Assembly: GCF_027257955.1 (NCBI RefSeq)
Contig: NZ_JANZNQ010000015.1
Coordinates: 1 to 64,000, forward strand
Length of the DNA stretch: 64,000 nt
Source of the DNA: Zhongshania aquatica
GTDB taxonomy: Bacteria; Pseudomonadota; Gammaproteobacteria; Pseudomonadales; Spongiibacteraceae
Direction of reading: 5' to 3'
A model generated the notes under the pieces. That model saw only the letters and a list, made by a program, of their open reading frames with translations, ran no database searches and had not been told where the DNA came from. Made by a program: the position numbers and the translations under genes. Shown here piece by piece: positions 1 to 64,000 of this stretch; position 1 is the stretch's first letter, and every line of letters begins with the position of its first letter.

Positions 1-127
1 GCTAGACCCGCAGGCTTACCTGAAAGACGTGATGGAGAAACTGCCGACACATCGCGCCTCAAACATTGGTGAGCTACTGCCGCACAATTGGCAGCCTTGA
101 TGTAAGGTGAGTTCGCCGGACGGTTAC
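1..127 (+). mobile_element. Right end of an IS66-family insertion sequence
   Basis: The window opens inside the last codons of an IS66-type transposase, followed by a terminal sequence at about 109-127 that ends in GGTTAC. Read inward from its outer end this begins GTAACCGTCCGG. IS66-family inverted repeats characteristically start with GTAA, so this is taken as the right terminal repeat. The eight bases after it (128-135) would be one copy of the usual 8-bp target duplication, but the left end lies outside the window, so neither the duplication nor the integrity of the element can be checked. It marks the catabolic region's edge as open to mobile DNA. Confidence 0.72.
2..100 (+). CDS. tnpC: IS66-family transposase (TnpC), C-terminal fragment at window edge
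   Basis: A frame open from base 2 encodes 32 residues before TGA at 98-100. They read LDPQAYLKDVMEKLPTHRAS and finish with NIGELLPHNWQP. This is the typical C-terminal tail of IS66-family DDE transposases (the DPQ-YL-D-L--LP-H pattern and the I-ELLP-NW end). Only the tail is visible because the gene begins upstream of the window. Recognition rests on the motif, not a database search. The terminal inverted repeat right after it supports the call. Confidence 0.78.
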   Translation, partial: LDPQAYLKDVMEKLPTHRASNIGELLPHNWQP

Positions 128-254
128 GGCGTAAGCGGGCTCTTCGTCTAAGGGCTGTTAAGGCACGAATTAAGTAAGCTGCTGAGTGGCCGGTATTTGG
201 GAGAGAAACGCGGTAGTAAGGATAAGGAGGTGTGAGTTCATTGTTCTAAATAAA

Positions 255-284
255 ACAAACCCCAGTAAAATTACTGGGGTTTGT
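255..284 (-). terminator. Rho-independent terminator for the 330-677 gene
   Basis: A perfect 14-bp inverted repeat (ACAAACCCCAGTAA / TTACTGGGGTTTGT) is separated by two bases. On the minus strand it is followed by a T-rich run (TTTTATTT). It lies 46 bases past the stop codon of the minus-strand gene, which fits an intrinsic terminator of that gene. Confidence 0.8.
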
Positions 285-329
285 CAGTGTACCGATCCTG
301 AAAGAAAGGCTTTTTCGCACTCTAAAGAC

Positions 330-677
330 TTACATTCCGAGAGGATTGTCCAAGCTTAGGATTTCTAAAGGGTTACCACCGGAGGGTATCAAGCCATTTA
401 GTTGTTCCAGTGGGTTGCCCAATAATAGGCTCGTTAGAGGGTCGGCTTGTGGGGCTAATTCTATAATAAGAGGCGAGAGTGGGCTATCAAACAAGAGGGT
501 TGTGGCAATAGGAAGAGCCTGCCCAACGCCTACAGAGGTCAGTGATGTGACTAAACCGGCAGGCGCAATGTCTCCTATAGACGGTATTGGTAGGCCTAAA
601 AACTGTGCATTTGATAGCGTGGAGTTCAGTGTCAATAAGGCGGCTACTATTAAAGGTTTTGTGGGCATTTTTTTCAT
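330..677 (-). CDS. Small secreted Leu/Pro-rich protein, unknown function
   Basis: The 115-residue product begins with a clear Sec signal peptide: a Lys-rich N-terminus, a hydrophobic core at about 8-20 and a likely cleavage after SNA (about residue 24). The mature part is rich in Leu, Pro, Gly, Ser and Asn and carries NPLEQL, NPLEIL and NPLGM near its end, a loose short repeat. I do not recognise a family. The start of the mature part (GLPIP) and the general composition recall the much larger repeat protein at 28692-30131, but the repeat units differ, so kinship is only a suggestion. The gene stands alone, with its own terminator at 255-284 and an AT-rich upstream region. An ORF on the opposite strand over the same bases has no signal peptide or recognisable feature and was dismissed. 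Confidence 0.6.
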   Translation of the reverse strand: MKKMPTKPLIVAALLTLNSTLSNAQFLGLPIPSIGDIAPAGLVTSLTSVGVGQALPIATTLLFDSPLSPLIIELAPQADPLTSLLLGNPLEQLNGLIPSGGNPLEILSLDNPLGM

Positions 678-929
678 ATATGACTCCGTATCTAAATTAT
701 TACTAGTTATAGCGATTAATCTAATCTAATGGCAATAGTTTGTAAAATTAAACATGCTGATTCTGTGAGCAACGTCTCTTTTTTGTAGCTCAAACGTTAG
801 GTTGGCGACAGTGTATCTCCGGCTAATATTTAAACGAGCTTAGCGCGGTTTTTGTTATAGTGTTTCTGCTTGAAAGCCTGTTGTTGATAGTTATAGTATT
901 TGACTGAGTTTTTAATATTTGCATCGTTG

Positions 930-1817
930 TTATTCGTATTTTGGCTCGTCCCACCAAGGGTAGAAGTCGGGCATGTCAGTTGATACTTTATTCTTGAAAT
1001 CAGGCTGGCGCTTTTCTAGAAAAGACTCAATGCCCTCGGTAGCATCTTTGCTGCGTCCGCGGTGAGCAACCGCTCGGCTATCAATTTGATGAGCTTCCAT
1101 GGGATGTTGCATATCAAGCCCGCGCCAGAGCATTTGTCGTGTAAGGGCGACCGATACAGGTGCGGTATTGTCTGCGATTTCACGGGCAATCTCGTAGGCA
1201 CGGTCGAGTAGTAGTTCCGGTGCGAGTACTTCGCTAATTAATGCGCCGTTGAGCATCTCTTGTACCGAGATTATTCTGCCGCTAAATGACCATTCAAGGG
1301 CTTTTGAAATACCTACAATTCGAGGTAAGAAGAAGCTTGAGGTGGCTTCGGGCACTATTGCTCGGCGAGTAAAAACGAAGCCCGCTTTTGCCTCGGTACT
1401 TGCTATGCGGATATCCATTGGTAGGGTCATGGTAATGCCGACGCCTACAGCTGCTCCGTTGATGGCGGCAATAATGGGCTTTAAACTGCGATAAATTCTT
1501 AAAGAGACTAAGCCGCCAATGTCGCGTATGGCTTCTGCGCTATAGTTGATCGAGCCATCGGCATTAACGACATCACTTTTGCCGCTAATATCACCAAAGG
1601 TTTCCTTCCCCCCAGAGAGATCGGCGCCCGCACAGAAAGCGCGACCAGCTCCAGTAACGATGACGGCTTTTACATCGTCGTCAGCGTCCGTTCTATCGAG
1701 CAGGGCAATGAATTGCTCTGCCATAGCAGGGGTGAAGGCGTTGAGCTTTTCAGGCCGGTTTATGGTGATAAGGGCAATGCCCTTGTCACATTGGTAGTTA
1801 AGTAGAGGTGATTCCAC
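930..1817 (-). CDS. Enoyl-CoA hydratase/isomerase (crotonase family)
   Basis: The 295-residue crotonase-fold protein probably hydrates or isomerises an enoyl-CoA in beta-oxidation. Visible family signatures are GAGRAFCAGADLSG at about 56-69 (first oxyanion-hole strand), INGAAVGVGITM (second oxyanion hole) and VPEATSSFFLPRIVG carrying the conserved catalytic Glu. The usual length is about 260, and the extra residues are an insert near 70-100 and a C-terminal tail. Start: GTG at 1817, preceded by AGGAAG. It is the last gene of the minus-strand operon, 21 bases after the thiolase gene, so it probably acts on the same CoA pathway. The exact substrate is not deducible. Confidence 0.88.
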   Translation of the reverse strand: MESPLLNYQCDKGIALITINRPEKLNAFTPAMAEQFIALLDRTDADDDVKAVIVTGAGRAFCAGADLSGGKETFGDISGKSDVVNADGSINYSAEAIRDIGGLVSLRIYRSLKPIIAAINGAAVGVGITMTLPMDIRIASTEAKAGFVFTRRAIVPEATSSFFLPRIVGISKALEWSFSGRIISVQEMLNGALISEVLAPELLLDRAYEIAREIADNTAPVSVALTRQMLWRGLDMQHPMEAHQIDSRAVAHRGRSKDATEGIESFLEKRQPDFKNKVSTDMPDFYPWWDEPKYE

Positions 1818-1838
1818 GTTCTGCGTCTTCCTAAAAGG

Positions 1839-3005
1839 TTACAGGGAGCTGCTACCGAAAAGTGCGGAACTTACGGTTGGTGCGCCTGGGCCGCCGGCCA
1901 ATAAACATACTTTTGCATTCGGTACTGGGTTTGCCGATTCCCCTCGCAACACTCGCACAGATTCAACGGCCGTTCCGAAGCCGTGGATAAAGCCTTGGGC
2001 GAAGTTGCCGCCAGAGGTGTTTACTGGCAGATTGCCACAGGGTGCAATCAGATTCTCAAACTTGATAACGTCGGTAACATTTTCATAGTTGCAAAAGCCA
2101 TGATCAATCAGAGAGGCGATACCTTGGGCGCTGAAGTTCTCGTATAGCTGAACCACGTCGACATCTTTTGGGCTTAGACCGGTCTGCTGCCACAAGCGCT
2201 TAGCAATCGGCTGAAAGCCAGCAGAAGCGTAATGTATGTCATTTTCCAGAAGGTCGCCCCAGCCTTTTTGAGCACCATTGGCAACACCAAGCAAGTGAAC
2301 TGGAGGTTTGCGCAGATCTTTTGCACGCTCGGCTGACACGAGCAGTATTGCGCCAGCGCCGTCATTTTCACGGGAGCAGTCGAACAAGCGAAAAGGTTCG
2401 CTAATCCAGCGGCCATTGCGATAGGCGTCGAGATCGAGTTCTTTGCCGTAAGACATCGCGTCGGGATTGCGGGAGCCATGGTAGTAGGATGCTTTCACAA
2501 GCTCTTCAGTTACGCTTTGAGGTACGCCGTAATATTCAAACATACGCTGCGCGCGCAGTGCGCAGATTTGCGCGGGGGCGAGTATGCCTGCGCTAATAAT
2601 ATGGTCGTTTAGATGATGGCGCATAACTGCTGCAGACATTCGGCCGCTATTGTCTTGAACCAGGGCGCGAAACACCACTACCGCATCAGCTTGTCCGCTA
2701 CCGATGGCCGCAGCCGCAATGCCGAAGGCCGCGGCAATGCCGCCACCGCCGCCGCCCCAAACTTGTGAATTAAGACGAAGTTCTTTGGTGCCTAAGTCAG
2801 GCATTAGTCGAACTGGTTCATTGTTATCATCGCCGTAGGAAACAAAACCGTCGATATCGGCAGGATTAAATCCGGCATCTTCACAAGCTTCTGTAATGGC
2901 TTTGATTAGCACTCCCTGCTCGGGCATCGGTGCTTGTCCGCGTTTATATTGGCAGAGGCCGACGCCAGCAGCGGCGACACCGCCACAGAATTTTGAAATG
3001 CTCAT
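1839..3005 (-). CDS. SCP-type thiolase / Ltp2-like aldolase subunit
   Basis: This 388-residue thiolase-superfamily protein is of the lipid-transfer (SCP-x/Ltp2) branch. The C-terminal block TSGGNFAQGFIHG and DVVQLYENFSAQG matches that branch, whereas classical thiolases have GHP-type motifs. At the position of the thiolase nucleophile the sequence reads SQVWGGGGGG, with no Cys, as in Ltp2-type retro-aldolases of steroid side-chain degradation. The start chosen is ATG at 3003-3005 (MSISKF), which has an AGGAAAAG ribosome site and overlaps the upstream DUF35 stop in ATGA; a longer frame runs up to 3038. Known Ltp2 enzymes need a DUF35 partner, and the next gene up is exactly that. I infer an aldolase or thiolase step that shortens an acyl-CoA. 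Confidence 0.82.
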   Translation of the reverse strand: MSISKFCGGVAAAGVGLCQYKRGQAPMPEQGVLIKAITEACEDAGFNPADIDGFVSYGDDNNEPVRLMPDLGTKELRLNSQVWGGGGGGIAAAFGIAAAAIGSGQADAVVVFRALVQDNSGRMSAAVMRHHLNDHIISAGILAPAQICALRAQRMFEYYGVPQSVTEELVKASYYHGSRNPDAMSYGKELDLDAYRNGRWISEPFRLFDCSRENDGAGAILLVSAERAKDLRKPPVHLLGVANGAQKGWGDLLENDIHYASAGFQPIAKRLWQQTGLSPKDVDVVQLYENFSAQGIASLIDHGFCNYENVTDVIKFENLIAPCGNLPVNTSGGNFAQGFIHGFGTAVESVRVLRGESANPVPNAKVCLLAGGPGAPTVSSALFGSSSL

Positions 3006-3418
3006 GAGCTCTTTTCCTGGGCTGTGGTGCGGGTCCATCGCAGTGCGGGGATTTTTTCATTGTCGAAGGTGCAGAATTCGATGTGGCCTTCGACTGGGTC
3101 GCCGATGTGAACCTCTGCGTCGCCCTGATTGAGTGTGCCTAATAGTCGTGTCTTTGCGGCGTTGTTCAGCTCCACAACAACAGAGACAAAAGGCGCTACA
3201 TATTCCTTTGGGACGCCGAAGTCGTACCAGCAACGCGTCCAGCTGTAGATTTTTCCCTTGGTCTCAATCTCGGTCCAAGTGTGATCCCAGCTACCGCAAT
3301 CACCACAGCGGTAAACAGCGGGCCAGTTCCATTTGCTGCACTTAGCGCATTGTTGTAATCGAACCTTACCCTCTAAGAGGGAGTCCCAGTAAGGTTTGTC
3401 GGCACCGAGACCTTTCAT
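3002..3418 (-). CDS. DUF35 OB-fold / zinc-ribbon protein, partner of the thiolase
   Basis: The 138-residue protein has a rubredoxin-like zinc ribbon near the N-terminus (CAKC at about 24-27 and CGDC at about 38-41) followed by an OB-fold of the DUF35 (ChsH2/Ltp2-partner) family. Such proteins form a complex with SCP-type thiolases or with small MaoC-like hydratases and help bind acyl-CoA. Its stop codon overlaps the thiolase start by four bases (ATGA), which indicates translational coupling and 1:1 expression. Start ATG at 3418, preceded by AAAAGG. The pairing is the main reason to read the two as one enzyme. Confidence 0.85.
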   Translation of the reverse strand: MKGLGADKPYWDSLLEGKVRLQQCAKCSKWNWPAVYRCGDCGSWDHTWTEIETKGKIYSWTRCWYDFGVPKEYVAPFVSVVVELNNAAKTRLLGTLNQGDAEVHIGDPVEGHIEFCTFDNEKIPALRWTRTTAQEKSS

Positions 3419-3515
3419 TGTTTTAGACCTTTTTTGTTTTTTATTTGGCTGCCGTCGTGATGCGGTAATTTGCTGAGTTAGGCAGCCATTATGAACTAGG
3501 GAACCAGGCTCGATG

Positions 3516-4733
3516 TTAGACTGTTTCGAAGTTCAATGGTAAATGGGTGAGTGCAAGGGAAAATCCCATGCGGAAGCCAAGCTCAGTACCGGGCACCACT
3601 TCGTATTTACGTACACGCTTAAACCATTCTTCTACTAGAATGCGAATCTCCGAGCGGGCTAAAAAGCTGCCAATGCACATATGTGGGCCGGAGGAAAAGG
3701 TAAGGGTGTTACTGTCTTCCTTGGCGCGATCAATATCGAAGATGTGGGCGTTTTTGTTTTTACGGTCATCCCGGCCTGAAATGGGCAGGAGGCATAGCAC
3801 CATGTCGTCTTTTTTGAAGTTAATACCAAATACATTGCTATCTTTAGCAACAATACGTGGATTGCTGATGACGCCGAACATACGGATAGCTTCATCTGTA
3901 AACTTGCTGATATCGGCGGAGTTTTCGCTGAGTCTTTTTTGTAATTCTGGCATATTTGAAAGGTGACGGAAGGCGTAACCGGTAACGTTAGCGACCGTGT
4001 CCATGCCGCCTAGGAAGAGTAAAAAGCACATGTTTTGCATCTCCCCCAAGCTGATAGGTTCACCTTTCACCTTGATATTTAAGATGTGGCTCATTAGATC
4101 GTCGCTGGGGTTTGCTTTTTTCTCTTCGAGAATTTCAGTCATGGTCATAATGATTTGACCACTGAGCTGGTGGATTTTTTCTTGATCGTTTGTGCTAAAA
4201 AAGGCTTCAGACAAATTGCGGAATTCCCACAGTCTATCCATGGGCATACCCATGAGTTCCATGAAAATGCTTACGGGATACACCGATGCAACTTCACGGA
4301 CGAAATCGACTCCATCACCTTTAGCCAGTGCATCGTCGATAATCGTGGCAGCCCAGTGGCGAACCTTTTCTTCCAAAATCTTAATTGATTTAGGTGAAAA
4401 GGCGGGCATTAATGCTTGGCGATACGGTATATTATTTGGCGGATCAACGTTCAGGGGTATGAAGAACGGCGGATTTTCTATACGTGGAATCTGCATTTCT
4501 TTTGCCGAAAAAACCTCGTAGTCTTCAACCACTTTTTTTATTTCGTCAAAACGGCTAACCACCCAGTGTCCGCCATTCTTGGGTGTGTAAAAAATTGGCG
4601 GTGCGTCGTTTTGAATGCTTTGTAAGCTGCTATGTACGTCGCTAGTTACTCTAGGGTCACCGTGGTAATCATAGCTAAATACTATGTCTTGAGGCACATG
4701 TTCGGGAATATGGTCTGCAATTGGGGTTGTCAT
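3516..4733 (-). CDS. Cytochrome P450, P450cam (CYP101)-like
   Basis: This soluble 405-residue class I bacterial P450 has all core motifs: the I-helix GGMDTVAN at about 241-248 with the oxygen-activating Asp-Thr pair, ExxR at about 281-284 (EAIR), and the haem loop FSSGPHMCIG with the thiolate Cys at about 353. Segments such as the N-terminal HVPQDIVFSYDY, NGGHWVVSRFDE and YPVSIFMELMGMP resemble P450cam and linalool P450s, which hydroxylate monoterpenes. Start ATG at 4733 follows AAAGGATCG. It lies between the ferredoxin gene and the DUF35/thiolase pair, so it probably performs the initial hydroxylation of a terpenoid or other lipophilic substrate. Substrate identity is inference. Confidence 0.93.
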   Translation of the reverse strand: MTTPIADHIPEHVPQDIVFSYDYHGDPRVTSDVHSSLQSIQNDAPPIFYTPKNGGHWVVSRFDEIKKVVEDYEVFSAKEMQIPRIENPPFFIPLNVDPPNNIPYRQALMPAFSPKSIKILEEKVRHWAATIIDDALAKGDGVDFVREVASVYPVSIFMELMGMPMDRLWEFRNLSEAFFSTNDQEKIHQLSGQIIMTMTEILEEKKANPSDDLMSHILNIKVKGEPISLGEMQNMCFLLFLGGMDTVANVTGYAFRHLSNMPELQKRLSENSADISKFTDEAIRMFGVISNPRIVAKDSNVFGINFKKDDMVLCLLPISGRDDRKNKNAHIFDIDRAKEDSNTLTFSSGPHMCIGSFLARSEIRILVEEWFKRVRKYEVVPGTELGFRMGFSLALTHLPLNFETV

Positions 4734-4836
4734 GGTGCGATCCTTTCCAGTCTTATTTGGGTCATGTTCTGTTATTGATAAGCGCGGCGATGTGTACCGA
4801 AATATATCTATTGATGTTAGATAAGTAAAGTTATTA

Positions 4837-5160
4837 TCAACGTTGCTGCGCAGGAAGTTGTAGTACTATTCCATCTATTGCCTCAGACACTTCAAGTTGG
4901 CAGCAAAGCCTACCGTTATCTTGAGGCTCTGGTACGAATTCCAATAGGCAGATTTCCATCTCGCTTTGCTCGGGAAGTTTTGCAAACCATTCAGAGGAGA
5001 CAAAAGCGTGACAAGTACCGCATACCATTGAGCCGCCGCAGTCGGCAACAATACCGTCGATATTGTTGGCGACAGCAGCCTCCATCACCGATCCTCCCGC
5101 CTTAACGTCCAGCTCTGTGCGGTCTGAGCCATCATGAGATACAAAAACAATTTTCACCAT
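4837..5160 (-). CDS. [2Fe-2S] ferredoxin, putidaredoxin type
   Basis: The 107-residue adrenodoxin/putidaredoxin-type ferredoxin should pass electrons to the P450 encoded next in the operon. Cluster ligands are visible as C41-x5-C47-x2-C50 (CGGSMVCGTC) and a Cys at 86 or 87 in RLCCQ, the same layout as putidaredoxin. The C-terminus is PAQQR, so the terminal Trp that putidaredoxin uses with P450cam is absent. It is the first gene of the minus-strand operon. A dedicated ferredoxin reductase is not present in the window and must come from elsewhere. Confidence 0.93.
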   Translation of the reverse strand: MVKIVFVSHDGSDRTELDVKAGGSVMEAAVANNIDGIVADCGGSMVCGTCHAFVSSEWFAKLPEQSEMEICLLEFVPEPQDNGRLCCQLEVSEAIDGIVLQLPAQQR

Positions 5161-5352
5161 ACGTTACTGCCTTCTTTTGCGCATGTTTGCTGCTTGACGT
5201 CGACCTTAAAACTAAATACATTAGATTAAATAATGCGGCCTTTGTCAACTGATGACGTAGTTTGTAAAAACGACGTTGTATAAAAATTACGCCGTAAAAT
5301 AGACTGCAATTCACTCTTTGTTGGGTTGTGGGAAACGACTTGGATACTCTTT
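5161..5352. promoter_or_regulatory. Divergent promoter region of the P450 and GMC operons
   Basis: About 190 AT-rich bases separate the two divergent catabolic operons. They contain the inverted repeat CATTA-N7-TAATG at 5219-5235. The string ACATTAGATTAA at 5218-5229 has close relatives before the TonB receptor (13904-13914) and, inverted, before the aldehyde dehydrogenase at 18197-18208. This could be a shared operator, for example of a TetR regulator. It is an eye-found motif without a statistical test. Confidence 0.4.
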
Positions 5353-6957
5353 ATGACTCATTTTGATTATGTGATTGTCGGCGCTGGCTCAGCTGGCTGT
5401 GTTTTAGCGCATCGATTGTCTGAAGATGCTTCTATTTCAGTGGCTCTACTTGAGGCTGGGGGCGAAGATCGGCATCCGCTTTTGCATATGCCTAAAGGGG
5501 TTGGCAAGTTAATAACAGATCCGAGGTACACATGGAGTTACCTCTCGGAGCCTGAGCAAGGTACAGCGTATGCGTCGGAAAATTGGACTCGTGGCCGGGT
5601 AATGGGCGGCTCCAGTTCAATGAATGGTCTGATGTATGTGCGCGGACAACCCGCTGATTTTAATGAGATAGCGCAGCAAAGTAGCGATGACTGGAGCTGG
5701 ACGCATATAGGTGCAGCGTATGCAGCAATGGAATCTCATGAGTTGGGCGACGGTGATGCGCGAGGATCAAAGGGTGCGTTGAAAATCAGTATGGCGGATC
5801 GCCGGACTGAACTCACCGACGCGATGGTTGCCGCTGGCGTAAGTATGGGTCTGCATGAAAGTGACGATATTAACGCGCCCACCGATTCAGCTGTCGTTGG
5901 TTATGCCGCTCGTACAATATGGGGTGGTCGACGCCAGAGTGCGTCTAAGGCATTTATTCACCCGATTCGTCAAAGGCCTAATCTTCATATTTTCACCGAC
6001 ATTCTGGTAGATAGAGTCGAGTTCGACAATGGCCGCGCGGTAAGTGTGCTTGCTAAAAAAGCAGGAGCATCTGAAGAGCAGCGCTTTCATGCAAAGCGTG
6101 AAATTATCATAGCTGGCGGTACCATGGCGTCACCGGGAATTTTACAGCGATCTGGGATTGGTTCAGCGGCATTGTTGGCAAAGTTAAATATTCCTTTGGT
6201 GGCGGATCGCCCTGCGGTGGGTGAAAATTTGATAGAACATCGCGGGATTCTGGTCCAGTGGAGGCTTAAAAAGCCGCTGTCGGAAAACCGAGACTACGTG
6301 GGCTTGCGGCTACTAAAAAATGTCTTCCAGTATTTTTTACGTAAAACGGGGCCAATGTCTTCAGCGACTTATGAGGTTGGCGCGTGGTTTAAATCGAGCG
6401 ATGCTGTTGCCCGTCCCGATATTCAGTTTTTAGTCGCGCCGTTTAGTTTTGATTTGAGTAAGCCTGGCAGGGAGCATTTGGAAAAGTTCCCGGGTATGGG
6501 GATTGTGGCCTATCCACTGCGACCGACCTCCAAAGGCAGTATTCATATTGATAGCTGCGATCCCGCAGTAATGCCGAAATTACGCCCCAACTACCACTCG
6601 ACTGAAGACGATTGCAAATTGATGGTGCGAACCGTAGAGCTGGCGCGGGAGTACGCGTCTCAGCCAGCGCTAGCGGAAATGATACAGGTCGAAAGCTATC
6701 CCGGACCCGATTGTAGCAGTGATGCAGACATACTACTGGCGTACGATAAACAGGGGAGCTGCGGCTATCACGCTGTGGGCAGTTGCCGTATGGGTAAAGA
6801 CGAAGATTCTGTGGTCGATCCGGAGCTTAAGGTGCGGGGTGTTCAGGGGCTACGTGTGGTTGACGCGTCGATCTTTCCACAAATCCCTTCAGGAAATACT
6901 AACGGTCCAGTGATGGCGATGGCTTGGCGTGCCGCTGATTTAATTTTGCGTGGCTAA
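5353..6957 (+). CDS. GMC-family FAD alcohol dehydrogenase (AlkJ/choline dehydrogenase-like)
   Basis: The 534-residue glucose-methanol-choline oxidoreductase shows an N-terminal ADP-binding motif (VIVGAGSAGCVLAHRLS), the second GMC signature (GRVMGGSSSMNGLMYVRG) and the C-terminal catalytic region with HAVGSCRMG and SGNTNGP. Family members such as AlkJ oxidise primary alcohols to aldehydes and feed electrons to the membrane quinone pool. ATG at 5353 is preferred because the FAD motif begins a few residues later; an in-frame TTG at 5326 would add nine residues. As the first gene of the plus operon facing the P450, it most likely oxidises the hydroxylated product. Confidence 0.9.
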   Translation: MTHFDYVIVGAGSAGCVLAHRLSEDASISVALLEAGGEDRHPLLHMPKGVGKLITDPRYTWSYLSEPEQGTAYASENWTRGRVMGGSSSMNGLMYVRGQPADFNEIAQQSSDDWSWTHIGAAYAAMESHELGDGDARGSKGALKISMADRRTELTDAMVAAGVSMGLHESDDINAPTDSAVVGYAARTIWGGRRQSASKAFIHPIRQRPNLHIFTDILVDRVEFDNGRAVSVLAKKAGASEEQRFHAKREIIIAGGTMASPGILQRSGIGSAALLAKLNIPLVADRPAVGENLIEHRGILVQWRLKKPLSENRDYVGLRLLKNVFQYFLRKTGPMSSATYEVGAWFKSSDAVARPDIQFLVAPFSFDLSKPGREHLEKFPGMGIVAYPLRPTSKGSIHIDSCDPAVMPKLRPNYHSTEDDCKLMVRTVELAREYASQPALAEMIQVESYPGPDCSSDADILLAYDKQGSCGYHAVGSCRMGKDEDSVVDPELKVRGVQGLRVVDASIFPQIPSGNTNGPVMAMAWRAADLILRG

Positions 6958-6997
6958 GTTCTGTTGCCATATGGTTAGATAATTTAAGAGAAACGCT

Positions 6998-8164
6998 ATG
7001 GATTTTAGTTTTAGTGAAGAGCAGCAGCAGTTACGTAATAGTCTGAGTCGGTTTTTAAAGGAGCATTACGACTTTGAGATTCGCCGTAAGGTCGCTGTGA
7101 GTGATAGCGGCTGGCGTCGTGAAATATGGCGGGCGCTGGCCAGCGAGCTCGGTATTCTTGGTTTGAACTTGCCAGAAAAAAGCGGTGGTCTGGGCGCAGA
7201 TGCTATTACCACGATGGTGGTGATGGAGGAGTTTGGTCGGGCGTTGGTAGTTGAACCGTATCTTGATTCAGCCTTAATTGCGGGGCAGCTATTATCGACT
7301 ACCGGCGGTGCCATGGCTGGGGATTTAGTGAGTGAATTGATATCAGGGGATGCGTTGCCGGTACTAGCTTGGAGTGAGGCAGCTACCCGGTATGACTTTG
7401 CGCAAATATCAATGAGTGCCAAGAAAGTCGGCGAATATTGGCAATTAGATGGTCGTAAAACCGTGGTAAATGCCGCGCCGTGGGCAAGCCATTTTTTAGT
7501 CTGTGCTAGAACGACTGGCAAGTGTGGCGATAGTGAAGGACTCTCTTTGTTTATTGTGGATAGTAAGGCCAAGGGTGTAACTATATCGGCTTACCCCACC
7601 ATCGATGGTCGTCGTGCCGGAGATGTCGAATATAATAAGGTGATGGTTTCCGCCGACGCCGTGCTGGGCGAGCTTGATACGGCTCACGAACTACTAAGCA
7701 CAATGCGCCCTGTTGCAATCGCGGCGCTATGTGCGGAGGCTGTCGGCGTGATGGAACGTCTCCATCTCGATACAGTTGAATTTAGTAAGCAGCGCCGTCA
7801 ATTCGGACAGCCAATAAGCCAGTTTCAGGTTCTGCAACATCGAATGGTTGATATGTATATGCAGCTTGAGATGGCGAGGTCGGCGTCCTATTTGGCCAGT
7901 TTAAAGTTAACCGGCAGTGCACACGAGCGCCAGCTCGCTGCGTCAACGGCGAAAGTGACGATTGCTGAGGCCTGTCGCTATATCGGGCAAAATGCCGTGC
8001 AGCTTCATGGCGGCATGGGCATGACAGATGACTTACCGATTAGTCATTACTTCAAACGTGCCACCGCGATTGAATACGAACAAGGTAGTTTAGATTACCA
8101 CCTGAACCGTTATTCATTGCTTCGTAGATCGACAGGTCCCCAAAAGGGTGGGAATGGAATATGA
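6998..8164 (+). CDS. Acyl-CoA dehydrogenase (PimD/small-subunit type)
   Basis: The 388-residue FAD acyl-CoA dehydrogenase has the N-terminal helical domain from MDFSFSEEQQQLR, a middle beta-domain and the C-terminal FAD-contact block QLHGGMGMTDDLPISHYFKR. In form it resembles the small subunits of heteromeric dehydrogenases (pimeloyl-CoA and FadE-type) used for bulky or cyclic acyl-CoAs. The canonical Glu base region is divergent (AIEYEQGSLDYHL). It is possible that it pairs with another dehydrogenase of this cluster, such as the PimC-like genes at 15368-16591 or 20829-22013. Its last bases overlap the next start (ATGA). Confidence 0.88.
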   Translation: MDFSFSEEQQQLRNSLSRFLKEHYDFEIRRKVAVSDSGWRREIWRALASELGILGLNLPEKSGGLGADAITTMVVMEEFGRALVVEPYLDSALIAGQLLSTTGGAMAGDLVSELISGDALPVLAWSEAATRYDFAQISMSAKKVGEYWQLDGRKTVVNAAPWASHFLVCARTTGKCGDSEGLSLFIVDSKAKGVTISAYPTIDGRRAGDVEYNKVMVSADAVLGELDTAHELLSTMRPVAIAALCAEAVGVMERLHLDTVEFSKQRRQFGQPISQFQVLQHRMVDMYMQLEMARSASYLASLKLTGSAHERQLAASTAKVTIAEACRYIGQNAVQLHGGMGMTDDLPISHYFKRATAIEYEQGSLDYHLNRYSLLRRSTGPQKGGNGI

Positions 8165-9594
8165 ATAATTCGGCGTATACCGACGTTCAAACACTGCAAG
8201 TAAGCTTCAATAGCCAGCGAGCCGCATTTTCAAATGAGCGCATGCCAGACCTTGCAACTCGCCAAGATCGTATCAAGCGCGTTGTTGATTTTATTGTTGA
8301 GCAGCAAGACGATGTGGTTGCCGCAACTATTGCAGATTGGCAGCACAAGCCCGCGGCTTTTATTAAAGCTGTTGAAATTTTACCAGTGATAAATCACGCG
8401 AAAGTAGTACGTAAAAATCTAAAGCAATGGATGCGCGATGAAACGCGGCGGGCAGATTTTCCATTTAATATGGTCGGCGCAAAAACCTATATTAAATATC
8501 AACCTCTAGGTGTAGTTGGGGTAATGGTGCCCTGGAACGGGCCGATTGCTATGGCTTTGGTGGCCGCGATCGATGCCTTTTCTGCCGGTAATCGGGTGAT
8601 GGTAAAAATCTCCGAATTTTCTCCGGCTGCGGCGGCGCTGTTGTCTGAAAAAATACCTCAGTATTTTGAGGCCGCAGAGTTGACTATCGTGACCGGCGAG
8701 GTAGATATCGCCCAAGCTTTTGCAGCGCTACCTTTCGACCACTTGATGTATACCGGCAGCGCGGGAACTGCTAAGCATATTATGGCGGCTGCGGCGAGAA
8801 ATCTCACTCCAGTCACTCTGGAGTTGGGCGGCAAATCTCCAGTAATTGTCGACAGCGATACCGATATGGTTTATGCCGCACAGCGTACGATGAGTGGCCG
8901 ATTAATTAATTCTGGGCAAGGCTGCATAACACCGGACTACGTATTGATTGAAAAACCGCTTTTAGCAGAGTTTCTGGCGGCGGCGAAGGCGGCAGTGGCA
9001 ACAATGTATCCGTTTGAGTCTGCGGGAGAAGACTACGCGTCGATCGCTACAGATGCACATTTCAGGCGGATGAATGAATTACTTGAAGATGCCCGAACTA
9101 AAAATTGTCGCATAGAAGAGATAAATATAGGCGCTGATGCTAGTAAGCGTCAGTTCACGCCCGTCATTATTATTGATCCCCCGGCTGATAGCCGAGTTGC
9201 GCGCGAAGAAATCTTTGGCCCGATTTTGGTGATAAAAACCTGTGATGGTTTACAGGCCGCTATTGACCATATCAACGCGGGAGAGAGGCCGCTTGCGCTC
9301 TACTATTTTGGGGGCGAGAAGGGTAAACAACAGGTTTTGGAGCAAACTCATTCTGGCGGCGTTGCTGTGAACGAAGTCATGATGCAATTGATGATGTCAG
9401 ACTTACCTTTTGGTGGTGTTGGTCATAGTGGTATGGGCAGTTATTGGGGTGGCGGCGCGGGTTATAAGCGCTTCTCTCATGCAAAATCAGTGTTTGAACA
9501 AGGCTGGTACAAGAACATTGCCGCCATGATGGATCCACCCTACGGTAAGACCATTGCTAATATGCTGAAGATGGGTTTGAAAAAACTACGATAA
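8161..9594 (+). CDS. Aldehyde dehydrogenase, coniferyl-aldehyde dehydrogenase type
   Basis: The 477-residue NAD(P)-dependent aldehyde dehydrogenase belongs to the shorter class-3/CALDH branch. Catalytic features are the general base Glu in VTLELGGKSP at about 220 and the nucleophilic Cys in SGQGCITPDYV at about 258; a conserved EEIFGPIL block follows. It overlaps the upstream acyl-CoA dehydrogenase by four bases, so the two are translationally coupled. In context it would oxidise the aldehyde made by the GMC enzyme to the acid before CoA activation. The actual substrate is inferred. Confidence 0.9.
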   Translation: MNNSAYTDVQTLQVSFNSQRAAFSNERMPDLATRQDRIKRVVDFIVEQQDDVVAATIADWQHKPAAFIKAVEILPVINHAKVVRKNLKQWMRDETRRADFPFNMVGAKTYIKYQPLGVVGVMVPWNGPIAMALVAAIDAFSAGNRVMVKISEFSPAAAALLSEKIPQYFEAAELTIVTGEVDIAQAFAALPFDHLMYTGSAGTAKHIMAAAARNLTPVTLELGGKSPVIVDSDTDMVYAAQRTMSGRLINSGQGCITPDYVLIEKPLLAEFLAAAKAAVATMYPFESAGEDYASIATDAHFRRMNELLEDARTKNCRIEEINIGADASKRQFTPVIIIDPPADSRVAREEIFGPILVIKTCDGLQAAIDHINAGERPLALYYFGGEKGKQQVLEQTHSGGVAVNEVMMQLMMSDLPFGGVGHSGMGSYWGGGAGYKRFSHAKSVFEQGWYKNIAAMMDPPYGKTIANMLKMGLKKLR

Positions 9595-9620
9595 AGAATT
9601 GATCGGGAAGATTATTTAAC

Positions 9621-11411
9621 GTGTCAAATTATACTGCGCCTATTCGTGATGTTTTTTTCTCTATGGAAGAAGTAAACGACTTTGTCGCCCATTATCAATA
9701 TCTTTTGTCGGATACTGATTATGATTTCGACGATGTAAAAGCTGCGCTGCCAGAAATAGGTCGCTTTGCGTCTGATATTTTAGCCCCCTTAAACTCAATT
9801 GGTGATGCCGAGGGTGTGAGATGTGAGCGTGGTGAGGTACGCAGTCCTAGTGGCTTCAGCGAAGCTTATCGTCAGTACGTCGAGGGTGGTTGGCCGACTT
9901 TGGCGCAGTCAGAGGAGTTTGGCGGCATGCCGCTGCCGTTCTCAGCAAAGATTGCCGCCGGTGAATTTCTACAATCGGCAAATCAATCTTGGTGTATGTA
10001 TACGGCATTAAATGACGGAGCAATTAAATGCTTAGTTAACTTTGCAACGCCAAATTTGATCACACGCTATGTACCAAAATTGGTAAGTGGAGAGTGGCTG
10101 GCAACTATGTGTTTAACTGAGGCTCAGTGTGGCTCAGATTTAAATCTATTAACGAGCAAGGCAGAGCCTACCGCTAGCGGCAGTTATCGAATTAGTGGTA
10201 CCAAAATTTTTATTTCCTCAGGCGAGCATGATTTCACAGATAATATTGTGCACTTGGTCTTGGCGAGATTGCCGGACGCACCTGCCGGTACCAGAGGCAT
10301 CTCACTTTTCCTTGTCCCAAAACGACTTGTTAATGAGGACTCTAGCCTCGGCGAACTCAATAATGTGAGTTGCCTTTCGACTGAGCATAAAATGGGGCTC
10401 AAGGGCAGTGCGACCTGTGTTATGGCCTTTGATGGCGCAGAAGGCTGGCTAGTGGGAGCGCCTAATCGCGGCTTACAGAATATGTTTGTATTTATTAATA
10501 AATCGCGATTAGGTGTTGGTCAGCAGGCTCAGGGTCAGATCGAAGCCGCGTTTCAAACCTCGCTGATTTACTCTCACGAACGCCGCGCTGGCCGTGCGCC
10601 CGGTGGCGCCGTTAGTCCAGAGAGTGGCGCAGATGCGTTGATACATCAGCCTGATATTTGCCGAATGCTAATGAGCCAAAAGGCGATTGCCGAAGGTGGC
10701 CGCGCGCTGATTCACTGGTGTGCTAAATACGTGGATATCAGCGATTTGGGCAATGCTGCTGAGCAGGGTGAGGCAGAGCAATTATTAGGGTTACTCATTC
10801 CGATCACCAAAGGTTGCCTATCCGAGCTCGCCAGTGAGATGACTGACTACGGTGTGCAAATTCTCGGTGGCCATGGTTATGTTACTGAATGGGGATTGGA
10901 GCAAAGGGTGCGGGACGTGCGGGTGACGCGCATATACGAAGGTACAACCGGTATTCAAGGGATTGACCTGCTCGCTCGAAAAATAACGGGTCGTGGTCGT
11001 CCTGCCTTTCAAAAACTTATCGATATTATGTTGTCGGTTTGTAGTGATGATGCGTCTGAAAAAGTGAAACCATTACAGCGCCAACTTACTCAGGCAATTG
11101 CGCAATGGCGAGAGCTTACAGACGACTTAGAGATAAAGGCCGAGCATGACAGTACGCTATTGTCGGCAATCGCAGTGGATTACTTGATGATAGCTGGTTA
11201 CATAAGTTTGGGTTATATGTGGTTAAAGGCTGCGGTCGTCGCTGACAACACTTTAGTGAAAGCGCAAACCACCGAGCCTGATTTTTACCGCGCAAAGCTG
11301 CAAACGGCGCAGTTTTATTTTGATAAAATATTACCTCGGATCGAGCTGCATACGGCGGTGATTGGCAACGGCGCGCTGAACTGTGATTTGGCGTTGAGTT
11401 TGCCTGCGTAA
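9621..11411 (+). CDS. Large acyl-CoA dehydrogenase (about 600 aa, DmdC/FadE5-like)
   Basis: The 596-residue protein belongs to the long acyl-CoA dehydrogenase group, with an extra N-terminal helical segment and a C-terminal extension after the core. Visible motifs are TMCLTEAQCGSDL (FAD/substrate loop) and GGHGYVTEWGLEQRVRD followed by RIYEGTTGIQG, whose Glu is the catalytic base of this group. Start ATG (some 27 bases after the aldehyde dehydrogenase stop) is the last of the plus operon. It probably desaturates a CoA ester of the same pathway. The bidirectional terminator at 11531-11570 closes the operon. Confidence 0.9.
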   Translation: MSNYTAPIRDVFFSMEEVNDFVAHYQYLLSDTDYDFDDVKAALPEIGRFASDILAPLNSIGDAEGVRCERGEVRSPSGFSEAYRQYVEGGWPTLAQSEEFGGMPLPFSAKIAAGEFLQSANQSWCMYTALNDGAIKCLVNFATPNLITRYVPKLVSGEWLATMCLTEAQCGSDLNLLTSKAEPTASGSYRISGTKIFISSGEHDFTDNIVHLVLARLPDAPAGTRGISLFLVPKRLVNEDSSLGELNNVSCLSTEHKMGLKGSATCVMAFDGAEGWLVGAPNRGLQNMFVFINKSRLGVGQQAQGQIEAAFQTSLIYSHERRAGRAPGGAVSPESGADALIHQPDICRMLMSQKAIAEGGRALIHWCAKYVDISDLGNAAEQGEAEQLLGLLIPITKGCLSELASEMTDYGVQILGGHGYVTEWGLEQRVRDVRVTRIYEGTTGIQGIDLLARKITGRGRPAFQKLIDIMLSVCSDDASEKVKPLQRQLTQAIAQWRELTDDLEIKAEHDSTLLSAIAVDYLMIAGYISLGYMWLKAAVVADNTLVKAQTTEPDFYRAKLQTAQFYFDKILPRIELHTAVIGNGALNCDLALSLPA

Positions 11412-11530
11412 AAGTGAGGCACTCACCCAGCCATATTTGTATGTTGCGTAAGTTCAATGATATTCAGCGTAAGATTTTAGCAAACACGGCACTGAGTTTA
11501 TGCGAGTAGGATGCTAAATTTAGCGTCCAT

Positions 11531-11570
11531 AAAAAAACCGGCCCTTGCTAAAGCAGAGGCCGGTTTTTTT
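11531..11570. terminator. Bidirectional intrinsic terminator between convergent operons
   Basis: The inverted repeat AAAAAAACCGGCC ... GGCCGGTTTTTTT has a 14-base loop, with an A-run before and a T-run after. It can therefore terminate both the plus operon ending at 11411 and the minus-strand TonB receptor gene ending at 11630. Confidence 0.88.
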
Positions 11571-11629
11571 TATTTATTTCCCGAGCAGAAAATGATCCTG
11601 AACGGAAGGCGTGAACAGTACAGTAAGCG

Positions 11630-13801
11630 CTAGAAACGTACCGCTAAAGAAACGCCATATGTCGCTGGAGTTCCGTATTGCTGCAGCATTCCCGCGCTTT
11701 GTCCTAGCACTTGCACTAAATACTCCTCATCTGTCACGTTGTTGGCGTAAACCGCTACCGTGTAGTTATCGGATGCAGGTGTCCAAGAGGCTCGCAGATT
11801 TAGTAAGCCATAGGCATCCTGGTGGGTGTCATTAGCAGCGTCAAAGTAGAATTTAGAGCTGTAATAATAACTGCTGTTCAAATTTAGCAAGCCATTTTTT
11901 AAAGGGCGTTCATAATTTAGTGACAGGTTTGCCGTCAGCTCAGGAGTGCGCAGCAAATCATTGCCGGTCGCGTCGACGTCACCAGTGCCATACGGGTCAC
12001 CAGGATTACCTGTGCCCAAATACGCTGGCGCATTCTTAAAATCGTCGTATTCAGATTTGGTGTATGCAATATTCAGGTCAGCGCGGAATTGCTCACTAAA
12101 TGCATAACCTAGTTGCGAATCCAGACCGTAAATTGTCGCCTCTGCGGCGTTAACCAACACCGATCCTGCACCTACAAAGCGATTTACCTGCAACTCGGAA
12201 TAGTCGTAATAAAACGCGGCCAGATCGGCGCTCCACTGGTTGCGCTGGGTCTTGTAACCCAGTTCATACGCAAGGATTTCTTCTGGGTCTACTGGTACCG
12301 TACTAAAACCTGCCGGATTGAACACGCCTGATTTGTAGCCCTCGGTAATAGAGGCGTACACTGAGCTATCGTCATCAAGCGAGTAGCGCAACACCGCTCT
12401 TGGTGAGAGTTTCTCGAACGTCTCTTCAGCCTCGGTGTAGGGAATACTGTTTGGCACACTCTCAAAATTAACCCGCATGGTATCTTCACTGTACCGAGCC
12501 CCCAAGGTCAGTGTTAATAGTTCTGTCAAATCGTAGCTGCCGTCAATAAAAATGGCCTTGGCTTCTGTCTTCTGGCCATTGGCAAACGCATTGGGTACTG
12601 CGAAACCGCCTTGCACGGCATTAAAGAAGGGGAACTGGGTGTCGTCTTTAAAGTAGTAGGCACCAACCACCCATTGCAGTGGGCCTTCACCACGTGAGGT
12701 CAAATTTAACTCTTGGGAGAAGCTGTCCGCCTCAACCTGAAAATGTCCGTGGAAAATCGGCAAGTCAGACAGATCGTAATCTTGCCTATAAACAACCGTT
12801 TCGTCGTGGTAGCCGGTATACGACGTTAACACCATATTGTCGAAATCTTTTTCGATTTTAAGCGTAACGTCATCGGTTTTTGCGGTAAATCCCAGTTCTG
12901 CATCGGAGGCAATGGACCCACGCTTTGTATAAACCGGCTTTGTATAAGGCTGATTACCATTTAATTCGCTGACAGTCGGTGCGCCGGGAAAGCCTGCAGT
13001 AGGCGCATCTGGATCATTCACCAGTGCTCTACCTTCATAGGCGTTTAGGGAGTTAGGACTGCCATCATCCCGGTCGGTGTGTGCGTATGATAGGAGTATT
13101 GATAAGCTGTCACTGGGTTCAAATAAGCCCTTTAGGCGTGCGCCCCAATTGTCTTTTGTATCGACGTCTTCGCCGGTAATTTCATTATCGACAAAACCAT
13201 CGCTTTTATGGATATAAGTCGAAACACCAACTGCTACCTTGTCAGTTAGTCCTCGAGAGCCAGTAAATGTGGTGCGTATATCATTGTAACGACCATAACT
13301 GAGTTTAAGTTCGCCCTCGGGCTCGTAACTCGGGACACTGGTAGTAATAATGATAGCGCCGCCAGTGGCATTGCGACCAAAGAGCGTTCCTTGTGGCCCT
13401 TTTAGCACTTGGACCGAATCGATATCAGCCATTTCAAAAGCACTAGTTAATGCGCTTGCTCGGTATATACCATCGACGTATGTTGCGACCGACGCACTCA
13501 AGCCAGGTCCTGCAACAGAGCTACCTATACCTCGAATAGTTGGCTGAGAAAAACCGCCAGATAAATCAAGACGAAGACCTGGTACTGTCTGGCCAAGATC
13601 CTGAACATCCATTATACCCGCCTGTTCTAGCTGGTCACCGGTAGCGCTATCAATAGAAATAGGTACGTCAACATTTCGCTCCGATCGCTTTTGTGCGGTG
13701 ACCACAACTTCTTCAAGCATCGTTTCCGCAATGACCGATTGAGTGATTAGCAAGGGCGCGGATAAAAGAACGGCATGGGATAATTTAAAATACTGCTTCA
13801 T
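11630..13801 (-). CDS. TonB-dependent outer-membrane receptor
   Basis: The 723-residue receptor has a signal peptide at 1-25 (cut after VIA), a TonB box at about 29-38 (EEVVVTAQKR), a plug domain with the VQVLKGPQGTLFGRNATGG signature at about 130-150, and a 22-stranded barrel ending in the aromatic C-terminus VRF. It imports large or scarce substrates using TonB energy. Receptors of this subtype are common beside steroid, terpene and hydrocarbon genes, so it may bring in the substrate of the neighbouring catabolic operons. No siderophore genes adjoin it. The gene is monocistronic, and a palindrome lies upstream at 13875-13896. Confidence 0.93.
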   Translation of the reverse strand: MKQYFKLSHAVLLSAPLLITQSVIAETMLEEVVVTAQKRSERNVDVPISIDSATGDQLEQAGIMDVQDLGQTVPGLRLDLSGGFSQPTIRGIGSSVAGPGLSASVATYVDGIYRASALTSAFEMADIDSVQVLKGPQGTLFGRNATGGAIIITTSVPSYEPEGELKLSYGRYNDIRTTFTGSRGLTDKVAVGVSTYIHKSDGFVDNEITGEDVDTKDNWGARLKGLFEPSDSLSILLSYAHTDRDDGSPNSLNAYEGRALVNDPDAPTAGFPGAPTVSELNGNQPYTKPVYTKRGSIASDAELGFTAKTDDVTLKIEKDFDNMVLTSYTGYHDETVVYRQDYDLSDLPIFHGHFQVEADSFSQELNLTSRGEGPLQWVVGAYYFKDDTQFPFFNAVQGGFAVPNAFANGQKTEAKAIFIDGSYDLTELLTLTLGARYSEDTMRVNFESVPNSIPYTEAEETFEKLSPRAVLRYSLDDDSSVYASITEGYKSGVFNPAGFSTVPVDPEEILAYELGYKTQRNQWSADLAAFYYDYSELQVNRFVGAGSVLVNAAEATIYGLDSQLGYAFSEQFRADLNIAYTKSEYDDFKNAPAYLGTGNPGDPYGTGDVDATGNDLLRTPELTANLSLNYERPLKNGLLNLNSSYYYSSKFYFDAANDTHQDAYGLLNLRASWTPASDNYTVAVYANNVTDEEYLVQVLGQSAGMLQQYGTPATYGVSLAVRF

Positions 13802-14522
13802 ACAGGTAACTCTCCAGCGATTATTATCGTTTTTTGCACGGCACTACACCGTCTTTCGGTGAGCACACGGCGGCATTAATTAGATGATTAATTAATTCTA
13901 ATAACATTAGTTAAGTGAGCTTGAAACATCAAGTTATTTCCGTGAGTAAATATACGTATTGGCAACAATAAAAAATTAACGTTGAGACTTATTGGCTAGA
14001 AATTATCTCCGGTATGCTACTGATTAAGTTGAATATTCATAATTATTTCAAGACTATTTTTCCGGTTAATCTGGCATCGCCGCCCTAGCTTTAGTAACTA
14101 TCTAAACTGGTATGTCGCACGCCTGCGTAGGGAAAATTTGATAGATTCGCCAACGGACATAGCCTGATTTAGAGCCAAAGTAATTTGACGGGTATCATCA
14201 TAAAGATGAGTTAGCGATTCCCACATATTTTAGACATCGGAGTTTTCTAGACTAATTAGTCGATACGTCGAAAATGTTTAGCAAATACATAGTGATATGT
14301 GGTTTTAAAATACGGGTGTCGCCGCCCAATATTTGCTATCACATTTACATTAGGAATTTGAACGGTTAAGTGACGGAGCTATAGGTCTGAGTCCCGTCGG
14401 TTTTTTGCCCAGCGATGGCTATCGATTACGAAGCAAGCTACAGAGATTCAATACAAGCAGCCAACATTACTTTTTAACTTGAGCAGGCTAATACGATTAA
14501 TTTCCCGGTAAGGCAGCATTCC
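13802..14522. other. Intergenic region upstream of the TonB receptor gene
   Basis: About 720 AT-rich bases without a credible ORF. The part next to the receptor gene holds the inverted repeat ATTAATTA-N6-TAATTAAT at 13875-13896 and the string ACATTAGTTAA at 13904-13914, both possible operator elements. Further left nothing recognisable was seen: no tRNA, no strong terminator hairpin, no repeat. It might hold an undetected small RNA or degraded gene. Confidence 0.45.
13875..13896. promoter_or_regulatory. Palindrome upstream of the TonB receptor, possible operator
   Basis: The perfect 8-bp arms ATTAATTA and TAATTAAT are separated by GATGAT, about 75 bases upstream of the receptor start. The size fits a dimeric repressor site, but the AT-rich composition makes chance palindromes likely. 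Confidence 0.35.
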
Positions 14523-15296
14523 TTATTTAAATGTCAGTAATTGTTCAGGTGTATCGCTAAAGTCGCGGCTGGGGTTGTGGATGCGCTTGCCGTAGTGAAT
14601 ACGCTGTTCAGAGTAGCTGTGACAAATGTTCACGCCGGGGCCAAAACTGTCGGCGGGGGTACCGGCAATCGCGGCCATATTCCAGCGCCGTGCACCGGCG
14701 ACCATAATCCCCTTTTGCAAGGCTTTGGCGCAGTTGAGCACGGTGCCCTCAAAATGGGTATGCATATGCCGATAAAAACCTTTATACAATGCTATTCCCT
14801 TTAATTCTGCAGGGCTGTCAATGCTATCGTCGCGGATTAGCCAATGGTGAATTAGGGTGTCGTCTAGGTATATTGCGGCGTCAAGTACACCGTCTTTTTC
14901 GTCGGCGACAATCACATCATAGCGACGTTGGTTTTTACCACTTAGCGCAAAAGAAATGCTCAGCGTGGTCATATCAAAGAGATGAGTGCAGTGGCTATTG
15001 GGTGGTGTGTGCTTTGCATAAACGCGGCCATCACTTTGCAATTCTAGGCCCTTAAATGCGTGTAGGTGCATAGGCGCTGATGTGCAAATATCGATGGGTG
15101 CGCGCAGTACTTCGCCACTAATATCGCTAATGGTATTGCGATCGACAGTGAGGGTGATCTGCATGGCGTGTGAGCAATCTTCGAGTTGGCACTCTATTTG
15201 GTTTTTGTTATTTCGTCGTATTTGTATTCGACGGCGAAAAACGCCGCTGCCGTAATCTGGATTTAGCGGGATATTCGCTTTATTCGGATTTCTCAT
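14523..15296 (-). CDS. DUF2889 family protein
   Basis: The 257-residue cytosolic protein has no signal peptide or membrane segment. It fits the DUF2889 pattern: an N-terminal RRRIQIRR-like stretch, a block around ISGEVLRAPIDICTSAP, and CTHLFDMTTL near the middle with conserved Cys-Thr-His. The function of the family is unknown. Members are often seen among aromatic or steroid degradation genes, and here it lies between a TonB receptor and acyl-CoA dehydrogenase genes. Start ATG at 15296. It is transcribed in the same direction as the genes at 15368-18133 and may be the last gene of that operon. Confidence 0.72.
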   Translation of the reverse strand: MRNPNKANIPLNPDYGSGVFRRRIQIRRNNKNQIECQLEDCSHAMQITLTVDRNTISDISGEVLRAPIDICTSAPMHLHAFKGLELQSDGRVYAKHTPPNSHCTHLFDMTTLSISFALSGKNQRRYDVIVADEKDGVLDAAIYLDDTLIHHWLIRDDSIDSPAELKGIALYKGFYRHMHTHFEGTVLNCAKALQKGIMVAGARRWNMAAIAGTPADSFGPGVNICHSYSEQRIHYGKRIHNPSRDFSDTPEQLLTFK

Positions 15297-15367
15297 TGTT
15301 TTGTGTCAACACCTCTAAACCGGCTTGCCAATATAGTGCATAGAATTGGTGATTGGCTATTTAGAAC

Positions 15368-16591
15368 TCATAGCCCCAGCGCGAGTTTGGCGAGTATGTT
15401 TTTCTGAATTTCATTGGAGCCCGCGTAAATACTTCCGGCGCGCTCGTTTAAATAGCGCAGGGGGGCAATTGCGGCAAATCCCGGGCCGTACACCTTGCTT
15501 GCATGGGGGTAGTGGACTGTGCCACCGGGGCGCGCTGCTTGGGGCTGAAAACTATTCCCGTAGTGTCCGGCCGCATCTAAGGCTAACTCGGTAACGGTTT
15601 GTTGTAGTTCAGTTCCCAAAATCTTCATCACCGAGGCGTTCGTGCCAGGTGATTGTCCCTGCGATAGCAGGCAAAGTGTTTGCAGTTCATAGATTTCAAG
15701 GATGTTGGCTTGGATCTCTGCGTTCGCGAGCTTGGCGGCAAACAAAGGTTCGTCGAGCACGCTGGCGGCGATGTCGCTGGCGCTTGTTGCGGCAAACTGG
15801 CGAATCTCCTCAAGGCGCACTTTAATCAGCGGCGCGTAGGCTGAGCCACCGCGTTCAAATTCCAGGAGGTATTTTGCCACCGTCCAGCCCTCGTCGATAT
15901 TGCCGATAATATTGGCTTTGGGCACCCGCACATTGTTGAAAAACACCTGATTTTGAATGTGCTCGCCAGATAAGCCGATGATCGGCTTTACTTCAACGCC
16001 AGGCGTGTTCATGTCGATGAGAATAAAGGTAATGCCTTTTTGCGGACGGTCTGTCTTGCTGGTTCTTACTAAGCAGAAAATCCAATTGGCTTCGTCAGCG
16101 TGGGTCTGCCATATTTTTCCGCCGTTGCAAATCAGGTGATCGCCATCTTCAACGGCAGGCATTTGTAATGAGGCAAGGTCTGAGCCTGCGTTGGGCTCGG
16201 AGTAGCCCTGACACCAAAAATGCTCACCACTGAGCATTTTGGGCAGGAAGAAGGCTTTTTGCGCCTCGGTGCCGAAGGCGATTAGCGCAGGCGCGCACAT
16301 CTGAATGCCCATTGGCGAGGTGGGCGGGGCACCTGCTGCGGCTTTTTCACTGGCAAATATATAGTGCTGTGCGGGTGTCCAATCGCAGCCGCCATATTCT
16401 GGTGGCCAAGCCGGCGCCAGCCAGCCTTTATCATATAGAATTTTTTGCCAACGCATTGACGCATCGTGCTCAGCATAGACACTGCTCATTAGTCGACCAG
16501 CATTGAGTAAGTCGTCGTTGAGATTTTCGAGGAGAAAGTGTCTTACGTCATCGCGGAATTTAAGTTCGCTGATACTCCATTCTATATTCAT
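15368..16591 (-). CDS. Acyl-CoA dehydrogenase (PimC/large-subunit type)
   Basis: The 407-residue acyl-CoA dehydrogenase carries WCQGYSEPNAGSDLASL (substrate/FAD loop) and ends with the block RYLNERAGSIYAGSNEIQKN. In this PimC/FadE17-like group the Glu base is usually replaced or shifted, as appears here with the YAGSNEIQ pattern. Family members act on dicarboxylic, cyclic or side-chain CoA esters, often as heteromers with a PimD-type subunit such as the 6998-8164 product. The gene follows the TLP1-like gene by nine bases in the same operon. Start ATG at 16591. Confidence 0.9.
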   Translation of the reverse strand: MNIEWSISELKFRDDVRHFLLENLNDDLLNAGRLMSSVYAEHDASMRWQKILYDKGWLAPAWPPEYGGCDWTPAQHYIFASEKAAAGAPPTSPMGIQMCAPALIAFGTEAQKAFFLPKMLSGEHFWCQGYSEPNAGSDLASLQMPAVEDGDHLICNGGKIWQTHADEANWIFCLVRTSKTDRPQKGITFILIDMNTPGVEVKPIIGLSGEHIQNQVFFNNVRVPKANIIGNIDEGWTVAKYLLEFERGGSAYAPLIKVRLEEIRQFAATSASDIAASVLDEPLFAAKLANAEIQANILEIYELQTLCLLSQGQSPGTNASVMKILGTELQQTVTELALDAAGHYGNSFQPQAARPGGTVHYPHASKVYGPGFAAIAPLRYLNERAGSIYAGSNEIQKNILAKLALGL

Positions 16592-16600
16592 ACTTTGCCC

Positions 16601-18133
16601 CTATGCGCTTGCCGATGCGCTGTATTGCCAAACTGGTAGTTTATCGGTGTTCAGTGAGACTTGTCCTTTTAGTCCAACTGCGTTGTGCTGTAAGTCTAAT
16701 AGCATCGCCATCGACACGTTGTCTTCGGGTGTAACCATTGCCATGCCGCGGCGCTGGTCGTCGGTGCGAATAATTAGTACGCCGCGTTCAGGCTGGCCGG
16801 TTCGGTTGTGGAGCACAGTATAGGTTTCGATCGTCGCCGGGCCTTGATAGTCTTCAGGAGCCAAGGCTGGAGGGGGTGTGCGATTAAGGTCTGCGATGTC
16901 TTGTACTGAAAATCTCGTTGTAAGAGCAACTGCGGGGGGCTTTGTGCTCAGGACTAAGCTGTGATGCTTATTCACAAAGCCACCTTGGCCGTAAAGCAGG
17001 CCCAGTTCGCCGGGGGCCGCGCGTAAGGCACTGACCATGGCGCAGCACGCGTGGCTCATATAGTTGTTTAATGGCCCGCCAAAAAATGTAAGTCCGCCGG
17101 CGACAGTGGGCGAAATGTCGCAGCTATTAAGGCCGAGGTGGGCGAGTGCCATTTTGGGGACAACGGGAAAGCAGCTGTACAGTTCAAGTTTAGAAAAGGC
17201 CTTAGCGCTCCCGCCGACGAGGTCTATGGCTGCGTCTAAAACCGCCTCTTGGGCGCTGCTGTTGCTATAACTGCTGCGCTGCAGAAAATCGTCTGACTCT
17301 GCGGCATTGCCACCGCCCCAAATATAAATAATTTTGTGCTCAGCGACACCGAGTTCCCGTGCTTTTTGCAAGCTGGTAACGATAATAGCCGCCGACTGAT
17401 TCACATTGGGATTTGCCATCATCAATTTGGTGTAGGGCCAATTGATCATGCGATTGTCATCTGACGAGGTGGCAATATCGTTTGCACTGGGCTTTGTCTT
17501 TATCCACGCATTGGGATTATTTGCTGCCACCGCGGCGTAGCGCGCCCACAACTCTGCTGACTCTTTGTTGCCTTCTGCCGGACTAATTCCGCGCTCTGCT
17601 TGCAGGGCGACTTCATACAATGGGTACATAGCCGCAGGGTCGTTAATACCGAGCTTTTTGGCAATGGGGCTGCGTTCAATGCGGTCGTTACCAAAGCGCA
17701 CCGCTTCGTCGCGGCTGACTATTGGGGTCCATGGTAATTGGGTTTTGGTCTTCATTGCCTTGCTGATCGCATTCATTGCTTCGCCGCCGACAATGAGCGA
17801 GGTAGAGGTTTCGCCGCTAAGAATACGGAGCGCGGCCTCATGTATTAGACGAACCGGGGTTTCTCCACCCATGCTGGCGTTAATCTGTCGTGCTGGTGAA
17901 ATGCCGAGCTTTTCGCACAGTAGTTTGACCGGGTTGGCGTAACGCCAACTTACTAGGCCAATTAATTCAATGGATTGGGCATCGGCTAATAGTGGGGAGC
18001 CAGAATCCGCCTCGGCGTTTCTCAGGGCATCGGCCATAAGTTCGACGGGTTCGCGGGCATTTTCAAGGCGGGTTGGTCGATCACAGATTTCGCCGATGCC
18101 GACGATAACAGGGATGTGAGCTGCATTATTCAT
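16601..18133 (-). CDS. Thiolase-like protein type 1 (TLP1), acetyl-CoA acetyltransferase-like
   Basis: The 510-residue protein has a thiolase fold (HIPVIVGIGEICDRP at the N-terminus; NASMGGETPVRLIHEA where ordinary thiolases carry the nucleophilic Cys; LLYGQGGFVNKH near 380). After it comes an added C-terminal domain of about 90 residues (ETYTVLHNRTGQPERG, about 425-500) with the look of the TLP1 additional domain. The catalytic Cys is absent, as in other TLP1 proteins, whose reaction is poorly defined. It is first in the minus operon with the acyl-CoA dehydrogenase. It faces the aldehyde dehydrogenase at 18347 across an intergenic region containing a three-half-site operator. Confidence 0.82.
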   Translation of the reverse strand: MNNAAHIPVIVGIGEICDRPTRLENAREPVELMADALRNAEADSGSPLLADAQSIELIGLVSWRYANPVKLLCEKLGISPARQINASMGGETPVRLIHEAALRILSGETSTSLIVGGEAMNAISKAMKTKTQLPWTPIVSRDEAVRFGNDRIERSPIAKKLGINDPAAMYPLYEVALQAERGISPAEGNKESAELWARYAAVAANNPNAWIKTKPSANDIATSSDDNRMINWPYTKLMMANPNVNQSAAIIVTSLQKARELGVAEHKIIYIWGGGNAAESDDFLQRSSYSNSSAQEAVLDAAIDLVGGSAKAFSKLELYSCFPVVPKMALAHLGLNSCDISPTVAGGLTFFGGPLNNYMSHACCAMVSALRAAPGELGLLYGQGGFVNKHHSLVLSTKPPAVALTTRFSVQDIADLNRTPPPALAPEDYQGPATIETYTVLHNRTGQPERGVLIIRTDDQRRGMAMVTPEDNVSMAMLLDLQHNAVGLKGQVSLNTDKLPVWQYSASASA

Positions 18134-18233
18134 GTTAACTTCCGCTTATTATGATGCTGTATTGAACATCAACTGAATTCAGTATTGAGTTTGATATTAA
18201 ACTAATGGTGGTAGGTATAAAAGTATTCTGCTG

Positions 18234-18279
18234 ATGCTAGCCTAGCATAAATCTATTTGCTATAGTTTTATGCTAGGCT
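18234..18279. promoter_or_regulatory. Operator-like array ATGCTAG-C-CTAGCAT plus a third half-site
   Basis: In the gap between the divergent TLP1 and aldehyde dehydrogenase genes, 18234-18248 is a perfect palindrome (ATGCTAG-C-CTAGCAT) and 18270-18276 repeats ATGCTAG. Together, AGCCTAGCATAAA (18239-18251) and TTTATGCTAGGCT (18267-18279) form a 13-bp perfect inverted repeat. The two site centres are about 32 bases (three helical turns) apart on the same DNA face. A dimeric repressor, for example the TetR encoded at 19903-20496, could bind here. A hairpin in an RNA leader is the alternative. Confidence 0.55.
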
Positions 18280-18346
18280 TAAAGTACATGCAAATTTAAT
18301 TCACACCATAGCAGCCTAAACTACCTTACTGGCTTTTAAGGCCGCT

Positions 18347-19819
18347 ATGGCTTGTAAAGTTAACAGGCCCGCAACGGATACCATTATGACTACACCAACA
18401 TTTAAGCACGGCTGCGAATTTTCTATGACGATTGGCGGCGAGCTGATCAATACCGCGGAGCGACTGGATGTGATCAATCCTGCGACAGGCGAGGTATTTG
18501 CCTCGGCGCCCCGTGCTGGTCAAAAAGAATTGGATATGGCCGTTGCTGCCGGCCAGCGTGCGTACGGGGAGTGGAAGCTATATCCCTACAATGAGCGCAG
18601 GAAGTTACTGGCGGAATGCGCGAAGCTTATTACCGCGAATGTTGATGAGTTATCACAGTTGTTTACGGCTGAGCAGGGGCGCCCCCTGGCAATGGCTCGG
18701 GACGAGGTGCTGGGGGCTGCATTGTGGCTTAAAGGTATGGGTATGCACGAACTGCCTGTAGAGATAACCGAAGATACGGATGCGCGCAGGGTAGAAGTTC
18801 ATCGTGTACCGCTCGGCGTGGTGTGTGGAATTGTGCCCTGGAACTTTCCGGTTCTATTGGCGTTTTGGAAAATTTCACATGCCCTGTTGGCAGGTAATAC
18901 CATGGTGTTAAAACCCTCGCCTTTTACGCCGGTCACTACACTTCGTATCGGGGAATTGCTTAATGAAGTTCTACCCGCTGGAGTGTTAAATATTATAAGT
19001 GGTGGCGATGAGTTAGGGCCAATGATGACTAGTCATCCCGGTTTTGCCAAAATTTCTTTTACTGGCTCCACCGCAACGGGTAAGCGTATCATGGCTTCGG
19101 CGGCTACTGATCTTAAACGTATTACCCTAGAGCTGGGTGGAAATGATGCCGCGATTGTTATGCCGGATGTCGATGTTAAAGCAGTCGCTCAACAATTATT
19201 TATGGGCGCGTTTTTTAATACAGCGCAAATTTGTATCGCTACCAAGCGCCTTTATATTCACGAAGATATTTACGATGAAATGCGGGATCGTCTGCACGGC
19301 TTAGCTAAAGTGCTTAAGGTGGGCAATGGCTTTGACGAAGGCGTGTTATTTGGTCCTATGCAGAACAAATTGCAATATGACCGAGTAAGCGCCTTAATGA
19401 CAGACGCGCGGGAGATTGGTTTGACCGTGCTCGAAGGTGGCCCGGTCCCCGATACCGGCTATTTTCTTCCGCTAACATTGGTAGACAATCCACCAGACGA
19501 CAGTCGCGTAGTTACCGAAGAGGCCTTCGGGCCGATTTTACCATTATTGAAATTTAGTACTATCGATGAGGTGATTGCACGGGCAAACAACAGTGAATAC
19601 GGTCTGGCCGGCGCAGTGTGGTCTAAGGATATTGAGCAAGCTGTTGCCATTGCTCATCGCTTAGAAACGGGTACTGTGTGGATTAACCAAAATTTGCAAT
19701 CGTCCCCGACAACGCCTTTGGCCGGGCACAAACAGTCCGGGATCGGTGCTGAAAACGGGAAGGATGGTTTATTAGAATTTACCCAGCCCAAGTCAATTTA
19801 TATTCCTAAAACACAGTAA
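18347..19819 (+). CDS. Aldehyde dehydrogenase (AldA-like)
   Basis: The NAD(P)-dependent aldehyde dehydrogenase shows GIVPWNFPVLLAFWK (cofactor site), TLELGGNDAAIV (general base Glu) and FNTAQICIATKRLY (catalytic Cys), then EEAFGPILPL. It is 490 residues from ATG 18347 (preceded by AAGG); ATG 18386 (MTTPTF) would give 477 and is also possible because the conserved part begins later. It faces the TLP1 gene across a shared regulatory region. It probably oxidises an aldehyde intermediate of the same degradation route and may be partly redundant with the 8161-9594 enzyme. Confidence 0.9.
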   Translation: MACKVNRPATDTIMTTPTFKHGCEFSMTIGGELINTAERLDVINPATGEVFASAPRAGQKELDMAVAAGQRAYGEWKLYPYNERRKLLAECAKLITANVDELSQLFTAEQGRPLAMARDEVLGAALWLKGMGMHELPVEITEDTDARRVEVHRVPLGVVCGIVPWNFPVLLAFWKISHALLAGNTMVLKPSPFTPVTTLRIGELLNEVLPAGVLNIISGGDELGPMMTSHPGFAKISFTGSTATGKRIMASAATDLKRITLELGGNDAAIVMPDVDVKAVAQQLFMGAFFNTAQICIATKRLYIHEDIYDEMRDRLHGLAKVLKVGNGFDEGVLFGPMQNKLQYDRVSALMTDAREIGLTVLEGGPVPDTGYFLPLTLVDNPPDDSRVVTEEAFGPILPLLKFSTIDEVIARANNSEYGLAGAVWSKDIEQAVAIAHRLETGTVWINQNLQSSPTTPLAGHKQSGIGAENGKDGLLEFTQPKSIYIPKTQ

Positions 19820-19848
19820 TTTTGTATTTTCGAAAAGTCATGTAGACG

Positions 19849-19885
19849 CAATCCATTAGCAAGTAAACGCCTTGCTAATGGATTG
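19849..19885. terminator. Hairpin between convergent aldehyde dehydrogenase and TetR genes
   Basis: A perfect 15-bp inverted repeat (CAATCCATTAGCAAG / CTTGCTAATGGATTG) has a 7-base loop and sits midway between two convergent stops. No strong T-run follows on either strand, so termination may be weak or factor-assisted. Confidence 0.55.
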
Positions 19886-19902
19886 GAGCGCATATTGTGT
19901 AG

Positions 19903-20496
19903 CTAAAATGAATAGAGAAATCTGCGCACAATCTCGATAAACATTTCTTCCTCGTCAAGCTGGTTAGTTTTGAGAGCTTCATCGAGATACGGGTATTTTT
20001 CCGCAGGAAATTCGGGCATCGATGCCGTTTTTGTCGACAGACTCCGCGCCGCGAAAAGGGCTGAGCCAAAGGTAAGGTTTTCTAAACCTTCCAAAACGAT
20101 CATATGCATTTCTGCTGGCAAATCATTTTTTCCCGCCCAGCGATCGTATGCGTTTAGTAAGAGCCTGCGCGGAAAAAATTGTAGTATTAGCGGTGCTGCG
20201 TTGGGATGGCATAGGATTGATCTGCGAGTGGCGACAGCTAGCGCTAATTGGGCATCGCGCCAGTTAGTATATTCGTCTTCGTTCTCGATTTTCGCATCGG
20301 TTAAAAGTAACCGTGCTACGGCAGCGAGGATTTCTGCCTTGTTTTTAAAATGGTAGTAAAGAGAAGGTGCCTTAACGCCGATCTTTTTGGCGACTAGTTG
20401 TAAGCTGAGTCCCTCGATGCCTTCTTTGTCTATAACTTTTAGTGCGGCTCGTGCCGCGCGTTCACGGGAAATGATGGGTTTAGACGGGCGTCCCAT
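19903..20496 (-). CDS. TetR-family transcriptional regulator
   Basis: The 197-residue regulator has an N-terminal TetR helix-turn-helix (about 10-56, with LSLQLVAKKIGVKAPSLYYH and then FKNKAEIL) and a helical ligand-binding domain after it. The tail recalls TetR_C domains of the TetR/AcrR type. Start ATG at 20496 follows AAAGGACA. It is convergent with the aldehyde dehydrogenase and lies inside the catabolic region, so a natural guess is repression of these operons with a CoA ester or substrate as inducer. The operator arrays at 18234-18279 and 5218-5235 are candidate targets. Confidence 0.9.
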   Translation of the reverse strand: MGRPSKPIISRERAARAALKVIDKEGIEGLSLQLVAKKIGVKAPSLYYHFKNKAEILAAVARLLLTDAKIENEDEYTNWRDAQLALAVATRRSILCHPNAAPLILQFFPRRLLLNAYDRWAGKNDLPAEMHMIVLEGLENLTFGSALFAARSLSTKTASMPEFPAEKYPYLDEALKTNQLDEEEMFIEIVRRFLYSF

Positions 20497-20828
20497 TGAA
20501 TGTCCTTTAAAGATGTAAATTGGGTTGATAGATAGTGACGTGAAAATAGTACTATAACCGACGTTTGTTAGATATTAGTTTTTTGTGTGATCCTTCAGGG
20601 TTGCGTTTACCCAAGGAAAACAAGGGGTTAATGCTGGTAGAGTTGTGTAACTGAAAGCTTGTCGGTGTTGTGGCTCCCTGTTTTATGTATCCCATTCCTT
20701 GAAATGTAAAAAATTTAGTTGGTTGAGTTATTGCCTAGAACACTCGATGATTTTGGGCGTGAGTTGAAAAAAGAATTTTTGATTGAGCGCATGTTGCGGT
20801 AATCATTAGCCTAATTTCGGTAAAGAGT
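20497..20828. other. Intergenic region between TetR and acyl-CoA dehydrogenase genes
   Basis: About 330 bases between divergent genes that must hold both promoters. AT-rich stretches are present (for example around 20521-20585), but no convincing palindrome or -35/-10 pair stood out. No ORF of note. Confidence 0.35.
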
Positions 20829-22013
20829 ATGGATATTGAGCTTTCGAGTCATGACAAACAATTTCAGCAGGATGTGCGGCATTTTTTTGATCAGGAGTAC
20901 CCTTCAGAAATAAAAGATAAAATTCGGCTGGGTAAGCGGCTAAGTAAAGACGACCATATAATTTCCCAGCGTGCACTGCAGAAAAAAAAGTGGCTGGGAA
21001 TTAGCTGGCCAAAAGAGCACGGTGGCACCGGTTGGTCAGATATTCAGCGCTATATATTCGAAATGGAGTTAGAAAAAGCAGGTGCGGCAAATATTATTCC
21101 GATGGGGATTGTTTATATTGGCCCTATTCTCGTTGCATTTGGTTCAGTAGAACAACAGTGTCGATGGCTACCAAAAATACTAGATTCAAGTCATTTTTGG
21201 GCTCAAGGCTACTCTGAGCCAGAGTCGGGCTCAGATCTCGCCAGCCTATCACTATCTGCCGTAGAGCAGGGTGAACACTATGTACTCAACGGTAATAAAA
21301 TTTGGACAACCCTTGCGCACTGGGCTGACTGGATATTTTGCTTGGTTAGAACCTCAAAAAACGAACGGAAGAGCGACGGTATTACTTTCTTGTGCGTCGA
21401 TATGCGTTCCCCAGGCATTACTGTGCATCCTATTATCACCATGAATGGTATCCATGAACTTAATCGCGTCACGTTTGAAAATGTTCAAGTGCCGCTGATT
21501 AATCGCATTGGTGACGAGGGGAAGGGTTGGTACTACGCCAATGTTTTACTCGGCAATGAGCGTTTGTCATACGCCCATGTCGGAAAAAAGAAGAATGACA
21601 TGCGTAAGCTGCGAGAATTAGCGCAAGCAATACCAGGTGATGGCGGAGGTAATCTTCTCGATAATCCCTTATTTGCAGCTCGTATGGCCAAGTTAGATAT
21701 ACAAGTTGATGTGCTTGAAATCTCGGTCCTCCGCGCGCTATGTAATGGCCACGATGCGGCGGCTATTTCGGCGCTTAAAATACAATGTACCGAGTGCGCT
21801 CAGGCGATTACCGAACTAGGTTTGGCTATTCACGGCGCCAGCGCATCTGTTTTTCCAGATCAAAATATTCCAACGTGGTCAGCCTCTTTGATGGATACAC
21901 CCATTAGCTCCGTTATTGCTGCCGACGCTTACTTGTTTGAACGCGCGCAGAGTATTTATGGCGGTACCAGCGAAATCCAAAAAGGTATTATTTGGAAGCA
22001 TATGAGTAGGTAG
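20829..22013 (+). CDS. Acyl-CoA dehydrogenase (PimC-like)
   Basis: The 394-residue acyl-CoA dehydrogenase is related to the 15368-16591 product. Shared landmarks are HFWAQGYSEPESGSDLASLS, GNKIWTTLAHWADWIFCLVR and the C-terminal FERAQSIYGGTSEIQKGI. It has the same IYGGTSEIQ replacement pattern rather than the classical Glu-containing loop. It is monocistronic, with the promoter presumably in the 330-base gap shared with the divergent TetR gene. It is probably a paralogue acting on a different intermediate of the same pathway. Start ATG at 20829 after a modest GGTAAAGAG site. Confidence 0.9.
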   Translation: MDIELSSHDKQFQQDVRHFFDQEYPSEIKDKIRLGKRLSKDDHIISQRALQKKKWLGISWPKEHGGTGWSDIQRYIFEMELEKAGAANIIPMGIVYIGPILVAFGSVEQQCRWLPKILDSSHFWAQGYSEPESGSDLASLSLSAVEQGEHYVLNGNKIWTTLAHWADWIFCLVRTSKNERKSDGITFLCVDMRSPGITVHPIITMNGIHELNRVTFENVQVPLINRIGDEGKGWYYANVLLGNERLSYAHVGKKKNDMRKLRELAQAIPGDGGGNLLDNPLFAARMAKLDIQVDVLEISVLRALCNGHDAAAISALKIQCTECAQAITELGLAIHGASASVFPDQNIPTWSASLMDTPISSVIAADAYLFERAQSIYGGTSEIQKGIIWKHMSR

Positions 22014-22639
22014 AGGGTTATCGTGCCATGTAAGATTAAGCTGCGTTCTCGGTTGGTAAAGTAAGTCATATTAATGGCTTGGAGAAAATTTGTACTTGAG
22101 GACGAACGGTCAATCCTTTAATGCGCGATTTTTTTGATACAAGCGATTTATCTCTCTTGGCGGGCGTCATCTCGCGTTAAATTAAATATTGCGCGCGCTT
22201 CGGGTTATTATGCTCAAGAGCGCGGACGCAATACCATTCAGGACTCTTGCTTCGATTCTAATTAGAGCTTCACTGAATCAATTTGTCTCCTGTAGAATGC
22301 CGTCACGGCCTAATCACGGCATTTAATGCAGCGCTCGATTCTGCCTCAGAAGAGCCATTTATCCGCTATTTAGTCTTAATGCCTCCTTGCAACGATCAAG
22401 AGTAATGTCGCCATTACTTTTGTAAAGTACTCAATCGGAAATGTTGGTTCTCTCAGTTATGTAAATGTATCAGGTTTGGCTGATTTAAGTTTGTTTGCTC
22501 AAGGATCGTATTGTAAGTGTCAACAGGCCTAGGGTGGGGTATTCGCTGTTTACAGCTTTAGACAATGAATAAAATAATTTGCATATGTTGATGTTGATTA
22601 ATTAGGTAGTCAGCATGATTTAAATTATCGGGGTAAGTT
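22014..22639. other. Intergenic region, hairpin but no gene seen
   Basis: About 625 bases without a credible ORF. It contains one hairpin, AATGCCGT-N12-ACGGCATT at 22296-22323, with a small inner repeat GCCGTCACGGC, and no T-run after it. The last 100 bases are AT-rich and probably hold the promoter of the NdpA-like gene. Composition changes here from the catabolic region to the AT-richer downstream gene, which suggests a junction. Confidence 0.4.
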
Positions 22640-23650
22640 ATGATAGATGTTAGTTCTGCGCAACTACGCGAAGTTGCTGTACATAGAGTGGGCAATAAGA
22701 CACATGAAGAAGGAATGCGTCTTGCGAATACCGTATCAACTATTAGTGAATCATTGAGCGAATTGCTTTTTCAGAGTTATTTGCTACCGCTATCAAAACA
22801 GAAAGAAGTATATGATTTTTTTCATGAATCTGATTTGTCATTGAATACATTGTCGAATATTGCTGGGAAGATATTTGCTGATGAGGGTGAGTTCATTGAG
22901 TATACACAAGCGATTGCAAAGCATTTGTATACCGTATCTACTCATCAGAATATATCGGCTGGTGACTTGGTTTTTTTACTTTACACGGGAATCAACGTAG
23001 ACGACGTAGAGTCTAGTGGACTTGCTGTACTAAAAATTGAGAATAAAGACAATTTTATTGAAATTACTGAGTCTTCGGATTCCTTCAACCTTGTAGAGCG
23101 ATCAGGTATCTTGCTAAGTAAGATACAAAAGGGCGCGTTGATTCTGCCTAACTCTCAGGGTGTCTTCGTTGTCGATAATCTTGGCCAAAAGACGAAGTAC
23201 TGGAGTGAGTCATTTTTGAAGGTGTCGCCAAGAGCCTCGTCGAAGTCCTATGCCAAAATCTGTGGTTCGATTCTAAAAGGCATAAGCTCGAAGATCGAAG
23301 ACTCTCAAGAGATCGCAGAATTGAATGAGAAAATCACTGAAAAAATAAACTCATCAGAGATTACCTCGATAGGTGAGATAAAGGAATTATCGTCTCAGTA
23401 TATCGATTCAGAATCATTATCAGAGGTGATCTCTGGTGTGGTTAGTAGTACCGGAGTTGATATTTCAGATGACTACGAAATTAAATCACAGGACTTTGCT
23501 AAGCAGGCCAAACCGATTACAAGTAGAGTTAGGGTACGAGCTGGTGTTGGTCTAGTGATAAGTGACTCCAAGTATTCGGTATCAGGGGTATCTATCAAAG
23601 ACAACCAAGACGGATTTCAGGCTGTGGTGGATATAAAGGCCAGAAAGTAG
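22640..23650 (+). CDS. Nucleoid-associated protein, NdpA/YejK (NA37) family
   Basis: The 336-residue protein matches the 37-kDa nucleoid-associated family (NdpA/YejK). Seen are the N-terminal HRVGNKTHEEGMRLAN, the segment FFHESDLSLNTLSNIAGKIF, IAKHLYTVSTHQNISAGDLV, IENKDNFIEITE, and VVDNLGQKTKYWSESFLKV in the expected order. Family members bind DNA in the nucleoid; precise roles are unclear. Start ATG at 22640 after GGGGTAAG. Its AT-rich, Ser/Lys/Ile-rich coding style differs from the catabolic genes around it. It stands alone between two long non-coding stretches, so horizontal acquisition or a place in an accessory island is plausible. Confidence 0.8.
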   Translation: MIDVSSAQLREVAVHRVGNKTHEEGMRLANTVSTISESLSELLFQSYLLPLSKQKEVYDFFHESDLSLNTLSNIAGKIFADEGEFIEYTQAIAKHLYTVSTHQNISAGDLVFLLYTGINVDDVESSGLAVLKIENKDNFIEITESSDSFNLVERSGILLSKIQKGALILPNSQGVFVVDNLGQKTKYWSESFLKVSPRASSKSYAKICGSILKGISSKIEDSQEIAELNEKITEKINSSEITSIGEIKELSSQYIDSESLSEVISGVVSSTGVDISDDYEIKSQDFAKQAKPITSRVRVRAGVGLVISDSKYSVSGVSIKDNQDGFQAVVDIKARK

Positions 23651-23988
23651 GTTTAGTGGCTTTGATTCGAACTGCCAGATCTTTTTTTTGTTGCGATGGT
23701 TGCTGTTGTAAACCTTTTTCCGGTTGTTGAATGGCCACTATTGGTCGTGGCCAGTAAAAAACCTAAGATGATTGGCCATTCTAGTTCGTTGCTGGCTATT
23801 CAATAGCATACGTCATTGTCGCTTTCTAAGTGATTTTGCCGATACTACTTGAATGACTCAGTGCGTTACCTACGTGTTTGCTTGGCTACTGATAGAGATT
23901 TACAGCTAATTGTGGATGCGTATGGAGCGTATCGCGGGACACGCTTAGCCTTATACATAGAATTAGCTCATGGTTTTACCAAGGTTTA
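23651..23988. other. Intergenic region with nested TGGCCA inverted repeats
   Basis: This gap between the NdpA-like and ComFB-like genes contains GAATGGCCA at 23729-23737 and its inverse TGGCCATTC at 23773-23781. Inside is a tighter hairpin TGGCCAC-N8-GTGGCCA (23732-23753). It may act as a terminator structure or transposon scar. No ORF with support. Confidence 0.4.
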
Positions 23989-24267
23989 TCAGTCACGATC
24001 CGCCGTGCGGCGGCCTGATTGCAACACCTTATGCCCTTCATCAATTGCACGGATAATATTTTTGCTGATGTTGTTACGTTCTTCGGCGGTGATGTTAATT
24101 CTTACGTCGATAGAGTTGCGCACGTAGTGTGGACGAAGTTGATTTAAGGTTAAACAGAATAGATCCTGGATATAATCGTTGTCGAATCTACTATCTATCC
24201 CTTGAATTGAAAATTCTTCACCGACGAGGGTTTCCATGAAGTTGCTGATGTCTTCATTTAATTGCAT
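23989..24267 (-). CDS. ComFB-like (late competence development) family protein
   Basis: The 92-residue product resembles the ComFB family: an N-terminal EDISNFMETLVGEEF helix and the core DIQ/YIQDLFCLTLNQLRPHYV, equivalent to the family's D--ALALN-LPP-YV block. The two Cys-rich positions seen in some ComFB proteins are reduced to one Cys. ComFB proteins in Bacillus and cyanobacteria bind c-di-GMP and influence motility or competence; whether this one does is untested. Start ATG at 24267. It is followed by no close neighbour and lies downstream of arfB on the same strand (191 bases). Confidence 0.68.
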   Translation of the reverse strand: MQLNEDISNFMETLVGEEFSIQGIDSRFDNDYIQDLFCLTLNQLRPHYVRNSIDVRINITAEERNNISKNIIRAIDEGHKVLQSGRRTADRD

Positions 24268-24458
24268 AGCGACGCCTTATGCCGTTGAGTAAGGTAGAAG
24301 TCCGAGTGTGTGATTTAATTTGGTTTTACGCTATACGATAAAACCGAGGGGCATTAATTGTGACAGCGACGGGAATTCAGCCTCGATCCTGATAAAACAA
24401 TGTTGCTAGGCAATGATTTTTAATGTCGGCGTGTTGTAAACCTCAGTTAAAGAGGCCT

Positions 24459-24872
24459 TTAATCCTCTATACGACTGCGTAGGGCCTTAATTTTGCCTCT
24501 TTGTGACTTGCTATCCATACGCCGTTTTTGAGACCCTTTTGTTGGTTTAGTGGGGCGACGAGGTGGTTGAACTTTTGTTGCGTCACCGATGAGTTCACTT
24601 AGCCGTGTTAGGGCGTCATCACGGTTTTTTTCTTGGGTCCTGTATTGTTGAGCTTTAATGACGATGATGCCGTCTTTGCTGATTCGCTGATCATTGCGCT
24701 CTAAAAGGCGCTGTTTGTAAAATGCCGGTAGCGATGACGCGTTGATATCGAAGCGAAGATGGATTGCGGACGATACTTTGTTGACGTTTTGACCGCCAGA
24801 ACCTTGTGCGCGGATAGCACTTAGCTCGATTTCGTCGTCTGGAATACATACTGACGGCGATATCCTAAGCAT
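24459..24872 (-). CDS. arfB: Alternative ribosome-rescue factor ArfB (YaeJ), peptidyl-tRNA hydrolase
   Basis: The 137-residue class I release-factor-like protein has the catalytic GGQ at 26-28 (RAQGSGGQNVNK) and a basic C-terminal tail (about 105-137, rich in Lys/Arg: KGSQKRRMDSKSQRG). In ArfB this tail enters the empty mRNA channel of stalled ribosomes. It hydrolyses peptidyl-tRNA on non-stop complexes. Length and layout are standard for the family. Start ATG at 24872. No operon partner. Confidence 0.93.
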   Translation of the reverse strand: MLRISPSVCIPDDEIELSAIRAQGSGGQNVNKVSSAIHLRFDINASSLPAFYKQRLLERNDQRISKDGIIVIKAQQYRTQEKNRDDALTRLSELIGDATKVQPPRRPTKPTKGSQKRRMDSKSQRGKIKALRSRIED

Positions 24873-25166
24873 GACTTAATACCCTCTGGTCTCGATAAAT
24901 GGTGCATTTTCCTTAAACTTAGCTGCAATCGGCCGTTCTTCGGTTTCTATGTCATTGTATCAGACTGCGCAACGTCATCGAAAACTGAGGTAATATAGTC
25001 GTACTGCGTCTATCGATGTGGGCCTAACGTGGCTGTTAGGTAAGCCTTTGTTTATGTTAAAAAATCACATCGCTCTCAGACGTGGTGTGGTAGCCTGCAG
25101 CGGTGTTTGTGAATAAGATAGAGATTCTAGTATTTAGGCGTAATGTGACAAGGAAGAGGTAGGCGT

Positions 25167-25799
25167 GTGACAAGTGATAAAAAGGCGGCTGTGAAGGGTG
25201 CGGCTGTAAAGACACGAGCGAAGCGCATGTCTCCTGAAGCTAGGCGTCAGCAGATTTTAATGTGCGCCGTTGATGTTTTTGCAGAGCAAGGTATCGAAAA
25301 GGCAACGCACGCTGATATCGCACTTCGTGCCGGTGTCGCGAGTCCAACAGTATTCCATTATTTTCCGACTATCGACGACTTGCAGGCAGAGGTTATCAAG
25401 GAAGTTCGCCGCTTCTTGCTTGACGGGTTTGTCATTGTTCGTACGGATATTGATGCGCCGGTGTATATCCGAGTAGAAGATATGCTGTCATCCTTCGCTA
25501 AGGCTGTGGATAGCGACAAGAATTACATTACAATTTGGCTGGAGTGGAGTGGATATACCAAAGGTCATATTTGGGAGTTGTACAAAGAGTTTTATGCCGC
25601 AACCACTACAGCCTTGCGTAAATTGCTACTAGAGGGGCGAGTCGATAATTCTATTCGATCCAGTCTCCAGGCTGCCGATGCGGCGAGAGTGATATTGGGT
25701 ATGGCGCATTCAGTAGCACATTTGCGCTTCTGTGGCGGCACATCTAAAACAGCACAGAAAACAATAAACTCCTTTGTCGCAGAGTATATCGCGCCCTAG
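25167..25799 (+). CDS. TetR-family transcriptional regulator
   Basis: The 210-residue regulator starts with GTG at 25167 after AGGAAGAGG. A Lys/Arg/Ala-rich N-terminal tail (about 1-22) precedes a TetR helix-turn-helix (about 24-70, THADIALRAGVASPTVFHYF). The C-terminal part is a helical ligand domain without a recognised subtype. It lies upstream of, and in the same direction as, the hydrolase gene at 25880, with an 80-base gap, so it may control that gene and the convergent epoxide hydrolase. Confidence 0.88.
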   Translation: MTSDKKAAVKGAAVKTRAKRMSPEARRQQILMCAVDVFAEQGIEKATHADIALRAGVASPTVFHYFPTIDDLQAEVIKEVRRFLLDGFVIVRTDIDAPVYIRVEDMLSSFAKAVDSDKNYITIWLEWSGYTKGHIWELYKEFYAATTTALRKLLLEGRVDNSIRSSLQAADAARVILGMAHSVAHLRFCGGTSKTAQKTINSFVAEYIAP

Positions 25800-25879
25800 T
25801 TTATCTCGGGCTCAGTAGGTCAATTGACCTACTTGTATTTAGCGCTCTAAACCGGCTTTAACTGTATAGGGATGTATCG

Positions 25880-26791
25880 ATGAAGCAAAGTATTCGCAGT
25901 CGTTTACTCAATTTTGTTCTCAGACTCCTTCGTCGTCCGATTTGGAATCTCGGGCAGTTGCGTGCGTTGAGAAAGCGTTTTGAACGATTAGATATGCGGG
26001 TTGCGGGTAAAGCGGAATTATTGTGCCGTATAAGTGATATAAATTTGAGTCACTGCAAAGCCGATGTTTTACAGCCAGTCGATTTTGCTGATGACGCCTT
26101 AAAAGCTAAGCATGTTCTATTTTTTCATGGTGGCGCTTACTGTCTGCGTTCGCCCAACACCTACCGGGCAATGCTTGCCGGAATATGCGCTAATCTCGGT
26201 GCGATTGGGGTATTACCGGATTATAGGCTCGCGCCGGAGCATCCTCATCCCGCGGCGATTGATGATTGTTTCGAAAGCTACACGAAATTACTTGAGAGTG
26301 GTGTACCCGCTAATCACATTGCCTTGCTAGGTGATTCGGCTGGTGGCGGGCTGGTATTGTCAATTCTTGCCAGAATTAGAGATGCGAAGCTACCGATGCC
26401 TGCATCCGCGAGTTTGTTTTCTCCTGCTGGCGACTGGACTTTGTCTGGGCGATCGCTCTTTGAAAATGAAGGGCGAGATCCTATGTTTCGCCTCAGTTCC
26501 TTTTTGTTTTTTCGTAGCTTGTATTTGCTTGACTATGATGCGAGTGACCCAAGCGTATCACCCTTGTTGGCGCCATTTGATGGTTATCCGCCCATGTATT
26601 TCACCGCCAGCAGTACGGAGCTACTTCGCGATGTGGCTGTTGTTGGGGCGCAGAAAGCACGTGATGCGGGGGTCTCTGTTGAAATCGATATCTGGCCTGG
26701 TCAGTGTCATGATATGCAGTTGATGTCGATATTGCCGGAAAGCAAAGTTGCATTAGATAAATTGTGTGAGTTCATCACCAAGCATTGGTAA
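25880..26791 (+). CDS. Alpha/beta hydrolase, hormone-sensitive-lipase (HSL) type
   Basis: The 303-residue esterase/lipase has an HSL-family HGGAYCLRSP oxyanion motif at about 79-83, nucleophile elbow GDSAGGG (Ser at about 154) and a C-terminal GQCHDMQL with the catalytic His. The Asp is probably in the STELLRD region. No signal peptide is convincing, but the N-terminus is basic and hydrophobic (RLLNFVLRLLRRP). HSL enzymes cleave short or medium acyl esters. A terminator at 26820-26859 follows. Substrate unknown; it could open a lactone or ester in the local degradation pathway. Confidence 0.87.
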   Translation: MKQSIRSRLLNFVLRLLRRPIWNLGQLRALRKRFERLDMRVAGKAELLCRISDINLSHCKADVLQPVDFADDALKAKHVLFFHGGAYCLRSPNTYRAMLAGICANLGAIGVLPDYRLAPEHPHPAAIDDCFESYTKLLESGVPANHIALLGDSAGGGLVLSILARIRDAKLPMPASASLFSPAGDWTLSGRSLFENEGRDPMFRLSSFLFFRSLYLLDYDASDPSVSPLLAPFDGYPPMYFTASSTELLRDVAVVGAQKARDAGVSVEIDIWPGQCHDMQLMSILPESKVALDKLCEFITKHW

Positions 26792-26819
26792 TGTAGTCAA
26801 GACGACATCCCATAAAGCA

Positions 26820-26859
26820 AAAACGGGGCATGGCGGCTTTATCGTCAGCCCCGTCTTTT
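26820..26859. terminator. Bidirectional intrinsic terminator
   Basis: The stem ACGGGGC/GCCCCGT (26823-26829 and 26848-26854) is flanked by an A-run before and CTTTTA after. It sits between the convergent hydrolase and epoxide hydrolase genes and can serve both. Confidence 0.8.
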
Positions 26860-26861
26860 AT

Positions 26862-28001
26862 TTAGCGAATTTTGGCGAAGCACGCTCTTACTTCGTTCAC
26901 AAATATCTCCGGCTGTTCGAAGGCGGCAAAGTGTCCGCCTTTCTCTAGCTCATTCCAATGAATCAAGTTTTGATAGATTTGTTCAGCCCATTTACGGACA
27001 GGTCTAAACAGCTCTTTCGGGAAAATTGAAATGCCGCAAGGGATGGTCATTGGTGTTGCAAAGATAGAGTCGAAACTTTCCCAATACAGTCGCGCAGATG
27101 ACGCACCGCTATTGGTCAGCCAATAGATACTAATGTCGTCTAGCATTTGATCAACGGTGAGTGCATCTTCAGGGCGCCCGTTGTTATCCGTCCAGCGGTG
27201 GAATTTTTCATAAATCCATGCCGCTTGGCCCGCGGGGGAGTCGGCTAGGCCATAGCCTAGCGATTGCGGGCGTGATTTCTGAATCATAGCGTAGCCGGAA
27301 TCTGAGTCAAAATAGTACTGAATATCCGCTAGCGCCTTCTGATCGCGCTCGGTGAGTGATGCCATATCTTCAGCGGATGGCTGAGCCAGAGCCATATTGA
27401 CATGAATGGCTAAGCATTCCGCTGGATGGATATGACCGATGGCACTCGTTACCCCTGATCCCCAATCACCGCCTTGTGCGACAAATGCAGTGTATTCAAG
27501 TCTTGCCATAAGGCTAATCCACGCTTTCGCTATGCGCTCTAAGCCCCAGCCACTCTCTGCGGGTCTGCCTGAGAAGCCATAGCCTGGCAGTGACGGGATG
27601 ACAAGATGAAACGCGTCACTGGCGCTTCCGCCATGTGCAGTTGGGTTTGTTAGTGGCTCTATCACATTCATAAACTCTAATACTGACCCAGGCCAGCCGT
27701 GGGTCATGATCATCGGCATGGCATTTTCATGGGTGGAGCGAATGTGTAGGAAGTGTATCTCTAGTCCGTCGATTTCGGTTGTAAATTGCGGGTAATGGTT
27801 TAATTCCTTTTCGCAGCGCCGCCAGTCGTAATTATTTTGCCAGTACTCGCAAAGTGATTTTACGGCGTCGAGTGGCGCACCTTGGCTCCAATCGTCAACG
27901 GTCTCGGTGTCAGGCCAGCGAGTATTGGCCAGCCGTGCTTTCAGATCATCTAGTTGGGACTGAGGTATATCAACTTTAAATGGCTTAATGGACTGACTCA
28001 T
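26862..28001 (-). CDS. Epoxide hydrolase (alpha/beta hydrolase with EH N-terminal domain)
   Basis: The 379-residue product from ATG 28001 (MSQSIKPFKVD, with a GAGAGA site) is preferred; a longer frame starts at 28049. It has the EH-specific N-terminal domain (about 1-110), the oxyanion motif HGWPGS, nucleophile Asp in AQGGDWGSGV, and the C-terminal GGHFAAFEQPE with the catalytic His. Microsomal-type epoxide hydrolases open epoxides to diols. With a P450 in the same region an epoxide intermediate is conceivable, but the two genes are 22 kb apart, so a link is only a suggestion. Confidence 0.9.
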   Translation of the reverse strand: MSQSIKPFKVDIPQSQLDDLKARLANTRWPDTETVDDWSQGAPLDAVKSLCEYWQNNYDWRRCEKELNHYPQFTTEIDGLEIHFLHIRSTHENAMPMIMTHGWPGSVLEFMNVIEPLTNPTAHGGSASDAFHLVIPSLPGYGFSGRPAESGWGLERIAKAWISLMARLEYTAFVAQGGDWGSGVTSAIGHIHPAECLAIHVNMALAQPSAEDMASLTERDQKALADIQYYFDSDSGYAMIQKSRPQSLGYGLADSPAGQAAWIYEKFHRWTDNNGRPEDALTVDQMLDDISIYWLTNSGASSARLYWESFDSIFATPMTIPCGISIFPKELFRPVRKWAEQIYQNLIHWNELEKGGHFAAFEQPEIFVNEVRACFAKIR

Positions 28002-28691
28002 TGCTGTCTCTCTTGTTGTTCGTGTCGTTTTAATTGTTTGGTGTTGCAATGTACCAACAGTAAATCACAGTTTACAGTTCGCTTGCATATTGTCTTTGGA
28101 CGGGGCGCCGATTTGAGTGGAAGAGTTACGCCTGTCACAACAGCCCTTGGCGCTCTGAGTTTTGACGAGTGCGGACTATGTGTGCTGTGGCTGGATACAA
28201 TGCCTCATGACATTGACTAAAACTTAGTAGAAATGTCGTATACAGGTTTTTTCTTGGTGATCTCACTGATAAATCAACTTTTGGCGACACAAAATCTCTT
28301 GATTGGTAAATGTAGGTATTGGTTTATCAGGCTGGGATGAGCCACATGAAGTTGTGACAGAGATAGTTTTTGTCCTCGCCAAGTGTTATCGCGCCGTGTT
28401 TTTGGGGTGGCGCCAAATTCCACTTAAAAGGTTCGAGTTTTAATTGTGGCCTATATCTTAGCGAAACAGGTTTATTGCAATTTGTCCTGTTTCTTTTGAT
28501 ATATTTATTTTCTGAATGGCGTCATTCTCCTTGGTTTCCTCGGTGTGTTAGTTAAGAAGTCATAAAGTGTGAACCGAAACACGTTTTTATGTAGGTAAAA
28601 ACACGTAGTATCGCAACTCAGGAAAAGTGTCAGTCGTGGAAACATGCAAGACGCTGAGAAATAAAAAATTAATCTAGGTGAGCGCGATTTT
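28002..28691. other. Intergenic region upstream of the repeat protein
   Basis: About 690 bases without a credible ORF. Near its right end is the small hairpin GTTTTTA-TGTAGG-TAAAAAC (28583-28602), about 90 bases before the repeat-protein start, possibly a leader structure. AGGTGAG at 28675-28681 is the ribosome site of that gene. The remainder shows no feature I can name. Confidence 0.4.
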
Positions 28692-30131
28692 ATGAATAAC
28701 TCTCTCTTCAAGAAAACGTTAATGGCGTCTTTGATAGCTACTGCAAGTGCTGCGCACGCAGGTCCTCTGGCTGTCATTATCAGCCCTATTGCAAGCGCGG
28801 CTGGCGGTACACCGCTAGATGTACTTGTTGTACAGCTAGTTCAAGTTGATAATCAATTAGGTGCTGCGTCTGGTGGTGGTTTACCGGGCTTGGACGCTTT
28901 GCCAGGTTTAGATTCACTCCCAGGTCTTGACGCACTTCCAATCCCAGGCGCTGGCGGTGGAGCTGGTGGTCTACCTGGTTTAGACGCTTTAACTGGTCTT
29001 TTGGGTGGTGGTTTACCGGGCTTGGATTCACTCCCAGGTCTTGACGCACTTCCAATCCCAGGCGCTGGCGGCGGAGCTGGTGGTCTACCTGGTTTAGACG
29101 CTTTAACTGGTCTTTTGGGTGGTGGTTTACCGGGCTTGGATTCACTTCCCGGCCTTGATGCACTTCCAATTCCTGGTGCTGGCGGTGGAGCAGGTGGTCT
29201 ACCTGGTTTAGATGCTCTACCATTTGATTTTAGCACTGCTGCGGCACCATTGTTCCAACTGACTTTTACCGTGGATAACGCTCTGAATGACGTTGCAGGT
29301 AACAACGGCATCACTGATTCAGTAACCGATATCGTTGATTCTCTTCCTAGCGGTGATATTGACGTTATCTCAGGTGGCTTCTTCTTTGTCGGTCAGCGGA
29401 CTCAGGTTACCGTGGATCATTTAACATCAAACTTGATGGCATTAGGTGGTGGAGGAATCCCAGGTTTTGACGCATTACCTGGGTTGGATCTTTTGGGCAT
29501 GCTTGGTCTACCAATTCCAGGCTTCGGTGGTGGTTCAGGTGGCCTTCCAGGCTTAGATTCACTTCCCGGTTTAGATGCACTTCCCATTCCTGGCTTTGAT
29601 TCTCTTCCCGGTTTAGATGCACTTCCAATTTCTGGTGCTGGTGGCCTACCTGGTTTAGACGCTTTGACCGGTCTTCTGGGTGGTATTCCGGGTTTGGATG
29701 CGCTTCCAATTCCTGGTCTTGGCGGCGGTAGCGGCGGTGGCCTTCCTGGTTTAGATGCACTTCCGATTCCTGGTTTAGATGCACTACCATTTGACTTGAG
29801 CACAGCCGCGGAGCCATTGTTCCAGCTGACTTTCACCGTCGATACGGCACTTAATGATGTTGCAGGTTTTAGCGGTGTTACTGATAAAGTAACTAATATC
29901 GTTGATGCTCTCCCTAGTGCTGATCCCGCTATTATCCAGGCTACCGCTTTCTTAGTTGGTGATCAGGTTCAGTTGACAGTGGATCATTTAAGCGCAAACT
30001 TGATGGCACTAGGTGGTGGTGCAGGTGGTCTTCCAGGTCTAGATTCGCTTCCTATCCCAGGCTTGGATGCACTTCCCGGTTTAGATGCGCTCCCAATCCC
30101 TGGTTTGGATGCGTTACCACTACCTATCTAA
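28692..30131 (+). CDS. Secreted PGLDALPIPG-repeat protein with a duplicated domain, unknown function
   Basis: The 479-residue protein has a signal peptide cut after AHA (residue 23). The mature chain alternates low-complexity repeats (GLPGLDALPIPG units with Gly-rich linkers, at about 40-175, 255-363 and 441-479) with two copies of a domain of about 75 residues. The first copy (about 177-252, beginning FDFSTAAAPLFQLTFTVD) and second (about 365-440, beginning FDLSTAAEPLFQLTFTVD) are clearly homologous and both end in VDHL--NLMALGGG. I recognise no family. No membrane anchor is seen, so it is likely periplasmic or extracellular. The repeats are exact enough at DNA level (114-bp units) to recombine. 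It is followed by a terminator and stands alone. Confidence 0.8.
   Translation: MNNSLFKKTLMASLIATASAAHAGPLAVIISPIASAAGGTPLDVLVVQLVQVDNQLGAASGGGLPGLDALPGLDSLPGLDALPIPGAGGGAGGLPGLDALTGLLGGGLPGLDSLPGLDALPIPGAGGGAGGLPGLDALTGLLGGGLPGLDSLPGLDALPIPGAGGGAGGLPGLDALPFDFSTAAAPLFQLTFTVDNALNDVAGNNGITDSVTDIVDSLPSGDIDVISGGFFFVGQRTQVTVDHLTSNLMALGGGGIPGFDALPGLDLLGMLGLPIPGFGGGSGGLPGLDSLPGLDALPIPGFDSLPGLDALPISGAGGLPGLDALTGLLGGIPGLDALPIPGLGGGSGGGLPGLDALPIPGLDALPFDLSTAAEPLFQLTFTVDTALNDVAGFSGVTDKVTNIVDALPSADPAIIQATAFLVGDQVQLTVDHLSANLMALGGGAGGLPGLDSLPIPGLDALPGLDALPIPGLDALPLPI
28875..29234 (+). repeat. Tandem 114-bp coding repeats in the secreted protein gene
   Basis: A 38-residue unit (GGLPGLDSLPGLDALPIPG followed by AGGGAGGLPGLDALTGLLG) recurs. 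The GGTGGTTTAC starts lie at about 28875, 29007 and 29121, spaced 132 and 114 bases; the first copy carries an extra 18-bp hexapeptide. Identity between copies is very high at the DNA level, suggesting recent duplication and possible copy-number variation. Confidence 0.8.
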
Positions 30132-30177
30132 GCGTTGAATTGATTGCTCATATTGGGTAGTCAAAATAGACTTAATA

Positions 30178-30213
30178 AAAGCCAGTCCGGAAACGGTCTG
30201 GCTTTTTTAGTTT
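30178..30213 (+). terminator. Intrinsic terminator of the repeat-protein gene
   Basis: The stem AAAGCCAGTCCG-GAAA-CGGTCTGGCTTT (one mismatch, GAAA tetraloop) is followed by TTTTAGTTTT, 47 bases past the stop codon. Confidence 0.85.
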
Positions 30214-30427
30214 TACAGTTAGCCTATAGGTGCTGCATTTGCAGGGTTAGCGGGATGGGGGTGTCGATTTTTCCTCGATGGTCGAGCTTATATTGTTGTG
30301 ATTATGATAGTTAACTGAACCATACGGCGAGTCATATAGACTGCTATATTGTTGTCGTGTGTATGCTGCCTGGAGTGGTATAGGTCAGTGTTAAAATCCA
30401 ACCGAGGTATTTTGCGAGGATTGTGAT

Positions 30428-31393
30428 GTGTCTGCTTTAAAGTATTTGGCGATACTAAGCGTGCTGTATGTTCTTTTTGGTTGCGAAGAATCCCTAGTTA
30501 TAGATAGTTTGAACGGTTACGTTGAAGCTGAGTATCTTTACGTGAGCGCTTTAGAGTCGGGGTGGATCGTCTCTAGCGCCGTGAGGGAAGGCGACACTGT
30601 TGAACGTGGGCAGATGCTATTTGAATTGGATAAAGAGAGGCAAGTTTTTGACCTTAGTGAGGCACAGGCCTCAGCGGCGCAGGCCGCGGCGCAATACCGT
30701 GATTTAAGTAGCGGTGCACGGCCAGATGAGATTAATCGATTAGACTCCCAGCGAAAAGAGGCTGTTGCTGCAAAGGTGTATGCCGAGTCAGAAAAGCGAC
30801 GCCTTACTACTTTGCGACGCAAGGGCGTGGTCGCCCAATCGATGGTTGATCAAGCGGTCGCTGAGTTCAATGCGGCCAACGCTCGTGTTGATAGTATTGA
30901 CGCACAAATACGGCTTGCCAAATTAGCCTCTCGTGAAAATACCGTGTTGGCATCGAAAGCAGCCTTTGAACGAGCTGAGAACGCCGTCGCGAAGGCGCAA
31001 TGGCGATTAGATCAGCGGACTGTGTATGCGCGTCTTGCCGCGAGGGTAGAGCAAGTGTATTTTCGCGAGGGCGAGCAGCTAGCGAGCGGCGCACCCGCCT
31101 TAGCATTGTTGCCTAGCGATGGATTAAAGATTCGGTTTTTTGTGCCGCAAAGTCAGCTCGCAAATATTCCTATCGGCACCATGCTTGATATTAAACAAGA
31201 TGGCGTAGATAAATTGGTAAGTGCTGAGGTCGCTTATATAGCGAGTGAACCTGAATATACTCCACCTGTTATTTACAGCGTCGCGTCGCGGCAAAAATTA
31301 GTTTTTCTTATCGAGGCGAAATTAGCCTCAGACAGTGGCTTACACCCCGGGCAGCCCGTTGATATTTTCCTGCAGGCGGGTCGCAATGACTGA
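30428..31393 (+). CDS. HlyD-family membrane fusion lipoprotein of an ABC exporter
   Basis: The 321-residue periplasmic adaptor starts with GTG at 30428 after GAGGAT. A hydrophobic signal ends in the lipobox LFGC (Cys at about 19), so it is probably lipid-anchored. A split biotinyl-lipoyl domain flanks a coiled-coil hairpin (about 75-175, rich in Ala/Gln/Arg/Glu), as in YbhG/HlyD proteins. Its last codons overlap the ATPase start by eight bases, so the three genes 30428-33466 form one operon. The exported substrate is unknown. A matching outer-membrane TolC is not in the window. Confidence 0.88.
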   Translation: MSALKYLAILSVLYVLFGCEESLVIDSLNGYVEAEYLYVSALESGWIVSSAVREGDTVERGQMLFELDKERQVFDLSEAQASAAQAAAQYRDLSSGARPDEINRLDSQRKEAVAAKVYAESEKRRLTTLRRKGVVAQSMVDQAVAEFNAANARVDSIDAQIRLAKLASRENTVLASKAAFERAENAVAKAQWRLDQRTVYARLAARVEQVYFREGEQLASGAPALALLPSDGLKIRFFVPQSQLANIPIGTMLDIKQDGVDKLVSAEVAYIASEPEYTPPVIYSVASRQKLVFLIEAKLASDSGLHPGQPVDIFLQAGRND

Positions 31394-32315
31394 GCTTGCA
31401 ATAGATGTGCGTGGCTTAAGTAAACATTTCGCCAATAAAGTTGCTGTTAATAAGGTTGATTTGCAGCTCCCTAAGGGCCAAGTTTGGGGTTTTTTGGGGC
31501 CAAATGGCTCCGGTAAAACCACCACGATACGAATGTTGTGTGGGTTATTGAACGCGACTGAGGGCGAGGGCACCTGCCTTGGTTTTGATTTGCGACGGGA
31601 TGCTGAATTAATTCGTCGTCATACCGGCTATATGACCCAGCGATTTTCGTTTTGGACGGAATTGACCGTACGTGAAAATTTGGAATTTGTTGCCCGTATA
31701 TATGAGTTGGATAATCGTCGCCGCTGTGTCGATGACACTTTAGATATATTGGGATTGGGGCATCGTCAGCACCAGTTAGCTGGTGCTCTATCTGGAGGGT
31801 GGAAGCAGCGCTTAGCCCTCGCCGCCGTCACCATGCATCGACCAGAGTTACTGCTTTTAGATGAACCGACAGCGGGTGTCGATCCGCAGGCGCGGAGGGA
31901 TTTTTGGGATCAGATTCATCGTCTATCTAACGAGGGGATGACGGTATTAGTATCGACTCACTATATGGATGAAGCTGAACGCTGCGACCATATTGTGTAT
32001 CTCGCCCACGGTAATTTGATTACCCAAGGTACCGTTCCGGACATAATTGATCAATCTGGTCTCATAAGTTTTCGAGCGGAGGGCATGAATGTAAGAGCTT
32101 TGGAGCCGCGGATTGCGAAGCTGGCCGGAGTGGAGTATGCGGCGTATTTTGGGGCTGGCTTGCATATCTGTGGTCATGACCGGGCGCTATTAGAGAAGGC
32201 GGTAGAATCTGTCGCCGACCAAGGCTACCAGTGGCACGAGATTCGTCCGAGCTTAGAGGATGTGTTTATCGCTTTGATGGATCAGTCTGGTGCAGATATT
32301 CGGAGCCACGCATGA
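31386..32315 (+). CDS. ABC transporter ATP-binding protein (YbhF-like, single domain)
   Basis: The 309-residue ATPase is the energy unit of the exporter. Motifs: Walker A GPNGSGKTT at about 40-48, ABC signature LSGGWKQRL at about 136, Walker B LLLLDEPTAGVDP, and H-loop VSTHY. Start: ATG at 31386 (MTELAIDV), overlapping the adaptor gene's TGA; a longer frame from 31335 lies inside that gene and is unlikely. YbhF proteins often have two fused ATPases; here there is one, so the transporter is presumably a homodimer. It overlaps the permease start by ATGA. Confidence 0.93.
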   Translation: MTELAIDVRGLSKHFANKVAVNKVDLQLPKGQVWGFLGPNGSGKTTTIRMLCGLLNATEGEGTCLGFDLRRDAELIRRHTGYMTQRFSFWTELTVRENLEFVARIYELDNRRRCVDDTLDILGLGHRQHQLAGALSGGWKQRLALAAVTMHRPELLLLDEPTAGVDPQARRDFWDQIHRLSNEGMTVLVSTHYMDEAERCDHIVYLAHGNLITQGTVPDIIDQSGLISFRAEGMNVRALEPRIAKLAGVEYAAYFGAGLHICGHDRALLEKAVESVADQGYQWHEIRPSLEDVFIALMDQSGADIRSHA

Positions 32316-33466
32316 GTGATCGGCGGCGATATAGTCAAGGTGTTAGTCTTGCTAGAATTAACGCGGTCTTCCTAAAAGAACTTATTCAAATGCGCCGCGA
32401 CCGCCTGACGTTTGCGGTAATGTTGGCTATTCCAATTTTGGAATTGGTTTTATTTGGCTATGCTATTAATACCGACCCCAAACATCTACCTACTGCGATT
32501 CATGCAGAAGAATATACGCCTATTGTGCGGAGTCTCATCGCAGGCTTAGAGCACTCTGAATATTTTGATATAAGTAAAAATATACCAGATGCCCGAGAGG
32601 GCGATCATTTACTTGCCGGCGGCGGGGCGGTATTTGTCATTGAAATCCCGGTGGGATTTACTGAGCGTCTAGTGCGGGGGGAGCGACCACAACTTCTTGT
32701 GGCCGCGGACGCGACAGACCCTGTGGCGGCGTCGAACGCGTTGAGTCGAATAAATACGATTGTAAATCGAGCGCTGCGCAAAGATCTAAACGGCGCTCTG
32801 GCGCATCTTCAAGCAGACCCCGGTCCAGTTGAGGTTATTGTTCACCCCAGATACAACCCCGAGGGGATTACTCAGTACAATATAGTTCCAGGTTTACTTG
32901 GCGTTATTTTAACCATGACCCTAGTCATGATTACCGGGGTGGCGATGACGCGGGAAACCGAACGCGGCACCTTAGAAAATTTATTGGCCATGCCGGGTTC
33001 TCCATTTGAGGTCATGGTCGGCAAAATAATACCGTTTTTAGGTGTTGGTGCAGTACAAACGGTGATTGTTTTATTGGTTGCCCATTGGGTTTTTTCGGTA
33101 CCCTTTGTCGGAAGTATTAGCCTACTACTATTCAGCGTGACACTTTTTATTATTGCAAATTTGGCCTTGGGTTTTACGTTTTCAACAATCGCAAAAACAC
33201 AAATTCAAGCGATGCAATTGACCGTATTTTTCTTTTTACCATCGATGTTACTGTCGGGGTTTATGTTTCCATTTCGCGGCATGCCTATGTGGGCCCAAGT
33301 TATTGGTGAGGTTTTGCCGCTCACGCATTTTTTAAGGGTAGTTCGCGGTATTATGCTCAAAGGCGCAGGCTTTGGCGATTTGCGAATGGAGCTGGCCGCT
33401 ATTAGCGTATTTATGATTGTCGTAGTATTACTTGCCATGGTTCGCTACAAGCGGACGCTAGATTAA
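32312..33466 (+). CDS. ABC-2 type permease (YbhS/YbhR-like)
   Basis: The 384-residue integral membrane protein has an N-terminal transmembrane helix (about 35-55, FAVMLAIPILELVLFGYAI), a large periplasmic domain (about 60-190) and five further helices (about 190-380). This is the layout of the ABC-2 exporters YbhS/YbhR and the MacB-unrelated drug/lipid group. Start ATG at 32312 overlaps the ATPase stop. E. coli-type systems have two permeases; only one is present. Likely export of drugs, lipids or a polymer, possibly coupled to TolC. Confidence 0.9.
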   Translation: MSDRRRYSQGVSLARINAVFLKELIQMRRDRLTFAVMLAIPILELVLFGYAINTDPKHLPTAIHAEEYTPIVRSLIAGLEHSEYFDISKNIPDAREGDHLLAGGGAVFVIEIPVGFTERLVRGERPQLLVAADATDPVAASNALSRINTIVNRALRKDLNGALAHLQADPGPVEVIVHPRYNPEGITQYNIVPGLLGVILTMTLVMITGVAMTRETERGTLENLLAMPGSPFEVMVGKIIPFLGVGAVQTVIVLLVAHWVFSVPFVGSISLLLFSVTLFIIANLALGFTFSTIAKTQIQAMQLTVFFFLPSMLLSGFMFPFRGMPMWAQVIGEVLPLTHFLRVVRGIMLKGAGFGDLRMELAAISVFMIVVVLLAMVRYKRTLD

Positions 33467-33591
33467 TCTCGATTTTTCCTTTGATCCATCCGCCGCTTGA
33501 CGTGTAGAGTGTTTATAGCACGTATGTTTATATTACCCGTTGAATAAGCAGTTGCTTAATGATGTTTGGGTGAGCAGAAAAGGAGTGATGT

Positions 33592-34212
33592 ATGAGCGAT
33601 ACACTGAGAATTCTGCAACGCGCTGCACCGGTTATGCCGGTGGCGCATTTTCGTTCTCTGGCGCATGCCCAATCGTGTGCGGAGCTTTTCGCCGAAGCAA
33701 AGGTGCCCACCATTGAGGTAACCCTCCGCCACCCAGACGCGTGGCAGATGGTTAAACTATTTAAAGATCTTGTGCCCTTCGCAAAAGTAGGTGTGGGTAC
33801 GGTTGTGAATCGACGTCAAATGCTACGCGCGGCGGATGAAGCTGATTTTGTCATTAGCCCCGGTTTTTCTGCAGAGTTATCTATTTTAGCAAGAAAGACT
33901 TTAACACCCTATATTCCGGGTATCGCGACCGCCAGTGAATTAATGGCCGCCATGAATGAGGAGCATCGTGTATTTAAGTTTTTCCCGGCGGAGACAACGG
34001 GTGGTATCGCGCTGCTGAAAGCCCTGTCCGGTCCCTTTCCAGATGCAATGTTTTGCCCGACCGGAGGTATTTCTAAAGCGAATTATAAGGACTATTTGGC
34101 GCTAGAGTCTGTGGCCTGCGTGGGTGGGAGCTGGATAGTACCTACCGAGGGAGAGCTTAAAACTGACCGTGAAGGGTTTTTGACGATGCTAAAAACCTTG
34201 TACGCCGCTTAA
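33592..34212 (+). CDS. eda: 2-dehydro-3-deoxy-phosphogluconate (KDPG) aldolase
   Basis: The 206-residue enzyme splits KDPG into pyruvate and glyceraldehyde-3-phosphate, the last step of the Entner-Doudoroff pathway. Signatures: TIEVTLRHPDAW (catalytic Glu), GVGTVVNR, and the Schiff-base Lys (about 128) in VFKFFPAE. Start ATG at 33592 follows AGGAGTG. It is convergent with the zwf-pgl-edd operon, so it has its own promoter. A gap of about 70 bases with a possible hairpin (34240-34268) separates the two stops. Confidence 0.95.
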   Translation: MSDTLRILQRAAPVMPVAHFRSLAHAQSCAELFAEAKVPTIEVTLRHPDAWQMVKLFKDLVPFAKVGVGTVVNRRQMLRAADEADFVISPGFSAELSILARKTLTPYIPGIATASELMAAMNEEHRVFKFFPAETTGGIALLKALSGPFPDAMFCPTGGISKANYKDYLALESVACVGGSWIVPTEGELKTDREGFLTMLKTLYAA

Positions 34213-34239
34213 AATTCTACATGTACTAGATTGGCGCCT

Positions 34240-34268
34240 GATAGGGACCTACGTTGTGGCGCCCTATC
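34240..34268. terminator. Possible terminator between eda and edd
   Basis: The inverted repeat GATAGGG-N15-CCCTATC sits between the convergent stops of eda and edd. The arms are only 7 bp and no T-run follows, so it is a weak candidate. Confidence 0.4.
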
Positions 34269-34280
34269 TTGGCGCGATAC

Positions 34281-36116
34281 TCAAATTAAAAATGTACCGG
34301 CACCTTCTTCTGCGGTAGCCACGTTGGCGCGCAATCCAGCAAATAAATCTCGACCATAGTTATCGCTGGCTGCTGGCGCCATATACTTGGCTGCTGGACG
34401 TAGCGCCAATTCATCTTCAGATATTAGTATCTCTAATTCCTCATTTTCGGCGTCGAGAACGAGCATGTCACCAGTTTGAATTTTAGCAATTGCTCCCCCT
34501 GCCATAGCTTCTGGATATAGATGTATCGCCGCAGGGATTTTGCCTGACGCGCCTGACATTCGCCCGTCTGTAACCAGCGCCACTTTAAAACCGCGCTCTT
34601 GTAATATGCCAAGATAGGGCGTGAGCTTGTGTAGCTCGGGCATACCGTTCGCCTTCGGACCTTGAAAGCGCACTACTGCGACAAAGTCATGCTCTAGTTC
34701 GCCAGCGTCGAAGGCGTCTTTCAGGGCGTCTTGGGTGTCGAATACCACGGCGGGTGCTTTAACATAGCGATGTTCCGGCTTTACGGCCGACACTTTTATA
34801 ATGCTGCGACCTAGTTTGCCAGTCAGTAATTTCATGCCACCGTGGGGATCAAATGGATCAGTGGCAGGGCGCAAAACGGTATTGTCAGCGCTTAGGGATG
34901 GGCTATCCTGCCAGTGTAAACTCCCACCGGCTAAGCTGGGTGCCCGGCTATAATGATGCAGCCCCTTACCCCAGACTGTGTTCACGTCGGCGTGAAGTAA
35001 GCCGGCGGAAATGAGTTCAGCTATCACAAATCCGGTGCCGCCGGCGGCGTGAAAATGATTTACGTCGGCTTTGCCATTGGGATAGATACGGCAGAGGAGC
35101 GGTGTGGCCTCTGAAAGTTCAGCAAAATCTTGCCAGTCGATAATAATGCCCGCGGCTCGCGCTATCGCAATCCAATGGATACTGTGATTCGTAGAGCCGC
35201 CGGTAGCGAGCAGCGTAACAATGGCATTGACTAAGCTCCGCTCATCTACCACATCGCACAACGGTGTATAACTGGGAGTGAGTGCAGTGATTTTGCAAAC
35301 CTGTCGCGCCGCAGCGCGGGTGAGTTCTTCGCGCAGGGCACCATGTGGCGGTACAAAGGCGGTGCCAGGAATATGTAAGCCCATGGCTTCCATCAGCATT
35401 TGGTTGCTGTTGGCGGTGCCGTAGAACGTACAGGTGCCTTCGCCATGATAGGCGCTGGCTTCGGCGTCTAATAATTCTTCACGGCCAACCTTCCCCTCTG
35501 CATAAAGCTGACGAATTCGGGCTTTTTCGTCATTACTCAGGCCGGTAGACATGGGGCCAGCTGGAATCATAATGAGTGGGAGATGACCGAAGCTCAGTGC
35601 GCCGATGAGTAAGCCGGGAACAATTTTATCGCACACACCTAAGCACAAAACTGCATCGAACATATTGTGGGTCAGGGCAATGGCAGTGCTCATGGCGATG
35701 GTGTCGCGGCTGAACAAGCTTAATTCCATGCCTTCTGCGCCCTGCGTAACGCCATCGCACATCGCTGGCGTAGCGCCAGCAAATTGAGCCGTACAACCTA
35801 GTTCCGCAACAGCGTTGCGAATAAGGTCAGGATAGTGCTCTAAGGGTTTGTGGGCTGACAGCATATCGTTGTAGGCACTAACGATGGCAATATTAGCCGC
35901 TTCCTCTAAGCGAATACGGTCTTTGTCCGCAGAACTACACGAGGCAAAACCGTGGGCTAAATTACTGCAGGAAAGCTGTCCTCGGAGAGGTCCTTTGCGG
36001 CGCATACTTTGGCATTTTTCTAAATACGCCGCGCGATGAGTTGCGCTCCGAAGACGGATGCGTTCAGTGACCGCGGTGATAACGGGATGCAGAGGGACGG
36101 TTGTCGGTGACGTCAT
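34281..36116 (-). CDS. edd: Phosphogluconate dehydratase
   Basis: The 611-residue enzyme dehydrates 6-phosphogluconate to KDPG, the first committed Entner-Doudoroff step. It is an IlvD/Edd-family iron-sulfur enzyme: Cys residues in [11 protein letters not shown] and [13 protein letters not shown] fit the cluster ligands, and the [16 protein letters not shown] block is visible near the C-terminus. Full length for the family. The start ATG shares one base with the pgl stop (TAATG), so edd is co-translated as the last gene of zwf-pgl-edd. Confidence 0.95.
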
Positions 36117-36811
36117 TAGGGGGCCCAGTAGATGTCAACTGGCACTTGCTGCTGGCGCAAGACCATAGAAATAGGATGTTCGGAACCTTCGACCAAGGCC
36201 GCTTCCAGCACAGAGCGCTTGGTATTTCCGGTGATGTGCACCACTATTTTTTCGCTGTTAAATACGGCTGCCGGCGATAGACTTATTCGGGCGTAGGGCG
36301 CTGTGCTAGGGTGAACAGCAAAACAATGCTGGGAATGCGCTGCGCACAAATTGGGGTACTCTGGAGCGTCGTAAAACCACGATGCTGTGTGGCCATCTTC
36401 CCCCATGCCTAAATGCACAAGTGTGAGTGGCCACGCTAGACTATCTAGTTTTTCTTCAAGGGCATATTGACCATCGTCGGCGGTTTCTGCCGAGTTTTTA
36501 AGGGGTAAATAGCTGCATTTGGCCGCTTCGCCAGTAAGCAGGGTGTTACGTAACATCCCTTCATTGCTGCCTTCATGGTCAGCTGGCAGCCACCGCTCAT
36601 CCACCAGCAGAGTTTGCACCGCAGACCAATTAAGTGGTGATTGGCTTAGTAGGCTAAACATATTTTGCGGGGTTGAGCCGCCGGATACGGCAATACTGGC
36701 ACTGCCGTGGGTGTGTATAGCGATGTTTAGTGCAGATGCGATGTTTGCGGCTAGAGCTTGGTCGAGTTCATCTCGACTTGGAAAGAGTATCAGAGTCGGC
36801 TTATTACTCAT
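36116..36811 (-). CDS. pgl: 6-phosphogluconolactonase
   Basis: The 231-residue DevB/NagB-fold lactonase hydrolyses 6-phosphogluconolactone. Motifs: [27 protein letters not shown] and [14 protein letters not shown]. Start: ATG at 36811 (MSNKPTLI), overlapping the zwf stop by eight bases; an in-frame start farther inside zwf also exists. It sits between zwf and edd, an arrangement that channels glucose-6-phosphate to KDPG. Confidence 0.93.
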
Positions 36812-38270
36812 GCCAGCTTCTCCCATGTTTCTCCGGGAGTGCCAGCGATGCATTTGGTCCCATGGTGCCTGCGGCATAGGGTTTAGTTTTGGTCCCCGCG
36901 TTTTGCCACGCTTCGATAATGCTGTCTACCCACGCCCAGCATGCCTCAACTTCGTCGCGGCGCATGAAGAGGGTTTGATCACCCTCTAACACATCCAGCA
37001 ATAAGCGTTCGTATGCTTCGTGAGCCTGCAATTCATCGTACAAGTCTGCATCAAGTTTTAGTTCTACTTGCTCTAATTTTAGTTGTCTTCCCAGTCCTGG
37101 TTTTTTATTCACCTTGTACAGGGTGATATTTTCTTCCGGTTGCAGACGGATAACGAGTTTATTGGGAAGGTCATTTGGGTCGCCTTCAAATAGGCTGAAA
37201 GGATGTTTCTTTAATTCCACTATTATTTCTGAGTATCGCCGTGCCAGTCGTTTGCCAGTGCGCAGATAAAAAGGCGTCCCTTCCCAGCGCCAATTGTGTA
37301 CATCGGCTTGTATGGCGACAAAGGTTTCAGTGTTGTTGCTGTCTTCGAAGCCGGTTTCGTCTAAAAAAGCGGCGACAGGCGCTGCGTTAACCGCGCCAGC
37401 GGTATATTGGCCACGAACCGTTTTAGCTTTCACATTGTCTGCGGTGATTGGCCGCAAGGCCTGTAGAACTTTGACTTTCTCGTCGCGAATGGTGTCAGCG
37501 CGTAAATTGGCAGGGGGTTCCATAGCAACCAAGCACAGTAGCTGTAACATGTGATTTTGAACCATGTCACGCAATGCGCCGGTTTTGGCGTAAAAGTCAC
37601 CGCGACCTTCAACGCCAATATCTTCCGCAACGGTGATTTGAATATTGTCGATATATTGGCTGTTCCACAAGGGGCCAAATAGGGCATTACCAAATCGTAA
37701 AACCAGTAGATTTTGAACGGTTTCTTTGCCGAGGTAATGATCAATACGGAAAATATTTCTCTCGGGAAATACTTGTAGGACTTCGTGATTTATCTCGGTA
37801 CACGTATCAAGATCGTGCCCTAGAGGTTTTTCTAAAACGACGCGGGAATGCTCATTGACTACACCAATACTGTGCAGATTACGGCAAATACTCGTGTAAA
37901 GGGTCGAAGACGTTGCTAAATAAAAGACCGTGGTGTTGTTTGGCTGTTTGTTTATGGCGTCAGCCAGACTGTGGTAGTCCTTGAGGCTGTTAACGTCTAA
38001 CCGAATGTAGTGCAGTTTTTCAGAAAACTGTTGCCAATGTTTCTCGTCCCAGAAATGATTGGGAAGGAATTGGCGCATTTTTTCTTTGATAAGTGCTCGG
38101 TATTCGTCGGTGCTACTTTCACCACGACCCAATGCGATTATGGAGGAAACATCGTCCATAAGGCCTTCGCGCTGAAGTTTATACAGAGCAGGCTGCAACT
38201 TTCTGAGTGCGAGGTCGCCAGTGCCGCCAAAGATAACAAGCTGTGAAGATCGAGTGCTGGTCATCGCCAA
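36804..38270 (-). CDS. zwf: Glucose-6-phosphate 1-dehydrogenase
   Basis: The 488-residue dehydrogenase has the nucleotide-binding motif FGGTGDLALRKL at about 14-25 and the active-site signature RIDHYLGKETVQN at about 177-189. It is the first gene of the zwf-pgl-edd operon and makes NADPH while feeding the Entner-Doudoroff route. Full length. The 220-base upstream gap to the divergent GNAT gene presumably contains the promoter; no HexR-like palindrome was identified by eye. Confidence 0.95.
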   Translation of the reverse strand: MAMTSTRSSQLVIFGGTGDLALRKLQPALYKLQREGLMDDVSSIIALGRGESSTDEYRALIKEKMRQFLPNHFWDEKHWQQFSEKLHYIRLDVNSLKDYHSLADAINKQPNNTTVFYLATSSTLYTSICRNLHSIGVVNEHSRVVLEKPLGHDLDTCTEINHEVLQVFPERNIFRIDHYLGKETVQNLLVLRFGNALFGPLWNSQYIDNIQITVAEDIGVEGRGDFYAKTGALRDMVQNHMLQLLCLVAMEPPANLRADTIRDEKVKVLQALRPITADNVKAKTVRGQYTAGAVNAAPVAAFLDETGFEDSNNTETFVAIQADVHNWRWEGTPFYLRTGKRLARRYSEIIVELKKHPFSLFEGDPNDLPNKLVIRLQPEENITLYKVNKKPGLGRQLKLEQVELKLDADLYDELQAHEAYERLLLDVLEGDQTLFMRRDEVEACWAWVDSIIEAWQNAGTKTKPYAAGTMGPNASLALPEKHGRSWHE

Positions 38271-38489
38271 ATCTCTTTAAATTGAATGAGGCTGGTGACA
38301 AATTTTTCGAACTAATACTGACGGGCTGTGGCAGTATTTGCGTGAAAATTTGCCTTAGCTGTCTTTGAGCATAGAGGTTTTGAATCGCTTTTAATACCAC
38401 TCTTACACATTTTTAAGCAGAAATTAGTGCTAAAGCCATGCTATATAAATACAGGACGGAATCGATATCAATAATGTGCGGGCGCAGTC

Positions 38490-39086
38490 ATGACAATACG
38501 TAAAGCAAGAAGTGAAGACAGTGCGCAGGCAGCGCAGCTGGTATTTGCATCTGGACCAGTCACATTTGAACACATCTTTAGTCGCCAACATGGGCCATAT
38601 ATTGTGGACTTCCTGAGCAAGGAATTTGCCGATACGCGAACGATGTTTAGTCACGTACACCACAACGTTTATGAGCTTGATGGCGAGGTTGTGGGCAGTA
38701 TTGGTAGTTTTGATGTGCCCAGTCATAGCAGTACCTTTTTGGGTAACGCTCGTGCAATTTTTATCAGCTACGGGTGGCGGGGTATTTTAAAGGGATTGAT
38801 ATTTGAATTGAGGTTGGTAAAAGCACCGCGCAAAGGCTGTTTATATCTTTGCCATATTGCCGTCCGAGAAAATTGCCGAGGCAAGGGCATTGCGGCAAAA
38901 ATGATTAATTATATGGCGGCACAGGCGCGAGAGGGTGGATATCAAAGTCTTAGTCTTGATGTCGCTGAACAAAACGCCAATGCACTACGACTTTATCAAC
39001 AAATGGGTTTTAAGGTATTGGCACGTAATAGAAGCTATAACAAGGTTCTTGATAACCACCTTTATATGGAAATGGCACTGTGCTGA
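38490..39086 (+). CDS. GNAT-family N-acetyltransferase
   Basis: The 198-residue protein has a C-terminal GNAT fold with the acetyl-CoA pyrophosphate loop IAVRENCRGKGIAAKMI (RxxGxG/A) at about 127-143 and the later NANALRLYQQMGFK motif at about 166-179. The acceptor is unknown. Start ATG at 38490. It stands alone between zwf and the flagellar genes, and its stop is close to the convergent flgN stop. Confidence 0.85.
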   Translation: MTIRKARSEDSAQAAQLVFASGPVTFEHIFSRQHGPYIVDFLSKEFADTRTMFSHVHHNVYELDGEVVGSIGSFDVPSHSSTFLGNARAIFISYGWRGILKGLIFELRLVKAPRKGCLYLCHIAVRENCRGKGIAAKMINYMAAQAREGGYQSLSLDVAEQNANALRLYQQMGFKVLARNRSYNKVLDNHLYMEMALC

Positions 39087-39109
39087 TGGCGCGACCAAGC
39101 TCTACTTAT

Positions 39110-39538
39110 TTACGCTTTGCCTAGGGCCTGTTTTGCACCCGCATATTGGGCAGCGCCGCTAGCGCTGTAAAGTGTCGTTTCGGTGTTGACTGCGCCGAGA
39201 ATTTCCAGGGCGCGCTGCTTGTAGCGTGCCTGCGCGCTGATATCTGACCCGACTTGAGTGTTCAAGCTCTGGCAGCGAGCCAAAATGGCGAGGCTGTCTT
39301 GCCAATCTTCATTGCTGTTGCTTAGGTCATTACCACCAGCTTCATCGACTATTTGACGGCGACGAAGCGCTAGCTGGTCTAAAGTCTGCACTAGATCCAT
39401 TTTCTGAATGGCGAGCATTTCAATCATTTCAGCAGAGTCCGCGCGACTTAAGGTTGCTGCCTCTTTAAGGAGTACAGACTCAAGCTCTCTAGCATGCTTT
39501 TGAATATGTTGAAGTATGTCGCTTAGTTCAGTCATCAT
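39110..39538 (-). CDS. flgN: Flagellar export chaperone FlgN
   Basis: The 142-residue all-helical protein has FlgN family character and keeps the hook-filament junction proteins FlgK and FlgL export-competent. It lies two bases after flgM, in the conserved flgA-flgM-flgN order, which supports the assignment more than any motif. Likely transcribed with flgM from the sigma28 promoter at 39880-39906. Confidence 0.85.
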   Translation of the reverse strand: MMTELSDILQHIQKHARELESVLLKEAATLSRADSAEMIEMLAIQKMDLVQTLDQLALRRRQIVDEAGGNDLSNSNEDWQDSLAILARCQSLNTQVGSDISAQARYKQRALEILGAVNTETTLYSASGAAQYAGAKQALGKA

Positions 39539-39540
39539 AA

Positions 39541-39843
39541 TCAGGCGCCTGTCGTTGCTTCCATATTGATCATGGCTTCCGCTACTTTTTTGGCGTCGAT
39601 ATTAAATTCGCCATTTCTAATAGCGGTTTTAATGGCCTCTACTTTTTGGCGGTCGATGCCATCGCTGCTATTCACTTCCACCCTAGTGCGCTCCATAAGG
39701 GGTGTTTCGGTAATGGACGACGGATTACTGCCGATGGTTGACGTTTTGCTGGCGCCGACACTCTCCGGTTTATTTCCGTCAGTTCGCCCGCTATCTACTT
39801 TGCGGGGCTGACTCAGTGATGAGCCGTTTAATCGCTCGACCAT
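39541..39843 (-). CDS. flgM: Anti-sigma28 factor FlgM
   Basis: The 100-residue protein is disordered in its N-terminal half (Ser/Thr/Asn/Pro-rich) and carries the FlgM sigma28-binding helices at about 65-95 (DRQKVEAIKTAIRNGEFNID, then AKKVAEAMI). It holds FliA inactive until it is exported through the finished hook-basal body. The gene lies between flgA and flgN, with a good FliA promoter at 39880-39906, giving the expected autoregulatory loop. Confidence 0.93.
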   Translation of the reverse strand: MVERLNGSSLSQPRKVDSGRTDGNKPESVGASKTSTIGSNPSSITETPLMERTRVEVNSSDGIDRQKVEAIKTAIRNGEFNIDAKKVAEAMINMEATTGA

Positions 39844-39879
39844 GTCGGAATCCTCTCTATTGATAAGCCTACGCTCATT

Positions 39880-39906
39880 ATATCGGCAGTCATAAAAAAA
39901 ACTTTA
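39880..39906 (-). promoter_or_regulatory. Sigma28 (FliA) promoter of flgMN
   Basis: On the minus strand TAAA-N15-GCCGATAT lies at 39906-39880, against the consensus TAAA-N15-GCCGATAA: four of four and seven of eight matches with exact spacing. It overlaps the flgA stop codon and sits about 37 bases before the flgM start. Confidence 0.85.
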
Positions 39907-40629
39907 GTTAAGTAGCACAACATTTTCTGATGCCACCACACCCTCTAATTGCTTCCCAGAGTTGAGGTTTTTTACCATTATTCGCGAACCCAATGCGCCA
40001 TCCTGCATAGCAATTCCCATCATGCTTACACTGACGGGGCCTGTGTTGCTATTTAGCTGAACCCGTTGTCCCTTGCTGATAATACTGCTTGCCTCAACCA
40101 TATTTGGTGTTAGTACCGCACCTTGGGCAATACTTCTCTTGCTGCGGTAGCCACCGCGATCTCCTAACGACTGCAAATATCCATATCCTAAGGCGGAAAT
40201 GTCTCGTTGACTCCAGCTTACATCGCGTTCGCTTATCTCGCTGTTGGGTGCAATTGGGTGGCGCGCCACCATCACATTGGCGTAGGCCTCTACGGTGACG
40301 GGCAGATATATCTTCCACGGTTTTTTACCGTTGCAGCGCACGCCGACAGTTGTACGGCGTTTTATTTTTGCGCCCGATGACAAGAAGGCCTCAAGTTTAA
40401 CTGGGCAGCGTAAAAGCTTCGTGCGTGGATCTAAGGCTTGCACAGTGATCTTAGTTTTCATTTTTTGCCATGGATGGCGGCTTGCAATATAGGCACTTGC
40501 CGTTTCTGAAATGCGTGCATGACTCTCTAGTTCACTGCCAGCTTGGGTGGCGGCGAATAGGTTTGTGCTAGCGAGGCTTATTAAGCAGCTTAGTAGAACA
40601 AGTGCATAGCAATGTGTTTGTTTTTTCAT
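39904..40629 (-). CDS. flgA: Flagellar P-ring assembly chaperone FlgA
   Basis: The 241-residue periplasmic chaperone has a signal peptide (cut after NLFAA, about residue 27) and the C-terminal SAF domain (about 110-241; RHPIAPNSEISERDV and NLNSGKQLEGVV). It assists FlgI polymerisation. It diverges from flgB. In Vibrio and Pseudomonas cheV and cheR lie between the two; here the gap of about 300 bases has no gene. A weak sigma54-like site is at 40752-40767. Confidence 0.92.
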   Translation of the reverse strand: MKKQTHCYALVLLSCLISLASTNLFAATQAGSELESHARISETASAYIASRHPWQKMKTKITVQALDPRTKLLRCPVKLEAFLSSGAKIKRRTTVGVRCNGKKPWKIYLPVTVEAYANVMVARHPIAPNSEISERDVSWSQRDISALGYGYLQSLGDRGGYRSKRSIAQGAVLTPNMVEASSIISKGQRVQLNSNTGPVSVSMMGIAMQDGALGSRIMVKNLNSGKQLEGVVASENVVLLN

Positions 40630-40751
40630 AGCATTTTAAGACGTCAAAGTTTTGTCGTTTTGTATCTATTTTCAACGGATGTAGCAATGGGTATGCCAGC
40701 TTGAAATTGTTTTTATCAGGGGGAGTAGGTGTTTTTACGGAGGAGGGGGGT

Positions 40752-40767
40752 TGCCGGAATTTTGCCA
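40752..40767 (-). promoter_or_regulatory. Possible sigma54 promoter of flgA
   Basis: On the minus strand TGGCAAAATTCCGGCA has the GG and GC elements 12 bases apart as required and a perfect -24 half, but the -12 half is CGGC rather than TTGC. It is about 120 bases upstream of flgA. Confidence 0.42.
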
Positions 40768-40849
40768 TTAACGGCTTGAGTGTGCCGTTATTTTGGCAAT
40801 ACCAGTATTTTCTGTTTTTAACTTGTTGAAAATATTAAGTTAATTTTTC

Positions 40850-40865
40850 TGGCACGGGCCTTGCC
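40850..40865 (+). promoter_or_regulatory. Sigma54 (-24/-12) promoter of the flgB operon
   Basis: TGGCACGGGCCTTGCC matches the RpoN consensus TGGCAC-N5-TTGC exactly, with GG and GC 12 bases apart. Transcription would start near 40876, about 90 bases before flgB. Such promoters need a FleQ/FleR-type activator, and both are encoded downstream (57101 and 58647). Confidence 0.88.
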
Positions 40866-40963
40866 TTGACTCTTGGTAGAGCGCAATTGAATGCTGAGAA
40901 AATTAATGATCTACGGGATAGATCGTCAGCAGAATGAATAACTTTAGAACGTTGGTGAAAAAA

Positions 40964-41380
40964 ATGTCGATTAACTTTGATAAAGCACTAGGGATACATG
41001 AGCAGGCACTGCAAGTGCGTCAAAAGCGCAATGAAGTGCTCGCCATGAATATAGCAAATGCGGATACCCCTGGATACAAAGCGCAGGACATAGATTTTAA
41101 AGCGGTTCTTTCCCAGTCGGCGGCGGGCGGAAATCAGCTGCAATTGGCAATGCGGACGACTAACAGTGGTCATATCCAGGCGGCGAGTGCCGGCGCGGAT
41201 ACACTGCCGATGGATCTTAAATATCGAGTTCCCACTCAGCCATCTGAAGATGGCAATACTGTGGATACGAGTATGGAGCAGGCTGAATTTGCCGATAACG
41301 CGATGCGTTACCAAGCGACGCTGTCTTTTTTGAGTAGCCGCTTTAGCGGAATGAAATCTGTTTTGCAGGGAGGTCGCTAA
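40964..41380 (+). CDS. flgB: Flagellar proximal rod protein FlgB
   Basis: The 138-residue rod protein has the conserved N-terminal MSINFDKALGIHEQALQVR and N-MNIANADTPGYKAQDIDF region. ATG at 40964 is chosen because FlgB proteins begin at this point; an in-frame ATG at 40934 adds ten residues. It is the first gene of the flgBCDEFGHIJKL operon, under the sigma54 promoter at 40850. Confidence 0.94.
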   Translation: MSINFDKALGIHEQALQVRQKRNEVLAMNIANADTPGYKAQDIDFKAVLSQSAAGGNQLQLAMRTTNSGHIQAASAGADTLPMDLKYRVPTQPSEDGNTVDTSMEQAEFADNAMRYQATLSFLSSRFSGMKSVLQGGR

Positions 41381-41383
41381 GTT

Positions 41384-41785
41384 ATGGCTAATCCATTAAA
41401 TGTCGCCGCGTCTGCCATGAACGCACAAATGCTTAGACTAAATACCGTCGCCAGTAATATGGCGAATGCCGACACGGTGAGTAGCAGTGAAGAAAGTGCA
41501 TATCGTTCTCGTCAGCCTGTTTTTTCTACCGTGATGAACCAACAGCGAGAAGTGGTTGGGATCGCAGTAACGGGTGTGGTTGAGAGCGATGCGGCTGTCG
41601 AAAAACGTTATGAGCCCGGCCATCCACAGGCAGATGCCGACGGCTATATCTACAGTTCTAATGTAAATACGATGGAAGAAATGGCAAATATGATGTCTGC
41701 ATCGCGGGCTTATCAAAATAATGCTGAAGTTTTTTCTACCACTAAAACACTTATGCTGCGCGCCTTGCAGCTCGGCCAGCAGTAG
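41384..41785 (+). CDS. flgC: Flagellar proximal rod protein FlgC
   Basis: The 133-residue rod protein shows the family N-terminus (ASAMNAQMLRLNTVASNMAN) and the C-terminal NVNTMEEMANMMSASRAYQNN pattern (split here as NVNTMEEMANMM and SASRAYQNN). Slightly shorter than the usual 135-150. Directly after flgB. Confidence 0.95.
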   Translation: MANPLNVAASAMNAQMLRLNTVASNMANADTVSSSEESAYRSRQPVFSTVMNQQREVVGIAVTGVVESDAAVEKRYEPGHPQADADGYIYSSNVNTMEEMANMMSASRAYQNNAEVFSTTKTLMLRALQLGQQ

Positions 41786-41795
41786 GAACTAAATT

Positions 41796-42461
41796 ATGGA
41801 ACTGCGTACGATTGAAGATCTTCAACTGCAGAGTGCTGCGAGTAAAGCTAAGAAAGACGCCTCGTCGCTCGATCAAGATGATTTTATGAAGCTCATGCTG
41901 CAACAGCTAAAGAGTCAGGACCCGTTGAATCCGACCGATAACACTGAATTCATTAGTCAGATGGCCCAGCTAACGTCGGTTAGTGGCATCAGTGAAATGA
42001 ATGAAAACTTGTCAGGCTTGACTCAATCCTTGTACTCCGCCCAGTTGCTGGATGCCTCTTCCTTGATTGGTAAAGAGGTCTTGCTAGAAACCGATGTGGC
42101 CGCTTTGCCACCTAGCGGCAACGTAGAAGGTCAGGTTAGCTTGAGCACCAGTACTACGGCGTTAGATATCGAAATTCTCTCGCCCACAGGTGAAGTTGTC
42201 GGCAAAGTCCCATTAGGTCCACAACGCGCGGGAACGATCGGGTTCGAATGGAATGGTGTGGGTTTGAATGGAGAGCGCATGCCGCCAGGCACCTATCAGA
42301 TTCGCGCTAATTACCTAAACGGCAATACCAGAGAGGCAGTATCCACACAAATACGCAGTGAAGTGCAGAGCGTGAGCGTGCCAGCTGCGGGCGGATCGCC
42401 TCAGGTACAGGTGCAAGGTTTAGGTACCGTGAGCATGTCGCAAATTTTAGAAATCAGCTAA
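41796..42461 (+). CDS. flgD: Flagellar hook-capping protein FlgD
   Basis: The 221-residue hook cap scaffold has the N-terminal DQDDFMKLMLQQLKSQDPLN block and the central Ig-like FlgD domain with GEVVGKVPLG and FEWNGVGLNGERMPPGTYQI. It is needed for FlgE polymerisation and released afterwards. Ten bases after flgC. Confidence 0.95.
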   Translation: MELRTIEDLQLQSAASKAKKDASSLDQDDFMKLMLQQLKSQDPLNPTDNTEFISQMAQLTSVSGISEMNENLSGLTQSLYSAQLLDASSLIGKEVLLETDVAALPPSGNVEGQVSLSTSTTALDIEILSPTGEVVGKVPLGPQRAGTIGFEWNGVGLNGERMPPGTYQIRANYLNGNTREAVSTQIRSEVQSVSVPAAGGSPQVQVQGLGTVSMSQILEIS

Positions 42462-42516
42462 GCGGTAATGACGCCGTTACGCACATAACAGATGTTTTTA
42501 GACCAGGAGTAGGCCC

Positions 42517-43734
42517 ATGAGCTTTCGTATTGCACTGAGTGGATTAAACGCCGCATCGTCACACCTTGATGTCACCGCGCACAATATTGCCAACGTCAAT
42601 ACGGCGGGCTTTAAAGGATCGCGGGTGGCATTCGCAGATGTATATGCTACATCCAATAACGATGTCACCAAGACCACGCCTGGCGCTGGTGTGCGCTTAA
42701 ATACGATTACCCAAGAGTTTTCTCAGGGTAACGTCGACTTTACCGATAATAATTTAGACCTTGCGATTTCGGGCGAGGGTTTCTTCACCATGAAAGGGTC
42801 CAGTGGTGTCAGTTACACCCGCGCAGGTTCTTTTAGTGTCGATCGCGATGGCTTTGTTGTGAATAACAATCTAGAGCGCTTGCAGGTCTTCCCACCCTCT
42901 GGGGATGGCAGTTTCTCTACTGGGTCACTAAGTGATTTGAAATTGCAGGTCTCGGAAAATGCACCGGCCGCCACAACACGTGCTGAGATAGGTGTGAACT
43001 TGCCGGCCAATGCCCCCGTGCCTGCGGCAACACCATTTGATCCAACACTGCCTACAAGCTATAACCATGCGACGTCGCTGACGGTATACGATTCTCTGGG
43101 TACTCAACATACCGCGACTTTGTATTTTGTAAAAGACGCGGCGGCGAATAGCTGGAATCAGCAGCTGTATGTCGATAATAACCCCGTCGGTGGCCCTAAT
43201 CCGGTGAGCTTTAGCAATGCTGGTGAATTGCAAGTTCCAGCCTCAGGCCTAATTTCCTACCCTTCCTATGATCCAGGTAGTGGAGCTGCGAACCTTGACT
43301 TGAGCTTTGACTTTACGGCGACCACGCAATACGGCAAAGAATTCGGTGTTAACAACTTACAGCAGGATGGTTTCACCACTGGCCGGTTAACGGGTATTGA
43401 AGTGGACACCACTGGCATCATATCTGCCCGGTTTACCAATGGTCAGTCTAAGCAACTTGGTAGAGTTGCTATGGCGAGTTTTTCTAACCCGAACGGTTTG
43501 CAGCAACAGGGTGATACCTCCTGGGCAGAAACCTTCGCCTCGGGCGGTGCTCGTGTGGGTGAAGCGGGTTCTTCAAATTTTGGTTTGCTGCAGTCGGGCG
43601 CGCTGGAAAGCTCCAACGTTGACCTGACAGCTCAGCTGGTTGAAATGATTACTGCGCAGCGCAACTTTCAGGCGAACACCCAAATGATCCAGACAGCTGA
43701 TGCGGTAACGCAGGCGATTATTAACATCCGATAG
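42517..43734 (+). CDS. flgE: Flagellar hook protein FlgE
   Basis: The 405-residue hook subunit has a rod/hook N-terminus (ALSGLNAASSHLDVTAHNIA), a central hypervariable D2-like domain, and the C-terminal QRNFQANTQMIQTADAVTQA helix. Start ATG at 42517 follows AGGAG. Typical size for gammaproteobacterial hooks. Confidence 0.95.
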   Translation: MSFRIALSGLNAASSHLDVTAHNIANVNTAGFKGSRVAFADVYATSNNDVTKTTPGAGVRLNTITQEFSQGNVDFTDNNLDLAISGEGFFTMKGSSGVSYTRAGSFSVDRDGFVVNNNLERLQVFPPSGDGSFSTGSLSDLKLQVSENAPAATTRAEIGVNLPANAPVPAATPFDPTLPTSYNHATSLTVYDSLGTQHTATLYFVKDAAANSWNQQLYVDNNPVGGPNPVSFSNAGELQVPASGLISYPSYDPGSGAANLDLSFDFTATTQYGKEFGVNNLQQDGFTTGRLTGIEVDTTGIISARFTNGQSKQLGRVAMASFSNPNGLQQQGDTSWAETFASGGARVGEAGSSNFGLLQSGALESSNVDLTAQLVEMITAQRNFQANTQMIQTADAVTQAIINIR

Positions 43735-43768
43735 TCGCGTTGATCGCGTGGACTGAACGGGAGGGTTT

Positions 43769-44512
43769 ATGGATAAGTTACTTTACATAGGCATGATGGG
43801 TGCTAAAAACACCCAACAGGCGCAGGCAACGAACGCCAATAACTTGGCGAACGTCAGCACGGCCGGCTTTCGTGGTGACTTTCAGAACATGCTCTCCCGC
43901 CAAGTTGCTGGTCCGGGTATGGAAACGCGGTTTAACTCTGTGCTTGAAGGACAAGCAAGCGACTTTTCTACAGGTGTTGTAACCACAACCGGTCGTGATT
44001 TGGATGTGGCGATTCGCGGCGAGAAAGGCTGGTTTGCCGTGCAGGCCAGTGATGGCAGCGAGGCATACTCTCGTCGCGGTGATTTTAAAATCAGCGCTGA
44101 CGGTATGCTTTTGAATGGCGCCGGTCAGCCAGTAATGGGTGACGGTGGTCCGGTCGCTATTCCAGAACACAAAAGCTTAATGATCGGCGAAGACGGCACA
44201 GTGTCTATTGTGCCGCTTGGACAGGGGCCTGAGTCAGTAGCAACTGTTGATCGCATTCGTCTTGTGGATGCCGCACCGGCAGATTTACAAAAAGGTGAAG
44301 ACGGTTTGATGCGTATGCGTAACGGTGGTGTTGCACCGACCTCATCTGAAATACGCATTAGTTCAGGTAGCTTAGAGGCTTCCAACGTAAATACCGTCGA
44401 TGCCATGGTCACTATGATTTCATTGGCGAGACAGTTTGAAATGCACGTCAAAGTTATGAGCGCCGCAGAATCAATGGCAGAAACAGGCAGCCGTTTGCTG
44501 CGTTTGGAATAA
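43769..44512 (+). CDS. flgF: Flagellar basal-body rod protein FlgF
   Basis: The 247-residue rod protein begins MDKLLYIGMMGAKNTQQAQA and ends with the LEASNVNTVDAMVTMISLAR and RQFEMHVKVM signature characteristic of FlgF. It forms the proximal rod between FlgC and FlgG. It lies between flgE and flgG as usual. Confidence 0.94.
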   Translation: MDKLLYIGMMGAKNTQQAQATNANNLANVSTAGFRGDFQNMLSRQVAGPGMETRFNSVLEGQASDFSTGVVTTTGRDLDVAIRGEKGWFAVQASDGSEAYSRRGDFKISADGMLLNGAGQPVMGDGGPVAIPEHKSLMIGEDGTVSIVPLGQGPESVATVDRIRLVDAAPADLQKGEDGLMRMRNGGVAPTSSEIRISSGSLEASNVNTVDAMVTMISLARQFEMHVKVMSAAESMAETGSRLLRLE

Positions 44513-44526
44513 AGAGGAATTAAATT

Positions 44527-45312
44527 ATGAATTCATCACTTTGGGTTGCAAAAACCGGTCTTGATGCACAGCAAACCCGCATGCAGGTTGTGAGTAACAA
44601 CTTAGCTAACGCGAATACCACAGGCTTTAAACGTGATCGCGCCTCGTTCGAAGATTTGCTATACCAAAATATGCGCCAAGTCGGCGGTCAAACTTCACAG
44701 CAAACCCGTTCACCGAGCGGCATGCATGTTGGTACCGGTGTGCGAGTGGTGTCCACCGAAAAGATTTTCGCCCAGGGCACTATGACCCAAACGAACAACT
44801 CGCTGGACGTTGCAATTAATGGCCGTGGCTTTTTCCAAGTGCAAATGCCGGATGGCACTGCGGCCTATACCCGCGATGGCTCCTTTCAGTTAGATGACCA
44901 AGGTCAAATAGTTACCAATACCGGCAATATTGTAGATCCGGGTATTACGGTTCCTCAGGGCGCCTTAAGTGTCACGGTAGGTTCAGACGGCGTCATTAGC
45001 GCGGTACTTGCGGGCAGCGCCTCGCCAGTGCAGCTTGGCAGTTTTCAACTTGCCGATTTTGTTAATGCCTCTGGCTTACAGGCCCGTGGAGAGAATTTGT
45101 ATATGGAGTCTGCCTCTAGCGGTGCGCCGCAGACCGGCACACCTGGTTTGAGTGGCCTTGGTACTCTTCAGCAGGGCGCCTTAGAAGGTTCGAATGTGAA
45201 TGTGGTTGAAGAGCTGGTGAATATGATTGAAACCCAGCGTGCTTATGAAATGAACTCAAAAGCCATCGCCACCAGTGACCAGATGATGCAATACGTGAAT
45301 AACAATTTATAA
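44527..45312 (+). CDS. flgG: Flagellar distal rod protein FlgG
   Basis: The 261-residue distal rod protein is highly conserved. Its N-terminus is [20 protein letters not shown] and its C-terminal half has [21 protein letters not shown]. Full length. A Shine-Dalgarno GAGGAATT precedes the ATG at 44527. Confidence 0.96.
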
Positions 45313-45368
45313 GTGACATCTGAATAGTCTTGTATAGCAAGGTTAGTAAGATAGTACTTGAATGAAAA

Positions 45369-46088
45369 ATGCAGGCAATTACGATGACTAAACCCACAGT
45401 AAGCAACATGCAAATCATAAAGGCCTTGATGGCAATAGCCGTTGTTAGTCTGATGTCTGCGTGTTCGTCAGCGCCAGCGAAAGATCAAACTGCGGATTAC
45501 GAGTCTGCAGCGCCGCCGGCCATTGCCGACGACAGCAATAATATGGGTTCTATCTACCGCTCAGGTTACGGCATGAGTTTATTTCTTGATCGCCGCGCCC
45601 GCCAGGTTGGCGACATCATTACGGTGACCCTTGAAGAAAAGACCGATGCATCTAAGTCATCGAGCACTGCAACCGGAAAGGAGAGCAATATCTCTGTTCC
45701 GACAGTAACTCTACTTGGCCGGGGTGTAACGCACAATGGTGTGCCGATTCTGTCCTCTGGCGTGTCATCTGACCAGGATTTTTCAGGGCAGGGTACCAGC
45801 AGTCAAAGTAATAGCTTAACTGGCAGTATTACGGTGACCGTGTCTGAAGTGTTGCGCAATGGCAGTCTCCGCGTACGCGGTGAAAAATGGGTAACGATCA
45901 ATCAAGGTGAAGAATTTATACGCATAAAAGGCATAGTGCGCCCAGAAGATATCGGTGCCGATAACGCAGTGCCATCGTACAAAGTAGCTGATGCTCGCAT
46001 TACCTATAGTGGTAAAGGCGCACTGGCAGACGCAAATTCCATGGGCTGGCTGGGACGTGTATTCCAGTCTGTATTGTCGCCCTTTTGA
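45369..46088 (+). CDS. flgH: Flagellar L-ring lipoprotein FlgH
   Basis: The 239-residue L-ring protein is anchored in the outer membrane. A signal peptide ends in the lipobox SLMSAC (Cys at about 31 from ATG 45369; ATG 45384 is an alternative). Conserved region: [20 protein letters not shown], and [20 protein letters not shown] near the C-terminus. Its stop slightly overlaps an extended flgI frame. Confidence 0.94.
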
Positions 46089-46099
46089 GGTACGCCAAC

Positions 46100-47233
46100 A
46101 TGTCTGCATTTAATAAATTGACGAGTTTTCGTAACACATTCCTAGCGATGACTGTGGTGTTGAGTTGTTATATTCCAGCCGCAAGTGCGGAGCGTGTTAA
46201 GGACTTAGTAAATGTCGCGGGCGTGCGCGAAAACCAGTTGGTAGGTTATGGCTTGGTGGTCGGCTTGAGTGGCACTGGTGACCAGACTAGTCAAGCACCC
46301 TTTACGATTCAAAGTATTCGCAATATGTTGACCGGCTTCGGTGTACGGGTACCAGACAACGTGAATCCACAATTAAAAAACGTGGCTGCGGTGACTGTAC
46401 ACGCAAGTTTACCTGCCTTCTCTAAGCCTGGTCAGACAATCGATGTAACGGTTTCGTCTATCGGTAATGCAGCAAGCTTGCGCGGCGGTAGTCTATTAAT
46501 GGCGCCGATGATGGGTGCTGATGGTCAGGTTTACGCAGTAGCGCAGGGCAGTCTTTTAGTTGGCGGCTTAGGTGTGTCGGGCGCCGATGGTTCACGGGTA
46601 ACCGTCAATATCCCCAGCGCCGGTCGTATTCCAAACGGCGCCATTGTGGAACGTGCTGCGCCAAGTGTGATGTCGGCTAACGGTGAGATTATGCTGAATC
46701 TGAAGAAATCAGATTTCACCACCGCTCGTCGTTTAGCAGAAGAAATTAATTCAAAATTTGGTCCCGGTACGGCGAGCGCAATGGATTCCGCCACGGTGAA
46801 AGTACAGGGGCCAAGTAATCCTGATCGCAGCGTAACGTTTATCTCGATGTTGGAAACACTGGAAATCACCCCAGCTGAGGCAGGTGCTCGGGTTGTGGTT
46901 AATTCGCGCACAGGCACCATTGTTATTGGTGGTAATGTTCGCGTTTTGCCTGCGGCGGTCAGTCATGGCTCCTTGACCGTGTCGATTTCGGAAAGTGTCG
47001 AAGTATCGCAACCCGGTGCGTTTTCTCGCGGTGGCGAAACGGTTGCCGCTCAGAAGTCGAATATCGATGTACAGGAAGCGGGCTCACGTATGTTTTTACT
47101 TGATGCCGGCGTGACCTTAGAAGACATCGTAAAGGCAATCAATAATGTGGGCGCCTCGCCAAGTGATTTGGTGGCGATTCTCGAGGCCTTGGATCAGGCT
47201 GGCGCCTTGCGCGCTGAGCTACTGGTTATATAG
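46100..47233 (+). CDS. flgI: Flagellar P-ring protein FlgI
   Basis: The 377-residue periplasmic P-ring subunit has a signal peptide (cut after ASA, about 28) followed by [20 protein letters not shown] and [13 protein letters not shown], the strongest FlgI signature. ATG at 46100 follows GAGGT; a TTG five codons earlier overlaps flgH. Requires FlgA for assembly. Confidence 0.95.
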
Positions 47234-47262
47234 ATCAGAGCTGGATACGAGGGTAAAACGCA

Positions 47263-47697
47263 ATGGACGTTAAAGCAGCAGGCAACTATCACGACTTCTC
47301 GGGTTTGGCATCGCTACGTCGCGACGCTGAAGCAAGCCCCGAGGCCGCGATTGAACCAGTTGCTAAACAGTTTGAAGCCTTGTTTCTACAAATGATGTTA
47401 AAGAGCATGCGTGCAGCGGTACCCGATGGCGGTTTATTTAGTGATAGCAGTGTCGAAGTGTATGAAGAAATGCTCGATAGCCAGTTATCCGTAACACTGT
47501 CGGATCAAGGTGGTATCGGTATGGCAGAGGCTATTGTAACTCAATTAAAAGGCCCTACAGATCAAACTGCGAGTGTTGAGGGCGCTGGGCTAAGTGGCGA
47601 AGGGGCAGCCTTGCGCAGTCGCTTGCAACAGCTCGGTGGTATGGAACGCAGTATTCAGGATTTTAGCCTGACGGCCGATAAGTCGTTTGGGCAATAA
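47263..47697 (+). CDS. flgJ: Single-domain FlgJ rod-binding protein
   Basis: The 144-residue protein has only the N-terminal rod-capping domain of FlgJ (EPVAKQFEALFLQMMLKSMR at about 27-46, then FSDSSVEVYEEMLDSQLS). The C-terminal glucosaminidase domain that makes most gammaproteobacterial FlgJ proteins about 310 residues long is absent, and the next gene follows after ten bases. The peptidoglycan hydrolase function must come from another protein. Confidence 0.9.
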   Translation: MDVKAAGNYHDFSGLASLRRDAEASPEAAIEPVAKQFEALFLQMMLKSMRAAVPDGGLFSDSSVEVYEEMLDSQLSVTLSDQGGIGMAEAIVTQLKGPTDQTASVEGAGLSGEGAALRSRLQQLGGMERSIQDFSLTADKSFGQ

Positions 47698-47707
47698 GGG
47701 GTAAACC

Positions 47708-49597
47708 ATGGGTGATATGTTAGGTAATGCCTTGTCGGGACTGGTGTCTTATCAGCGTGCCTTGGCGACCACCAGTCATAATATTGCCAATGCAGACACT
47801 GAAGGTTATAGCAGTCAGAAGGTCGACTTTGCTACTCGTGTACCCTCGCAATCTGGGAATTTAACCATTGGTTCCGGTGTTAAGGTGTCTTCGGTCAGTC
47901 GCGTGTACGACAGTTTTACTGTTGATCAGCTGCGTAATTCTCAAGCGGCCTTTTCGCAGGCAGACAGTTACTATCAGCTTGTCGCACAAGTCGATAACAC
48001 CTTGGCAGATTCTGATTTGGGACTCAGTGCATCCCTATCGCGATTTTATAATAGTTTACAAGATGTTGCTGACGACCCGTCTTCTATCTCGGCTAGGCAG
48101 CTAATGTTGGCCGAAGCCCAAGGCTTGGGTGATCGTTTCGCCGATATGTCTTCACAGATTGACAGTTTAAGTCGGGAAGTGAATACCCGTATTTCAGCGT
48201 CGGTCAGTGATATTAATGATCTCAGTGCTCAAATTGCTGAAATCAACTTGATGATTAGCAAGTCTCAGGGCCAGTTTGGTTCAGAAGCTAATGATTTACT
48301 CGATCAGCGCGATCAGGCTTTGTTATCACTCAATGAACTGATTGGTACGACGTCGGTTGAGCAGGGTGATGGCAGCGTTAGCGTTTTTATCGGTAATGGC
48401 GAAGCGCTAGTGCTAGGCGAGCGCGCGATTAAAATGAAAGCGGTAACCAATGTTTTTGAGCCTGGACGCATTGAGATTGCCATGGAGGCTGGCAATAAGT
48501 TTTCAGAAATTAGCGACAGCATTCGTGGTGGCAGTTTAGGTGGAACCCTGAGTTTTCGCGATGGCGTCTTAAACGACACCCGTAATGAGTTGGGTAGAAT
48601 CGCGATTGCGATATCGGACTCACTGAATAGCTTGAATCGTTCAGGTATGGATTTAAAAGGTGGTCAGGGCTCGGATATATATAGCGTGCCGGATCCTGAG
48701 GTTTATCGCAGTAGAAACAATACCAGCGGCGCGGAATTGAGTGCCCAAATAACCGATATTTCGGCTTTAGATGGTAATAATACGTTGATTCGCCTAGATG
48801 GCGCCGGTTGGCGTTTCTATGACGAAAGTTCGGGTACAGAAATTACGGGTGTTACCGGAACGGGTACCGTTGCCGATCCGTTTGAGTTTAATGGCTTGCA
48901 AGTCAGCTTCAACTCAGCGGCGGCGGTGGGAGATCAGTTTTTACTTAAGCCCACGCAAGCTGCGGCAGATGGTTTGAAGGTTGTCATGACTGATCCCGCG
49001 GGTATTGCCGCGGCGGCGGCAACCCGCAGCACCGTTGATTTAGATAATATTGGTTCTGGCAAAATTTCTGAAACGGATGTGGTGGATAGCGCTAATCCTA
49101 ATTTGCTAGATGATGTAGATATTGAATTTTTAAATGCGAACACCTATCAGATTAACGGCGCCGGAAGTTTTAGTTTTACGTCGGGGTCGGAAGTTACTAT
49201 TAATGGAAATAAGGTCACCATTACCGGCACGCCTGTAGCGGGTGATCATTTCTACATTGGTGCAAATACCAATGCCTTGGGCGACAACCGAAATCTGTTA
49301 AAAATGGCAGCGGCGGAAAGTAATAAAATTCTGAACGGTGGTACCGCCAGTATTCAAGACACAGTAAATGGCTTGGTGGGTGATATTGCGGTTGCGACCC
49401 GCAGTGCTCAGATAAATCGCCAGTCGCAAGAGAACTTGTTGACGCAAACTAGCACCAATCATCAAGCAATTTCTGGTGTGAACTTAGATGAAGAGGCGGC
49501 AAATCTATTGAAGTTTCAGCAGGCTTATCAGGCGGCGGCACAGGCGGCGAGCGTGGCCAACGATTTGTTCCAAGCCCTGATGGGTGCGTTTCGCTAA
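47708..49597 (+). CDS. flgK: Hook-filament junction protein FlgK
   Basis: The 629-residue hook-associated protein 1 starts with LGNALSGLVSYQRALATTSHN and DTEGYSSQKVDF, and ends with the conserved VNLDEEAANLLKFQQAYQAA and VANDLFQALM helix. The middle (about 330-530) is variable. It forms the first junction ring between hook and filament. FlgN is its chaperone. Confidence 0.95.
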   Translation: MGDMLGNALSGLVSYQRALATTSHNIANADTEGYSSQKVDFATRVPSQSGNLTIGSGVKVSSVSRVYDSFTVDQLRNSQAAFSQADSYYQLVAQVDNTLADSDLGLSASLSRFYNSLQDVADDPSSISARQLMLAEAQGLGDRFADMSSQIDSLSREVNTRISASVSDINDLSAQIAEINLMISKSQGQFGSEANDLLDQRDQALLSLNELIGTTSVEQGDGSVSVFIGNGEALVLGERAIKMKAVTNVFEPGRIEIAMEAGNKFSEISDSIRGGSLGGTLSFRDGVLNDTRNELGRIAIAISDSLNSLNRSGMDLKGGQGSDIYSVPDPEVYRSRNNTSGAELSAQITDISALDGNNTLIRLDGAGWRFYDESSGTEITGVTGTGTVADPFEFNGLQVSFNSAAAVGDQFLLKPTQAAADGLKVVMTDPAGIAAAAATRSTVDLDNIGSGKISETDVVDSANPNLLDDVDIEFLNANTYQINGAGSFSFTSGSEVTINGNKVTITGTPVAGDHFYIGANTNALGDNRNLLKMAAAESNKILNGGTASIQDTVNGLVGDIAVATRSAQINRQSQENLLTQTSTNHQAISGVNLDEEAANLLKFQQAYQAAAQAASVANDLFQALMGAFR

Positions 49598-49669
49598 GGT
49601 TTGAATCTTGATTGAAAAAAGTAACAGGACAGGCCGGATTAACGACATGCAGTTGCAGAGAGTAGAGCG

Positions 49670-50863
49670 ATGAGAATTTCAACAAGCCAAATGTACACCA
49701 ATAGTGTTAACAGTATGCTTAGCCAACAAACCAAGTTGGCGGCAACGCAGCAACAATTGTCGACAGGAAAACGTGTTCTCAGTCCTTCGGACGACCCCGT
49801 TGGTGCCGTGCGCAGCCTTGAACTGAATCGTGCTCAGGATCAAACAGATCAGTATTTGCGTAATGCTAATTTACTGGATAGTCGTCTTCGCCTTGAAGAG
49901 AGTGTGGTGGGCAGTAGCATAGATGTGGTTCAGCGCATCCGTGAACTCACTGTGCAGGCTAATAATGACTCGCAAAGCAATGACTCCCGTGCGTCCATCG
50001 CGCTAGAACTTCGCCAGCAATTAGATAATCTGCTGAGCTATGCCAATACTAAAGACAGTAGTGGCCATTATATATTTGCCGGTTACCAAGAAGGCAGTGC
50101 AGCGTTTTCTAAAACCGCTGATGGCTATATCTATAACGGTGACGATGGTCAGCGTCAACTGCAAATAGGTCCCTCGCGCCTTATGGCAGATGGCGATCCA
50201 GGCTCCGATGTCTATATGGGTATTCTGAATGGCAACGGCCAGTTTATTGCAGCGGCGGACGCTAGCAACACGGGTACGGGCATTATCAACGCAGGTAGCG
50301 TTGCCGATGTGCAAGCTTTTAACCACTCGTCACTGACGATTCGGTTCACCAGTGAAACACAGTACGACGTTGTTGATGGTGGTGGCGCGGTAGTTGATAG
50401 CGGCGATTATCTTAGCGGAGGCGACATTCTCGTTGCTGGCATGGCGGTAAGCGTGACAGGCGCGCCGGCCACAGGTGACGAATTTACCCTGAGACCATCT
50501 AAGCGCCAAGATCTATTTTCGATGGTCGAATCTTTGGCGCTAGCCTTAGAAACACCGCGTAAGAATCAAACGGAACGTGCTGCGCAACACAATGAGATCA
50601 ATACGGCGTTAAGTGGGTTCGATCAGGCTATTGACCATTTAATTCAGAAACAATCGAATATTGGCGCGAGGATGGAATCGCTTGAGCGCCAGTCAGATAT
50701 CAATACCGGGGCGAATCTTCAAATATCGGAGAGCCTCAGCCTCATTAATGACCTAGATTATGCTGAGGCCATTTCCCGCTTTAGTCAGCAGCAGGCTTCT
50801 TTACAGGCGGCGCAGCAAGCGTTTGCTAAGACTCAGGGTTTGTCATTGTTTAATTATTTGTAA
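49670..50863 (+). CDS. flgL: Hook-filament junction protein FlgL
   Basis: The 397-residue hook-associated protein 3 is flagellin-like at both ends: MRISTSQMYTNSVNSMLSQQ at the N-terminus, LSTGKRVLSPSDDPVGAVRS, and the C-terminal NDLDYAEAISRFSQQQASLQ region. It is the second junction ring and the last gene of the flg operon. Confidence 0.95.
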   Translation: MRISTSQMYTNSVNSMLSQQTKLAATQQQLSTGKRVLSPSDDPVGAVRSLELNRAQDQTDQYLRNANLLDSRLRLEESVVGSSIDVVQRIRELTVQANNDSQSNDSRASIALELRQQLDNLLSYANTKDSSGHYIFAGYQEGSAAFSKTADGYIYNGDDGQRQLQIGPSRLMADGDPGSDVYMGILNGNGQFIAAADASNTGTGIINAGSVADVQAFNHSSLTIRFTSETQYDVVDGGGAVVDSGDYLSGGDILVAGMAVSVTGAPATGDEFTLRPSKRQDLFSMVESLALALETPRKNQTERAAQHNEINTALSGFDQAIDHLIQKQSNIGARMESLERQSDINTGANLQISESLSLINDLDYAEAISRFSQQQASLQAAQQAFAKTQGLSLFNYL

Positions 50864-51166
50864 GTGGTAGCGAAGCTATAATCCTGAACAATAACGCACC
50901 CAAGGGTCAGCTTTGACTATACATTGGTTGAAATAAGCTTTGCATAGTTTTGCTTGCTACCTCGATACTCGCCTCCCGTTTTATATTATTCGTAGACCTA
51001 CATCTACACTAACTTTCACTGCGTATATTGCATCCAGTGATGCTCGTACTACAGTTGTATTCTGCAGTAGTTATAACCAATAATAACAAGCAAAAAAAGA
51101 AACGATGTGCCGTCTTGCGCGTTGACTAAAGCACCGTCCATCGTCATATAACGGGATGATTATTCA
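50864..51166. other. Intergenic region after flgL
   Basis: About 300 AT-rich bases between flgL and a small membrane protein gene. No clear terminator hairpin, ORF or promoter consensus was found. Confidence 0.35.
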
Positions 51167-51559
51167 ATGAATACAAGGTATAAACCGTCTAAGTTCCTAT
51201 GGGCAGCCATTGTATTGTGCGTGCTTGTATTGATCGCCCATGAATTGCTCGGCGCGCCCATGGTATTGCCTCCGCTGTCTGCTGCCGATTTGGCGGCGGA
51301 TGTCATTTGGCTTCATCATTTTTCTTGGCACGTTGGGTCGATCGCAATCATAGCGATGATCGCTTTATTTATTCTCGCTACGAAAAAGCCGGAAAACTTA
51401 TTGATGGCAACGGTGGCAACTGCCATGAGTGTTGGCTTTGCACTACTTGGGCTTAGTTTGGCGATAGTCGGTGATAAGGCGCTTTGGGGTACGCCTGCAC
51501 CCTATGCTTGGTGCATAGTCGCGATTCTTGGAAGTCTTGGGATTCTCAGAACGCGGTGA
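51167..51559 (+). CDS. Small integral membrane protein, unknown function
   Basis: The 130-residue protein has four probable transmembrane helices (about 10-28, 52-70, 78-102 and 108-127) with short loops, one containing the HHFSWHVG stretch with three His. I recognise no family. It lies between the flgBCDEFGHIJKL operon and fliC on the same strand but far from both, so a flagellar role is only a possibility. Start ATG at 51167; the ribosome site (GGGATGATTATTCA) is weak. Confidence 0.62.
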   Translation: MNTRYKPSKFLWAAIVLCVLVLIAHELLGAPMVLPPLSAADLAADVIWLHHFSWHVGSIAIIAMIALFILATKKPENLLMATVATAMSVGFALLGLSLAIVGDKALWGTPAPYAWCIVAILGSLGILRTR

Positions 51560-52303
51560 GTTGGAAGAGCACGCGACCGATATAATAATAGCTACGTAGG
51601 TTTGTCTTGACAAAACAGGTCTTGAATCACGTCAACTCCACAAAGTTTTATGGATTACGCGCGCGGTACGACTCCTCGTCACAAGGGTTTTCGTCGTCGC
51701 CAACGAAAGTGTAAGTACACAGATATTCAACAATTCTAGTCTTTTTCTAAAGAATTTGGTCCTAAGCCCAATTCATTCCCGTTTGTTAAGTTATGACTTT
51801 TCATACTCCTAGGTTAAAAAATCGAACTTGTTTGTTGGCGTTCAGTAAGCTGTGTGCAACCCGTCGATCATATGGCCTTTATAAATAAACTGAATTGAGA
51901 GGGCCATATTAATGCGGGTAGTAGATTACGTTGGAGTATATATGTACGTTTTGAGTGTCTTTATAAAATGGCGCTCAGATGTTGAGTCCGCCTCTAGTCA
52001 AAGGATAGTCCCCCCACATCGACGTCAAGGTGCTTAGAAATACGTCGCGCTTTTTTACTTTAGTTTTCGGTCTACCAGTCGATACGACTAAAGTCCGGTG
52101 TGTTTATGGCATTTAGCTGCCAAAATCAGTGGTTTTTGCAGTTTAATACTGACCCAAATGCGTACATCTACTTACAAAATAAACTTAAAGATCTTCCCGA
52201 AATCTCCGTTATATGGGGTGAAAGCAAATCACAGCCAATCGGGCTGGTGCTTAATCAAAGACTAATCGTCTTTATACCGCATAGAGTGGAAAGGAGATTT
52301 ACC
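51560..52303. other. Long region upstream of the flagellin gene
   Basis: About 740 bases with no convincing gene. Near its right end is the sigma28 promoter (52186-52212). The leader of fliC is about 80 bases. A 31-codon ORF starting at ATG 51942 has a GGAG site but no other support. An in-frame extension of the flagellin ORF up to 52100 contains the promoter and is not part of the protein. The rest is featureless to the eye. Confidence 0.45.
52186..52212 (+). promoter_or_regulatory. Sigma28 (FliA) promoter of fliC
   Basis: TAAA at 52186-52189, a 15-base spacer, and TCCGTTAT at 52205-52212, against TAAA-N15-GCCGATAA: exact -35 and spacing, five of eight in the -10 half. It would give a leader of about 80 bases before the flagellin start at 52304. 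Confidence 0.72.
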
Positions 52304-53698
52304 ATGGCCCTAAGTATCAACACCAATGTTGCGTCACTGAATGCACAGCGTAACCTGCAAAAGTCGCAAGAAACATTGAACACTTCACTGCAGCGCCTTT
52401 CTACTGGCCTGCGTATTAACAGCGCAAAAGATGATGCGGCCGGTTTGGCGATCACTACGCGCTTCACAACCCAAATCAACGGTTTGAACCAAGCGGTTCG
52501 TAATGCCAACGACGGTATCTCACTAGCTCAAACTGGTGAAGCGGCCATCGACGAAATTACTAACAACTTACAGCGTATTCGTGAGCTAGCAGTTCAGTCA
52601 GCTAACTCAACCTACTCTGCCTCTGACCGCCAAGCACTAGACTCTGAAGTACAGCAGCGTTTAGCAGAAATCGACCGTATCGGCAGCCAAACTTCCTTTA
52701 ACGGAACCAAGCTTCTCGACGGTAGCTTCGGCAGCGCGAGCTTCCAAGTAGGTGCAAACGTCGGTGAAACCATCAGCGTTAACTTGGCAACGGGTGTTAA
52801 ATCTAACCAGATCGGCCAAATTGCTAGCGCCACTGGTACAGCAACCTCTGCAGCGATTCCTGCTAACACCCTTAGTCTTGCCGTCGGATCTGGTGAGGCA
52901 GTTGTTATCGACGCGTCGGTAGCAGGTAACGGTGCAGGTCAAACTGCAGCAAGTGCCTACTCTAAAGCAGACGCGATCAACTCAGCCGGTGTGTTTGGCT
53001 TGAGCGCGACAGCGACTAACGAGAGCACCCTGGCCTTCACTGATATTGGTGGTTCTGCGACAGACACTTACGCACTAACCATTAACGGTGTGGATGTCTA
53101 CGACGCAGGTACTGATGCTTCAACAGCAATCGATATTGATGCCTTCGTGAACACTGTAAACCAAAAATCGGTTGAAACCGGTGTGACGGCGAGTGTATCG
53201 GGCACTGATGTTGTGTTCACTGCAGCAGATGGCCGCGAGATTGCCCTTGACGAAACCACGGTTGTTGGTGGTGTTGGTGATAACACCAGCTACGGGTCTG
53301 TAACGCTGTCATCTTCTGACACTATCGCAGTTGTCGGTGGCACTACCATCGGTATAGCTGACGGTACGGTTGCAAAAGACACAACTACCTTGTCTTCGGT
53401 ATCGGTATCTTCAGTCGCTAACTCAAACGACACGATTCAACGGATCGACTCGGCTCTGAGTTCAGTAAGTAACCTACGTAGCGAGTTCGGTGCGGTCCAA
53501 AACCGCTTTGAATCCACTATCACTAACTTGCAAACGATCTCTGAGAACCTGTCTGCATCACGTGGTCGGATTCTAGATGCTGACTTTGCTGCGGAAACCG
53601 CAAACCTGACTAAAGCGCAGATCCTACAGCAGGCTGGTACCGCCATCCTTGCTCAGGCAAATGCGCTTCCACAGGCTGCCTTAAGTCTGCTGCAGTAA
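52304..53698 (+). CDS. fliC: Flagellin FliC
   Basis: The 464-residue filament subunit has a conserved N-terminal D0/D1 ([39 protein letters not shown]) and C-terminal D1/D0 ([20 protein letters not shown] region, ending PQAALSLLQ). Residues about 175-375 form a variable, Ser/Thr/Ala-rich surface domain. Start ATG at 52304 after AAAGGAGAT. Only one flagellin gene is present here. A sigma28 promoter lies at 52186 and a strong terminator at 53714. Confidence 0.95.
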
Positions 53699-53713
53699 GC
53701 TAAACCCGAGGAG

Positions 53714-53743
53714 TTCCCGCGCTAATAGTAGCGCGGGAATTTT
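53714..53743 (+). terminator. Intrinsic terminator of fliC
   Basis: The perfect stem TTCCCGCGCTA-ATAG-TAGCGCGGGAA is followed by TTTT, 15 bases past the flagellin stop. This GC-rich hairpin would isolate the highly expressed fliC mRNA from flaG. Confidence 0.9.
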
Positions 53744-53837
53744 CGGTCCGGAAAGGGAGTTAAAGAGAGACTTAAGGGCCATTCGGCCCTATTCGTGTTT
53801 CTTGAATAACTGTTTGAAAGGGTGAATAGGTTACATT

Positions 53838-54368
53838 ATGGATACAAGTCTAAATATACAATCAGCGGCGAACTACCACAAACCTGTGGAGCGTGTGTCA
53901 GAGCGGCCTGTCGTACAGACAGTATCGGCAAACCTCAGACCAGCTGCGCAGAATGTGGTACGTCCAGATCAAGCGATAGTGAGTGCTGGCGGCAAGACTT
54001 TGCCGCAAGACCAAGCAAAGGGGGCAAATCTGCCCGCTTCATCACTTAAACCTGCCCCTAAGTCCCCAGACGCCGATAGCGCTAAGCCCTCAGAATTGAG
54101 CCGCTTGGCTGTCGCTCTAGTTGCCGAGTTTGGCTCGTCAAGCAATATTGAGCGAACGGAACAAGCGGTAGAGAAGCTGAATGAGATTTTAAAGGATCGC
54201 GAGCGCGACTTAGAGTTCTCTATAGATGAGGATACCGGTCGCACCATTCTCAAGGTCATTCATGCCGAGTCAGGTGAAGTTATTCGTCAGATTCCGCCAG
54301 AAGAACTGCTGAATATTGCGCGCACTTTTATTGAGGGAACCGGCACGCTAATAGAAGATCAAGCTTGA
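53838..54368 (+). CDS. flaG: FlaG family protein
   Basis: The 176-residue protein has a disordered Ala/Ser/Pro-rich N-terminus and a C-terminal FlaG domain (about 90-170: IERTEQAVEKLNEILKDRER, VIHAESGEVIRQIPPEELLN). FlaG affects filament length. It sits between fliC and fliD as in Pseudomonas and Vibrio. A GGGCC-ATTC-GGCCC hairpin at about 53778-53793 lies in its leader. Confidence 0.88.
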   Translation: MDTSLNIQSAANYHKPVERVSERPVVQTVSANLRPAAQNVVRPDQAIVSAGGKTLPQDQAKGANLPASSLKPAPKSPDADSAKPSELSRLAVALVAEFGSSSNIERTEQAVEKLNEILKDRERDLEFSIDEDTGRTILKVIHAESGEVIRQIPPEELLNIARTFIEGTGTLIEDQA

Positions 54369-54369
54369 T

Positions 54370-54385
54370 TGGCGTGATAACTGCA
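54370..54385 (+). promoter_or_regulatory. Sigma54 promoter of the fliDST genes
   Basis: TGGCGTGATAACTGCA has GG and GC 12 bases apart, with TGGC and CTGCA halves close to the RpoN consensus. It begins just after the flaG stop, so transcription would start near 54396, about 120 bases before fliD. Confidence 0.7.
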
Positions 54386-54517
54386 TTGTTATTCGAATGG
54401 GCAGCTTACAATCGGCGGTTCGTACTATTACGAATGCCATAACAGTAGTAATAAACGCACAATAAGGCGACATATTTAAATCGTTTTCTACGATTGCAAT
54501 ACGAGTCGGGAGATATC

Positions 54518-55918
54518 ATGGCTTCAATTACAGCGTCGGGAATTGGATCGGGACTCGATATCAGTGGTATCGTCTCGCAACTGGTTTCCGCAGAGCGCGC
54601 GCCTACAGAAAATCGACTGAACTCTAAAGAATCCCTGATCCAAGCGCGCTTGTCCGCGTTCGGTTCGCTAAAATCCGCCTTGACTAATTTCCAGTCCAGT
54701 CTTAGTACGCTAAAGAATCCAGAGAGTTTTACTAAGCGTGGAGCGACGGTATCTGATCCTACAGTTTTTTCCGCGACGACCACTTCATCCGCGGCGCCAG
54801 GTACTTATTCCGTCAAGGTAGAACAATTAGCAGCTAGTCATAAAATTGCCTCACAGGCCTATACTGACAGTGATACCAGTGTTGGTAGTGGCGAGTTGAA
54901 TTTTACTGTTAACGGTGAGTCCTTTTCAGTTGCCATAGAAGAGGGTGCCGATAGTTTGGCTGAAATCCGCGATGCGGTGAATTCTGCCTCAGATAATAGC
55001 GGGGTCTCCGCGTCAATTATTAATGATCAAGACGGCGCGCATCTGGTGTTTTCGGCCACTAAAACCGGTGTCGAAAATGCCATTAATATCGCCGTTACCA
55101 ATGGCGCAAGTGGCGATTTGAGCCAGCTCGTCTACGATACAAGTTTAGGCGTTCAGGTTAGCTCGATGGTTGAGAAGGCTGAGGCCTTGGACTCGATTGT
55201 TAACGTAGACGGTTTTACCCAGACGAGTGCCAATACAAAGATTGACGGCATGATTGAAGGCGTCACCTTGGATCTTAAAAAGGCGCTACCGGGCGAAAGC
55301 TTCAGCCTTAAAGTTCAGGTGGACACAAAATCTGTCAAGTCTGCGATAGAAGGCTTCGTTAATAACTACAATACATTGATGACCACGATAAACGATCTCA
55401 CAGCTTACGACCCCGAAGCGAAAACTGCTGGCTTGTTGCAGGGGGATTCGGCGACCCGTAGCGTTGCAAATCAGCTGCGTCGTGAAATGGGAACCATTAC
55501 CAGCGGTTTAGACTCGGAGCTTGATTCCTTAGCTGAGCTGGGTATAACCACCGGCGACAAAAATAAACTCGAAATCGACACGACCCAGTTCGCTGAAGTG
55601 ATGAATTCTGATTTCGATAAATTAAGCGGTGTTTTTTCAAGTGAATCAGGTTATGCGGTTCGTCTCGATAGCTTAATTGGTAACATCACGGCAAGCGGTG
55701 GAATTTTGTCTAATCGCACCGATGGGCTCAATAGCCAAGTTAAACGTATCTCGGAACAACGCGAGGCTTTGGACGCGCGTATTGTCGGGATCGAAGCTCG
55801 TTATCAGGCGCAATTCAGCGCGCTAGACAGCCTGCTAGGTCAACTTAATTCCACCGGTGACTTTCTGACTCAGCAACTGGCGAATTTGCCGGGTACTGTG
55901 TTTAAAAATGGTAAATAG
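54518..55918 (+). CDS. fliD: Flagellar filament cap protein FliD
   Basis: The 466-residue hook-associated protein 2 caps the filament. N-terminal ITASGIGSGLDISGIVSQLV, a middle FliD domain, and a C-terminal coiled coil (about 415-460, SEQREALDARIVGIEARYQA). ATG at 54518 after GGGAGATATC; an in-frame ATG 24 bases earlier is less likely because the family starts here. Preceded by a sigma54 promoter. Confidence 0.95.
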   Translation: MASITASGIGSGLDISGIVSQLVSAERAPTENRLNSKESLIQARLSAFGSLKSALTNFQSSLSTLKNPESFTKRGATVSDPTVFSATTTSSAAPGTYSVKVEQLAASHKIASQAYTDSDTSVGSGELNFTVNGESFSVAIEEGADSLAEIRDAVNSASDNSGVSASIINDQDGAHLVFSATKTGVENAINIAVTNGASGDLSQLVYDTSLGVQVSSMVEKAEALDSIVNVDGFTQTSANTKIDGMIEGVTLDLKKALPGESFSLKVQVDTKSVKSAIEGFVNNYNTLMTTINDLTAYDPEAKTAGLLQGDSATRSVANQLRREMGTITSGLDSELDSLAELGITTGDKNKLEIDTTQFAEVMNSDFDKLSGVFSSESGYAVRLDSLIGNITASGGILSNRTDGLNSQVKRISEQREALDARIVGIEARYQAQFSALDSLLGQLNSTGDFLTQQLANLPGTVFKNGK

Positions 55919-56018
55919 AGCTTCTATATAGGTATAAGTACGTTAACAAAGTTCTAAAGAAAACCATGGATAAGTCGTCAATTAGAGTAAGCAACGAGGC
56001 TTATCAAGAGGAAAGAAT

Positions 56019-56456
56019 ATGAGCTATTCAGCAGGTAGAGCAACCCAAGCTTATGCGGCAGTAGGGGCTCAATCTAGAGTGTCAGCAGCTAGCCCACACC
56101 GACTAATTCAGCTATTGATGGATGGTGCACTAGATCGTCTTGCCATTGCCAAAGGTCATATGCAGCGTCACGAAGTGCCTCAAAAAATTAATGCTGTAAA
56201 TCGTACTATGTCGATAATTGACGGCTTGCGAATGAGCTTAGATCACGGTATTGATGCAAGGATGAGTGATAACCTAGAAAACCTCTATGATTATATGAAT
56301 CGCCAACTCTTACTCGCTAATATCAATAACGATGTAAAGGGTTTGGATGAGGTCTCATCGCTGTTAAGAGAGTTAAAAGAAGCCTGGGATGCTATTCCAG
56401 ACGGTTTACAAAATGGTGAGGCCTTAGGCGAAGGATTGGCATCGCTAACGGTTTAA
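56019..56456 (+). CDS. fliS: Flagellin export chaperone FliS
   Basis: The 145-residue helical chaperone prevents flagellin from polymerising in the cytoplasm. Family features: N-terminal Y-A-GR pattern and SPHRLIQLLMDGALDRLAIA at about 28-47. AAGAGGAAAG site before ATG 56019. Lies after fliD. Confidence 0.94.
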   Translation: MSYSAGRATQAYAAVGAQSRVSAASPHRLIQLLMDGALDRLAIAKGHMQRHEVPQKINAVNRTMSIIDGLRMSLDHGIDARMSDNLENLYDYMNRQLLLANINNDVKGLDEVSSLLRELKEAWDAIPDGLQNGEALGEGLASLTV

Positions 56457-56533
56457 TGTGTTTTTACTGGGTGTTTGGCTTTGCTCTGTCCGCGGCGCGC
56501 AGGTTGCGGGCGGGGCAGCTTCCAAGGTGAATA

Positions 56534-56881
56534 ATGAATAATATTGAAAACATCGCTAGATCATTAACGACTCGTCAGCGCAGCTTACAGGCGATTATGG
56601 CGTTAACCGAGCACATCCGTGAATTGGCAGAGAACAATGAATGGGTTGAAGCTCTTGGTGAGCAGCGCAGGCGTCGCCTTATGATGGACGATTTCTTCGC
56701 GACGCCCTGTAGTCCTGCTGAGAGCAGTGAAGTGGCAGAGGCAATAGAAGGCATACTTGCGGTCGATCGCATTGTGAGCGACATGCTCTATCGCCAACGT
56801 GGCACCTTGTCTCAGGAAGCCAACCAGTCCTGCCGCAACATTCGTAATGTTGACCGCTATTTAAGTAATAGTTCGAACTAG
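56534..56881 (+). CDS. fliT: FliT-like flagellar chaperone
   Basis: The 115-residue helical protein is located directly after fliS, where FliT occurs. Length and composition fit; sequence motifs of FliT are weak, so the name rests mostly on position. FliT binds FliD and, in enterics, FlhDC. A hairpin (CTAGCGG-N9-CCGCTAG, 56886-56908) after the stop may end the operon. Confidence 0.75.
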   Translation: MNNIENIARSLTTRQRSLQAIMALTEHIRELAENNEWVEALGEQRRRRLMMDDFFATPCSPAESSEVAEAIEGILAVDRIVSDMLYRQRGTLSQEANQSCRNIRNVDRYLSNSSN

Positions 56882-56885
56882 CCTG

Positions 56886-56908
56886 CTAGCGGACGTTCGG
56901 GCCGCTAG
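56886..56908 (+). terminator. Possible terminator after the fliDST genes
   Basis: The 7-bp stem CTAGCGG/CCGCTAG has a 9-base loop and starts five bases past the fliT-like stop. The following T tract is poor (TTCATAAAATT). Confidence 0.5.
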
Positions 56909-57100
56909 TTCATAAAATTACAGATGTCACCTTATAAAACCTAGGACATCCACGTATTCACGCGCCTACCTGATTTTCTGCACAATAGCCCCATAGACGA
57001 TGTAGCCTTATCAGCGCATTGTTAATACAGCCTTCACAACAATAAGATTTTGGCTTTGGTTCTTGTTGTGCGCTACATTCATTGAACGAGTGAACATTCA

Positions 57101-58201
57101 ATGCAACAGAATAAAAAACTGATTTCAGACGGCTACGATCTAATTGCCAATAAGACAATGGAGTCAAAAGCAATGCGCGATCTTGATGAGCTGATTGCTC
57201 AGGTATCGACATTTGACACCTTGGTTCTTATCCGCGGCGAATCTGGCAGTGGCAAAGAAGTTGTAGCGCGACGCATACATGAAGCGTCGCCGCGTGCCGG
57301 AAAAGCCTTTATTCCTGTTAACTGTGGCGCGATCCCGGCTGATCTTTTAGAAAGCGAATTGTTTGGTCACGAGAAAGGCGCATTTACCGGCGCGATAGCA
57401 ACACGTCAAGGTCGTTTTGAACTCGCCGAAGGCGGTACGCTGTTTCTTGATGAAATCGGTGATATGAGCCTTCCAATGCAAGTTAAATTACTTCGCGTAT
57501 TGCAAGAGCGTTGCTTTGAACGTGTCGGCAGCAACGAGACCAAGCGTTGCAATGTGCGTATCTTGGCGGCAACTCACCGCAATCTTGAGGACATGGTAGA
57601 AGACGGTAGCTTTAGACAGGATTTGTTTTATCGCCTAGATGTTTTTCCAATCGAGGTGCCGGCGTTGCGCGAGCATACCGAAGATGTAGCTACCTTGATG
57701 GCCTTGTTCATGGAAAAGCTTGAAGCCAAAGGAATGCGTACACCACGTTTTTCCGCCAGTGCGATGCGTGCGCTAAAGGTTTACGGCTGGCCCGGCAATA
57801 TACGTGAACTTGAGAATTTGATGGAGCGTCTAGCCATTACTCATAGTGGGAAATTGGTAAGTGTTAATGACTTGCCAAAGCAGTTTCGTATTATGGGCAT
57901 GGTGGAGCTTGATGTAGAGGCTGAATATGAGCGCGACGACCAAGATGCCTTAATGAATACCTTACTTGCCCGCCCTGTAGATGACGACAACGATATTGCC
58001 TTCTCGGTAGCATCTTCAAATGGCAGGCCGCCGCTACCAGTGGAAGGGATTGATTTGAAGTCCTATTTACAAGACATCGAGCAGTGGTTTATCTCTGAAG
58101 CACTGCGTAAAGAAAACGGTGTAATAACCCGTGCGGCGCAATTACTTGGTCTGCAGCGTACAACGCTGGCAGAGAAGATGAAAAAAATGGGTGAAGTTTA
58201 G
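57101..58201 (+). CDS. fleQ: FleQ/FlrA-like sigma54 activator lacking the N-terminal domain
   Basis: The 366-residue protein aligns with FleQ from its AAA+ domain onward: Walker A GESGSGKE at about 45-52, GAFTGA (sigma54-contact loop) at about 96, Walker B LFLDEIGDM, and a C-terminal Fis-type helix-turn-helix (about 335-360, RAAQLLGLQRTTLAEKMKKM). FleQ proteins are about 490 residues. The N-terminal REC-like domain of about 130 residues is missing, and only about 220 non-coding bases precede the start. At the place of the LFRS c-di-GMP contact motif of Pseudomonas FleQ the sequence is LIAN. It would be the class I master activator. It has its own terminator (58279-58304). Confidence 0.88.
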   Translation: MQQNKKLISDGYDLIANKTMESKAMRDLDELIAQVSTFDTLVLIRGESGSGKEVVARRIHEASPRAGKAFIPVNCGAIPADLLESELFGHEKGAFTGAIATRQGRFELAEGGTLFLDEIGDMSLPMQVKLLRVLQERCFERVGSNETKRCNVRILAATHRNLEDMVEDGSFRQDLFYRLDVFPIEVPALREHTEDVATLMALFMEKLEAKGMRTPRFSASAMRALKVYGWPGNIRELENLMERLAITHSGKLVSVNDLPKQFRIMGMVELDVEAEYERDDQDALMNTLLARPVDDDNDIAFSVASSNGRPPLPVEGIDLKSYLQDIEQWFISEALRKENGVITRAAQLLGLQRTTLAEKMKKMGEV

Positions 58202-58278
58202 ACATAGCAATTGCAGATCTTTTTAGTGACCTAACATTCAAATATAGCTTTTTACGTTATTTTTTATTCCACTGAATA

Positions 58279-58304
58279 AAGCGCTTCGATGGCGCTTTTT
58301 TTTC
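58279..58304 (+). terminator. Intrinsic terminator of the fleQ-like gene
   Basis: The stem AAAGCGC-TTCGATG-GCGCTTT is followed by a run of eight T, 77 bases past the stop. It separates fleQ from the small-gene/fleR operon. Confidence 0.9.
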
Positions 58305-58416
58305 GCCTCGTATTTTATTTTTATATTTAAAATTAGCGCCAAAAAATACTCGCCAAAAAACTGTCGGTTTTATTAAATATAATCATAAGTCATTGTTTTA
58401 AATGGAGATAAATTAG

Positions 58417-58433
58417 TGGCATGGCGATTGCTT
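58417..58433 (+). promoter_or_regulatory. Sigma54 promoter overlapping the annotated start of the small gene
   Basis: TGGCATGGCGATTGCTT matches TGGCAC-N5-TTGC with GG (58418-58419) and GC (58430-58431) exactly 12 apart. Transcription would begin near 58443, downstream of ATG 58421. The first usable in-frame start of the small gene is then ATG 58469. It is the natural target of the FleQ-like protein. Confidence 0.8.
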
Positions 58434-58468
58434 TATCGACTGTAGGTAACTTATACGAGTCTACGGCG

Positions 58469-58645
58469 ATGACCAAAGATAAGAACAACAAAAATAGCTT
58501 CAGCTTCGCAAATAGCTTTGCAGAGCAACATTGCTTAGATCTTTGTCGTCAGGAAATAGTATACGCAGCCAAACGTTTGGCGACGGAGCTACTCATTGCC
58601 AAAAGCGTCGCATCGTTAAATCCTGCAACAGAGGGAGGTCGTTAA
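58469..58645 (+). CDS. Small unknown protein in the place of the FleS/FlrB kinase gene
   Basis: From ATG 58469 the product has 58 residues; the longest frame (ATG 58421) gives 74 but would start inside the sigma54 promoter. A polar N-terminal tail (about 1-15, Lys/Asn-rich) precedes a predicted amphipathic helix of about 30 residues ([20 protein letters not shown] then ATELLIAKS) with two Cys. No signal peptide, no kinase or PAS motif, no family recognised. It ends one base before the fleR-like ATG and contains that gene's GGGAGG ribosome site, so both are coupled. Function unknown; a partner or regulator of the FleR-like protein is a reasonable guess. Confidence 0.6.
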
Positions 58646-58646
58646 T

Positions 58647-59645
58647 ATGGCTGATTTAATTGTGGCAGATAAAGCATCTAAGTCAGTCAAGGCTTTGGCC
58701 GCCCGTGTGGCGATGACTGATGCAACGGTACTGATTAGTGGTCAGAGTGGCGCTGGTAAAGAAGTCTATGCGCGTTTTATTCACAGTCATTCACGCCGCA
58801 GTGACGGGCCATTTATTGCATTAAACTGCGCGGCAATTCCAGAGAACATGCTTGAGGCTATGCTGTTTGGCTATGAGAAAGGCGCGTTTACCGGCGCCAT
58901 CAACAGTCACGCCGGTAAATTTGAACAGGCCCAAGGCGGTACGCTTTTACTAGACGAAATTTCTGAGATGGATCTCGGCCTGCAGGCAAAACTGCTGCGG
59001 GTATTGCAGGAGCGGGAATTAGAGCGCTTAGGAAGTCGTAAAACCCTCAAGCTAGATGTGCGCGTGATTGCAACGAGTAACAAGGATGTTCGTGCGGCGG
59101 TCCGTGAGGGCGAGTTTCGCGAAGACTTATTTTACCGACTGAATGTTTTCCCCCTGCTGATACCTAGCTTGGCAGAGCGTCGTGGCGATATTTTGCCCTT
59201 GGCGCAATATTTCTTAAGTCGCGATAGCAGCGTGCGCGATCCTGCGGCAATGTTAAGTGATGGTGCTGCTAATGCACTTATTGGTTACGCATGGCCGGGG
59301 AATGTTCGCGAGTTGGACAATGTGATTCAGCGGGCCATGATTCTTCGTCAACAAGACGAGATAACTGAGCGGGATATTCAGTTTGAAACCGGTCTTAGTT
59401 TCGTCAGCGATTTTGAAGAGCGTTTCAATACCACGTCTGTGACAGACGCTGGTGATGACGAGCAATCCAATGATAGCTGCGGTGTACTAGATGGCTTTAT
59501 GCGAGACCAGGAGCGTCGTGTTATCACCGATGCGCTTAAAGTTGGTCGCTCTAAAAAAGAAGCAGCAGAAATTTTAGGAATAAGCCCGCGTACTCTACGT
59601 TACAAACTCGCGCGCCTGCGTGAGCAAAGCTACATCACCGGTTAA
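58647..59645 (+). CDS. fleR: FleR/FlrC-like sigma54 activator lacking the receiver domain
   Basis: The 332-residue protein corresponds to FleR/FlrC without its N-terminal receiver domain (usual length about 470). AAA+ features: Walker A GQSGAGKE at about 32-39, GAFTGA at about 84, [20 protein letters not shown], and a C-terminal Fis-type helix-turn-helix (about 298-325, [20 protein letters not shown]). With no phosphoacceptor Asp, control by a FleS-type kinase is impossible, and no such kinase is adjacent. It probably drives the class III sigma54 promoters (flgB, fliD). fliE follows after 11 bases. Confidence 0.9.
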
Positions 59646-59656
59646 GGAGACTCGAG

Positions 59657-60007
59657 ATGTCTGACAGTATGAATGTAAACCAGATTCTCACCCAGATTCG
59701 CTCTCTCCGGGACCAGACGAGTATTGCGCGGCCGGAAGCAAACCCAAACAGTCTTGGTGCTATTAACGTTAACCCGACGGAAAAGGTCGATTTTGGGTCT
59801 ATGCTTAAGCAATCTATTGATGCCGTTAATGAAACCCAGAAGAGTGCCGGTGCTATGTCAGCAGCATTTGAGCGTGGCGATGAAAACGTCAGCTTAACTC
59901 AGGTGATGGTGAATTTGCAGAAGTCAGAAGTCAGCTTTAAAGCGATGGTAGAAGTGCGTAATAAGTTTGTAGATGCCTATCAAGAAGTGATGAGGATGTC
60001 GATGTAA
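59657..60007 (+). CDS. fliE: Flagellar hook-basal body protein FliE
   Basis: The 116-residue MS-ring/rod adaptor has the C-terminal family block VSLTQVMVNLQKSEVSFKAM followed by VEVRNKFVDAYQEVMRMSM. AAGGAGA site before ATG 59657. First of the fliEFGHI series. Confidence 0.95.
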   Translation: MSDSMNVNQILTQIRSLRDQTSIARPEANPNSLGAINVNPTEKVDFGSMLKQSIDAVNETQKSAGAMSAAFERGDENVSLTQVMVNLQKSEVSFKAMVEVRNKFVDAYQEVMRMSM

Positions 60008-60046
60008 TGGCGGCGATCAGCGTAAGAGCGACGGTGGAGAATCATC

Positions 60047-61672
60047 ATGGCTGAAACTAAAGCAACCCCAACCGCAAATTTATTGGCCCAAATGGCCGGT
60101 AACGATGTTCTTCGTCAACTCCTTATTTTGGTCGGTATTGCGGCCAGTGTGGCGGTTGGCGTAGCGGCGGTTATGTGGTCACAAGGCAGTGACTACCGCA
60201 CTTTGTACGCCAACGTGGAGCCTCAGCGCGCCGCTGGCGTAGTAGATGCACTAACTGCTGCGGGTATCCCTTATAAAATTCAGGATAACACCGGCTCTAT
60301 TATGGTTCCTTCAGAGCAGTTACATGACGCGCGTATTAAGTTGGCGGGTCAGGGTGTAATGCGAGATGGATCGGGTATGGCCATGCTAGAGCAGGAACAA
60401 GGATTTGGCGTTAGTGAGTTTATGCAGTCTAAGAAATTCCACTACGCCCTAGAGCAGGAACTTGCTCGTACTATTGAAAGCATGCATCAGGTGCGCAAGG
60501 CACGCGTACATTTAGCCATCCCCAAACAATCGGTGTTTGTGCGTGACCGCAAAGCCGCCAGTGCGTCCATTATGTTGGATGTATTTCCTGGCAGTGTCAT
60601 CGACAAGCAAAATGTGGGCGCTATTGTAAATTTGGTGGCATCTAGCATCACCGGCTTATCACCAGAACAGGTAACTGTGGTAGACCAACAAGGTCAGCAA
60701 TTGTCCTATCAAGGCGAAAAAGACGACTTAGGACTGAGTTCGCGTCAGTTTACTTATCGTCAGCGTATTGAAAATGCCTACCAAGAAAACATTGAAGAGT
60801 TATTGGGGCCACTGGCAGATGCGGGTCAGGTCCGAGTCAAAGTTGCTGCAGATATCGATTTTTCTAGTAATGAAGAGAGTCGTGAAAGCTGGACACCAGA
60901 AAGTAAAGTGGTGCGCAGCGAACAAATCAATGAACAGACAAACGGCGACGTAAATGCGACCGCCAGCGGTATTCCCGGCGCTCTTAGCAATCAGCCGCCT
61001 ACCGGTGCAGCAAAGGCAGAGGAGCGCGATACTGGTAATCGCTCCATTGTGCGCAACTATGAAATCGAACGTATTTTGAATCATTCATCTACGCCCACGG
61101 GCATGGTGCGCCGCTTATCGGTGGCGGTGGTGGTCGCTAATCGCCAACAGCTTGACGATCAGGGCCAAACCCAATCGGTGGAAGTGTCACCGGCAGAGTT
61201 GGAAAAGCTTACTCTTTTAGTGCGCGATGCTATTGGTTTTGATGCCGCACGTGGTGACCGCGTCACAGTGGTATCAGCGGATTTTAGACCGGTTGAAAAA
61301 GTGGATATGGATATGTCTGAGCCCGCCATTTGGGAACAGCCATGGTTCGCAAACTTAGTTAAGCAGTCGCTAGTTGGTGTCGGCGTGTTGTTTATTATCT
61401 TCGCGATATTACGCCCCGGTATGCGCACGCTAATGCAGGCGCAAATCAGTGGCCCTAGTAAGGCCTCACCTCGCGCTCTGGAAAGGGGTGACGACGGCCT
61501 AAGAGGCGAAGTATTACATCCTGCTATTGCTGCGCTTGGCGCACCGCCATTGGCCGCAAAAATGGGTTTTGAAGACAAGATGACCGAGGTGCGCTCAGTA
61601 GTGGATGAAAATCCGCAACGGGTTGCTCAAGTAATGAAGAAATGGGTGGCAGAAGAAAATGGCAAATCCTGA
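60047..61672 (+). CDS. fliF: Flagellar MS-ring protein FliF
   Basis: The 541-residue membrane protein has two transmembrane helices (about 20-42 and about 441-460), ring-building domains between them (EQGFGVSEFMQSKKFHYALE, ARVHLAIPKQSVFVRD), and a C-terminal tail that binds FliG (DENPQRVAQVMKKWVAE). Slightly shorter than the usual 550-600. Its end overlaps fliG by 14 bases. Confidence 0.95.
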   Translation: MAETKATPTANLLAQMAGNDVLRQLLILVGIAASVAVGVAAVMWSQGSDYRTLYANVEPQRAAGVVDALTAAGIPYKIQDNTGSIMVPSEQLHDARIKLAGQGVMRDGSGMAMLEQEQGFGVSEFMQSKKFHYALEQELARTIESMHQVRKARVHLAIPKQSVFVRDRKAASASIMLDVFPGSVIDKQNVGAIVNLVASSITGLSPEQVTVVDQQGQQLSYQGEKDDLGLSSRQFTYRQRIENAYQENIEELLGPLADAGQVRVKVAADIDFSSNEESRESWTPESKVVRSEQINEQTNGDVNATASGIPGALSNQPPTGAAKAEERDTGNRSIVRNYEIERILNHSSTPTGMVRRLSVAVVVANRQQLDDQGQTQSVEVSPAELEKLTLLVRDAIGFDAARGDRVTVVSADFRPVEKVDMDMSEPAIWEQPWFANLVKQSLVGVGVLFIIFAILRPGMRTLMQAQISGPSKASPRALERGDDGLRGEVLHPAIAALGAPPLAAKMGFEDKMTEVRSVVDENPQRVAQVMKKWVAEENGKS

Positions 61673-62678
61673 AATGGCAACAAACTCGGGCGGCAGTGGC
61701 AGTGAAAAGGCCGCATTATTTTTACTGATGCTCGGAGAAGAGCAAGCGTCTAAGGTGCTCAAATTTGTTGAACCCTATGAAGTAGAACGTATCGGTACGG
61801 CAATGGCGTCTATTCGCAGTGTCGACAATCGTTTGGCGGAAGCGGTAGTTGATGATTTCCGCGTGGCATTGCATCAAGAAACTTCGCTTGGGGTGGGTGT
61901 GCAGGGTTATGTGCGTAAATTATTTACTTCAACCTTGGGTGAGCAAAAAGGGGCGACCTTAGCGGATCGTGTACTTGGTGATGAAGAAACCCAAGAAATG
62001 AGTTCCCTGCGGTGGCTAGAGCCAGAAGCCTTGCTTCACATGATGCATGACGAACACCCCCAGATCATTGCCATCACCATGGCACATATGGATCAAGCCC
62101 AAGCGGTTGCGGTACTAAAACAAATGCCAGCGGCGCAGCAGGACGATATCGTCATGCGTATCGCCAATATGCAAACCATTCCCCAGTCTGCAATGCGCCA
62201 ACTACAGACTGTGCTTAAGAAAAAATTGTCGGTTACCGCCACGTTTAAAAATCGGAAAATAGACGGAGCAGCGACCGTTGCAGGCATTATGAATGGCCTG
62301 TCACCCGATGCCGAATCTCGGATATTGGAGGCCGTAGCTAAAGAAAATCAAAGTCTATCTGATCGTATTCAAGACCTTATGTTTGTGTTTGGCAACCTCG
62401 TTAATATTCCAGACAAGGGCATCCAGCTATTGCTTAGAGAAGTGGGTTCAGACGTACTGCCCTTGGCACTAAAAGGTGCTGACGAACAGGTGCGCGAAAA
62501 AATTCTGGGCAATATGTCCAAGCGCGCACGTGAAATGTTGGTCGAAGATATGGAGTCTCGCGGCCCAATGAAACTCAGCGATGTAGAAGCGGCGCAAAAA
62601 GATATTCTTGCGGTTGCCAAAAAATTAGCCGACGCGGGGCAAATTGATTTGGGGCGCGGTGGTGAAGATTACGTTTAG
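61659..62678 (+). CDS. fliG: Flagellar motor switch protein FliG
   Basis: The 339-residue switch protein includes the EHPQIIAITMAHMDQAQA middle-domain motif and the C-terminal torque helix region LPLALKGADEQVREKILGNM and SKRAREMLVEDMES with the charged residues that contact MotA. Translationally coupled to fliF. Confidence 0.96.
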   Translation: MANPEMATNSGGSGSEKAALFLLMLGEEQASKVLKFVEPYEVERIGTAMASIRSVDNRLAEAVVDDFRVALHQETSLGVGVQGYVRKLFTSTLGEQKGATLADRVLGDEETQEMSSLRWLEPEALLHMMHDEHPQIIAITMAHMDQAQAVAVLKQMPAAQQDDIVMRIANMQTIPQSAMRQLQTVLKKKLSVTATFKNRKIDGAATVAGIMNGLSPDAESRILEAVAKENQSLSDRIQDLMFVFGNLVNIPDKGIQLLLREVGSDVLPLALKGADEQVREKILGNMSKRAREMLVEDMESRGPMKLSDVEAAQKDILAVAKKLADAGQIDLGRGGEDYV

Positions 62679-62750
62679 GGTCTTTGTAGTTAAACGAGTG
62701 ATGATGTTTCTGTGGTAATGCGGATTTCGCTAGAAAAATAAGGTGTTTTT

Positions 62751-63470
62751 ATGGCAGATGTTTTTCAAGTTTTTAACCCGCGTATCGTATCTGCCGAAGA
62801 GACTGCCGCGCAACCTGCCCAGACAAAGCCGGCGCTGTCTGGTGACTATCAGCGCTGGGAGCCTTCACAGGTAGCGGATGCAAGCTCAAGATCTACCGTT
62901 ATTAAAAATTCCGCGCCCGCAAAGAACGATATCGAAAATGAGCTAGAAGTCGCGCGTGAAACAGCAAAAAAACAAGGCTACCAGCAAGGTTTAGAAGAAG
63001 GTCACGCTGAAGCTAAGCGAATTTTAGCGGAGCAAAGTCAGCAATTGCAGTTGGCGATGGCGGCGCTGCGTGAGCCGCAACAGTGGGTAGACACCGAGTT
63101 AGAGCGCGAATTATTTACCATGACCATGGCGCTGTCGCGTCAATTATTGCGTCACGAACTTAGTGTGCGACCTGAGTTGATTGAAAACCTTGTTCATCAG
63201 GCAATAGAAGCGCTGCCCATTACCAGTGGGGATTTAAATATTTATCTTAATCCCGCCGATGTAGACATTTTACGTGAGCTTGCCAGTGAGCGAGGAGAAG
63301 ACATTGAATCTTCATGGATACTGTTAGAAGACCCCACCGTGACCCGTGGTGGTTGTCGAATCAGCAATGATTACTCCCGTATTGATGAGGAGCTTGAAAC
63401 GCGCATAAAGCGTATTTCGCTGGAAATGTTGGGTGAGCAGTCGACGATGCTACATGCCGACGGACAATAA
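62751..63470 (+). CDS. fliH: Flagellar assembly protein FliH
   Basis: The 239-residue stator-like regulator of the export ATPase has the GxxxG-like region QGYQQGLEEGHAEAKRILAE at about 76-95 and the C-terminal FliI-binding domain (WILLEDPTVTRGGCRISNDY). AAGG site before ATG 62751. Confidence 0.93.
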   Translation: MADVFQVFNPRIVSAEETAAQPAQTKPALSGDYQRWEPSQVADASSRSTVIKNSAPAKNDIENELEVARETAKKQGYQQGLEEGHAEAKRILAEQSQQLQLAMAALREPQQWVDTELERELFTMTMALSRQLLRHELSVRPELIENLVHQAIEALPITSGDLNIYLNPADVDILRELASERGEDIESSWILLEDPTVTRGGCRISNDYSRIDEELETRIKRISLEMLGEQSTMLHADGQ

Positions 63471-63509
63471 AATTAACTATCTAAGTCAGCGGCATCAACG
63501 GACTTTTTT

Positions 63510-64000
63510 ATGACACTAACAACACGTGGCCAACTCTCCGATAAATTCGCGCAGTATCGCCAGCGACTTAGCGGTTCTGACCGTCCGGTGGTTGAGGGTC
63601 AGCTCAAGCGAGTGGTCGGCACGATGTTGGAAGCGGTGGGATGTAAAGCACCAGTAGGCGGATATTGCTTAGTTGAAGCTGCCGACGGTGAATGGTTAGA
63701 GACTGAAGTGGTGGGTTTTGCCACCGACAAAATTTTATTGATGCCCACAGGGGAATTGCGTGGCGTGATGCCAAATGCGCGGGTGATCCCTATTGAGAAG
63801 GGGTCAGATTTTCCCGTTGGCGACGGTCTACTTGGTCGTGTTTTAGACGGTGCCGCAAGACCGCTTGATGGCGGCGGGCCTCTGAAATGTACCCAGATGC
63901 GTTCAATTTCTGGGGTGCCAATCAATCCATTATTGCGTCAGCCAATACGTGAACCGCTAGACGTGGGAGTGCGCTCAATCAATTCACTGTTAACGGTTGG
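63510..64000 (+). CDS. fliI: Flagellum-specific ATP synthase FliI, N-terminal part (cut by window end)
   Basis: From ATG 63510 (MTLTTRGQLSDKFAQYRQRL) the frame is open to the window edge, about 163 residues. The beta-barrel N-terminal domain of F1-type export ATPases is visible (VVGFATDKILLMPTGELRGV, VGDGLLGRVLDGAARPLDGG, INPLLRQPIREPLDVGVRSI). The Walker A region should follow just outside. Position after fliH confirms it. Confidence 0.93.
   Translation, partial: MTLTTRGQLSDKFAQYRQRLSGSDRPVVEGQLKRVVGTMLEAVGCKAPVGGYCLVEAADGEWLETEVVGFATDKILLMPTGELRGVMPNARVIPIEKGSDFPVGDGLLGRVLDGAARPLDGGGPLKCTQMRSISGVPINPLLRQPIREPLDVGVRSINSLLTV

Follow-up and report, generated by a model that had tools for sequence, protein, structure and literature searches.

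Two flagellar activators of Zhongshania, one FleQ-like and one FleR-like, start directly at their AAA+ domains, and a small open reading frame (ORF) occupies the position in which fleS is expected; this was confirmed in the window, that is, the whole 64,000-nucleotide stretch of DNA analyzed here (Table 1). The genus probably runs the usual FleQ → FleR σ54 cascade without a phosphorelay. An ORF check confirmed the coordinates of the earlier note (57101..59645), which take in the FleQ-like, small, and FleR-like genes, and Pfam assigned Sigma54_activat, AAA lid, and HTH_8 domains to each activator and a receiver to neither. The Walker A and GAFTGA motifs, also reported there as intact, were so throughout: every FleQ-like protein in the genus (18/18) has them, as does FleR, both in the window and in 17/17 relatives. 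The claim that non-coding DNA precedes both starts failed for fleR, which follows the coding small ORF. Before FleQ1 (the short FleQ), the frame extends five residues past the protein start (371 aa), and the 219 nt from this open frame to fliT are too short to leave room for a receiver. This arrangement is not a product of chance, since it is common to 18 genomes in which the identity of FleR to that of the window is as low as 66%. Among the 17 relatives within the genus, fliE was always located 8-25 nt behind fleR; fleQ was ~6-36 kb away from fleR in three of the 18 genomes.

Table 1. Features of the fleQ-fleR locus, with positions in the window.
Feature	Position	Strand	Basis and remarks
FleQ1 (short FleQ), 366 aa	57101..58201	+	Pfam: AAA+ and HTH_8 only; FleQ/REC domain absent
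FleQ-box-like site GCCAAAAAACTGTC, putative	58352..58365	+	Related copy at 58338-58351
Predicted σ54 -24/-12 promoter TGGCATGGCGATTGCT	58417..58432	+	Consensus scoring
Gene of the 58-aa small protein, in place of fleS	58469..58645	+	ORF; single predicted helix, residues 9-50
Short FleR, 332 aa	58647..59645	+	Pfam: AAA+ with GAFTGA, HTH_8; receiver absent
fliE	59657..60007	+	ORFs; 11 nt past fleR; followed by fliF, fliG

The best PDB match of FleR was the AAA+ domain of FlrC from V. cholerae (4qhs; E 2.2e-95). Several features of FleR/FlrC were found, namely the AAA+ domain with Walker A and GAFTGA, HTH_8, and the position before fliE, while the N-terminal receiver with its phospho-acceptor Asp and the cognate kinase FleS/FlrB were not. 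Short FleR was detected in 18/18 genus genomes (frames of 316-374 aa; 341 aa for the open frame in the window), beginning at the AAA+ boundary in all 13 members aligned, and in 0/27 other FleR-bearing relatives and 0/88 evaluable others of a class-wide sample. The whole genome contained one FleR match at E ≤ 1e-75, and neither fleS (FleS profile) nor a full-length fleR (FleR match search) was found elsewhere in it. Provision of the receiver in trans was rejected: the 34 genome matches included no special candidate resembling the receiver of FleR (top identity, 37%). As to whether such short forms are common or already characterized, short FleR proved uncommon among the sampled genomes, and for flagellar activators that lack N-terminal regulatory domains a precedent has been published, FleQ/FleT of R. 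sphaeroides (PMC9542535). At the level of titles and abstract starts in the open-access literature, neither a receiver-less FleR nor a FleS-PAS-FleR fusion was reported.

The proposed absence of fleS/flrB was borne out: the FleS profile revealed no FleS-grade kinase in the genome of the window, nor in any of the 18 genus genomes when 32 of the 44-66 first-look candidates per genome were scored. Top scores in the genus were 124-138 bits, versus 216-577 bits across 22 FleS-bearing genomes. Among genomes from outside the genus, FleR had an intact receiver in 57/58 with a FleS-like kinase versus 1/10 without FleS (Fisher p 2e-9, uncorrected for kinship). A perfect link between kinase and receiver, to which the first set conformed (36/36 intact with the kinase), was rejected when 22 further genomes, mostly the lowest-scoring and added because the 20 class genomes of the first set were mostly high-scoring for FleS, gave 21/22. 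In the exception (G111), Glu replaces the receiver Asp, and its FleS has Asp at the phospho-accepting His of the profile; for other kinases, this His was viewed in 15 rows of A1 and in G124. One genome from the sister genus (G029) is without FleS, yet its receiver is intact, indicating that receiver decay does not always accompany kinase loss, or that another kinase serves there. The altered forms of the relay seen across genomes were bare AAA+ (the genus of the window), decayed receivers (seven genomes), a His-less kinase together with an Asp-less receiver (G111), and a FleS PAS sensor fused directly to the AAA+ engine of FleR (G120 and G235).

Receiver-less frames in 18/18 members, no FleS-grade kinase, and receiver decay tracking kinase loss in other families together suggested that the FleR step is phosphorylation-independent, as the earlier note had proposed for the cascade, and this is well supported. 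In the loci of relatives, the distance between fleR and fliE was 2-25 nt in 21/21 without FleS, and 80-1094 nt in 10/18 with FleS, fliE not being nearby in the other 8/18. Operon fusion (tight fleR-fliE) as a consequence of kinase loss was rejected because 8/20 class-wide FleS-bearing genomes also have gaps of 9-36 nt.

FleQ1, the frames of which were short in 18/18 genus genomes, showed P. aeruginosa FleQ (8p53) as the best PDB match (E 2.3e-109), with the alignment starting from chain residue 151. It shares with FleQ/FlrA the AAA+ catalytic residues, the HTH, and the place between fliS/fliT and fleR; it is without the N-terminal pseudo-receiver (PF06490), the sole match of which in the genome (Pfam) is elsewhere, and without the full set of c-di-GMP contacts. 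K180, E181, R185, R260, R300, and R363 (P. aeruginosa FleQ numbering) were conserved in 18/18 members; among the c-di-GMP contacts, R144 and E330 were lost in 18/18, R334 was kept in 5/18, and R185 was the one kept throughout. The contrast previously drawn with the REC-like domain of FleQ/FlrA stands in that the domain is absent here, and is weakened in that the N-domain of P. aeruginosa FleQ is itself phosphorylation-incompetent (PMC10723142); therefore, what its loss would take away is contact with FleN and dimerisation, not phosphorylation. The FleQ/FleT precedent of R. sphaeroides weakens the contrast as well.

Between -47 and -72 relative to the small ORF, 18/18 genus members carry a σ54-type element with 10-12 of the 12 consensus letters, and one of 300 mononucleotide shuffles reached 10. 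In 15/18 members the best-scoring FleQ-box-like site precedes the -24 element by 65 nt, and in one by 63 nt. This putative site, GCCAAAAAACTGTC, is similar to the FleQ box proposed for P. putida, GTCAaAAAAtTGAC (PMC6120874), the consensus of which is called unreliable by its source paper, and is weak individually (55/500 shuffled stretches reach 10/14).

The anatomy of the locus, its conservation, the lack of a detectable FleS, the constraint on the small gene, and the conserved promoter-like element were all read from DNA. In the cascade that we infer from them, FleQ1, which retains the catalytic residues checked but neither the pseudo-receiver nor a complete c-di-GMP pocket, would bind the box upstream of the predicted σ54 promoter and turn on a single operon of the small protein, fleR, fliE, and fliF onward. 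The AAA+ ring of FleR would then self-assemble once enough protein is made, and open the rod/hook (class III) promoters; the central domain of FlrC forms an ATPase-active heptamer (PMC12607845). Since FleR has no receiver that could keep it switched off when phosphate is missing, ring formation would depend on its amount, and timing would be set by when FleR is made, rather than by FleS reporting that the export gate and MS ring are complete. Directly before fleR, in overlapping or abutting frames, lies the gene of the 58-aa helical protein, which may hold or tune FleR. In the genome of the window, FlhF and FliA pass the cut-offs, and a MinD/ParA-like FlhG/FleN candidate sits between them.

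A protein of 58-74 residues had been placed in the position of fleS. The small ORF is there, whereas the longer form is disfavored: 58 aa is most likely because the start codon of the 74-aa form (58421) falls inside the conserved σ54-type element, and because the frame upstream has a stop in 5/6 relatives aligned. By position, and with starts picked by hand, the small ORF was present in 18/18 genus genomes. AlphaFold gave one helix (pLDDT block means of 97 and 98 across residues 21-40), and a PDB fold search with this model, run to an E of 10, found no match, an outcome of little weight for a single helix. No Pfam family was detected in 17/18 small proteins at E 0.1, with one chance-level match in the remaining member. 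Origins as a remnant of FleS or of the FleR receiver were both rejected by hhalign (probabilities of 0.17%, and 0.05% versus full-length FleR including the receiver, respectively). By eye, the spacing resembles the N-terminal coiled coil of FleS; a profile comparison found nothing.

Gating of FleR by the small protein is plausible, and would fit the constraint on its gene, the overlap with fleR, and the fixed linkage to fleR; if FleR is held or tuned by a partner, this helical protein is the best candidate for it. A less probable alternative is that the small ORF is a mere leader, the translation of which opens the ribosome site of fleR, and that the protein itself regulates nothing. The ORF overlaps the fleR start in 16/18 members and abuts it by 1 nt in 2/18, the C-terminal GG of most small proteins falls within the Shine-Dalgarno-like GGAGG of fleR, identity to the protein of the window is only 16-29% in 11/18, and tblastn with the 74-aa form matched only 7/18 genus genomes. 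However, a mere leader does not readily account for a pN/pS of 0.22-0.61 (26 pairs, 14 members), though most of these have nearly saturated synonymous sites and the alignments were guided by protein, nor for the one Glu invariant among 18/18 small proteins and a helical core that lies off the ribosome site. We propose only tentatively that the 58-aa protein represents a new class of σ54-activator gate, which would bind receiver-less FleR, report assembly directly, and replace the phosphorelay within one genus, and that in Gammaproteobacteria the FleS-FleR relay has been taken apart more than once, each time along a different route.

FleQ1 and FleR might also form a mixed ring, as do FleQ and FleT of R. 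sphaeroides, with FleR altering the promoter choice of FleQ and thereby bringing about the change from class II to class III. N-terminal domains are absent from both proteins, as in FleQ/FleT (PMC9542535), and the fleT operon is FleQ- and σ54-dependent and includes fliEFGHIJ in the same order as here (PMC7277832). This arrangement is nevertheless unlikely: FleT is without a DNA-binding domain (PMC11999139), whereas FleR carries HTH_8 (45.6 bits in Pfam) with its ISPRTLRYK helix intact in 17/17 relatives.

A FleQ paralogue of 452 aa (FleQ2) is encoded elsewhere in the genome; the activator census took in 10 of the 11 strong activators there, without L006, and none of the five weak PF00158 matches (L012-L016). 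FleQ2 could feed signals into the cascade, which counts against operation without a phosphorelay as the best explanation. A second FleQ-like match was found in 18/18 genus genomes, with a frame of at least 432 aa in 16, and the N-domain of FleQ2 from G000 was modelled as (βα)5-like. A complete shift of signal input to FleQ2, its receiver-like domain sensing for both activators, is quite improbable, however, because no flagellar gene adjoins FleQ2 (ORFs of at least 150 aa in 18.5 kb of G000), R144, E330, and R334 were lost in 4/4 FleQ2 proteins examined, and FleQ2 is also short in G009 (337 aa) and G004 (349-aa frame). That the genus is losing its flagella and the regulators are relics, to which domain loss in two regulators might point, can practically be dismissed in view of the pN/pS of fleR (0.035-0.19), the intact motifs, and the apparent presence of the usual rod, hook, filament, and export genes (named by eye from ORFs).

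FlrBC and FleSR require proteins of the MS ring, rotor, and export gate for their activity, and whether polar flagellates need this ordered program is a question already raised and approached via reprogrammed transcription (PMC7064773). Since a whole genus keeps FleR without its kinase or receiver, and has FlhF and an FlhG/FleN-like protein (both seen in the genome of the window), this need becomes testable in a natural system: the genus is a natural test of whether the kinase/receiver checkpoint that normally times flagellum assembly is needed. Across families, the series of intact receiver, decayed receiver, PAS fusion, and bare AAA+ shows how a phosphorelay can come apart while its output protein survives.

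Gene order, predicted σ54 dependence, and the AAA+ and HTH relatives are the same as in FleQ-FleSR (Pseudomonas) and FlrA-FlrBC (Vibrio), and the genome of the window likewise has FlhF and an FlhG/FleN-like partner. The genus differs from these systems in that FleS/FlrB was not found, the FleR receiver and FleQ pseudo-receiver are absent, two c-di-GMP contacts (R144 and E330) are missing, and there is an extra 58-aa protein. A model of FliX exists in Pfam; none of the small proteins passes the cut-off for any Pfam family. In Caulobacter FlbD/FliX, a partner protein, not a kinase, controls the flagellar σ54 activator; FlbD retains its receiver domain (PMC3930126), unlike the FleR of the window. 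Compared by description, FleQ/FleT of the R. sphaeroides Fla1 system resemble the present pair in that both activators are without N-terminal regulatory domains, and the second is encoded in a (here predicted) σ54-dependent operon with fliE onward; the HTH_8 of FleR sets it apart from FleT, and the portions of PMC9542535 and PMC7277832 drawn on mention no small protein beside FleQ/FleT. HrpR/HrpS of Pseudomonas syringae are also paired activators without regulatory domains, one of which is acted on by a separate protein, HrpV (PMC9542535), to which the small protein may be likened by description; HrpR/HrpS controls type III secretion, and FleQ1 would act ahead of FleR, in sequence.

The flagellar region of the window comprised filament genes and fliS/fliT, the fleQ-like gene, a small ORF at the place where fleS would be, the fleR-like gene, and fliE, fliF, fliG, and fliH, in this order (FliS and FliT were assigned by Pfam, and the other flagellar neighbours were named by eye). 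No receiver domain was detected by Pfam in either activator, and the closest PDB chains were P. aeruginosa FleQ for the FleQ-like protein (FleQ1) and, for the FleR-like protein, the V. cholerae FlrC AAA+ domain. Pfam domains and PDB matches therefore agreed with the earlier note, which had described both activators as AAA+ proteins without a receiver. A terminator-like hairpin followed by a T run, found by eye 3' of fleQ, would split this gene from the small-gene operon. A protein of GLPGLDALP-type repeats, unrelated to the flagellar finding, was also encoded in the window.

Coordinates of the features discussed (G, genomes compared, G000 being that of the window; L, fetched loci)
Feature	Position	Strand	Length (aa)	Remark
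FleQ-like protein	window 57101-58201	+	366	Sigma54_activat, AAA lid, HTH_8 (Pfam)
FleR-like protein	window 58647-59645	+	332	Sigma54_activat, AAA lid, HTH_8 (Pfam)
Hairpin and T run	window about 58280-58305
Repeat protein	window 28692-30131		479
FleQ2, G000	L158:7655-9013 (contig C10)		452	Divergent receiver-like domain
FleQ2, G009	L164:2531-3541		337	No N-terminal domain
FlhG/FleN-like gene, G000	L165:12303-13166			Between flhF and fliA
FleR, G120	L288:4013-5374	-
FleR, G235	L292:3443-4771	+
Locus of G034	L123:4322-7006
Sister-genus FleRs without FleS	L103:2997-4325; L102:5606-6946

When FleR was used as a query against 57 relatives, an orthologue was found in all 18 genomes of the genus (open frames, 316-374 aa), and the best match lay in a frame of 421-555 aa in all 27 other genomes matching at E ≤ 1e-75. 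One further, weaker match (45-46% identity) was present in each of G006 and G048, the latter in a 373-aa frame. Of 204 genomes drawn class-wide, 91 contained an orthologue at E ≤ 1e-88: the short frame was that of the window's genome, 88 others (two also among the 27 relatives) had at least 409 aa, and the frames of G109 and G169, outside the 88, ran into contig ends. A long frame can accommodate an N-terminal domain, which need not be a receiver. FleQ frames were also short (361-427 aa) in 18/18 genus genomes, as well as in both FleQ-bearing sister-genus genomes and G034; that of G036 was short too, at a contig edge. The short-activator arrangement is no single-genome accident, and short FleR forms were not common in the genomes sampled: outside the genus none of the best matches in the 27 relatives or the 88 class-wide genomes was short.

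FleS, the usual FleR kinase, was sought in the 57 relatives with a profile of 15 FleS proteins, scoring the best 32 first-look candidates per genome. FleS-grade matches (216-577 bits) were obtained in 22 genomes; among these candidates none was found in the 18 genus members (top score 124-138 bits, in larger kinases), the three sister-genus genomes, G025, or G034. The absence of a FleS/FlrB kinase gene described in the earlier note was borne out for the window's genome at this depth. In G027, a divergent kinase (159 bits) adjoined fleR. Since the window's genome has 33 HisKA matches, some other kinase can always be proposed; it would find no receiver to phosphorylate on the FleR of this genus. 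Other sigma54 activators of this genome, among those examined (one strong activator was left out), showed at most 49% identity to FleR.

Receiver residues were compared in 68 FleRs outside the genus: 58 paired with a FleS-like kinase (12 of the 18 order-level FleS loci fetched, 42 of 79 class-wide FleS genomes, and four with divergent kinases) and 10, from seven families, without FleS. The receiver was intact in 57/58 of the former (12/12 order-level, 20/20 and 21/22 class-wide, and 4/4 divergent) and in 1/10 of the latter (G029); it was decayed in seven (G018, G025, G034, G062, G099, G200, and G251) and absent from two (G120 and G235) (Fisher p 2e-9, not corrected for kinship). Absence of FleS in G099 was judged solely from the genome-wide search because fleR lies near a contig start. 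The sole decayed receiver beside a kinase was in G111 (L315), in which Glu replaces the receiver Asp and FleS has Asp at the phospho-accepting histidine position; both appear, from these residues, to have decayed together. Class-wide, 12 of the 91 FleR-bearing genomes had no FleS at 1e-55 (best 8 candidates scored per genome): that of the window, three carrying a divergent kinase (G102, G188, and G224), six without one, and G109 and G169, left out of the comparison since their fleR runs into a contig end. In G120 and G235, where FleS was not found among the best 8 candidates, the N-terminus of FleR was the PAS region of FleS (FleS profile score 84-85 bits, positions 83-174) fused straight to AAA+; the kinase core and the receiver have been lost together. 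The FleS of G124 (L316) matched the profile at 24-75 and 171-406, and is apparently without PAS because the match skips that region. G034, whose 1.9 Mb genome belongs to a different family, combined a short FleQ and a strongly decayed FleR receiver, with no FleS found. Of two sister-genus FleRs without FleS, one had decayed receiver residues (Glu at the phospho-acceptor) and the other intact ones.

In the window and in each of the 17 relatives of the genus, an ORF of 51-64 aa (start codons chosen by hand) directly preceded fleR, overlapping its start by 8 or 4 nt in 16/18 and separated by 1 nt in two. These findings confirmed the overall observation of short activators, missing FleS, and a small ORF in its place. 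Identity to the window's protein was 44-52% in six relatives and 16-29% in the other eleven, and tblastn with the 74-aa form (an alternative upstream start) matched 7/18 genomes; the eleven were therefore identified by place, overlap, promoter, and shared core. pN/pS was 0.22-0.61 for the small gene vs 0.035-0.19 for fleR (26 pairs, four subgroups, 14/18 members). One Glu was invariant (18/18), the AlphaFold model was one helix (residues 9-50; mean pLDDT 79.3), and a Pfam search of the 18 sequences gave one chance-level match (E 0.056). The small gene remained linked to fleR where fleQ lay apart (about 6 kb in G008, 36 kb in G011, and 28 kb in G014) or a ZIP-type transporter gene intervened (G004).

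A predicted sigma54-type element (10-12 of 12 letters) lay 47-55 nt 5' of the small ORF in 17/18 genomes and 72 nt in G004; 1/300 mononucleotide shuffles reached 10 letters. Since the simple pattern, with one mismatch, was at chance level across the window (45 observed vs 42.3 expected), the evidence for a promoter is where the element lies and how well it is conserved. The start codon of the 74-aa form falls within this element. A 14-bp site (GCCA-N6-TG.C or near it), resembling the P. putida FleQ box proposed in PMC6120874, was located 65 nt upstream of the -24 element in 15/18 and 63 nt upstream in another; the top-scoring site of L085 and of L095 lay elsewhere. In the sister genome G018, GTCAAAAAAATGTC occurred at the same distance, immediately before its full-length fleR, and no such site was found in G029. 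We infer from the sequence that FleQ1 may bind this site.

The ATP-hydrolysis residues K180, E181, R185, R260, R300, and R363 were invariant in FleQ1 (18/18), R144 and E330 were lost in all 18, and R334 was kept in 5/18; ten order-level FleQs kept them in 8, 8, and 9, respectively. Numbering follows PMC10723142 via alignment to the P. aeruginosa FleQ chain (offset inferred from Walker A; R144, outside that alignment, placed by multiple alignment). According to the same paper, a stable P. aeruginosa FleQ-FleN complex requires the FleQ receiver domain, and the window's genome retains an FlhG/FleN-like gene though FleQ1 has no such domain. Because of these losses, FleQ1 is predicted to be blind to c-di-GMP and its control by FleN to be altered. 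A second FleQ-like match, assumed to be one paralogue (FleQ2), occurred in 18/18 genomes, with a frame of at least 432 aa in 16. In the window's genome, no flagellar genes were found near it among ORFs of at least 150 aa in 18.5 kb; in the predicted model, its N-domain had a (beta-alpha)5 pattern like that of a receiver, and it was not detected by PF06490. The four FleQ2 included in a tree grouped as a separate clade (support 96/89) of unsettled deeper placement. FleQ2 of G009 has no N-terminal domain, and that of G004 (349-aa frame) probably has none either. FleQ2 weakens claims that the organism is without a receiver-type FleQ.

In the proposed working, FleQ1 would drive a sigma54 operon of the small protein, FleR, and MS-ring genes; FleR would assemble without phosphate, as the central domain of FlrC can (PMC12607845), and class III genes would come next. 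The best candidate for holding or tuning FleR is the small helical protein. The small ORF may instead be a leader peptide for fleR, or FleQ1 and FleR may form a mixed ring, by analogy with FleQ/FleT of R. sphaeroides (PMC9542535, PMC7277832, and PMC11999139). The arrangement represents a variant of the FleQ-FleSR cascade that extends across the genus and is rare in the sampled genomes; it would constitute a new category only if the small protein turned out to gate FleR directly, and R. sphaeroides FleQ/FleT is its partial precedent.
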